This document shows, one piece after another, positions 1-33,542 of a stretch of 33,542 nucleotides of DNA. The translations under genes were made by a program, and so were the position numbers. The notes beneath the pieces were generated by a model. That model saw only the letters and a list, made by a program, of their open reading frames with translations, was not told the origin of the DNA and made no database searches. The stretch comes from a bacterium. GTDB lineage: Bacteria > JAMCPX01. The stretch lies in contig JAJYJX010000003.1 in NCBI GenBank assembly GCA_021789095.1, positions 1 to 33,542 on the forward strand, given 5' to 3'. Position 1 is the stretch's first letter. Each line of letters opens with the position of its first letter.

Positions 1-298
1 AAATGAGATTGTTCAGTACCTGACGTGGTATATTGAGCTTCTCTATCAGATCCGGAGGTATCTGGCCGTTAAATTCTTTGCTGTATGCATTGATCGTGTT
101 TTTGTATGCCCTGCTGAAATTATCCAGGGATATGGCTTCACGGTTAACAACGGCAACCGTGCCCTCTGACAGGCCAGCACCGCAGCTTTTCAGGATGCCG
201 AATATGCCGCCAAATCCTCCTAAAAAGGTAAGTGCAATAATGAAGTATAACACCTTCAAACCCCAATTCCCGGTATATTTTCTTATGTAATTAAGCAT
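1..298 (-). CDS. SurA_N/PpiD-type periplasmic folding factor, partial (N-terminus only)
   Basis: The ORF track misses this frame because it runs off the left edge. Reading the minus strand from the ATG at 298 gives 99 codons without a stop, starting MLNYIRKYTGNWGLKVLYFI. A short basic N-terminus is followed by one hydrophobic segment at about residues 14-36 (LKVLYFIIALTFLGGFGGIF), then 'VAVVNREAISLDNFSRAYKN', which matches the start of a SurA N-terminal domain ('vN...I....f...y'). This layout, an N-terminal anchor followed by a SurA_N domain, is that of PpiD-like membrane-anchored periplasmic chaperones and peptidyl-prolyl isomerases. Those help outer-membrane proteins fold after export. The rotamase domain would lie outside the window, so whether it exists is unknown. 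No strong ribosome-binding site is visible upstream of the start. The gene is divergent from fabI, with a family E element between them. Confidence 0.72.
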   Translation of the reverse strand, partial: MLNYIRKYTGNWGLKVLYFIIALTFLGGFGGIFGILKSCGAGLSEGTVAVVNREAISLDNFSRAYKNTINAYSKEFNGQIPPDLIEKLNIPRQVLNNLI

Positions 299-361
299 AC
301 TTATTCACTATATTAAGCAATAATAAAAAATCAAGTTATTTGCCTGTCACTCCCGTTGTTG

Positions 362-453
362 ACCCCGTTAGAAAGCAAGCCCCGCCATTTATGGCGGGGT
401 GGATATATAATGTGTTTGGGCGTGGATACATGCCGCAAATTTTCTAACGGGGT
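362..453. repeat. Family E inverted-repeat element, copy 1
   Basis: Terminal inverted repeats ACCCCGTTAGAAA at the left and TTTCTAACGGGGT at the right enclose about 65 bp. A nested perfect hairpin, CCCCGCCAT/ATGGCGGGG, lies just inside the left arm. The element sits in the divergent gap between the SurA_N-like gene and fabI. Similar arms occur at 19811-19914, 30562-30649 and 32454-32549. There is no coding capacity, so it looks like a MITE-type or palindromic intergenic element. Confidence 0.75.
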
Positions 454-488
454 TGACTTATGCATGTTTTTATGAAAATTGATAACAT

Positions 489-1265
489 ATGTATACAATA
501 GATCTTCATGGGAAAATCGGGCTTGTAACAGGCGTGGTAAACAAGTACAGCATATCCCTGCACATTGCAAGGAAACTGCACCAGGCCGGTATGGGGCTTT
601 ATTTCACGTATGCAAATCCGTCATTGAAGGAAAGGGTGGAAGAGGTAATAACGGATCTTAACCCACTTGGCTTGTTTGAGTGCGATGTTCAGAACGAGGA
701 CATGATAAAAGGCGTATTCGGGCAGATTAATAAAACGCATGACAAAATCCACGCACTTGTCCACAGTATTGCCTATGCGCCGAGGGAGGAACTCGGCGGC
801 AGTTTCATAAATAGTACAACCAAACAGGGATTTATGACAGCACTGGACATAAGTGCTTATTCCCTTATTCCGCTTTCAAGGCATGCTGTGCCGCTTATGA
901 AAGAGGGTGGCAGTATCATAGCCATGACATACATCGCTTCTCAGGTTGTTATACCCGGCTACAACGTAATGGCAATTGCGAAAGCTGCTCTTGAAAATAT
1001 CATCAGATACATTGCCTATGAGGTCGGGAAAAACGGGATAAGGGTAAACGGGATATCAGCAGGCCCTGTGAAAACCCTTTCAGCAAGAGGCATAAAAGAT
1101 TTTATGAAAATGCTCGAATATTATCCCCAGAGAGCGCCCCTCGGCAGGAACATAACAGCGGATGAGATCGGGGATGCGGCCCTGTTCCTTGTATCCCCCA
1201 TGAGCAGTGCCATAACCGGCGATATCATCTTTGTCGATGCAGGCTTCCATATAGTGGGGATGTAG
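489..1265 (+). CDS. fabI: Enoyl-[acyl-carrier-protein] reductase FabI (NADH type)
   Basis: FabI catalyses the last reduction of each round of fatty-acid elongation, turning trans-2-enoyl-ACP into acyl-ACP with NAD(P)H in the cytosol. The 258-residue protein has the usual length. It has the FabI form of the SDR nucleotide loop, LVTGVVNKYSIS at residues 12-23. The catalytic pair Tyr158 and Lys165 is spaced Y-x6-K, which distinguishes FabI from the usual Y-x3-K of SDR proteins, and the second tyrosine is Tyr148 in 'MTYIAS'. The C-terminal 'GDIIFVDAGFHI' is also typical. The ATG at 489 is the first in frame, but no clear Shine-Dalgarno sequence precedes it. The only other upstream ATG (472) opens a 9-codon frame that stops after the fabI start. 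The gene is convergent with accC, with 3 bp between the stop codons. The fabI assignment is firm; FabL is less likely because the motif spacing follows FabI. Confidence 0.93.
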   Translation: MYTIDLHGKIGLVTGVVNKYSISLHIARKLHQAGMGLYFTYANPSLKERVEEVITDLNPLGLFECDVQNEDMIKGVFGQINKTHDKIHALVHSIAYAPREELGGSFINSTTKQGFMTALDISAYSLIPLSRHAVPLMKEGGSIIAMTYIASQVVIPGYNVMAIAKAALENIIRYIAYEVGKNGIRVNGISAGPVKTLSARGIKDFMKMLEYYPQRAPLGRNITADEIGDAALFLVSPMSSAITGDIIFVDAGFHIVGM

Positions 1266-1268
1266 GGA

Positions 1269-2759
1269 TTATCTCAGGTTGTTTATCCTTCCCGCAGTTT
1301 TCCATTTTGAGCCATTGGCTTCATTGTGAGGTGCTTCGATAGTTTTATGATTACTCATTTCGGACATGCCGCTTACTATTGCCGCCATGATCCATAACTG
1401 TGATGCGTCCTTTGTAAAGCCGTCCATCTCCTGTTCAAGGAACCCTGTATTTATGTCTCCCTTTATGAATCGTTCGTGTTTGAACAGCCACCTGTAAAGC
1501 GGTATGGCTGTTGAAATACCTACAATCCTGTATTCGGACAGCGCCCTTTGCATGCGCGCAATTGTTTCCTGCCTGTTTTTGCCGTGGGCCTGGAGCTTGG
1601 CTATCAGGGAATCATACCAGCCGGGCACCTCAAAGCCTTCGTAAACGCCGCTGTCAATCCTTATGCCTGCTCCCTGAGGCTCCCTGAGATATGCTATCCT
1701 GCCCGGTGTCGGTGCAAAATCATTCAAGGGATCTTCTGCAACGATCCTGCACTCCATAGCACTACCTGACAGTCCTATATCAGACTGCTTGAACGCGAGC
1801 CTGTCCCCGTTTGCTATCCTTATCTGTTCTTTTACAAGATCAATGCCTGTTACAAGCTCGGTTACCGGATGTTCTACCTGAAGCCTTGTGTTCATTTCCA
1901 TGAAGAAGAGCTCACCGCGGTCATCCATGATAAATTCAATGGTGCCGGCATTGTAGTAGCCCGCTGCCTTTGCAGCGGATACTGCCATTGCGCCGACTTT
2001 TGATCTTTTGCCGGCCGTCATCACAGGCGACGGGCTTTCTTCTATAAGTTTTTGATGCTTCCTCTGGATAGAGCACTCCCTTTCATTAAGATGTATAATA
2101 TTGCCGTACTTATCGCCTAATATTTGAAATTCGATATGGCGCGGGTTTTTTATGAGTTTTTCTATGTATAAAGAGCCGTCGCCAAAAGCTGATAAAGCCT
2201 CTGAAGACGCACGTTCAAATGCAGATTCAACATCGCTTGCCTGTTCAACCAGTCTCATGCCCTTGCCGCCGCCTCCGCTTACAGCCTTCAACATGAAAGG
2301 ATAACCTATATCTTTTGCAATCTTTTTGGCATGGCGCACATCAGGTACGGGATCAACGGTTCCCGGCACAATTGTTACACCAGCGGCCTTTACAAGCCTT
2401 CGTGCATGGATCTTATCGCCCATCGCTTTTACGGATTGGGGTGATGGTCCTATGAACACAATCCCGCTGTCAGAAATTTTTTTCGCAAATTCCGTATTTT
2501 CAGCAAGAAAGCCGTACCCGGGATGGATTGCTTCTGCTTTACACGCCTTGGCAATATCAATAATCTTGTCCATGTTCAGGTAGCTTTCTGAAGGCTGGGG
2601 CATGCCAAGATAATACGCTTCATCAGCCATTCTCACATACAGGGCATTCCTGTCCGCATCCGAGTAGACAGCAACTGCCTCGATGTTCATCTCGTGGCAC
2701 GCGCGTATGATCCTTACCGCTATCTCCGATCGGTTTGCTATCAGTATTTTTTTGAACAT
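1269..2759 (-). CDS. accC: Biotin carboxylase subunit of an acyl-CoA/acetyl-CoA carboxylase
   Basis: This subunit uses ATP and bicarbonate to carboxylate biotin on a carrier protein. The 496-residue protein starts with the canonical 'FKKILIANRSEIAVRIIRA'. It has the ATP-grasp glycine loop GGGGKGMR at residues 162-169 and the catalytic/substrate block EMNTRLQVEHPVTE at 288-301. It is about 45 residues longer than a standalone E. coli AccC. The extra C-terminal segment after about residue 450 has no biotinylation motif (no MKM), so the biotin carrier must be encoded elsewhere. The neighbouring upstream gene on the same strand encodes the matching carboxyltransferase, which makes a propionyl-CoA or broad acyl-CoA carboxylase more likely than the fatty-acid AccABCD enzyme. 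A family A repeat lies in the 141-bp gap between the two genes. The gene symbol is by family; pccA-like is equally possible. Confidence 0.88.
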   Translation of the reverse strand: MFKKILIANRSEIAVRIIRACHEMNIEAVAVYSDADRNALYVRMADEAYYLGMPQPSESYLNMDKIIDIAKACKAEAIHPGYGFLAENTEFAKKISDSGIVFIGPSPQSVKAMGDKIHARRLVKAAGVTIVPGTVDPVPDVRHAKKIAKDIGYPFMLKAVSGGGGKGMRLVEQASDVESAFERASSEALSAFGDGSLYIEKLIKNPRHIEFQILGDKYGNIIHLNERECSIQRKHQKLIEESPSPVMTAGKRSKVGAMAVSAAKAAGYYNAGTIEFIMDDRGELFFMEMNTRLQVEHPVTELVTGIDLVKEQIRIANGDRLAFKQSDIGLSGSAMECRIVAEDPLNDFAPTPGRIAYLREPQGAGIRIDSGVYEGFEVPGWYDSLIAKLQAHGKNRQETIARMQRALSEYRIVGISTAIPLYRWLFKHERFIKGDINTGFLEQEMDGFTKDASQLWIMAAIVSGMSEMSNHKTIEAPHNEANGSKWKTAGRINNLR

Positions 2760-2805
2760 ATCGTTTCTCTATTATTGTGAATGCCAAACAACTGATTTAA
2801 TTTCA

Positions 2806-2873
2806 GTCATTCCGTGCTTGACACGGAATCCAGTTTTTTTCCCTTTCTGGATTCCCGCTTTCGCGGGAATGAC
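2806..2873. repeat. Family A palindromic repeat pair between carboxylase genes
   Basis: Two hairpin units face each other. The first, GTCATTCCGTGCTTGACACGG..., ends in GAATCCAG. After a short T-rich spacer the second, CTGGATTCCCGC-TTTC-GCGGGAATGAC, is its inverted partner. The same arrangement recurs throughout the window (for example 16342-16407 and 20968-21030). Because it lies inside a probable operon it may form a strong structure in the mRNA. Confidence 0.85.
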
Positions 2874-2900
2874 GAGGAAAGCATGTCTTCAATCTATGGA

Positions 2901-4451
2901 TCACAGCGGTATGTTCCCGTGTTTTTTCTTGGGATTGGTATCGCTCTTGTTTTTCAGCATGCGCAGGGCTGAAATGATCTTGAACCTTGTTTCCGAAGGC
3001 TTTATGACCTCGTCGATATACCCGAGTTCCGCTGCCTTCCACGGCGAAGCGAACTTTTCCCTGTAGTCATCTATAAGCTGGGCGCGCTTTGTTTCAGGAT
3101 CATCCGCCGAGTCTATCTCCTTCCTGAATATTATATTAACCGCACCGTCAGGGCCCATAACTGCAATCTCCGCACTCGGGTATGCATAGTTGATATCGGC
3201 CCGTATGTGCTTGCTTGACATAACGTCATAGGCACCGCCGTATGCCTTTCTTGTTATAATGGTGATCTTGGGCACGGTTGCTTCTGCAAAGGCAAAGAGC
3301 AATTTTGCACCATGCCTTATTATGCCCCCGTGCTCCTGCACGGTCCCGGGTAAGAATCCGGGCACGTCCTCAAGCGTGATCAGCGGGATGTTGAATGCAT
3401 CGCAAAACCTGACGAACCTTGCACCCTTTACTGACGCATCTATGTCCAGGGTACCTGCAAGATAAGCTGGCTGGTTTGCAACAATGCCGACCGGCATGCC
3501 GCCGTAACGCGCAAAGCCTACGACGATATTGGGCGCGTATGACTCATGCACCTCAAGGAAATACCCATCGTCAACTGTTGAAAAGATCAGCTCTTTTATA
3601 TCATACGGTTTGTTCGGCTGGTCCGGTATAAGGTTTTCAAGCTCCGGTGACAGGCGTTGTTGTGGATCGGTGGTTTCCCTGTAAGGAGGATCATCAATGT
3701 TATTTGAAGGTATAAACCCGATCAGTTCGCGTATACCTGCAAGACATTCCTCGTCATTATCGAATACAAAGTGAGCAATGCCGCTTTTCGTGGCGTGGGT
3801 CATTGCACCGCCGAGTTCTTCCTTTGTCACTTCTTCATGAGTTACCGATTTTACGACATCAGGGCCAGTTACGAACATGTAGCTCGTGCCTTTTGTCATA
3901 AAGATAAAGTCTGTTATCGCGGGTGAATAGACCGCACCGCCCGCGCATGGCCCCATGACCGCAGAGATCTGCGGAATAACGCCCGAGACAAGCACATTGC
4001 GCAAAAAAATGTCGGCATAACCTCCGAGGCTCTCGACCCCTTCCTGGATCCTCGCACCGCCGGAATCGTTCAGGCCGATCAGGGGTGCCCCGTTTTTTAA
4101 AGCAAGGTCCATGATCTTGCAGATCTTCTTTGCATAGGCTCCTGAGAGTGAGCCGCCGAACACCGTGAAGTCCTGGGAAAACACATAAACAAGCCTCCCG
4201 TCTATAGTGCCGTAGCCGGTAACAACGCCGTCGCCAAGATACTTCTGCTTGTCCATGCCGAAATCAACGGCCCTGTGAAGGACGAATTTATCGAGTTCTA
4301 CAAAACTGCCTTTGTCCAGCAGCAGATCAATGCGCTCTCTTGCAGTCAGCTTGCCGGCCTCATGCTGTTTCTTGATGCGCTCCTCGCCGCCGCCAAGTTC
4401 GGCCTCCCTGTTCATCCTTTCAAGTTCTTTTATGCGCTTTTCGTGGGACAT
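2901..4451 (-). CDS. Acyl-CoA carboxylase carboxyltransferase subunit (PccB/MmdA family)
   Basis: The protein transfers carboxyl from biotin to an acyl-CoA, most likely propionyl-CoA giving methylmalonyl-CoA, or runs the reverse reaction in a methylmalonyl-CoA decarboxylase. At 516 residues it has the standard length of the fused two-domain (crotonase-like) carboxyltransferases. Family signatures visible include '[19 protein letters not shown]' near residue 35, '[19 protein letters not shown]' near 125, the oxyanion-hole segment '[19 protein letters not shown]' near 165, and '[24 protein letters not shown]' in the C-terminal half. It lies upstream of accC on the same strand and probably shares its transcript. 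The substrate cannot be fixed from sequence alone. A biotin carrier gene and methylmalonyl-CoA mutase are not in the window. Confidence 0.92.
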
Positions 4452-4469
4452 AATTTACCTCGATCTTCT

Positions 4470-4650
4470 GTCATTCCCGTGAAAACGGGAATCCAGTTCT
4501 TTAAATGAATATATAAGAGAAAATTCAATGCTATGCAAGGAAACAGTTTAATAGTGTTATTCCTGCGGAAGCAGGAATCCAGTTTTCTCTTTTGTTTCTT
4601 ACAGAATGAAGGAACGAGAGCCTGGATTCCGCATCAAGTGCGGAACGACG
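4470..4650. repeat. Family A repeats (one single hairpin and one spaced pair)
   Basis: The 254-bp gap between the carboxyltransferase and the TPR gene holds little except repeats. 4470-4497 is a single hairpin, GTCATTCCCGTGAAAACGGG..., ending in AATCCAG. 4558-4650 is a pair, TATTCCTGCGGAAGCAGGAATCCAG ... CCTGGATTCCGCATCAAGTGCGGAACGACG, with the two halves about 45 bp apart. I see no gene and no clear terminator with a T-tract here. Confidence 0.8.
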
Positions 4651-4705
4651 GAATAAAGCCGCCCCGATTTATCAGTACGGCAGTCCCCTGAAGAAGAACA
4701 GAAAA

Positions 4706-5557
4706 TTACTCCTTAAACCTCGGTATTTGTGCAGTTACCTTGCCTGTGGAGGGGGCATACTCATAAGGCATATTACCGATAGGATCGGGCAGTTGTGCAA
4801 GAATGCCTTTTTCAACAAGTTCTGATAATGACGACGGAAATCTACGGAACCGTTTTTTGTATTCCTGAACTGCCTGATTCAGCATATCGACATTCTTTTT
4901 CTGGGTAAGAACTGCGATGTTGTTCTTCGCGGCTGATCGTATGAATTCATTGTCAGACATCTTTGCAATGGCCTCCCACATCTCAATACCCTGATCGGGT
5001 GATGCAAACTTGCCCAGTGCATACGGAGCAAAGGTCTTGTACTGACTGGGCATATCAGGCAATGTATTTGCGATGCTGAAATACTTGTAGGCGTTATTAT
5101 AATCTTTACCCATGTAATATATAAATCCAAGGCCGAATGCAGGCCTCCAATCTTTGGGATTGTTTTTCACTCCTTTATCCCCGAGCAGTATTGCATCCTT
5201 AGAATCATTTGCCCATGTTGCGAGAAAAGCAGAACCAAAGTTATATGCATTGATAAACTTCGGATCAAGGGATGTTACAATATCCAGAATGTGATAAAGA
5301 TACGGGTATGTGTTGCCCGAAATGGCATGTTGCCCTATGTATTGGATAGACCTTAACCAGAAAATATCTGCAAGCAGGTTATTATATCCGAAAGCGATGT
5401 TCTTTATGAAACTTGTTTTAGGGAAATAAAACAACTCAGGTATTGGGTTACTGTTTTCAGGTGATGTTTGATCAATGATTTTGCCAAGGGGATAGAGGGA
5501 AAAAGCGAGCATCAGGAAAATTATGGTCAGTGTAAATGTCTTAATAATACGGTTCAT
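4706..5557 (-). CDS. Membrane-anchored TPR protein of the pilin/ABC transporter set
   Basis: The 283-residue protein has one hydrophobic N-terminal segment at residues 8-26 (TLTIIFLMLAFSLYPLGKI), which acts as an anchor or uncleaved signal, so the rest should be periplasmic. The middle (about 95-200) reads as tetratricopeptide-like helical pairs: 'LDPKFINAYNFGSAFLATWAN' and 'WRPAFGLGFIYYMGKDYNNAYKYF'. The C-terminal part, 'YKKRFRRFPSSLSELVEKG' followed by 'LPDPIGNMPYEY', resembles the globular P-x-D-P-x-G-x-x-Y segment seen in GspG-type pseudopilins. TPR proteins of this kind accompany ABC-2 transporters near pilin genes in deltaproteobacteria. It could be the positional counterpart of Myxococcus PilG, which is an inference from gene order only. 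It lies downstream of the permease with a repeat-bounded GIY-YIG gene in between. Confidence 0.62.
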   Translation of the reverse strand: MNRIIKTFTLTIIFLMLAFSLYPLGKIIDQTSPENSNPIPELFYFPKTSFIKNIAFGYNNLLADIFWLRSIQYIGQHAISGNTYPYLYHILDIVTSLDPKFINAYNFGSAFLATWANDSKDAILLGDKGVKNNPKDWRPAFGLGFIYYMGKDYNNAYKYFSIANTLPDMPSQYKTFAPYALGKFASPDQGIEMWEAIAKMSDNEFIRSAAKNNIAVLTQKKNVDMLNQAVQEYKKRFRRFPSSLSELVEKGILAQLPDPIGNMPYEYAPSTGKVTAQIPRFKE

Positions 5558-5579
5558 TAAAGGTACTCCTTAATCTTTT

Positions 5580-5672
5580 CTGGATTCCCGCCTTCGCGGG
5601 AATGACAGGAAAAGGAAATTTGTCATTCCTGCCCGTGGGCTTCTCCGAAGGTATGCTTGAGCAGGAATCCAG
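5580..5672. repeat. Family A direct repeat, left flank of the GIY-YIG gene
   Basis: The 93-bp unit begins CTGGATTCCCGCCTTCGCGG, continues with GTCATTCCTGCCCGTGGGC and CCGAAGGTATGCTTGAG, and ends CAGGAATCCAG. Apart from about six substitutions and a 1-nt indel it repeats in the same orientation at 6010-6101 on the other side of the GIY-YIG gene. The second half, with its longer arm and loop, also occurs at 7154-7205 and 8933-8983. Confidence 0.85.
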
Positions 5673-5709
5673 TCTGCTTTTGTCCCGCATTTGATATAAA
5701 ATCCAGATA

Positions 5710-6000
5710 TTATTTACAAACATCATCATATAAATCTTTCCATTGAGGATTATTACTCTCAATGAGAGTCAGTTTCCATTTTCTTTGCCAATTTTTTATT
5801 TGTTTCTCTCTCATAATTGCTGCCTCTGCTGATTCATGTATCTCATACCATACAAGCTGGTGCACATTATACTTCTTGGTAAAACCGTCAACCACATTAT
5901 TTTTATGTTCATAAATACGTTTAACGAGGTCTGATGTTACGCCGGTGTACAAAGTACCATTTTGTTTACTGGCAAGTATATAAACATAGAATCTTTTCAT
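5710..6000 (-). CDS. Small GIY-YIG nuclease domain protein (UPF0213-like)
   Basis: A 96-residue protein consisting of a single GIY-YIG domain. The first motif reads 'YVYILASKQNGTLYTGVT' at residues 5-22, where 'YVY' and 'YTG' stand for GIY and YIG. Then come the Arg of 'DLVKRIYEHKN', the His of that segment, and the catalytic Glu in 'AIMREKQIKNWQRKWK', in the right order and spacing. Family members are small DNA nucleases of uncertain role, often encountered as standalone genes. No ribosome-binding site is obvious, and the gene is separated from both neighbours by family A repeats in direct orientation. It interrupts an otherwise sensible ABC permease to TPR gene order, so it looks like an insertion and not part of the operon's function. 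Whether it acts on the repeats is untested. Confidence 0.87.
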   Translation of the reverse strand: MKRFYVYILASKQNGTLYTGVTSDLVKRIYEHKNNVVDGFTKKYNVHQLVWYEIHESAEAAIMREKQIKNWQRKWKLTLIESNNPQWKDLYDDVCK

Positions 6001-6009
6001 TTATATTCT

Positions 6010-6165
6010 CTGGATTCCCGCTTTCGCGGGAATGACGGAAAAGAAAGTTTGTCATTCCTGACCGTGGGCTTCTTCGAAGGTATGCTTGAGCAGGAATCCA
6101 GTTCCTCTTTTTTGTCATTCCGTGCATATATTTTGTCTACTCCGCACTTGTGCGGAGGAATCCAG
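6010..6165. repeat. Family A direct repeat, right flank of the GIY-YIG gene, plus one extra unit
   Basis: 6010-6101 is the direct copy of 5580-5672. An additional hairpin follows at 6114-6165, starting GTCATTCCGTGCATATATTT and ending CGCACTTGTGCGGAGGAATCCAG. Together these fill the gap between the permease stop codon and the GIY-YIG start. Confidence 0.83.
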
Positions 6166-6179
6166 TCTTTTTTCTCTAT

Positions 6180-6983
6180 TCACCGCATCTCCTTCTTATT
6201 GAATACAACCGCAGACAACATCAACATGATGACAATATAAATAACCGTATAAACTACAAGTAACACAAGGTGCTGAGCAGACGGTACAATGCCGTAAATA
6301 GCAAGGTCACGCAGATTTAAATTGCTGAAGTTTGGAAGGATATAATAAATGATCTTGAGTAATGCCTTTGCTGCCTGACTGTTTACCTTATCTACCAAAG
6401 ACTTTATCGTATCAAGCCCGTTGCCGATAATGTAGACAAAGAAGGTAATGATCGATGCAACAATGGGTGATGTAAATGTGGAAAAGAATATGGAAATGGC
6501 AATCACAATGAGCATGGCAAGGTATGAGTAGACAATAGCGAGAATGATATCTCCGATAAATATCGTCCTTATTGTCCATTGGGAATAGTAGACATTTCTG
6601 TTAAAGGAAAAGAGGATCGCAAAAAAGATTATCGTCATGAATATTGTAACGACAAACACCAGAGACGCAAGCCCGAGGAACCTGCCGACCAGGTATTCGG
6701 ATCTTTTTATGGGTGTTGTAAGGATTGTATAGATGGTCTTTTGCTCTATGTCTTTGTAAATTATGGATGCACCCATGAAGATTGCTATAAGCACACCGAA
6801 GATCATGATACTTGCAAGTCCTACATCCTGTGTGATCTTTATGTATTCACCCATACTCAGTGCTGCAAGACCGTATGATGCAAACATCATGAGCAAGGCA
6901 AACAGCAGAAGCAGGTAAAGTATCCTTTCCCTTATGCCTTCTTTAAAGCCTGTCGAGGCAATGGCAAAAATCCTTTTAAACAT
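6180..6983 (-). CDS. ABC-2 type transporter permease
   Basis: The 267-residue protein has about six hydrophobic segments. The first, 'ILYLLLLFALLMMFASYGLAAL', lies near residue 21 and the last, 'LVLLVVYTVIYIVIMLMLSAVVF', near 240. Between segments two and three is 'IIYKDIEQKTIYTILTTPIKRSEYLVGRFLG', the coupling-helix sequence typical of ABC-2 permeases ('E...gTi..lLt.P.sr...l.gK..g'). It should pair with the ATPase encoded upstream at 7297-8409 and form an exporter in the inner membrane. The cargo is not predictable. By position beside a pilin gene it resembles PilI of Myxococcus, which is needed for pilus biogenesis. The 313-bp gap to the ATPase gene is unusual for an ABC pair and is filled with repeats. 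Confidence 0.87.
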   Translation of the reverse strand: MFKRIFAIASTGFKEGIRERILYLLLLFALLMMFASYGLAALSMGEYIKITQDVGLASIMIFGVLIAIFMGASIIYKDIEQKTIYTILTTPIKRSEYLVGRFLGLASLVFVVTIFMTIIFFAILFSFNRNVYYSQWTIRTIFIGDIILAIVYSYLAMLIVIAISIFFSTFTSPIVASIITFFVYIIGNGLDTIKSLVDKVNSQAAKALLKIIYYILPNFSNLNLRDLAIYGIVPSAQHLVLLVVYTVIYIVIMLMLSAVVFNKKEMR

Positions 6984-6996
6984 TAATTCTCCTTTC

Positions 6997-7285
6997 CGTT
7001 AATCCGCGCTTGATGCGGAATCCAGTTTCTTTCTGTGTCATTCCGTGCACAGACACGGAATCCAGTTCTTCTCTTCTCTGGATTCCCGCCTTCGCGGGAA
7101 TGACACACAAAAAATATTTGCTTGCGTTAGCATAATACATCACATTGGTTCTCCGTCATTCCTGCCCGTGGACATCTTCAGAGATATTCTTGAACAGGAA
7201 ACCAGTTTCCATCTGTCATTCTGAGCGGCGACGAAGACGCCACGAAGAATCTAAATCTTAGACTCTTCGTTTCACTCAGAGAGAC
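6997..7285. repeat. Repeat cluster between ATPase and permease genes (families A and C)
   Basis: The gap from 6984 to 7296 contains no gene. 6997-7104 holds three family A hairpins: one with 'CGCTTGATGCGGAATCCAG', one with 'CCGTGCACAGACACGG', and an inverted partner starting CTGGATTCCCGCC. 7154-7205 is a longer-arm family A unit with GTCATTCCTGCCCGTGG at one end and a diverged GAACAGGAAACCAG at the other. 7215-7285 is a family C unit, GTCATTCTGAGCGGCGACG ... GACTCTTCGTTTCACTCAGAG. Confidence 0.8.
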
Positions 7286-7296
7286 AAATAAAATCA

Positions 7297-8409
7297 TTAG
7301 GCTTGCTCCTTTATCATCTTCGATATCAGCGTTTCCAGAGACTGCCTTACCGGCTCTACCTTTATAATACTGAACCCGTTTTTGATAAGCTCTGATAAAA
7401 TGGTATTTGTTTTTTCCATATCATTCACGTGAAATATGCATTGTTCATTGTTGCAGGTAATGTTCTTTACAAGTTGTTTTATGTTATTACTAATTTTCTC
7501 CTCTCCCCTTGTGGGAGAGGTAGGGTGAGGGGTAAAAGCAGTTATATTCACGCTTGTTGCACCTGTATCAACAAGCTCGCTTACAGTGCCGATCTTAATG
7601 ATCTTGCCTGTTCTGATAACAGCTACGTGGTCGCACAGCTCCTCGGCATCCGGAATAATATGTGAGCTGAAGAATATGGTCTTGCCCTGCTTTCTGAGCT
7701 TACGCAGGATCTCCTTGAATTCCGCCCTGCCGATCGGATCAAGCCCGCTCATAGGCTCGTCGAGGATCAGAAGCTCCGGATCATTGATAAGCGCCTGTGC
7801 CATGCCGAGTCTTTGCAGCATACCCTTGGAAAAGGCGCGAAGCCGGGTATGAATTGCATCTATCAACCCGACAAGCTCAAGCTTTTCTTTTATAAGAGCA
7901 TCAACAGTTCCCCTCACCTTATTCCTCTCCCCAGAGGGGAGAGGGGGGGGTGAGGGGGTATCTTCTTCTCCTTGCCCAAGCCCAGCCTGGGTACCTCCCT
8001 CCTCTGTCATTCCGTGCTTGACACGGAATCCAGATTGTTTTTCAGAGAGAGAGGTAGGATGAGGGGAGTCCTTCATATTATACAGCCTTGCATAAAGCTT
8101 CATAATTTCAAACGCAGTAAGATAAGAATAAAAATTGGGCGTTTCCGGCAGATAGCCTATATTATTTTTCACATCAGTATCATCAAGGTCTTTATCAAAA
8201 AGCTTTATACTGCCGGAATCATACTTCAGAAGGCCAAGGATGGATTTGATAAGGGTTGTCTTGCCAGCGCCATTCGGGCCAAGGAACCCGAAGATCTCCG
8301 CCTTTTTTACGGAAAGATCCACATCCTTCAACGCCTCATACCTGTGTACAAACCCGCGCGGGTAGGTTTTGTTCAATCCTTTTATTTGTATAACTGCCTG
8401 TTCACTCAT
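7297..8409 (-). CDS. ABC transporter ATP-binding protein with two in-frame repeat insertions
   Basis: This is the motor subunit of an ABC-2 exporter. Visible motifs are Walker A GPNGAGKTT (44-52), a Q-loop-like stretch 'IGYLPETPNFY' (84-94), signature FSKGMLQR (193-200), Walker B LLILDEP (213-219), D-loop and switch His in 'FFSSH' (247-251). The protein is 370 residues long, whereas such ATPases are usually about 300-310. The excess comes from two foreign segments. Residues about 114-168 (HPTSLSEKQSGFRVKHGMTE ... PSPPPLPSGERNKVRGT) lie between the Q-loop and the signature and are the translation of family A and B repeats. Residues about 292-305 (FTPHPTSPTRGEEK) translate a second family B copy. 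Both keep the frame. It may be the counterpart of Myxococcus PilH by position. All catalytic motifs are intact, so function may be kept; this is not proven. Confidence 0.9.
   Translation of the reverse strand: MSEQAVIQIKGLNKTYPRGFVHRYEALKDVDLSVKKAEIFGFLGPNGAGKTTLIKSILGLLKYDSGSIKLFDKDLDDTDVKNNIGYLPETPNFYSYLTAFEIMKLYARLYNMKDSPHPTSLSEKQSGFRVKHGMTEEGGTQAGLGQGEEDTPSPPPLPSGERNKVRGTVDALIKEKLELVGLIDAIHTRLRAFSKGMLQRLGMAQALINDPELLILDEPMSGLDPIGRAEFKEILRKLRKQGKTIFFSSHIIPDAEELCDHVAVIRTGKIIKIGTVSELVDTGATSVNITAFTPHPTSPTRGEEKISNNIKQLVKNITCNNEQCIFHVNDMEKTNTILSELIKNGFSIIKVEPVRQSLETLISKMIKEQA
7498..7535. repeat. Family B palindrome inside the ATPase gene (C-terminal insertion)
   Basis: The stem CTCTCCC/GGGAGAG with loop CTTGT is followed by GTAGGGTGAGGGG. 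It encodes the 'PHPTSPTRGEE' stretch of the ATPase on the minus strand. Related sequence occurs at 7911-7957 and 8047-8071. Confidence 0.78.
7906..8071. repeat. Composite family A + B insertion inside the ATPase gene
   Basis: About 165 bp, a multiple of three. It contains a family B palindrome (7911-7957; CCTCTCCCC-aga-GGGGAGAGG flanked by CCCTCACC and GGTGAGGG), a stretch with CCCAGCCTGGG, a family A hairpin at 8006-8033 (GTCATTCCGTGCTTGACACGG...), and a half family B unit at 8047-8071 (GAGAGAGGTAGGATGAGGGG). It looks like a nested insertion of A between B sequences. Confidence 0.78.
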
Positions 8410-8474
8410 AATTGGTCCCTTTCTTAATTATTTAATACAAACGAAATAAATATGTTTGTATAACCTCAAAGATC

Positions 8475-8546
8475 GTCATTCCCGTGAAAACGGGAATCCA
8501 GTTTTATACATGAAAGATCTGGATTCCGTATCAAGTACGGAATGAC
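8475..8546. repeat. Family A repeat pair upstream of the ATPase gene
   Basis: GTCATTCCCGTGAAAACGGG is followed by AATCCAG, a spacer, then CTGGATTCCGTATCAAGTACGG with AATGAC. It lies in the 5' region of the ABC ATPase gene, about 65 bp before its start codon. Confidence 0.83.
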
Positions 8547-8696
8547 AATTTAATGTTACATTCTTAATCTGCACAAGCAGTGCCCTTTTCTGCTTGTCTT
8601 TACCGATGAGCTCTTTCCTCGTAAAGGTAGTAGACATTTTTAATGTGCCGCTACTCTTTTAATATCTATTTTTATTCCCCTTGTCATATCATCCAA

Positions 8697-8747
8697 TTAA
8701 TTATATTCCGCATTCTCTAAAGCTTTTTGAATATAATCAACCAACAT
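8697..8747 (-). pseudogene. Possible remnant of a HicB-like antitoxin gene
   Basis: On the minus strand the sequence AAGGAG, nine bases before an ATG, opens a short frame MLVDYIQKALENAEYN that then stops. The start resembles the N-terminus of HicB-family antitoxins ('M..DYIq.al.kAeYe'). The frame ends after 16 codons and no HicB-like continuation is evident in the other frames beyond a few residues. A second short frame with an ATG at 8637 (MSTTFTRKELIGKDKQKRALL...) runs into family A repeat sequence. The whole 8550-8800 stretch may be eroded accessory DNA. The resemblance rests on 16 residues, so this is a weak call. Confidence 0.27.
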
Positions 8748-8851
8748 AGTCCCTTTCTCCTTTGCCAACCTCATACTTATATATATTATAATTCATTAAA
8801 TGACTCAAACAAAGCCATTGGCCCAAATGAAAACGAAACACTCCATTCTTC

Positions 8852-9056
8852 GTCATTCCGTGCATAGACACAGAATTCAGTCTCTTTCTTCTGGATTCCG
8901 TATCAAGTACGGAATGACGGAAGAAGCCGTTCGTCATTCCTACCGGTGGGCATCTTCGAAGGTATGCTTGAACTGGAATCCAGCTTTTCTCTGTCATTCC
9001 GAACTTGTTCCGGAATCTCAGGTTTTTTTAGACCCTGAAACGAGTTCAGGGTGACA
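8852..9056. repeat. Family A repeat cluster downstream of the pilin gene
   Basis: Three units lie in series. 8852-8918 is a standard pair (GTCATTCCGTGCATAGACAC ... CTGGATTCCGTATCAAGTACGG). 8933-8983 is a longer-arm unit (GTCATTCCTACCGGTGGGC ... TGCTTGAACTGGAATCCAG), related to the repeats around the GIY-YIG gene. 8993-9056 is a variant pair (GTCATTCCGAACTTGTTCCGG ... CCCTGAAACGAGTTCAGGG). The full gap 8410-9127 otherwise holds only the eroded stretch and the terminator. Confidence 0.8.
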
Positions 9057-9068
9057 GAAATAACGCCA

Positions 9069-9098
9069 TAAAAAAAGCCCCGCCGAAGGCGGGGCTTT
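9069..9098 (-). terminator. Intrinsic terminator of the pilin gene
   Basis: Read on the minus strand, AAAGCCCCGCC-ttc-GGCGGGGCTTT is a perfect 11-bp stem with a 3-base loop, followed by a T-run. It starts about 30 bp after the pilin stop codon. It should end the pilin transcript and insulate the ABC genes downstream. Confidence 0.88.
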
Positions 9099-9127
9099 GA
9101 ACATTCATATTCATCATTTTCAAACTG

Positions 9128-9712
9128 TTAGTTGTGATCAATAAAAAACGCTGTGTTTGATGCCTGGATTACGTTACCACCAACCTGTATTATAGTATCG
9201 CTACATCCACCCAATGCCCATGCAGTAAATGGTGCAGCGGTGTTTGTGATATATTGAATTCTACCAATTACAGCCCCTGGACAAGGTTGTCCGTTAGCTG
9301 GAACCACCGCAGGAAACCACGCAGCAATACTAACAGGGGGGTCGCTTGTTACTACTGCGGGTAAATCTGCCACCGCAGATGGTATACCAATTGGAGGCGC
9401 TGTAGGACAACGAGTTATAGCACCACTGTTGCTGTAATATCCAGGATTATATGGATCATTGGGGGGGGTGTTGTTTGGTAACCTGCAAGTATATTGCCCA
9501 TCAGTAGTAATATCTACAGGATATGTGCCTCCTGTACCTACCGCATAATCTTCAAGTGCAAGCTGGAATGTATGCATAGCACCTTTTACAGATGCCTCTC
9601 TTGCCCTTCTCTGCATTGCGATGAAGTTTGGGATGGCGATTGCCGCGAGTATACCGATGATCACAACGACGACCATCAACTCGATCAACGTAAAACCTTT
9701 TTGTCCTTTCAT
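9128..9712 (-). CDS. pilA: Type IV major-pilin-like protein (prepilin with class III signal peptide)
   Basis: The protein is a prepilin subunit that is cleaved by prepilin peptidase and polymerised into a pilus or pseudopilus. The leader MKGQKG is followed by FTLIELMVVVVIIGILAAIA, with cleavage expected after Gly6 and Glu at mature position 5. At 194 residues it has a globular domain of normal pilin size. The C-terminal part contains 'PPNDPYNPGYY', resembling GspG/PilA loops, and three cysteines (in 'QYTCRL', 'ITRCPT' and 'GGCSDT'; a fourth in 'GQPCPG'). A strong ribosome-binding site, AAGGAGG, precedes the ATG, and a strong terminator follows, both consistent with a highly expressed major subunit. 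The next genes on the strand are an ABC ATPase and permease, as in Myxococcus pilA-pilGHI. A truncated paralogue lies at 11544. It might instead be a pseudopilin, but the length and expression signals favour PilA. Confidence 0.85.
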   Translation of the reverse strand: MKGQKGFTLIELMVVVVIIGILAAIAIPNFIAMQRRAREASVKGAMHTFQLALEDYAVGTGGTYPVDITTDGQYTCRLPNNTPPNDPYNPGYYSNSGAITRCPTAPPIGIPSAVADLPAVVTSDPPVSIAAWFPAVVPANGQPCPGAVIGRIQYITNTAAPFTAWALGGCSDTIIQVGGNVIQASNTAFFIDHN

Positions 9713-9903
9713 AAACTTTTCCTCCTTTTAATTTTATACCTGTTTATTATGCATGGAATATGCCAGTAGAATTGATGTTTAACATGCTGAAAAGCAATGT
9801 CTTTTTTTGAGAGAAAAAACCATGACTTGTTAAATGTCTGGGATTATGACAAAAAACGGCAGATAAAGAACTGGATTTTCCTGCATAAGGGCTGTGTCAT
9901 AAT

Positions 9904-9991
9904 GTCATTGCGAGGAGCGTAGAGACGAAGCAATCTCTAACCCATTGAAAAACAATAGATTGCCACGCTCCCTTCGGTCGCTCGCAATGAC
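9904..9991. repeat. Family D inverted-repeat unit
   Basis: GTCATTGCGAGGAGCGTAGA at the left and CGGTCGCTCGCAATGAC at the right are inverted partners; the inner part also pairs (GAAGCAATCT / AGATTGCCACG). The remaining parts of the 9713-10024 gap show no gene. A half unit with GATTGCTTCGCTATTGCTCG is present at 11497-11522, so the DUF4143 ATPase gene lies between two related sequences. Confidence 0.75.
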
Positions 9992-10024
9992 AATAACCCG
10001 AGTTTTCAACAGCCTGAAAAAAAA

Positions 10025-11203
10025 TTAACTTAATAGGTTCCTTACCCATTCAGAGAATTTAAACCATGGAATTGCCATATTATTGTATGGCAGTTTTATT
10101 GTTTCATTTACTCTGCATACAAGAACACCTTCCTTTGCAGCATCTTTACCTGCAAGCACCTTAAATTTTTCCAATGATTTTAAGTGTCCTTCTAATGGTG
10201 TTGAAGTCAGCTTTATTTCTATAGGACAGAGCTTTTCTCCAATTTGAATAATCAGATCGACTTCGAGTCCATCATGTGATCTCCAAAAAAATATGTCTCT
10301 TCGCCGCTCTAACATAGTAAACAGCTTAACTGTTTCGTTTATAATTAACTCTTCAAATAAACTACCCGCCATAGCACCAGATATTGCAGCATCCGCATCA
10401 GGCTGACGGGTAAGCTCACATACTATTGCGGGGTCCAAGAAATAGAGTTTCGGTGATTTTATTAATCTTTTCCCGTAATTTTTATAATAGGGCTGAAGAA
10501 AAAAGCAAAGATACGATGCTTCTAAAATACTTGCCCATGATTTAATGGTAGGAACAGAGACTCCGCATTTCTTTGACAATTGGGATGCATTAAAAACCTG
10601 TCCATTGTAAGTTGCACATAAGCCAAGAAACGTCTCAAATGCGTGCAGGTCTTTTATATTTAGCAATTGTCTTACATCCCTCTCAATATATGTTTGTATA
10701 TAAGAGCGTATCCATAAATCCCTTTTTGCAGGGTAAATACAGGGTTCGGGGAAAAAGCTATTCCATATTGCATCTTTAATGTTCTGCTTTTTGTATTCAA
10801 GTATACTGAATGGTAATAGTTCAAAGATCGCAATCCGCCCGGCAAGGGATTCCGTAATATTCTTCATGAGGCTGAACTGTTGGGAACCGGTAAAAAGCCA
10901 TTTTCCCATCTTGTTCCTGTTGCGATCTATGCGAATTTTTATATAAGAAAACATCTCCGGCACATATTGAATCTCGTCAAGGATTACCGCCTTGTCCTCA
11001 AAACGATCGAGAAATCCATTAGGGTCTGATTGAGCAAAATTTCTTTCTATCGGGTCCTCCATGTTAACATATTGATAACTTTTACCGAACTCATGCAAAA
11101 GGAAGGTTGTTTTACCGGATTGTCTTGGTCCGGTAACAAGTACAGCAGGAAACATGGATAGTGCTTTTTGTAATTCCCTTTTGATCAGCCTTTTTATATA
11201 CAT
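10025..11203 (-). CDS. AAA ATPase with DUF4143 (AAA_14/DUF4143 family)
   Basis: A 392-residue ATPase with Walker A GPRQSGKTT at residues 25-33, Walker B 'AVILDEIQYVPE' around 73-84, and a sensor-like 'WLFTGSQQFSLMKN'. After this, 'LAGRIAIFELLPFSILEY' leads into the DUF4143 half, which ends with a nuclease-like core: 'SLFEELIINE', 'FFWRSHDGLEVDLII', 'PIEIKLTSTP' (the E-x-D-x-E/Q-x-K arrangement typical of the family). Members are widespread in bacteria and archaea, often patchily distributed in accessory DNA, and their role is unclear. A part in mobile or selfish DNA or in defence is often guessed. Here it separates two pilin paralogues and is flanked by repeats, consistent with an inserted gene. 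No operon partner is visible. Confidence 0.9.
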   Translation of the reverse strand: MYIKRLIKRELQKALSMFPAVLVTGPRQSGKTTFLLHEFGKSYQYVNMEDPIERNFAQSDPNGFLDRFEDKAVILDEIQYVPEMFSYIKIRIDRNRNKMGKWLFTGSQQFSLMKNITESLAGRIAIFELLPFSILEYKKQNIKDAIWNSFFPEPCIYPAKRDLWIRSYIQTYIERDVRQLLNIKDLHAFETFLGLCATYNGQVFNASQLSKKCGVSVPTIKSWASILEASYLCFFLQPYYKNYGKRLIKSPKLYFLDPAIVCELTRQPDADAAISGAMAGSLFEELIINETVKLFTMLERRRDIFFWRSHDGLEVDLIIQIGEKLCPIEIKLTSTPLEGHLKSLEKFKVLAGKDAAKEGVLVCRVNETIKLPYNNMAIPWFKFSEWVRNLLS

Positions 11204-11338
11204 AAGCCTATTTTAAAGTAGAACTTTAAATTTGTCAACCTTAGTATTAACCTCCTTATTCCCCCTTGTTAGGGAGGAGATAAAGACATGGATTCCCCCG
11301 CATCAAGAGGCTATCCGATAATCTACCAAACCCAACGT

Positions 11339-11522
11339 TGTCATTCTGAATGGAGCGAAGCGGAATGAAGAATCTCATAAATTCAGTAAGATGTATTCTT
11401 TAGATTCTTCGGCTACACCCCAGAATGACATTGTCGGACGGCCTGTCAAGTGCGGAACAGGCTCCGCCATCCCTCGATACTGGTAGGATACTGGTAGATT
11501 GCTTCGCTATTGCTCGCAATGA
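11339..11522. repeat. Family C unit, short tandem repeat and family D half unit
   Basis: The gap 11204-11543 has no gene. 11339-11429 is a family C element with GTCATTCTGAATGGAGCGAA at one end and TTCGGCTACACCCCAGAATGAC at the other, the ends being inverted partners. 11476-11497 consists of two perfect copies of GATACTGGTAG in tandem. 11497-11522 is a half family D unit ending TGCTCGCAATGAT. Confidence 0.72.
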
Positions 11523-11543
11523 TAATAAAGTATGATGGGTATA

Positions 11544-11975
11544 TCAATTATGATCGCAGAATATGCTGCCATTATACATTATCCAGTTGCCGCCGGAGTT
11601 TATAGTATTACTCTGTCCTGCCATTGCCCATTGAGTGTTAGCGGGGCTATTGCCATCATCGGTTAAATACAATATCTGACCCGGCATAATCGCGGCACCT
11701 GCCCATGTAGCGCATTTGGTAAGTGGAGTTGGATCTGCTACAGGAGAAAAATCAGCGGGCTTGCATATATCTCCGCCAGTATATAGAGGGAAATTATACC
11801 TGAGGCCGCAATATGGATCATTTGGCGGAGTGCCTCCTATAAATTGTTTCAGGAAAATAGAATTGTTCCGAATATCACCCGAAGCTAGTGCAGGGGGATA
11901 GGAACCGCTTGTAAAAGTAGCGTAGCATTGTAAAGCAAGCTGGATTGAATGCATGGATGCTTTTATAGATGCTTT
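11544..11975 (-). pseudogene. 5'-truncated type IV pilin paralogue
   Basis: The frame LKASIKASMHSIQLALQCY... aligns with 'REASVKGAMHTFQLALEDYAV' of the pilin at 9128-9712, and the similarity continues through 'GTPPNDPYCGLRYNF' (against 'NTPPNDPYNPGYY') and 'TQWAMAGQSNTINSGGNWI' (against 'TAWALGGCSDTIIQVGGNV'). Both end in DHN. The class III signal peptide and hydrophobic helix are missing. Upstream the frame stays open but becomes unrelated (YCNQKINCISIDYL). The ORF track starts at Met of 'MHSIQL', inside the conserved alignment, so it is not a true start. It is probably a duplicated pilin that lost its 5' end. A split-pilin arrangement like Geobacter PilA-N/PilA-C is unlikely because there is no export signal. 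Confidence 0.72.
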
Positions 11976-12061
11976 AAGGTAATCTATTGATATACAATTG
12001 ATTTTTTGATTGCAGTATGCAGAGAGACGTAAATTGCTGTAATATGGACAAATAACGGAGG

Positions 12062-12175
12062 TTATTTCTTCTTCTTTTTTATCTGGACTTTGCTGGCTTG
12101 TATCCGTTGTTTATCCCGTGTCTTTGCCTGTGTATTTTTGATAATAAGGGTTTTGGGCAGATTTTTAAATCGCAT
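12062..12175 (-). CDS. Small basic ORF 1 (37 aa), paralogue of the ORF at 12446
   Basis: The frame is too short for the ORF track. AAGGAG lies five bases before an ATG, and the peptide begins MRFKNLPKTLIIKNTQAKTR and ends in a lysine run (QIKKKKK). It is very basic and has no hydrophobic segment, so a cytoplasmic or nucleic-acid-binding peptide is plausible. A second ORF 270 bp upstream on the same strand starts MRFMNLPKILVN, also with a strong ribosome-binding site. The shared 'MRFxNLPKxL' start and basic tail support real coding. I do not recognise the family. It precedes the truncated pilin, but the 86-bp gap does not suggest tight coupling. Confidence 0.5.
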   Translation of the reverse strand: MRFKNLPKTLIIKNTQAKTRDKQRIQASKVQIKKKKK

Positions 12176-12226
12176 ATTTACTCCTTTATAAAATAAATTC
12201 AATATTCAATATTTAACATTCAAGGG

Positions 12227-12449
12227 TTATCCCGAAAAATGCAATAAGGAAGTTTGCTCATTCGCTCACCCCTGCGATCCACCTAAGACATGTAAGTTTT
12301 TTGTCATAAAGGATGTTAAAGTCCTCTGTAAGTTTATATGCAGTCACCTTTCGCATTGTTTTACTGATATTCGAAGAATACCTTTGTTTGACGCAGCTTA
12401 TCGCTCATTGCTCAAACTTCCTTATTTCCAAATGCATTTTTCGGGTTAA
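12227..12449. repeat. 223-bp element with imperfect terminal inverted repeats
   Basis: Left end TTATCCCGAAAAATGC-AATAAGGAAGTTTG; right end on the opposite strand TTAACCCGAAAAATGCATTTGGAAATAAGGAAGTTTG. The arms differ by one base in the outer 16 and by an 8-base insertion, then match again for 14 bases. The interior has no ORF. It lies between the two small ORFs, and its right end contains the stop codon of the ORF at 12446-12583. It may be a MITE or the two ends of a deleted insertion sequence. Confidence 0.7.
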
Positions 12450-12583
12450 GCCTGTTTTAACAGGAGTCTTTTAAGGTGTTTTTTGTGTTCGAGCTTTTTT
12501 GTTCTTTCTATTTTGTACTTGTTGTGGGTCTGGGCAATCGCTATCCTGTTGACCAGTATTTTGGGAAGATTCATAAATCTCAT
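12446..12583 (-). CDS. Small basic ORF 2 (45 aa), paralogue of the ORF at 12062
   Basis: A minus-strand frame of 45 codons starts MRFMNLPKILVNRIAIAQTH and ends KRLLLKQA. GAAAGGAGG, with the core eight bases before the ATG, is an excellent ribosome-binding site. It shares 'MRFxNLPKxL', a following 'AQ/QA' and a lysine-rich tail with the ORF at 12062-12175. It is highly basic (many Lys, Arg and His) with no signal peptide. The final codon and stop fall in the end of the 223-bp inverted-repeat element, so the original C-terminus may differ. No family is recognised. The two ORFs appear to be an old tandem duplication separated by the element. Confidence 0.5.
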   Translation of the reverse strand: MRFMNLPKILVNRIAIAQTHNKYKIERTKKLEHKKHLKRLLLKQA

Positions 12584-12662
12584 AAATACCTCCTTTCAAC
12601 CCTCAAAAGGATTGAGTATGAGATTTTTCCTTTTATTATAATAATACTAAAGCATAGAAAGT

Positions 12663-12950
12663 AAACCCCGTTGGAAAGCTTGCAACAGTCGCGAACTGCC
12701 CTGTACCAAAAGCGCAGGGCGTCATGTAAGCCGAAAACACCGGGTCGTCATTCCGTGCTTGATACGGAATCCAGCGGCTTTCAAAATTACTAGATTCCCG
12801 CTTTCGCGGGAATGACAATTATAAAAATTTGCCGATTCATCCCTGTACCAAGAGCGCAGGAAGTTCTTGGCTGTCATTCAGTTTCAAGCTCGTCTATCTT
12901 CTTCGGGATTATCCTTTATGCAGGTAAAACCGAAAGACTTTTTAACGGAG
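12663..12950. repeat. Repeat-rich gap: family E arm(s), family A pair and a 20-bp direct repeat
   Basis: 12584-12941 holds no gene. AAACCCCGTTGGAAAGC at 12663-12679 is a family E arm, and a diverged opposite arm, CTTTTTAACGGAGTAAA, may lie at 12935-12951, overlapping the stop of the CPBP gene. Between them are a family A pair at 12747-12816 and two direct copies of CCCTGTACCAAGAGCGCAGG (with one substitution) near 12700 and 12842. If both E arms belong together this is an element invaded by another. Confidence 0.5.
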
Positions 12951-13583
12951 TAAAATAAATGAAAGCACGTTGCTGAGCCAGTGGAACAGCACTGCGCCGG
13001 ATATGTTGTCGTCTTTTTCCCTGAGCCAGCTGAAAACAAGGCCCGGGAAGAACATAGCCAGCCTTGAGATGTCCTGTATGACGATAAGATGACCGGCCGC
13101 GAACAACACATTTACCATAAGAAAAGAAAACCCTATTCTGGCACCGAATACGTTTACCTTTTTCTTGTCACACTGCCTTAGCTCTGACTGCAGGTAACCC
13201 CTGTAAAATACCTCCTCTGGTATGGCAACCATGAGCAGGTCGTTCAATGCAAATATAAGTATATGCATTGGTAAAATTGAAAATGACAGAGTCTTTATAC
13301 CGTAGAAATGCCTCATATAGATATAAAAACCAATGGCATATAAAGGGAAAATAAGGAAGGACAAAAGCAAAGCCCTTGCAATGGATTTTAGTAAACCTTT
13401 CTTGCTTATACCGTAGAAAGCCGGCTGCTGCTTTTTTATAAATAAGAATATCACAGGTACATACAGAAATAATACAGCAATAATAACGCCGAGGTAAGGC
13501 TTAAACAAGGCCAGCTTGTTTGCCGCAAATATGGCAAGCAATGCAACGGCGTAGATTATGTATGGTGTTTTACAATGTTTCAT
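12942..13583 (-). CDS. CPBP-family intramembrane metalloprotease (CAAX protease/Abi)
   Basis: The 213-residue membrane protein has about six hydrophobic segments. The three motifs of CPBP/Abi glutamic proteases are in order: EEVFYRGYLQSEL (EExxxR) near residue 122, 'FAAGHLIV' (FxxxH) near 161, and 'HWLSN' (HxxxN/B) near 202. This family includes eukaryotic Rce1 and bacterial enzymes with roles in processing membrane or lipidated proteins, bacteriocin immunity, and C-terminal sorting signals in myxobacteria. The substrate is unknown here. The last codons 'LLR-stop' (CTC CGT TAA) match the consensus of family E arms, which might mean the 3' end was altered by insertion. It is not obviously in an operon with mutS upstream, being 127 bp away with a repeat in between. 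Confidence 0.87.
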   Translation of the reverse strand: MKHCKTPYIIYAVALLAIFAANKLALFKPYLGVIIAVLFLYVPVIFLFIKKQQPAFYGISKKGLLKSIARALLLSFLIFPLYAIGFYIYMRHFYGIKTLSFSILPMHILIFALNDLLMVAIPEEVFYRGYLQSELRQCDKKKVNVFGARIGFSFLMVNVLFAAGHLIVIQDISRLAMFFPGLVFSWLREKDDNISGAVLFHWLSNVLSFILLR

Positions 13584-13621
13584 TTAGTTTTATATTAAAT
13601 CTCCGTATCTTACTTTTATAG

Positions 13622-13695
13622 TTCCCTGCTTTTGCAGGGACGACGTCTGGATTCCCGCTCCCCGTTGTCACGAGGGCAAGTTTCGCGGGAATGAC
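13622..13695. repeat. Family A variant with an interrupted loop
   Basis: TCCCTGCTTTTGCAGGGACGAC is followed by CTGGATTCCCGC and GCGGGAATGAC, but the second hairpin's loop carries an additional roughly 22 bases (TCCCCGTTGTCACGAGGGCA...). The rest of the gap between CPBP and mutS shows nothing else. Confidence 0.7.
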
Positions 13696-13710
13696 GGAGA
13701 AAGGTATTTA

Positions 13711-16308
13711 TTATTTCTTATCCATATCCTCTTTCAGCTTAATCAGAAATTGCAGCGCATCTAACGGCGTCATATTCTCGGGATTAATCGTCCTTAACAT
13801 GTCAAACACCTTTGCATCGTTTGCTTTAAACAATGCGTACTGCACTGTATGCGATTCAGCACCTTCAGCGAGTCTCGGCAGGCCGAGACTGTCTATTTCC
13901 CCGTCCTGCAGCCTTTTTAATAATTTCTGTGCAAGGGCGACAACATCCTTCGGCAGGCCTGCCATCTTTGCAACCTCAATACCGAAGCTCTCGCTTGACC
14001 CGCCGTCAATGAGCTTTCTTACAAAGATAAGCTTGCCCTGCCACTGTTTTACAGGTATGGACTGGTTTATTGCTTTCGGGTGACTCTGCCCGAATTCGAT
14101 CAGTTCATGGTAGTGCGTCGCGAACAGGGTTTTTGCCCCGATATTATTTGCTATGTAATCAAGCACAGACCATGCAATGCTTATGCCGTCGTACGTGCTT
14201 GTGCCCCTGCCTATCTCGTCAAGGATAATCAGGCTTTTGTTTGTAGCGTTGCTGAGTATGTTTGCCGTTTCTGTCATCTCAACCATAAATGTGCTCTGTC
14301 CCCTTGCAAGATGGTCTGATGCCCCGACCCTTGCAAAGATCCTGTCCACAATGCCGAGTCTTGCCTGTTTTGCAGGAACAAAACACCCGATCTGTGCCAT
14401 AAGCACAATCAAAGCAGACTGTCTTATGATTGTTGATTTGCCGGACATATTCGGGCCTGTTATTATGATGACCTGCCTGTCAGCGCAGTTCAAGGTAATA
14501 TCATTCGGTATAAAGGCCGTGTCCTTCAGGTGCTGCTCTAAAACAGGGTGCCTTGCGTCCTTCAGATCTATTACATCGCCGTCATCCATAACCGGCTTTG
14601 TATATTTGTTTCTGACGGCAATCTCCGAAAAGTTTGACAGCACATCGATGGCTGCTATGGCTGAGGCTGTTTTGAGAATGCGTGACGCATTTTTAGAGAT
14701 GGTTTCATTTAATGTTCTCAGGTAACTGTCTTCGAGCTGTTTTATCTCCGCCTCTGCACCAAGCAGTCTGGATTCCATCTCCTTGAGCTTTGGCGTTATA
14801 AACCTTTCTCCGCTGGCAACGGTCTGCTTCCTTATATAATCGTCAGGCACAAGGCGTAGGTTAGGCCTTGTAACATCTATATAATATCCGAAAACGCTGG
14901 AGTATCCTACCTTGAGCGAGCTTATGCCTGTCCTTGCACGCTCTTCCTGTTCAAGGCGCTTGAGCCACCCCTTTGTATCCTTTACAAGCCCCTTTAATTC
15001 ATCGAGCTGTGTATGAATGCCCTTCTTTATGAACCAGCCGTGCTCTGTCTGTTCATCGGTTAGATCTATTGTATTGTTTATAACAATCTTAATATCGGAA
15101 AGTTCATCTATGGCCCCATATAACCTCAAAAGCAGCGGAACTTTTTTTTCGATCATATGCCTTATGTCTTTTATCGCGTCCATAGACAAGGTAAACCTCT
15201 GAAGGGATTGAGGCGTTAATGTCATGTTATGTGCCTTTGCAACGCTGCGCTCGATATCGCCTATATCCTTCAGCCTGTTCCTGAGCTCTGCCCTTGCAAC
15301 TGGCTCATTAAAGAAATACTCCACAACAGTATGGCGTTCCAATATTTCATTTGTAGAAACGGATGGGAACCTCAAATAATTGCGAAGCATCCTTGACCCC
15401 ATGGGTGTTATTGTTTTGTCCATTACACCGATAAGACTTATCTTTTCAGAGGCGTCTATAATAGAGTTGAACAGCTCAAGGTTGCGTATGGTTGCATTGT
15501 CCATATAAAGATAGGACGAGGGCAGGACATTTCTTATTATTATGTTGCTTATGGGTGTTTTTGTGTCTTCAAGATAGCGGAACAAGGCGGATACAACCGA
15601 TAAAAGTATTGCATTATCATGTGCACCTGCGCCTGTGAGCTGATCGCCCCATAGTGCCGTGACCCTGTCCTTTATGGTGTCCCATTCGAAATACTGCTCG
15701 GGCACAGGGGTGAGTATAAACGGGACCTCTGCCCCGAACAGGCTGATAACCATAGAAGGCAATGATTTGTCTTTGTAGATCAATTCTTTTGGCATAAGCT
15801 TTTTTATCTCGGAGAACACCTGGTCAGGATCAGCGGTTGACAGCAAAAATAGCTCAGATGTGGATGGTTCAAAGAACGCTATTCCATAACCGTTTTGTGT
15901 ATAAGCAAGTGCTGATATGTAATTTGTCTGGTGCGATTCGAGCATGTCCGGATCATAGATAAGTCCCGGCGTTGCAACCCTTATAACGTCCCTTTTTACA
16001 ATGCCCTTTGCCTTTGCAGGGTCCTCTAACTGCTCGCATATTGCAACCTTGAAACCTGAATCCAAAAGCTTTTTTATATAAGGTACTGCTGCATGATAGG
16101 GCACGCCACACATGGGCACGGGGTCTGCAACGTCCTTGTGCCTGGATGTCAGGGTGAGGTCGAGTATAGGCGCAACCGTTACCGCGTCTTCGAAGAACAT
16201 CTCGTAGAAGTCGCCGAGCCTGTAAAAAAGTATTGCGTCTTTGTATTTCGATTTTATTTCAAGGTACTGCTGGATTAAAGGGGTAGGGGACTTGGGCATG
16301 GCCATCAA
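13711..16308 (-). CDS. mutS: DNA mismatch repair protein MutS
   Basis: MutS recognises mismatches and small loops in newly made DNA and starts repair with MutL. At 865 residues the length is usual. Domain I begins with 'TPLIQQYLEIKSKYKDAILFYRLGDFYEMF', including the mismatch-contacting Phe-x-Glu region (FYEMF). Domain V carries Walker A GPNMSGKST around residue 620, followed by 'VPAKQARLGIVDRIFARVGASDHLARGQSTFMVEM' and Walker B 'LIILDEIGRGTSTYDG', then 'LFATHYHEL'. The C-terminal end is 'LDALQFLIKLKEDM', the common helix-turn-helix-like end. Start: MMAMPKSPTP; the first ATG codons are adjacent and the exact one is undecided. It is separated from topA by a 125-bp gap with a family A pair, so it may be transcribed with topA-dprA. 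Confidence 0.97.
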   Translation of the reverse strand: MMAMPKSPTPLIQQYLEIKSKYKDAILFYRLGDFYEMFFEDAVTVAPILDLTLTSRHKDVADPVPMCGVPYHAAVPYIKKLLDSGFKVAICEQLEDPAKAKGIVKRDVIRVATPGLIYDPDMLESHQTNYISALAYTQNGYGIAFFEPSTSELFLLSTADPDQVFSEIKKLMPKELIYKDKSLPSMVISLFGAEVPFILTPVPEQYFEWDTIKDRVTALWGDQLTGAGAHDNAILLSVVSALFRYLEDTKTPISNIIIRNVLPSSYLYMDNATIRNLELFNSIIDASEKISLIGVMDKTITPMGSRMLRNYLRFPSVSTNEILERHTVVEYFFNEPVARAELRNRLKDIGDIERSVAKAHNMTLTPQSLQRFTLSMDAIKDIRHMIEKKVPLLLRLYGAIDELSDIKIVINNTIDLTDEQTEHGWFIKKGIHTQLDELKGLVKDTKGWLKRLEQEERARTGISSLKVGYSSVFGYYIDVTRPNLRLVPDDYIRKQTVASGERFITPKLKEMESRLLGAEAEIKQLEDSYLRTLNETISKNASRILKTASAIAAIDVLSNFSEIAVRNKYTKPVMDDGDVIDLKDARHPVLEQHLKDTAFIPNDITLNCADRQVIIITGPNMSGKSTIIRQSALIVLMAQIGCFVPAKQARLGIVDRIFARVGASDHLARGQSTFMVEMTETANILSNATNKSLIILDEIGRGTSTYDGISIAWSVLDYIANNIGAKTLFATHYHELIEFGQSHPKAINQSIPVKQWQGKLIFVRKLIDGGSSESFGIEVAKMAGLPKDVVALAQKLLKRLQDGEIDSLGLPRLAEGAESHTVQYALFKANDAKVFDMLRTINPENMTPLDALQFLIKLKEDMDKK

Positions 16309-16341
16309 AGCGCTCTGTTATTCCGATCCACTCTTTATTCC

Positions 16342-16407
16342 GTCATTCCGCACTTGATGCGGAATCCAGGTTTTTGTCTTCTGGATTCCCGTTTTCACGG
16401 GAATGAC
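16342..16407. repeat. Family A repeat pair between topA and mutS
   Basis: GTCATTCCGCACTTGATGCGG with AATCCAG, then CTGGATTCCCGTTTTCACGG with GAATGAC. The two hairpins are inverted partners 10 bp apart. Confidence 0.85.
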
Positions 16408-16433
16408 AACAGAGGGAATGTTATTTATTGCAG

Positions 16434-18671
16434 TCATTTCTTTTCCACATAGTCACAGTCCTTGTTCGGACAGGCAACCACCACCCCGTCTTTCTTTGTG
16501 TACTTCTCTATAAGGTACTTCGATCCGCATTTGAGGCATGTCTTGTTTACCGGTTTGTTCCAGGATACAAAATCGCATTTCGGATAATTGGTACATCCAT
16601 AAAACAGCCTGCCTTTTTTCGTCGAGCGCTCTGCGATATCTCCGCCGCACGCAGGGCATGTTACGTCTGTTGTGTAAGGCTTTGTATTCTTGCACTCCGG
16701 ATAGTTTTCACATGCAAGAAAGCGTGCGCCTGATCTTGTGCGCTTTATGAGCATGGAGCCTCCGCACAATTCACATTTTAAATCGGACTTCTCATTTTCT
16801 ATGACGGTTATCTTTCCATTCTCATCCCTCTTAAAGTTCTTTGTGTTCCTGCATTCCGGGTAATTCGAGCATGCGAGGAACATGCCGTTGCGTCCCCATT
16901 TTATAACCATAGGTGAGCCGCATTTCTCGCATATAATGTCGGTTTTCTCTTCCGTTGCCTTCATATTCTTCATCTGTTTGCCTGCTTTGGCTACAAGCTG
17001 TTCAAAAGACCTGTAAAAGGACTTTAAAAGTTCGATGTAATTCGCATTGCCCTCTTCGACATTGTCCAGCTTGTCTTCCATGTCTGCTGTGAATCCGATA
17101 TCAAGGATCTGGGGGAAATTCTTTATAAGCATATCGGTCACAATCCTGCCGAGTTCGGTCGGCATAAACCTGCCTTCCTCTTTAACCACGTAACCGCGTT
17201 GCTGGATCGTTTGCAGGATCGTGGCATACGTGGACGGCCTGCCGATGCCTCTTTCTTCAAGCTCCTTTACAAGGGATGCCTCTGTATACCTCGGGGGCGG
17301 CTCTGTAAAGTGTTGATGCGGTGTTATATCCTTTAACAGGAGCCGGTCGTTGCTGTTCAGTTTTGGCAGTATGGTCTCTTCCCTTTGTTCATCATACACC
17401 TTGAGATAACCGTCGAACTCGAGCGTTGAACCCAATGCCCTGAAAATGAACCTCCCGCCTTTGATCTGGACAACCATCTGCCTGAATACGGCAGGCATCA
17501 TCTGGCTTGCGACGAACCTTTCCCAGATTAACCTGTAAAGCGCGTATTCCTGATCCGAAAGGTATTTCTTTACCTTATCCGGAGGCAGGTCAAACCTTGT
17601 CGGTCTGACAGCCTCATGTGCATCCTGGGCTGATTTTTTATTTTTATACGCATTCGGAGACAACGGCAAATAGCTTTTGCCGTATGCGTTATGTATGTAT
17701 CCTCTGACATTTGATAATGCCTCATCCGCTATCCTTACGGAATCCGTTCTCATGTAGGTTATAAGCGCTGTATGGCCTTCTTTACCGAGCTCAACGCCTT
17801 CGTAAAGCTTCTGCGCAATCTTCATTGTCCTATCTGCCGTAAACCTGAGCCGTTTGATCGCTTCCTGCTGGAGCGTACTTGTTATGAACGGCGGCATCGG
17901 ATAAGACTTTCTTTCCTTATGCTCGATGCCTGCAATGATAAAGTTCTGTTTTTTGATCTCATCAGTTATAGAGTCCGCCTTACCCCTGTCTGCAATATCC
18001 ACGTTCTTATCATCGATGCTGAAAAGCTTTGCCTCGAACACATCCCTGACAGGCGTTATGAAATTGCCGGTGATTGACCAGTATTCCTGCGGTACAAATG
18101 CCTCCCTCTCCTGTTCCCGGTCACAGATAAGCCTTACTGCAACGGACTGGACCCTTCCTGCGCTCAGTCCCCTTCTTACCTTTTCCCAGAGCAGGGGACT
18201 TATCTTATAACCTACCAGCCTGTCGAGTATGCGCCGTGCAAGGTATGATTGATACATGTTTTTGTTTAAAGACCCGTGATTCTTTATCCCGTTAAGAACG
18301 GCAGGCTTTGTGATCTCATTGAACATCACCCTGTAGATCTTTGCTTTTGTATTGTTTAATTCATCTGCTATGTGCCATGCTATTGCCTCCCCCTCCCTGT
18401 CAGGGTCGGGTGCAAGATAGATGACACCGGCATTCTTTGCCGCCTTTTTAATGGCAGCTAAGACCTTCAGCTTGTTCTTCAGTACCTCGTAGTCCGCCTT
18501 GAAAGTTTTTGTATCAACACCCAGCTTCGACTTTGGGAGGTCCTTTATATGTCCCATTGAGGCAACAACATCATAGTTGTTGTCCAGAAACTTTTTAATG
18601 GTCTTTGTCTTCGCCGGTGATTCTACAATAATCAGATATTTGTCCCCGTGTTTTTCATCAGGCATGTTCAC
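16434..18671 (-). CDS. topA: DNA topoisomerase I (type IA)
   Basis: TopA relaxes negative supercoils by nicking one strand through a tyrosine. The 745-residue protein has a TOPRIM domain (KYLIIVESPAKTKTIKKFL at 11-29; acidic DPDREGEAIAWH at 89-100), the active-site Tyr306 in 'ITYMRTDSVRIADEA', and 'GRVQSVAVRLI' at 172-182. After about residue 595 come four C4 zinc ribbons (starting CEKCGSP, CELCGGS, CPACGGD and CLKCGSK), as in many bacterial TopA proteins. The start is GTG at 18671, overlapping the dprA stop in GTGA; an in-frame ATG lies two codons further on. Translational coupling with dprA is likely. The dprA-topA pair divergent from xerC-hslVU is a known conserved neighbourhood. Confidence 0.97.
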   Translation of the reverse strand: MNMPDEKHGDKYLIIVESPAKTKTIKKFLDNNYDVVASMGHIKDLPKSKLGVDTKTFKADYEVLKNKLKVLAAIKKAAKNAGVIYLAPDPDREGEAIAWHIADELNNTKAKIYRVMFNEITKPAVLNGIKNHGSLNKNMYQSYLARRILDRLVGYKISPLLWEKVRRGLSAGRVQSVAVRLICDREQEREAFVPQEYWSITGNFITPVRDVFEAKLFSIDDKNVDIADRGKADSITDEIKKQNFIIAGIEHKERKSYPMPPFITSTLQQEAIKRLRFTADRTMKIAQKLYEGVELGKEGHTALITYMRTDSVRIADEALSNVRGYIHNAYGKSYLPLSPNAYKNKKSAQDAHEAVRPTRFDLPPDKVKKYLSDQEYALYRLIWERFVASQMMPAVFRQMVVQIKGGRFIFRALGSTLEFDGYLKVYDEQREETILPKLNSNDRLLLKDITPHQHFTEPPPRYTEASLVKELEERGIGRPSTYATILQTIQQRGYVVKEEGRFMPTELGRIVTDMLIKNFPQILDIGFTADMEDKLDNVEEGNANYIELLKSFYRSFEQLVAKAGKQMKNMKATEEKTDIICEKCGSPMVIKWGRNGMFLACSNYPECRNTKNFKRDENGKITVIENEKSDLKCELCGGSMLIKRTRSGARFLACENYPECKNTKPYTTDVTCPACGGDIAERSTKKGRLFYGCTNYPKCDFVSWNKPVNKTCLKCGSKYLIEKYTKKDGVVVACPNKDCDYVEKK

Positions 18672-19768
18672 TCCATTTTAACGAATCTTTGTCCCGGCAG
18701 TTGTTTTACAACGCCGGTCAGCTCCATTTCAGTAAGAATACTCATTACTTTAGAAGTGTCAAATTTCGATCGTGCTATAACCGTATCGAGATCAACAGGC
18801 TCCCCGGATAAAATAGAAAGGATGCACGCGTGTGATTCAGGCATAACCGTTTTTTTGTCTCTTTCGGCAGGCATACAGGCCTTTATTTCCCTTACAAGAT
18901 TATCTACGGAATCAACCATATTCCCGACCTGTTTTATGAGCCTGTTTGTTCCCTGGCTCATCATGGAATGGATCTGCCCCGGAACCGCAAATACCTCCCT
19001 GCCCTGATCAAGTGCGTGCGATACCGTGATCATTGTACCGCTGTTCAGAGATGCCTCTGTCACGATCACTGCAACGGACAGTCCGCTTATAATGCGGTTC
19101 CTCTCCGGAAAGTTTACGTCCAGCGGAGGTGTGCCGGCAGGATATTCGGTAAGGATCAATCCATACTTTGCTATGTCCTGTGCGAGCTGTTTGTTCTCGG
19201 GAGGGTAAATCCTGTTTATGCCTGTTCCCCATACAGCTATGGTTCTGCCCTTATGCTTTATTGCGGTCTTGTGGGCTATGGAATCTATGCCCTTTGCCAT
19301 ACCGCTTACGATTGTGAACCCTTCACCGGTCAGTGCAGAAGCGATCTCCCTTGTTATATTTTCGCCGTAAGCTGACGGGAAACGCGTGCCGACAATGGCA
19401 ACGCACGGTCCCTGCAATGGCGTGTCCGGCATGCCGCGCGCATAAAGGTATGGCGGCGGATCGCTTATCTGCTTGAGCAATTCCGGATACCGGGCGTCAT
19501 TCAGTGTTATTATGTCTGCTTTCTGCTGCTTTATTCTGTTCAACTCTTCCTTCGCCTCATCAAAGGCGCGAAAACGCCTGATCCTGCTGACAACAGTACC
19601 GGAAATACCCTCGACCTGCCCCAGCTCCTCGGCTGATGCAGAAAAAACAGCCCGTGCGTTATGGAACGATGCTATGAGCCTTTTGTAGAAAACGTTCCCT
19701 ACACCTTCCACTTGTTTCAGGGCAATCCAGTAAATCAGTTCATCTCTTGCATTCGTATTTAAAGACAT
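18668..19768 (-). CDS. dprA: DNA-processing protein DprA (Smf)
   Basis: DprA protects incoming single-stranded DNA and loads RecA during natural transformation. The 366-residue protein has an N-terminal helix-hairpin-helix/SAM-like segment ('LKQVEGVGNVFYKRLIASF' near 16), the Rossmann core ('VAIVGTRFPSAYGENITREIA' near 128, 'IVSGMAKGIDSIAHKTAI' near 153, 'VFAVPGQIHSMMSQGTNRLIK' near 255), and a C-terminal winged-helix DML1-like domain ('DTSKVMSILTEMELTGVVKQLPG'). It overlaps topA by four bases. It lies divergent from xerC with a family E element between. Presence does not by itself prove competence, since dprA is kept in many non-transformable bacteria. Confidence 0.95.
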   Translation of the reverse strand: MSLNTNARDELIYWIALKQVEGVGNVFYKRLIASFHNARAVFSASAEELGQVEGISGTVVSRIRRFRAFDEAKEELNRIKQQKADIITLNDARYPELLKQISDPPPYLYARGMPDTPLQGPCVAIVGTRFPSAYGENITREIASALTGEGFTIVSGMAKGIDSIAHKTAIKHKGRTIAVWGTGINRIYPPENKQLAQDIAKYGLILTEYPAGTPPLDVNFPERNRIISGLSVAVIVTEASLNSGTMITVSHALDQGREVFAVPGQIHSMMSQGTNRLIKQVGNMVDSVDNLVREIKACMPAERDKKTVMPESHACILSILSGEPVDLDTVIARSKFDTSKVMSILTEMELTGVVKQLPGQRFVKME

Positions 19769-19810
19769 TGTTTATGCACTTTATACAGAGTTGATAGAAA
19801 TCATCAAGTA

Positions 19811-19914
19811 AACCAGGTTAGAAAGGACGCAGCTTTGAACCACGCCCTTTCGATAAGGAATTCAAATTCTATCCCCGTATCTCCGCCATAAATAGCGGGG
19901 CTTTCTAACGAGGT
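19811..19914. repeat. Family E inverted-repeat element, copy 2
   Basis: Left arm AACCAGGTTAGAAAG; right arm CTTTCTAACGAGGT. Read on the opposite strand the element shows the same inner sequence as copy 1 (GTTAGAAAGCCCCGCTATTTATGGCGG). It lies in the divergent gap between dprA and xerC. Its arms are more diverged than those of copy 1. Confidence 0.72.
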
Positions 19915-19988
19915 AAAAAAAACAGGTGCCCCTGTATATATGCCCGCTGGAATCGCCGTGTTATGCACAAATTGAAAAACTATATACA

Positions 19989-20008
19989 ATATGTTAATTT
20001 TAACATAT
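19989..20008. promoter_or_regulatory. Perfect 20-bp palindrome just before xerC
   Basis: ATATGTTAATTTTAACATAT is a perfect dyad, ending one base before the xerC ATG. It is AT-rich, the xerC start has no recognisable Shine-Dalgarno sequence, and a TATAAT lies across the start codon. It could be an operator or part of a promoter for a leaderless or short-leader transcript. No regulator is suggested by the neighbours. Confidence 0.35.
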
Positions 20009-20009
20009 A

Positions 20010-20921
20010 ATGAACCGGTTTATTGAGGCATTCAGGACATATCTGAGCATAGAGAAGGGCGCATCCGTTAATACCGTCGATGCCTACCTCTCGGATCTGG
20101 AACAGTTCTCCGGGTTTTTAAACGGTCTCCATCCGGCACGATCAATTGAATCAGCGGGCATGATTGAAATAAGGAGCTTTATCGCCTTGCTCCTGAAAAC
20201 AGAAAAGAAAAGTTCTGCCGGAAGGAAGCTTGCAGCCTTAAAAACATTCTACAAGTTTATGCTCAGGGAGCATGTAATAGAGATGAATCCCGCTGAACTG
20301 ATATCGATACCGAAAAAGGACAAGCTCCTTCCCGGGTTCCTCAATGTGGATGAGGTCTTTGGACTTGTCGAGCTGCCCGAGGGAGACAAGGTTTTTGCCA
20401 TGAGGGACAGGGCGATCCTTGAGTTGTTTTATGCAAGCGGGCTGCGTGTTTCGGAGCTCACAGGGCTGGATATTGAAAATATTGATATTAATATAGGCTA
20501 TGTAAGGGTTATCGGAAAAGGTAAGAAAGAGCGCATTGTTCCGGTTAACAGGAAAGCCCTTCAGGTCGTCCGGCAGTACCTTGAAGCGAGGCATTCGGCC
20601 TTAAAGGATAAAACAGAAAAATCGCTTTTTATAAATAAATACGGCAAGAGGATTACAAGAAGGGGAGTGGGACTTATTGTGAAAAAATATATGATAAAGT
20701 CAGGTATAAACAAACACATCAGCCCGCATTCCTTGAGACATACATTTGCAACACACCTGCTTGACGCAGGAGCGGATTTAAGATTGATACAGGAGCTCCT
20801 CGGGCATTCCAGCATATCAACGACCCAGGTTTACACGCATACAAGCATGGACAGGCTGATGAAGGTTTATGATGATGCTCATCCGCGGGCACATAAGAAG
20901 AAAGACGAGAGTAGTCAGTAG
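20010..20921 (+). CDS. xerC: Tyrosine recombinase XerC/XerD-type
   Basis: The recombinase resolves chromosome dimers at dif, together with its partner. At 303 residues it has the usual size. The N-terminal SAM-like domain starts 'FIEAFRTYLSIEKGASVNTVDAYLSDL'. The catalytic set is complete: Arg146 (SGLRVSELTGL), Lys170 (IGKGKKER), His240 and Arg243 (HSLRHTFATHLL), His266 (LLGHSS) and Tyr275 (TTQVYTH). XerC rather than XerD is chosen because of the hslV-hslU neighbours, as in the Bacillus codV-clpQY and other operons; the sequence alone does not settle it. The ATG at 20010 fits the family start but lacks a ribosome-binding site. Confidence 0.92.
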   Translation: MNRFIEAFRTYLSIEKGASVNTVDAYLSDLEQFSGFLNGLHPARSIESAGMIEIRSFIALLLKTEKKSSAGRKLAALKTFYKFMLREHVIEMNPAELISIPKKDKLLPGFLNVDEVFGLVELPEGDKVFAMRDRAILELFYASGLRVSELTGLDIENIDINIGYVRVIGKGKKERIVPVNRKALQVVRQYLEARHSALKDKTEKSLFINKYGKRITRRGVGLIVKKYMIKSGINKHISPHSLRHTFATHLLDAGADLRLIQELLGHSSISTTQVYTHTSMDRLMKVYDDAHPRAHKKKDESSQ

Positions 20922-20967
20922 CTGGTAAAGAGGAAATAAAAAATAACAGATAGAATATACCATTTTT

Positions 20968-21030
20968 GTCATTCCGCACTTGATGCGGAATCCAGTATTT
21001 TTTCTGGATTCCTGCTTTCGCAGGAATGAC
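20968..21030. repeat. Family A repeat pair between xerC and hslV
   Basis: GTCATTCCGCACTTGATGCGG with AATCCAG, a short spacer, then CTGGATTCCTGCTTTCGCAGG with AATGAC. It makes the hslV reading frame appear 22 codons longer in the ORF track. Confidence 0.85.
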
Positions 21031-21045
21031 GGCAAGGGAGAAGAT

Positions 21046-21573
21046 ATGTTTAAAGGAACGACGATCATAGCGGTAAGGCACAACAACAAGGTTGTCATGG
21101 CAGGCGACGGTCAGGTAACCCTCGGCGACACCATAATGAAACATACCGCAAAAAAGGTCAGAAGGCTTTATAATGATACAGTGCTGGCGGGTTTTGCGGG
21201 CTCTACTGCGGACGCCTTCACGCTGTTTAACAAGTTCGAGACGAAACTGGAGGAGTTCAGGGGTAACCTTCTCAAGGCCGCGGTCCAGCTCGCAAAGGAC
21301 TGGCGGACGGACAAGATACTGCGCAGGCTCGAAGCGCTTTTGATTGTAGCTGATAAATCCACATCACTTGTACTTTCCGGCACAGGGGATGTAATAGAAC
21401 CGGATGACAATATAGTTGCAATAGGTTCAGGCGGTAGCTATGCGCTTGCAGCGGCAAGGGCAATGGTAAAATTCTCCAATCTGGGTACGAGGGAGATAGC
21501 CGAGAACGCAATGAAGATCGCAGCGGATATATGTATTTACACAAACAGCAATATTACAGTAGAAGAACTATAA
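21046..21573 (+). CDS. hslV: ATP-dependent protease subunit HslV (ClpQ)
   Basis: HslV is the threonine peptidase of the HslUV protease. The start is the ATG at 21046, with AAGGGAG six bases upstream, giving 175 residues. The ORF track start at 20980 adds 22 residues that merely translate a family A repeat ([15 protein letters not shown]). The N-terminus [27 protein letters not shown] fits the family; the mature catalytic threonine should be Thr5 after removal of MFKG. Further family segments are '[24 protein letters not shown]' and '[16 protein letters not shown]'. The next gene, 14 bp downstream, encodes the ATPase partner HslU. Confidence 0.97.
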
Positions 21574-21587
21574 AGAGGTAAAACATA

Positions 21588-23006
21588 ATGAGAAAAACAA
21601 AGAACGCTCTGACCCAGATGGAAAGGCCCGAACAGATAGAGCCCAGTGACACACTGCTTCCTGTAACTATAGTGCAGGAGTTAGACAGGTATGTAGTGGG
21701 CCAGAACGACGCCAAGAAAATGGTTGCAATCGCACTGCGGAACAGGTGGCGCAGGCAGCATGTACCTCCGGAGATCAGGGACGAGATAGCACCTAAGAAT
21801 ATCATTATGATAGGGCCTACCGGCATAGGTAAAACAGAGATAGCGAGAAGGCTTGCCAAGCTTGCACAGGCGCCTTTCATAAAGGTTGAGGCTTCAAAGT
21901 ATACAGAGGTTGGTTATGTAGGAAGGGATGTCGAATCGATAGTAAGGGATATTGTGGAAATAGCGGTAAAAATGGTCAAAGAGGAAGAGGAGGAAAAATT
22001 ACTGCCAAAGGCTGAAGAGCTTACAGAGGAGAGGCTTCTCGATCTGCTGCTGCCGATCAAGAAAAAACCGGTCAACAACAAACAGCCGGAGACGGAACAG
22101 AAGGTGCTTGAGGTTGTTGAGGACACAAAAACAACAAGGGAAAAATTCAGGGTAATGCTCAGGGAGGGCAAATTTGACAACAGGTATGTGGAGATGGACA
22201 TACAGTATATGCCTATGCCTGTCATAGAGGTTTTCTCGGGTATGGGCAGTGATGAGATGGAGTTTAACCTGAGAGAAATGTTTGAGACCATGCTGCCGAA
22301 AAAGACAAAGAAAAAGAAGATAAAGATAAACGAGGCAAGGGAGATCATCATGCAGCAGGAGCTGGAAAAGCTCGTTGATATGGACAAGGTTGTAAAGACA
22401 GCCATAAAAAGGGTCGAAGAATCCGGGATCGTTTTTATTGATGAAATAGACAAGATAGCAAGCAAGGAATCCGGCTACGGCCCTGATGTTTCAAGGGAAG
22501 GCGTACAGAGGGATCTTTTGCCGTTGATAGAGGGCACGACCGTAATGACGAAGTACGGCATGGTAAGGACCGACCACATGCTTTTTATAGCGGCAGGGGC
22601 TTTCCACGTAAGCAAACCGTCCGATCTTATACCCGAGATCCAGGGAAGGTTCCCGATAAGGGTCGAACTTGAGCCTTTGACAAAGGATGATTTTGTACGG
22701 ATATTGACGGAACCCGACAATGCATTGACAAAGCAGTACATAGAGATGATGAAAACAGAAGGTGTGGAGCTTAATTTTACGAAGAGCTCGATAGAAAAGA
22801 TTGCGGAAATAGCGAGTATAAGCAACGAGAGGATGGAAAATATCGGAGCAAGGAGGCTTCATACAGTTATGGAAAGGCTTCTTGAGGATATATCCTTTGA
22901 TACGTCAAAATACAGGGGCGGGAAGTTTAACATAGATGAAAAGTATGTTGAGGACAAACTGAATCCGATACTCAAGAACGAAGACCTGAGCAAGTATATA
23001 CTGTAA
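21588..23006 (+). CDS. hslU: ATP-dependent protease ATPase subunit HslU (ClpY)
   Basis: HslU unfolds substrates and feeds them to HslV. The 472-residue protein has the usual length and begins with the family's '[30 protein letters not shown]'. Walker A GPTGIGKT is at 76-83, followed by the signature '[19 protein letters not shown]'. A highly charged I-domain (about 115-235) includes runs of Glu and Lys. Walker B is '[12 protein letters not shown]', and the C-terminal 'EDLSKYIL', which docks into HslV, is intact. A ribosome-binding site, AAAGAGG, precedes the start. argB begins two bases after the stop, so hslU and argB appear to share a transcript. Confidence 0.97.
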
Positions 23007-23008
23007 TA

Positions 23009-23875
23009 ATGGAAAAGTATATTCAAAAAGCGTCCGTTCTTATAGAAGCTTTGCCGTACATTAAAAAATTCTACGGTAAGACGTTCGTGTTCAAATTCGG
23101 CGGCCATGCAATGCTTGATGACCAATTAAAAGAAAACTTTGCCAGGGACATCATCCTTTTATGGTACGTCGGCCTGAAGCCCGTGGTAGTGCACGGAGGA
23201 GGCCCGCAGATCGATGAACTGTTAAAGCAGCTGGGCAAGGAGAGCAGGTTTGTTGACGGCCTTCGCGTAACAGACGAAAAGACAATGGATGTTGTTGAGA
23301 TGGTGCTGGTAGGCAAGATCAACAAGGAGATAGTTGGATTGATCAACCATTTGGGAGGCAAAGCTGTCGGCATAAGCGGTAAGGACGGCAAGCTCATGGT
23401 GGCAAAAAAGGTGGAGATGAAGGACAGGGGAAACGGCAACATGCTTGATATGGGCAGGACCGGGGATATTGTCAGCGCCGACACAAAGATCATAAGAACG
23501 CTCGAACAAAACCATTTCATACCTGTTATAGCCCCTGTTGCTGTCGGAGATGACGGCCAGGCTTTCAATGTCAATGCGGATGTTGCTGCTGCAAAAATAG
23601 CCTTATCGCTTAAGGCAGAAAAGCTTATCATGCTCACGGATGTTGATGGCGTTATGGACAACAACGGCAGGCTGATATCTGCCATAAAATCAAAGGATGT
23701 TGAAAATCTTATAAGCTCAGACATTATAAAGGGCGGTATGATACCAAAGGTAAGGTATGCTGTTGACGCAATCGGGCACGGCGTCAAGAAATGCCATATC
23801 ATAGATGGAAGGATCCCCCATGCGGTCCTTCTCGAGATATTCACGCCTGAAGGCGTGGGGACCGAGATAACTTAA
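23009..23875 (+). CDS. argB: Acetylglutamate kinase ArgB
   Basis: ArgB phosphorylates N-acetylglutamate in the second step of arginine synthesis. The protein has 288 residues and family motifs: 'FVFKFGGHAMLDD' near 26, 'PVVVHGGGPQIDELLKQLG' near 52, 'VEMVLVGKINKEIVGLIN' near 90, 'AFNVNADVAAAKIA' near 185 and 'GGMIPKVRYAVDAI' near 242. The GHAMLDD substrate loop and an N-terminal extension of about 20 residues ('KASVLIEALPYIKKFYGKTFV') suggest the arginine-sensitive hexameric type, which is an inference. Start at ATG 23009 is two bases from the hslU stop. Confidence 0.96.
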   Translation: MEKYIQKASVLIEALPYIKKFYGKTFVFKFGGHAMLDDQLKENFARDIILLWYVGLKPVVVHGGGPQIDELLKQLGKESRFVDGLRVTDEKTMDVVEMVLVGKINKEIVGLINHLGGKAVGISGKDGKLMVAKKVEMKDRGNGNMLDMGRTGDIVSADTKIIRTLEQNHFIPVIAPVAVGDDGQAFNVNADVAAAKIALSLKAEKLIMLTDVDGVMDNNGRLISAIKSKDVENLISSDIIKGGMIPKVRYAVDAIGHGVKKCHIIDGRIPHAVLLEIFTPEGVGTEIT

Positions 23876-23908
23876 ATAGTCGTGAGGTTTGAGCAGCGGG
23901 GCAAAGAA

Positions 23909-25126
23909 ATGAAGAAAAATAATATTATAACGCTTACCGATGATTTCATCATGCACACCTATAAGAGGATCCCTGTTGTTATAACAAGGGGCAAGGGAAT
24001 ATACCTATGGGACGTCAACGGGAAAAAATACATGGATTTTCTCGGTGCAAGGGGTGCTGCCAATACGGGTTACTCGAATCAAGATGTTATAAAGGCAATT
24101 ACAGCGCAGGCAAAAAAGCTTATACTTGTAACGAATGATTTTTATACGAAGCCGCAGGCAGAGCTGGCTCAGCTTCTTGTAAAAAACTCTTTTGCCGACC
24201 AGGTGTTCTTCTGCAACAGCGGTGCAGAGGCGAATGAGGGCGCGATTAAACTCTCCCGGCTCTATTCGTACAAAAAATACGGGCAGGGCAGGTATGTTGT
24301 TGTAAGCGCTGGCAATTCATTTCACGGCAGAACGTACGGGGCGCTTTCAGCAACAGCGCAGAAAAAGTACCAGACCGGCTTTGGGCCTATGGTGCCGGGA
24401 TTCAGGTATGTGGATTTTAATGATATGGATGCTATGAACGCAGCGCTCGGTGATGATGTGTGTGCGGTTATACTGGAGCCTGTCCAGGGGGAAGGCGGAG
24501 TTTATCCCGTATCTCAGGATTATATCAGGTTTGTAAGGGAGCAAACGCAGGGTAAGGACATCATTCTTATAATGGATGAGGTGCAGGTGGGGCTGGGCAG
24601 GACAGGCAGGTTGTTTGCTTATGAAAACTACGGGATAAGCCCCGATATTGTTACCATTGCAAAATCCATCGCAGGCGGCATGCCCATGGGAGCAATACTT
24701 GCATTAAAAAAAATTGCGAAATTTTTTGATTACGGTACACACGGCACAACGTTCGGGGGCTCGCCGATCGCCTCAGCCGCAGGCATAGCTGCTGTAAAGT
24801 ATATCATCGGGCGAAAACTGCCTGACAAGGCTAAAAAGCTCGGCATAATTGCACTCAAGAGGCTTTTAAGCCTCAAACAAAAATATGCCGATAAAATAAA
24901 AGACATAAGGGGCGTGGGACTTGTTATCGGTATAGAGTTTTATGACAACTCTCTTGCATCGCAGGTTTTCGATGAATGTCTGAAAGCGGGTTTGATCGTC
25001 AATGTGACCAACGGGAATATTGTAAGGTTCCTGCCGCCGCTTGTTATAACAGAAAACGAGCTGAACAAGGGCATGGATATATTTGAAAATTCACTGAAGC
25101 GCATTACCGTCAGACCACACCTATAA
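23909..25126 (+). CDS. argD: Acetylornithine aminotransferase ArgD
   Basis: ArgD transfers an amino group from glutamate to N-acetylglutamate semialdehyde, using PLP. I prefer the ATG at 23909 (405 residues, MKKNNIITLTDDFIMHTYKR) over the GTG at 23882 in the ORF track. The shorter start fits the family, and a G-rich stretch (GGGGC) lies before it. Class III aminotransferase features include 'FFCNSGAEANEGAIKLSR', 'SFHGRTYGALSAT', the Asp in 'ILIMDEVQVGLGRTG', the PLP lysine in 'VTIAKSIAGGMPMGA', and 'TFGGSPIASAAG'. It follows argB by about 30 bp and precedes argF, consistent with an arginine operon. Some homologues also act as succinyldiaminopimelate aminotransferase. Confidence 0.94.
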   Translation: MKKNNIITLTDDFIMHTYKRIPVVITRGKGIYLWDVNGKKYMDFLGARGAANTGYSNQDVIKAITAQAKKLILVTNDFYTKPQAELAQLLVKNSFADQVFFCNSGAEANEGAIKLSRLYSYKKYGQGRYVVVSAGNSFHGRTYGALSATAQKKYQTGFGPMVPGFRYVDFNDMDAMNAALGDDVCAVILEPVQGEGGVYPVSQDYIRFVREQTQGKDIILIMDEVQVGLGRTGRLFAYENYGISPDIVTIAKSIAGGMPMGAILALKKIAKFFDYGTHGTTFGGSPIASAAGIAAVKYIIGRKLPDKAKKLGIIALKRLLSLKQKYADKIKDIRGVGLVIGIEFYDNSLASQVFDECLKAGLIVNVTNGNIVRFLPPLVITENELNKGMDIFENSLKRITVRPHL

Positions 25127-25270
25127 AAAGCAGCGAGGTTTGTGAAGTGAGTGATGGATGTCCCGAATGAACAAGCAAACCTCGGCATTGAACTTTCTGG
25201 GATAATTTGATTTAACCCGGCAGCCATGCTATTTTCAGTTTCTAAATAATTATTTAAACAAGAGGAGCAT

Positions 25271-26176
25271 ATGGCTAAAAGGGACCTGATCAGCATATTC
25301 GACTTAAAGAAAGCCGAGATCGAAAACCTCATAAAAGACGCAAATATCCTGAAAAAAGAGAAAAAACGCAGCCGGCCATTGAGGGGCAAAACCCTTGCAA
25401 TGATCTTCGAGAAAGCCTCTACAAGGACAAGGGTGTCGTTCGAAGTCGGCATGTACCAGCTTGGCGGGACGGCTTTGTACCTCAATGCGAACGACCTCCA
25501 GCTTGGCAAGGGAGAAACTATAGAGGATACTGCAAAGACATTGTCAAGGTATGCAGACTGTATAATGCTCAGGACATTCGCCCACGACAATGTCGTCAAA
25601 CTCGCATCTGCAGCGTCAGTACCCGTTATCAACGGATTGTCCGACCTTTCACATCCATGCCAGATATTGAGTGATTTATTCACGGTATATGAGAAAAATA
25701 AAAACTACAAAAAACTTACCTATGCTTATATTGGTGACAGTAACAACGTTTTAAACTCATGGATTGAAGCCGCAGGGGTGCTGGGACTGCACCTGAAGAT
25801 TGCCACACCCCGGTCATTTGCACCGTCGGGTGCGATACTCGAAACTGCCCGGGAATTCAATCAAACAGGTATAAAGCTGTATAACGATCCAGATGAAGCT
25901 GTTAAGGATGCCGACGTTATTTATACAGATGTCTGGGTAAGCATGGGCCAGGAAAACAAGAGAGAAGAGAAGATCAAGGATTTTGCCGGCTTCCAGGTCA
26001 ATTCCGTGCTGGTCAATAAGGCTAAACACAATGCAATTGTTATGCATTGCCTGCCCGCGCACAGGGATGAAGAAATAACATCAGAAGTGCTGGACGGAAG
26101 ACAGTCAGTCGTGTTTGATCAGGCAGAGAACAGGCTTCACATGCAGAAGGCAATATTAAAACTTTTGATTAAATAA
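25271..26176 (+). CDS. argF: Ornithine carbamoyltransferase ArgF
   Basis: ArgF makes citrulline from ornithine and carbamoyl phosphate. The 301-residue protein has the carbamoyl-phosphate loop 'FEKASTRTRVSFEVGM' near 53, 'LSRYADCIMLRTFAH' near 95, 'LSDLSHPCQILSDL' (HPxQ) near 125, the ornithine loop 'DVWVSMGQE' near 218, and 'MHCLPAHRDEEIT' near 258. All are diagnostic of OTC rather than aspartate carbamoyltransferase. A good ribosome-binding site, AAGAGGAG, precedes the ATG. The 144-bp gap after argD contains an inverted repeat (GAGGTTTG/CAAACCTC), so argF may have its own control. argG and argH are not in the window. Confidence 0.96.
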   Translation: MAKRDLISIFDLKKAEIENLIKDANILKKEKKRSRPLRGKTLAMIFEKASTRTRVSFEVGMYQLGGTALYLNANDLQLGKGETIEDTAKTLSRYADCIMLRTFAHDNVVKLASAASVPVINGLSDLSHPCQILSDLFTVYEKNKNYKKLTYAYIGDSNNVLNSWIEAAGVLGLHLKIATPRSFAPSGAILETAREFNQTGIKLYNDPDEAVKDADVIYTDVWVSMGQENKREEKIKDFAGFQVNSVLVNKAKHNAIVMHCLPAHRDEEITSEVLDGRQSVVFDQAENRLHMQKAILKLLIK

Positions 26177-26191
26177 TATTGGAGGGAATTC

Positions 26192-27583
26192 ATGGAGGCG
26201 AAACTTCACACCATTATTCTTGCAGCAGGCGAAGGCAAAAGGATGAAATCAGACATACCCAAGGTCTTCCACCCCGTAGGAGGGCTGCCAATGATAGAGT
26301 ATGTATTAAGGCGAGCAATAGAACTGCCTTCGGACAGGGTTATTGTTGTTGTAGGCACAGGTAAGGAAATAATAATGGACTATGTTTCAAAAAGGTACGA
26401 GGATGCCCTGTTTGTCCATCAGGATAAACAGCTTGGAACTGCGGATGCCGTAAAATCAGCAGCGCAGGAACTGTCACAGCTCGAAGGTGATGTGCTTATA
26501 CTCAACGGCGATGTTCCCCTGATCAAGCATACGCTTATAAAAGACTTTTACGAGCAGTATAAAAAATCGCGGGCCTCTCTCGGGTTTATCACTGCAACGC
26601 TTGATAATCCCGAGGGCTATGGAAGGGTTGTCAAAAGGTCCGGTAAGTTTCTGATCGTTGAAGAAAAGGATGCGGATGAAAGGATCAAAAAGGTAAAGGA
26701 AATCAACGCAGGCATATACATAGTGGCATGCAAGCTGCTTTTAAAAGCCGCGGAGAAGGTTAAGCCTTCCCGGGTAACAGGGGAGTATTATCTGACGGAT
26801 ATCGTAGGGATTATTCAGTCAATGAAGAAAAAGGTCACGAATTATCATACGGACGATACCGATCAGGTGCTCGGTATAAATGACAGGAAGGCGCTGGCGC
26901 ATTCTGAAAAAATACTGAACCGGAGGAAGCTGAACAGGCTTATGTCGGGGGGCGTAACCATTTTCGATCCCGATAACACATACATCGAGCAGGATGTCGT
27001 AATCGGCAAGGACAGTATCGTGTACCCGAACTGTTTTATAATGAACGGGACAAAGATCGGGAGAAGGTGCACGATATGGAACGGTTCGATTATAAAAGAC
27101 GCCAAATTAAATGACGGTGTCGAGGTAAGGCCGTATTCTATCATAGAACAGAGCATCATAGGCAGGGACGCAGTTCTCGGACCGTTTGCAAGGATCAGGC
27201 CTGAAAGTGTTCTGGATGACAATGTGCATATAGGTAATTTCGTGGAGATCAAGAAATCATCCCTTGGAAAAGGAACAAAGGCAAACCACCTTTCTTATAT
27301 AGGAGACGCGACCATAGGCAGCAGGGTTAACATAGGCGCAGGAACGATTACATGCAACTATGACGGCTTCAGGAAGAATCCAACGGTCATTGAAGACGAG
27401 GCTTTTATAGGCAGTAACACCGCGCTTGTTGCACCTGTACGTGTTGGAAAAGGCGCGATGATCGGTGCTGCATCTGCAATAACAAAAGATGTACCGGAAA
27501 ACGCCCTTGGCATAGAAAGGGCGGAACAGCGCAACATAGAAAGTTATGCCATAAAAAGAAAAAACAGACTGGGGCATAAATAA
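26192..27583 (+). CDS. glmU: Bifunctional GlmU: GlcN-1-P acetyltransferase and UDP-GlcNAc pyrophosphorylase
   Basis: GlmU makes UDP-N-acetylglucosamine for peptidoglycan and LPS. The N-terminal nucleotidyltransferase shows LAAGEGKRMKSDIPKVFH at 10-27, 'QLGTADAVKSA' and 'LNGDVPLI'. The C-terminal half is a left-handed beta-helix built of hexapeptide repeats, with the acetyltransferase block 'HIGNFVEIKKSSLGKGTKANHLSYIGDATIG' and 'GAGTITCNYDG'. The length of 463 is usual. The TAATG overlap with glmS (1 bp) shows coupling of UDP-GlcNAc synthesis steps. A ribosome-binding site, TTGGAGGG, lies before the start. Confidence 0.97.
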   Translation: MEAKLHTIILAAGEGKRMKSDIPKVFHPVGGLPMIEYVLRRAIELPSDRVIVVVGTGKEIIMDYVSKRYEDALFVHQDKQLGTADAVKSAAQELSQLEGDVLILNGDVPLIKHTLIKDFYEQYKKSRASLGFITATLDNPEGYGRVVKRSGKFLIVEEKDADERIKKVKEINAGIYIVACKLLLKAAEKVKPSRVTGEYYLTDIVGIIQSMKKKVTNYHTDDTDQVLGINDRKALAHSEKILNRRKLNRLMSGGVTIFDPDNTYIEQDVVIGKDSIVYPNCFIMNGTKIGRRCTIWNGSIIKDAKLNDGVEVRPYSIIEQSIIGRDAVLGPFARIRPESVLDDNVHIGNFVEIKKSSLGKGTKANHLSYIGDATIGSRVNIGAGTITCNYDGFRKNPTVIEDEAFIGSNTALVAPVRVGKGAMIGAASAITKDVPENALGIERAEQRNIESYAIKRKNRLGHK

Positions 27584-29412
27584 TGTGCGGCATAGTCGGA
27601 TATATAGGCAAAAGACACGCCCTGCCCATAATACTGGACGGCTTGAAAAGGCTCGAGTACAGAGGCTATGACTCATCGGGTGTTGCCATACTTACAGACA
27701 AAGGACTCAGCATAAAGAGAAAAAAGGGCAAGATAAAAGACCTCATTGAACTCGTCGAGCACGAGTCTATTGACGGCACAACAGGACTCGGGCATACACG
27801 CTGGGCAACTCACGGAAAGCCTTCGGACGAAAATGCACATCCGCACAGAGCAGGGGATGTTGTTGTAGTGCATAATGGGATAATAGAAAACTATACAGAG
27901 CTCAGATCGGCATTAAAGGGCAGGGGGCATCATTTTAAATCTGAAACCGATACCGAGATCATAGCCCATCTTATAGAGGACCATATAAAATCAGGCGAGT
28001 CATTCGAACAGGCTGTGCTTTCAGCTGTTAATCAGCTGAAGGGATCGTTTGCACTGGGCATCATGCATATAAAAACACCGGACAAACTTATAGCGGTGAG
28101 GGAGTCAAGCCCGCTTGTGCTGGGATTCGGTAACAGCGAAAACATCTTTGCATCAGACATGCCCGCCATTCTTCCTTACACAAACAAGATGCTGTTCATG
28201 AATGACGGCACTATGGCAGTTGTAACGGCGGACGTCGTACAGCTTACTGATTTTTCAGGCAAAAAGCTTGCTGCACAGCCAAAACAATTTGACATAAGTC
28301 CTGCGATGGCAGAAAAGGGCGGGTACAAGCATTTCATGCAGAAAGAGATCTTTGAGCAGCCCCATGCAATAACAGATACCATGCGGGACAGGATCCTGTT
28401 CGATACAAAGGAAGTAAATCTCGCGGAAGCAAGGATAGAAGAGAAACTCCTGAACTCGCTGAAGAGGATAAATTTTGTAGCATGCGGCACGTCCTACCAT
28501 GCCGGCCTCGCAGGCAAGTATATTATAGAAGAGATGACAGGCATACCGGTTGATGTCGATGTTGCGTCCGAGTTCAGGTACAGGAGCCCTCTCGTCGAAA
28601 AGGAAACGCTTACGATTGCAATATCCCAGTCGGGTGAAACGGCTGATACCATAGCGGCTATAAGACTCGCGAAAAAACATGGCAGCAGTGTTTTAAGTAT
28701 ATGCAACGTAATGGACAGCACTATTGCAAGAGAGTCCGATCATGTTCTTTACACGCATGCAGGGCCCGAGATAAGCGTTGCATCGACAAAGGCCTTTACA
28801 TCTCAGCTCACTTCAATCTATTTGCTGGCCATACATATCGGCAGGAGACTGAACAGGATCCCGAAACAGCAGGCAATAAAGTATGTCGACACCCTTATTG
28901 CGATCCCATCCATGCTGGACAATATACTGAAACAGGAAGATACACTTGCAGGCATTGCAAAGGAGTATTCAAAACATTCCGATTTCCTTTATCTGGGCAG
29001 GGGCATCAGCTACCCGGTTGCACTTGAAGGTGCGTTGAAACTCAAGGAGATTTCTTACATACACGCAGAGGGATATCCTGCCGGAGAGATCAAGCATGGC
29101 CCTATCGCCCTTGTAAGCCCCGATATGCCTGTCGTGTTTGTAGCAGTAAAGGGAAGAGTTTATGAAAAGATCAAAAACAATATTGAAGAAGTCAAGGCAA
29201 GGGACGGGAAGATCATAAGCATTACGACTGTTGACGGTGAAGAGATACAAAAACTTTCAGATGCCTCCTTTTTTATTCCCGAGACCGATGAAATGTTTAC
29301 GCCTATCCTGTCAGTGGTGCCGCTTCAGCTGTTTGCGTACCATATTGCCGTGCTGAACGGCACCGATGTCGATCAACCCAAGAACCTGGCAAAAAGCGTT
29401 ACCGTAGAATAA
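27583..29412 (+). CDS. glmS: Glutamine-fructose-6-phosphate aminotransferase GlmS
   Basis: GlmS makes glucosamine-6-phosphate from fructose-6-phosphate and glutamine, the entry to amino-sugar synthesis. The 609-residue protein begins MCGIVGYIG with the nucleophile Cys2, then 'RLEYRGYDSSGVAI', 'GLGHTRWATHG' and 'VVHNGIIENYTEL' of the glutaminase domain. Two SIS domains follow, with 'VACGTSYHAGL' and 'ISQSGETADTIAAIRLAK' in the first and 'YLGRGISYPVALEGALKLKEISYIHAEGYPAGEIKHGPIAL' in the second. The C-terminus 'NLAKSVTVE' is the usual end. No glmS riboswitch is visible upstream, since the start overlaps glmU. Confidence 0.97.
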   Translation: MCGIVGYIGKRHALPIILDGLKRLEYRGYDSSGVAILTDKGLSIKRKKGKIKDLIELVEHESIDGTTGLGHTRWATHGKPSDENAHPHRAGDVVVVHNGIIENYTELRSALKGRGHHFKSETDTEIIAHLIEDHIKSGESFEQAVLSAVNQLKGSFALGIMHIKTPDKLIAVRESSPLVLGFGNSENIFASDMPAILPYTNKMLFMNDGTMAVVTADVVQLTDFSGKKLAAQPKQFDISPAMAEKGGYKHFMQKEIFEQPHAITDTMRDRILFDTKEVNLAEARIEEKLLNSLKRINFVACGTSYHAGLAGKYIIEEMTGIPVDVDVASEFRYRSPLVEKETLTIAISQSGETADTIAAIRLAKKHGSSVLSICNVMDSTIARESDHVLYTHAGPEISVASTKAFTSQLTSIYLLAIHIGRRLNRIPKQQAIKYVDTLIAIPSMLDNILKQEDTLAGIAKEYSKHSDFLYLGRGISYPVALEGALKLKEISYIHAEGYPAGEIKHGPIALVSPDMPVVFVAVKGRVYEKIKNNIEEVKARDGKIISITTVDGEEIQKLSDASFFIPETDEMFTPILSVVPLQLFAYHIAVLNGTDVDQPKNLAKSVTVE

Positions 29413-30563
29413 TGGAACATTTATCCATTCTTTTTGATCTGTTTCTGATCTTTGTCAGTGCGAAACTCTTCAACTATCTCTTTCAAAAGATAAAAATACC
29501 CCCGATGATCGGTGAGATCGCCGCAGGCCTTGTCATAGGTGCAGGCGGTCTGCACCTGATAAAGGAAACCCCATTGCTTGATGCCTTTTCCGAGCTTGGT
29601 GCAATGATGCTCCTGTTTGTCGTCGGCCTTCATACGAGACTGAAGGACATGTTGAAAATAGGCGTCGATGCTACCGTTGTCGCCGTACTCGGTGTTGTTC
29701 TTCCCATGGTGCTGGGATATTCCTTTATTCTGTTTACGGAACACAAAGGCATTGAAGCGTTGTTTGTGGCAACAGCGCTGGTCGCAACGTCCGTGGGCAT
29801 AACAGCAAGGGTACTGAAAGACATGAATCTTGAGAATACTGTTTCAGCAAAGATCATACTTGGTGCCGCTGTTGCTGATGATATCCTCGGCTTGCTCGTG
29901 CTTGCAGTTGTAACAGGTGAGACCAACGGCAGTATCGATGTGTATAAGATCCTGTCATTATTCATTATCGTGGTTTTGTTTCTTGCGGGTATTTTCCTTA
30001 TAGGGAGCAGATCAATAAAAATGCTCAAGACAAGGCTGGAAAAGATGAAACTGGAAAAAAACGAATTTATCCTGAGCATGACGATCCTTCTCGGCCTTTC
30101 GTTCCTTACGTCTTATATCGGCATGGCAAGTATTGTTGGCGCTTTTTTCGCGGGATTGCTGATGGCGGAGCTTGAGGACCAGCACCTCGGGGACATGTTT
30201 GATTCCATATACGAGTTTCTGGTGCCGTTCTTTTTTGTCATGATAGGCATGAAGATCCAGCCGCACCTGCTCCTGAACAGCAGCATACTGCTGATAGCTG
30301 TGATCTACACGCTTATTGCAATTGCAGGGAAATATGTGGGCTGCGGCCTTGGCGCGGCACGGTACGGGTTCGGGGTGATGAACTTTGTAGGGCTGGGCAT
30401 GATACCGCGCGGGGAGGTAGGCATGATCGTTGCCCTTATCGGACTGAACATGGGCGTTATCAGCAGCAGTGCCTATGCGCTCATTATATTTATGGTCGTG
30501 GCAACAACACTGATCACGCCGTTCCTGCTGTCGTTTGCAGCAAAACACTGGCAGGTGAAATAA
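29412..30563 (+). CDS. Monovalent cation:proton antiporter, CPA2 (KefB/NhaS3-like, no RCK domain)
   Basis: The 383-residue protein has 11-13 hydrophobic segments and the CPA2 features 'PPMIGEIAAGLVIGAGGLHLI' near 30, 'ALVATSVGITARVLKDM' near 120, and the ion-binding aspartates in 'GAAVADDILGLLVLAVV' near 150. A later segment, 'GVMNFVGLGMIPRGEVGMIVALIGL', is also characteristic. It ends after the membrane domain, so the cytosolic TrkA-N regulatory domain of KefB and KefC is absent. Na+/H+ or K+/H+ exchange is predicted; the ion is not known. Start overlaps the glmS stop by one base (TAATG). The stop codon abuts a family E element. Confidence 0.9.
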   Translation: MEHLSILFDLFLIFVSAKLFNYLFQKIKIPPMIGEIAAGLVIGAGGLHLIKETPLLDAFSELGAMMLLFVVGLHTRLKDMLKIGVDATVVAVLGVVLPMVLGYSFILFTEHKGIEALFVATALVATSVGITARVLKDMNLENTVSAKIILGAAVADDILGLLVLAVVTGETNGSIDVYKILSLFIIVVLFLAGIFLIGSRSIKMLKTRLEKMKLEKNEFILSMTILLGLSFLTSYIGMASIVGAFFAGLLMAELEDQHLGDMFDSIYEFLVPFFFVMIGMKIQPHLLLNSSILLIAVIYTLIAIAGKYVGCGLGAARYGFGVMNFVGLGMIPRGEVGMIVALIGLNMGVISSSAYALIIFMVVATTLITPFLLSFAAKHWQVK

Positions 30564-30649
30564 ACCCCGTTTAGAGACATATTTCTAGTAGAGGTAATTT
30601 TATCACAGAACAAAATTGACTTTTTATTATACGTGCCTCTAACGGGGTA
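30562..30649. repeat. Family E inverted-repeat element, copy 3
   Basis: Left arm AAACCCCGTTTAGAGAC; right arm GCCTCTAACGGGGT. It lies in the convergent gap between the antiporter and kinase genes. The left arm begins within the antiporter stop codon TAA. It could act as a bidirectional terminator, though it lacks a clear T-run. Confidence 0.7.
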
Positions 30650-30675
30650 ACCCACCCTTGGAAATCCAGCCGTAG

Positions 30676-32142
30676 TCATCTGATTGTCTGCATAAACCTT
30701 TTGGCATGTCTATCATACTTCAATATAACCGTTTTTTTCTCTCCGGATGAAACCTTTATTTTCACTGTCCTTGTTCCGTACAACCTGTTTTTGAAAATAA
30801 GCGTGTATGCGCCGGATGGAATTTGCAGGCGGCTTAAAGGTGTTGGTCCGGCATACTTTTCAGTGCCGTGATCAACTATATAGACTTTTGCCCACGGGAT
30901 CGCATTGATAACAAGTGTTGCATGCGCAGCAGATGCAGGCTGTTTATGTTCAGTGGCATGGTGCTCAACAGGTACAGGATCATGGGCTTGCACCTTCGGT
31001 ATAACAAACGGATTGCTTGTACCGGAATACGGCCCAGAATACGGTATGATTGGCGATGCGGCGGGGTTTTTATGTACTGACTTTTTGTATTGAACAAACA
31101 CCATTGTGCTTACCATGAGAATTACCAGACAAATAACGCCTGCAATATACAGCAGGCCGGGATCCCTCTTTTTATCCTGTTTGTTATCACCGGTCATACG
31201 CGTATGCCTGCTGTCTTCATATGCTTGCACACTGAACAGTTTATTCAGGTGCTCCGAAAGCAGCTCCCTGGCTGAACCGCTGTCATGCATGTAATGCTCA
31301 AGGGCTTTCTTAAACGATGCCGGATCATAAAACCTGTCGGACGGTGCAGGGGACAACGCTTTTATCACTATATCATTCAGGCTGTATGGTATTGATGGAT
31401 TGAGCTGTAAAGGAGTGTGTTCAATGTTTGCTGACTGGACCTGCCGTAAAAGTATCATATCGGTATCACCGGAATAAGCCTGTTTGTGCGTGATAAGCTC
31501 GTATAAAACAAGTGCTGTTGAATACAGATCACTTCTATGATCCAAAACCTCGCCCCTTGCCTGCTCGGGTGACATATACCTGATCTTGCCTTTTAATGTG
31601 CCAGCTGTCGTTGTTGTTATTGAACCTCTGACTTTCGCTATGCCGAAGTCCGTCAGCTTGACATCGCCTTCATACGACAGGAGTATGTTCTGGGGCGTGA
31701 TGTCCCTGTGCACAATACCAAGGCCTTCGCCCCGGGTATCTTTAAGTTTGCAGGTATATGCAATGGCATTCAGTATCTCCGTAATGATGTAGACGGAGAT
31801 TTCCATCTGCGGGTCAATAGCATTACTGATGAGTCCATGAATAAACCTGGACAGATCAATACCATCGACATACTCCATTGTTATATACAGTCTTTTATCT
31901 ATCTCACCGAAATCCACTATCTGAACGATATTTGGGTGTACCAGCTTTGCACTGATCCTTGCTTCATCCGTAAACATCCTTACAAAGGCAGGGTCGCAGA
32001 TTAATTGCTCATGGATCATTTTAAAAGCGACAGTCTTTTCAAAATTGTGAGGACCTGTCATGACGGCTTTGTAAACATCGGCCATACCGCCGCTTGCTAT
32101 AAGCTTTATGATTTTGTATCTGCCGAAGTTTTTATTGTTCAT
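30676..32142 (-). CDS. Membrane Ser/Thr protein kinase with C-terminal PEGA-like domain
   Basis: A Hanks-type kinase. The glycine loop is 'IASGGMADVYKA', the ATP lysine is in 'TVAFKMI', the catalytic loop is 'VHRDITPQNILL', and 'LTDFGIAK' and 'RYMSPEQARG' follow. The HRDxxPQN form is frequent in myxobacterial and related kinases. The kinase domain covers about residues 8-280. One transmembrane helix (about 330-352; IAGVICLVILMVSTMVFVQY) leads to a Pro/His-rich linker and then a PEGA-type beta domain ('IPWAKVYIVDHGTEKYAGPTPLSRLQIPSGAYTLIF'), expected in the periplasm. I take the ATG at 32142; the ORF track start at 32151 is a TTG three codons earlier. The start overlaps the 3' end of the DUF192 gene by 11 bases. 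Confidence 0.9.
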   Translation of the reverse strand: MNNKNFGRYKIIKLIASGGMADVYKAVMTGPHNFEKTVAFKMIHEQLICDPAFVRMFTDEARISAKLVHPNIVQIVDFGEIDKRLYITMEYVDGIDLSRFIHGLISNAIDPQMEISVYIITEILNAIAYTCKLKDTRGEGLGIVHRDITPQNILLSYEGDVKLTDFGIAKVRGSITTTTAGTLKGKIRYMSPEQARGEVLDHRSDLYSTALVLYELITHKQAYSGDTDMILLRQVQSANIEHTPLQLNPSIPYSLNDIVIKALSPAPSDRFYDPASFKKALEHYMHDSGSARELLSEHLNKLFSVQAYEDSRHTRMTGDNKQDKKRDPGLLYIAGVICLVILMVSTMVFVQYKKSVHKNPAASPIIPYSGPYSGTSNPFVIPKVQAHDPVPVEHHATEHKQPASAAHATLVINAIPWAKVYIVDHGTEKYAGPTPLSRLQIPSGAYTLIFKNRLYGTRTVKIKVSSGEKKTVILKYDRHAKRFMQTIR

Positions 32143-32476
32143 CAATGACAACCCTGTCCCCGGGTCTGATATCGAACCGTGAAGACAAACCGTATTTTAT
32201 CTCAAGAACACTGCAAGCCCTTTTAACTGGCATAGAGAACCTGAACGGTTTGAGATGTTTTACAGCAATAACTTCCAATGAGCTGTTCAGAAATATCGCA
32301 TCAATGCTGAAAAGCATGAACATGCTGTGCACACAATTGCACCCCGTTATAAGCAATGCGCAATCATCGGGCAAATCACACCTGAACATCAAGCCTTTCA
32401 ATCTGTCGGGAATTGTACCGGCGATGAACAGTTTAAAGCATGCCTTACTGCTTGTCCCGTTAGAAAGCCTCGCCAT
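32132..32476 (-). CDS. DUF192 family protein, start codon in a repeat element
   Basis: The DUF192 family holds small beta-barrel proteins of unknown role that are usually secreted. The conserved pattern is visible: 'FIAGTIPDRLKGLMFRCDLPDD' (family 'A.t..eR.kGLm.r..lp.d'), 'MFSIDAIFLNSSLEVIAVKHLKPFR', and 'ACSVLEIKYGLSSRFDIRPGDRVVI'. I chose the ATG at 32476, giving 114 residues (MARLSNGTSSKACFK). The ORF track's longer version (start 32587) would run through a family E element and into the upstream TPR gene. The chosen start lies inside the element's left arm, and no signal peptide remains, which is unusual. The native 5' end may have been lost when the element arrived. Its 3' end overlaps the kinase start. 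Confidence 0.72.
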   Translation of the reverse strand: MARLSNGTSSKACFKLFIAGTIPDRLKGLMFRCDLPDDCALLITGCNCVHSMFMLFSIDAIFLNSSLEVIAVKHLKPFRFSMPVKRACSVLEIKYGLSSRFDIRPGDRVVIDEQ

Positions 32477-32549
32477 TTTCAGCCCAGAGCTGATCCGTCT
32501 CTGACAGAATGGCAGGAATAATATGATAAACCCCTTTCTAACGGGGTTT
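32454..32549. repeat. Family E inverted-repeat element, copy 4
   Basis: Left arm GTCCCGTTAGAAAGC; right arm CTTTCTAACGGGGTTT. The right arm read on the minus strand gives AAA CCC CGT TAG, the last codons and stop of the TPR gene. The left arm provides the ATG and first residues assigned to the DUF192 protein. The inner part begins with CTCGCCATT, similar to copies 1 and 2. Confidence 0.78.
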
Positions 32550-33542
32550 GCAGGTGATGATGTGCTCTTTGATCTTTTTATAAACATCAGAGCCCCCCTG
32601 CGCGATTATGGCTGCCTGTTTATAAAGCCTGCATGCCTCCGGCTTGTTTGCGCCTGACAGGACATAAGCCCTTTTATAGAGCTCGTTTGCCTTTTCATTT
32701 AATGCAAGAAACCCGGCTGCAGCCTCTGAGTTTGAAGGATCGCATCCTGACGACTTTTCGAAATATCCGTTTGCCTGCTGATACGATTGTTTCGCAAGGG
32801 CTTCTTTGCCGAGCATGCTGTATGCACCGGCCAGAAAAAGGTTTATTGCAGACCTGCAGGAAGAATCATGGATATTTAATAAAGAATCGAATCTTTTTGC
32901 CTTCTCCAAATATGCTGCAGCAAGATTGTAGCGTTGCTGTGCATGGGCAGTTTTGCCAAGATTCAGATACTTGTTTATAGTGCCTGCAATAACGAGCTTT
33001 CTTGTATTACTTTCAGAATGCGTTTCTGACCACAGCTTCATTGCTTTATCAAGCTCGCATCTTCTATATGCATTATCTCCGTCATCGTGTTCAATACTGC
33101 TTTTACGGATATGCTTCGGGCCAGGATTGCGGGCAGTGCGCACATGGATCATGGACAGGAGTTCTTTGGAGTCCTGGTTTGAGGGGTCCATTTTTATTAT
33201 GTCATTTGCCAGTTCTTCTGCCTCTTTAAACATGCCGCTGGAGTACATTGTTGTTGCGGTTTGAAGTTCGGCATTCAATTGTTTCTGCTTTATTTGCCGG
33301 ATAAGAATTTCAGCCCTTTCCCTGTAAAGGGCATTTGACGTAAAGGCTGAGAGGGCATTGCAGGCTTCCGTAAGCATGCCAGACGCTTGCATTTTCTGTG
33401 CAGAGTCCCATGCATCTTCAAGCCTTTGCAGCCCTGAGAGCTGTTTGTCCAGGGATGATATGGTTTGCGAAGTGTAGCCACGGTGCTTGATAATACCCGA
33501 TAGCCGCTGTGCTGTCTGGATATCGCTATGTTTTAAGGCTGT
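32538..33542 (-). CDS. TPR-like repeat protein, partial (N-terminus outside the window)
   Basis: The ORF track starts at 33392, but the frame stays open to the right edge (…RLSGIIKHRGYTSQTISSL…), so the gene is longer and its start is not visible. 335 codons are seen. The sequence is helical with tetratricopeptide-like stretches: 'AYRRCELDKAMKLWSE', 'GKTAHAQQRYNLAAAYLEKAKRFD', 'GKEALAKQSYQQANGYFEKSSGCDPSNSEAAAGF' and 'ANELYKRAYVLSGANKPEACRLYKQAA'. The spacing resembles kinase-associated TPR modules. It lies upstream of DUF192 and a membrane kinase on the same strand, so a role in the same signalling cluster is likely but unproven. The final 'CKPR-stop' is encoded by a family E arm. Confidence 0.68.
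   Translation of the reverse strand, partial: TALKHSDIQTAQRLSGIIKHRGYTSQTISSLDKQLSGLQRLEDAWDSAQKMQASGMLTEACNALSAFTSNALYRERAEILIRQIKQKQLNAELQTATTMYSSGMFKEAEELANDIIKMDPSNQDSKELLSMIHVRTARNPGPKHIRKSSIEHDDGDNAYRRCELDKAMKLWSETHSESNTRKLVIAGTINKYLNLGKTAHAQQRYNLAAAYLEKAKRFDSLLNIHDSSCRSAINLFLAGAYSMLGKEALAKQSYQQANGYFEKSSGCDPSNSEAAAGFLALNEKANELYKRAYVLSGANKPEACRLYKQAAIIAQGGSDVYKKIKEHIITCKPR

Follow-up and report, generated by a model that had tools for sequence, protein, structure and literature searches.

A standalone GIY-YIG nuclease gene, probably of the Ssn type and packed between copies of its own target hairpin, a CGTC-type REP, with a proposed model for their spread

Why does a small nuclease gene stand between two near-identical palindromic units, in the junction of a permease gene and a TPR gene, and is the repeat-nuclease-repeat arrangement a mobile unit? 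The locus that raises this question lies in the window, by which we mean the whole analysed stretch of 33,542 nucleotides, and it is built of the following features:

4706-5557, minus strand: TPR protein, downstream neighbour (annotation and same-family comparison)
5580-5672, no strand: left composite unit, 93 bp, 87/93 columns identical to 6010-6101
5580-5606, minus strand: 27-nt CGTC-type REP hairpin, outer downstream partner
5622-5672, plus strand: 51-nt hairpin repeat, the first after the stop codon, 37 bp away, CCAG end facing the gene
5710-6000, minus strand: standalone GIY-YIG nuclease gene, Ssn-like, 96 aa (ORF, Pfam, homolog alignment and AlphaFold)
6010-6101, no strand: right composite unit, 92 bp (aligned with 5580-5672)
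6010-6036, minus strand: CGTC-type REP hairpin of 27 nt with an 8-bp stem and a 4-nt loop, CCAG end facing the gene, 9 bp upstream of the start codon
6051-6101, plus strand: 51-nt hairpin repeat, upstream of the 27-nt hairpin and its outer partner
6180-6983, minus strand: ABC-2 permease, upstream neighbour; the permease-TPR junction is the occupied site

The two units differ by five substitutions and one 1-nt gap and lie in the same orientation, as a sequence-only reading of the window had stated, and the nuclease gene is, as it also stated, the only plausible gene between them. That reading called the units direct repeats, which is correct at the 93-bp level; the hairpins that touch the gene form an inverted pair, and this is the key architecture. 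Both units are composites of a 27-nt and a 51-nt hairpin in opposite orientation. If R denotes GTC..CCAG and F its reverse complement, the order along the gene is 51(F)-27(R)-gene-51(F)-27(R), and the gene-proximal hairpins are mutually inverted (GTC..CCAG-gene-CTGG..GAC) with their CCAG ends inward. An Rfam search of positions 2500-9300 gave no match.

The 96-aa protein matches the GIY-YIG profile of Pfam (PF01541, E 1.2e-17) and its motif residues Y7, Y18, R28, E65 and N84 are invariant in an alignment of 40 homologs, that is, it has both the profile match and the conserved Tyr, Tyr, Arg, Glu and Asn of the GIY-YIG superfamily. Its AlphaFold model has a mean pLDDT of 95.7, and the nearest solved folds are those of UPF0213, Slx1 and UvrC. 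With UPF0213, the UvrC N-domain and Slx1 it shares the GIY-YIG fold and the catalytic residues, it is distant from them in sequence, and we know of no repeat bracket around any of them. The homolog in N. gonorrhoeae is 61% identical to the window protein, and the genome encodes no other short standalone GIY-YIG of the kind, its two further matches lying in frames of 299 and 646 aa, of which the latter has the size of UvrC; dRS3-type repeats surround its gene, and we take it to be, probably, the ssDNA nuclease Ssn. In Neisseria, Ssn cleaves single-stranded DNA where a repeated sequence occurs and has a modulating effect on transformation, and the Ssn family of site-specific single-stranded GIY-YIG nucleases was reportedly described, with the NTS repeats of Neisseria, by Chenal et al. 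in Nat Commun in 2025. The window gene resembles Ssn in being a standalone GIY-YIG in the range of about 90-110 aa, a small single-domain protein closely related to the Neisseria enzyme, and in the target-like repeat around it, which is present in 89 copies in the genome and is putatively cognate. It is therefore very probably an Ssn with cognate repeats, and cleavage of ssDNA is predicted for it. As a member of its enzyme family the nuclease is ordinary. Phage records contained only distant matches to it (at most 40% identity) and PHROGs and PADLOC held no matching family, on which grounds a phage origin of the cassette was rejected.

The repeats form a family of their own. Hairpins of the pattern GTCATTCC-N(4-34)-GGAATCCAG occur 89 times in the 2.15-Mb genome and not once in the reversed-pattern control, so they are not a product of chance; since the genome is a MAG of 203 contigs, repeat counts are lower bounds. 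The window, 1.56% of the genome, holds 20 of the 89, which agrees with the earlier remark that the palindromes are scattered over it. Folded as ssDNA, the 27-mer has a 3-nt tail, an 8-bp stem, a 4-nt loop and a 4-nt tail (z = -6.2), and the 28-mers have, by inspection, an 8-bp stem and a 5-nt loop. Neighbouring repeats at most 100 bp apart are mostly arranged head-to-head (28 of 33 pairs), with tags outside, CCAG inside and a spacing of 6-57 bp, and these gene-less doublets share the layout and orientation of the gene bracket. In the window they include:

2806-2873, no strand: dispersed head-to-head doublet of 28-nt and 27-nt hairpins, CCAG ends inward
7037-7104, no strand: dispersed head-to-head doublet in the gap that separates the permease and ATPase genes
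8475-8546, no strand: dispersed head-to-head doublet
8891-8983, no strand: unit of 28-nt and 51-nt hairpins, of the same design as the gene-flanking 93-bp units
12747-12816, no strand: dispersed head-to-head doublet with one mismatch in the 27-nt member
16342-16407, no strand: dispersed head-to-head doublet
20968-21030, no strand: dispersed head-to-head doublet

This design is that of the CGTC REPs, which have a (C/T)GTC tag, a stem of 8-9 bp starting with AT, a loop of 4-5 nt and a CCA tail, occur mostly as head-to-head dimers, often heterodimers, in at least five phyla, and count the dRS3 of Neisseria among their members (PMC3733652). The 2013 survey that described them reports no dedicated transposase and leaves their mode of spread open (PMC3733652). 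The window repeats agree in tag, AT at the stem start, 8-bp stem, loop of 4 or 5 nt and CCA tail, the fold being GTC-ATTCCCGC-GAAA-GCGGGAAT-CCAG, and head-to-head dimers, often heterodimers, likewise predominate among the close pairs. They differ from the described CGTC REPs in that a nuclease family is bracketed here and in the longer inner part of the 51-nt form.

Two further repeat arrangements were seen in the genome. Amid the GTCATTCC repeats, window positions 7216-7285 hold a repeat of the GTCATTCTGAGCG..GAAGAATC type, which belongs to another stem class, and an enzyme of that class was not found in the window's genome. Elsewhere a gene-less unit of about 120 bp is present in two copies at unrelated sites (G000:C39:1271-1387 and G000:C190:13067-13187); it consists of a 27-nt hairpin, a similar core of 39-43 nt and a 51-nt hairpin, so that its two ends are those of the gene cassette. 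We considered these units as internal-deletion derivatives of the cassette and rejected this, as by eye their cores match each other and not the gene ends.

The tight bracketing of the nuclease gene by inverted hairpins is general across many phyla. Scanning named genomes yielded 80 homologs (57-77% identical), with Nitrospirae, Proteobacteria, Omnitrophota, Patescibacteria, Chloroflexi and Planctomycetes among the groups represented. Half-sites reach densities of 7.8 and 6.4 per kb in the 200 bp on either side of the gene and drop to about 0.2 per kb beyond 1 kb. Hairpins following the rule GTC-AT..AT-CCAG stood on both flanks at 51 of 73 loci and at 6 of 843 control positions, so that the absence of enrichment beside this nuclease family, named by the sequence-only reading as an observation that would speak against it, was not what we found; nor did the related genomes show the nuclease at this locus without repeats, the second such observation. 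A comparison in which no motif was assumed gave the same picture, the two 300-bp flanks sharing a word of at least 13 bases at 80% of loci as against 2% of control windows from the same loci. Where both flanks were positive, 48 of 64 loci (a set that also takes in loci from other searches) had the R-gene-F orientation of the window, and the median gap from hairpin to start codon was 17 bp. At most of the loci lacking GTCATTCC the design recurs in variant form, the stem beginning with ATACC, ATCCC, ATTGC, ATTCT, ATCTCC or ATTCGCC.

Gene and repeats also occur together at the level of genomes. In a set of 241 genomes, nearly all from outside the window's family and sharing ancestry with one another, at least five GTCATTCC repeats were present in 18 of 38 genomes with the gene and in 14 of 203 without it (Fisher p 7e-9; 3e-8 with the window's family left out). 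Several genomes are rich in repeats with no gene detected, for example G026 with 47 and G107 with 29, therefore repeats persist, or were moved, without the nuclease. The repeat type tracks the enzyme clade. Gly-Ser at residues 71-72 was present in 6 of 7 enzymes with GTCATTGC (ATTGC) repeats and in 0 of 84 others, Trp being usual at position 71; because most Gly-Ser enzymes fall in one clade of the tree (SH-aLRT 95), this match amounts to about one evolutionary event and not many. Both residues lie, in the AlphaFold model, in the turn between helices 58-70 and 73-83 and may serve as a lead to a candidate recognition element.

Whether the cassette is a unit that can be transferred was judged from the limits of homology between cassettes at different loci, which lie at or just outside the repeats. 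In two copies within one genome (L005 and L019) the DNA match is confined to the stretch from -35 to +22 about the gene; similarly matched are L059 and L075 from -47 to +31, L032 and L033 from different organisms from -135 to +52, and the window matches L032 from -40 to 0. Two to three gene copies per genome occur. The permease-TPR junction itself tells a similar story. That the gene interrupts this gene order, as had been claimed, is supported by three genomes of the same family (G002, G003 and G005), in which the two genes abut or share a few bases (ATGA) and neither an inserted gene nor a repeat lies between them. In G001 and G008, also of the same family, the junction holds a GIY-YIG gene 57% identical to that of the window, from another clade of the tree and flanked by GTCATTGC..GCAATC repeats, and in G004, another same-family genome, where the contig ends before the TPR gene, it holds a DUF559 nuclease flanked by CCCCTCTTATTAGAGGGG (CCCCTC) repeats. 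As these occupants differ from each other and from that of the window, one junction has seemingly taken in a different nuclease-plus-repeat cassette on at least three occasions. We rejected an ancestral junction gene that diverged together with its repeats, the window gene and those of G001 and G008 being in different clades.

The rhizobial homologs show variation of the repeats at a second site. In Sinorhizobium the gap between hflX and mazG holds the gene with doublets ..TCATTCCTGTG..CACAGGAATCCAG, which are RIME1-like; the number of doublets varies between strains, K101 has the gene with fewer repeat blocks, and the gain or loss of blocks is near-tandem. Doublets of this kind flank or lie near the homologs of Sinorhizobium and Rhizobium replicons (L182, L183 and L186), whose repeat-block number differs between strains, and they are distinguished from the window repeats by longer stems, spacers and tandem blocks. 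The same site in Shinella, a distant relative of Sinorhizobium, has neither gene nor repeat, and a strain-level empty site was sought in the rhizobial replicons and none was found. A single repeat left behind at an empty site, for which the sequence-only reading had suggested a check, was seen neither in Shinella nor at the three same-family junctions, all compared at genus-level distance, so at that distance it would seem that the repeats come in together with the gene or later than it. The proposal of a mobile repeat-nuclease-repeat unit consequently stands in part: homology limits and the exchange at the junction speak for a transferable unit, and the nuclease is a candidate for the agent that moves or copies the repeats. 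The cassette carries no transposase gene.

Several related nuclease loci were met with during these searches. DUF559 genes are bracketed by palindromic repeats with CCCC..GGGG arms on both flanks at 14 of 31 loci and 1 of 110 control positions, the loci including L142/L180 (G004:C305) and L132-L209. Distant GIY-YIG genes at L011, L027, L031 (G009), L028 and L023 (G017) are directly flanked by an intact tRNA gene on one side and a degenerate, tRNA-like copy on the other; the tRNAs are those for Pro, Asp, Ala and Gly, with an intact tRNA-Ser upstream at L023, and at L011, L027 and L028 the last codons of the gene and its stop form the 5' half of the tRNA. These five are possible tRNA-gene-invading nuclease elements; none of the 94 loci of the comparison set had a tRNA within 150 bp. 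The window's genome holds a second, distant GIY-YIG gene at L002 (G000:C172:343-555), whose gene region is 92% identical in DNA over 611 bp to that of L026 (G001:C20); CCCCGTTAGAGAT stands just before the L002 gene and an inverted copy of the same word near its other end. On the cyanobacterial Planktothrix plasmid p1 (L185) a homolog has the gene of an MmeI-type restriction enzyme on one side and that of a DISARM helicase on the other.

We consider it probable that an Ssn-type nuclease is encoded here in tight contact with its own target on either side, GTC-AT(stem)..(stem)AT-CCAG, a hairpin of the CGTC type; that the hairpin is the target of the nuclease is very likely, and that the nuclease drives the spread of the repeats is a tentative part, which we put forward as possible. 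The nuclease would bind and cut the hairpin repeat as single-stranded DNA, in replication gaps or in DNA taken up by transformation, and cuts at both members of the inverted pair would release a strand made up of repeat, gene and repeat. GIY-YIG nucleases hydrolyse DNA and do not join it, hence integration would need host enzymes, and repair by annealing or homologous recombination could place the freed strand beside other copies or at new sites. The dispersed gene-less doublets would be its non-autonomous forms and would stand to it as REPINs do to RAYT transposases. The cassette could also be moved without the nuclease, by homologous recombination between repeats. We suggest, with the same caution as for the spread itself, that the standalone GIY-YIG (Ssn) might be the autonomous partner that the CGTC REP superfamily has been lacking and the doublets its REPIN-like, non-autonomous offspring, and that DUF559 with CCCC..GGGG might be a second, unrelated nuclease in the same arrangement competing for the same sites.

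The cassette resembles REPIN-RAYT (PMC3116915) in its small inverted doublets dispersed between genes and in a gene flanked by the same repeats, but the partner here is a GIY-YIG nuclease and not an IS200/IS605-like HUH transposase with its tyrosine, and the repeat tag is another one; it may work in a like manner without being a member. No paper in the literature searched treats GIY-YIG together with either dRS3 or 'repetitive extragenic palindromic'. What the sequence data would add to Ssn/NTS is the bracket with its orientation, the identity of the bracket with the gene-less doublet, the transferable unit, the cassette exchange at one site and the match with CGTC REPs.

The alternative that survives best, and one about as plausible as the driving of spread by the nuclease, is that the gene has the role of Ssn only, cutting incoming ssDNA at the repeats and modulating natural transformation, so that gene and repeats are joined by linkage or regulation and nothing is mobile. 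It draws on the identity of about 61% to the gonococcal standalone GIY-YIG, on the cleavage of ssDNA and modulation of transformation by Neisseria Ssn, and on ComEC, which was found in the window's genome, as in most control genomes, and is weak support for a role in transformation; it leaves unexplained the homology that ends near the repeats at unrelated loci, the two to three copies per genome, the replacement of cassettes at one junction and the identical architecture of the gene-less doublets. An unlikely explanation is passive shuttling, in which recombination or transformation between REP copies moves any trapped gene and the nuclease is a passenger: recombination would be permitted by the 93% identical 93-bp units on both sides, and repeat blocks are indeed gained and lost near-tandemly in Sinorhizobium, but random passengers would vary, whereas in these nuclease-centred loci the bracketed gene is repeatedly of the GIY-YIG family and its inverted repeats are matched to its clade. 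Mobilisation of repeats and cassette by another transposase, for example a RAYT/Y1 enzyme, we regard as improbable; RAYTs are thought to mobilise GTAG REPs (PMC3116915, PMC3733652) and the window's genome has three Y1_Tnp matches, but these are on other contigs (C43, C143 and C189), a search for transposase genes flanked by CGTC repeats found none (PMC3733652), and the gene that is bracketed is a nuclease. Least probable of all is a homing-type process, a double-strand cut at a single repeat followed by gene conversion of the cassette into repeat-bearing sites, since, although GIY-YIG is a homing-endonuclease fold and further repeats lie just beyond the bracket at several loci, it predicts that the cassette splits its target and that one uncut repeat stands at the empty site, whereas each flank has complete hairpins and the empty junctions, examined at genus-level distance, have no repeat. 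The likeness to homing endonucleases drawn by the sequence-only reading is not upheld, these enzymes not being classical homing endonucleases in an intron or inside their target gene.

Returning to a nuclease probably packed with its own target hairpins, the repeat-nuclease unit offers the spread of CGTC REPs a candidate mechanism that can be tested directly, and a test per genome follows: where the nuclease lies between repeats, the letters of the repeats should match the nuclease. Each cassette would be a pair of an enzyme and its probable recognition sequence, of use for sequence-specific cutting of ssDNA. Should the proposed explanation be true, dispersed repeats can be sustained as a family by an ssDNA nuclease that hydrolyses DNA, as REPINs are by RAYT transposases.
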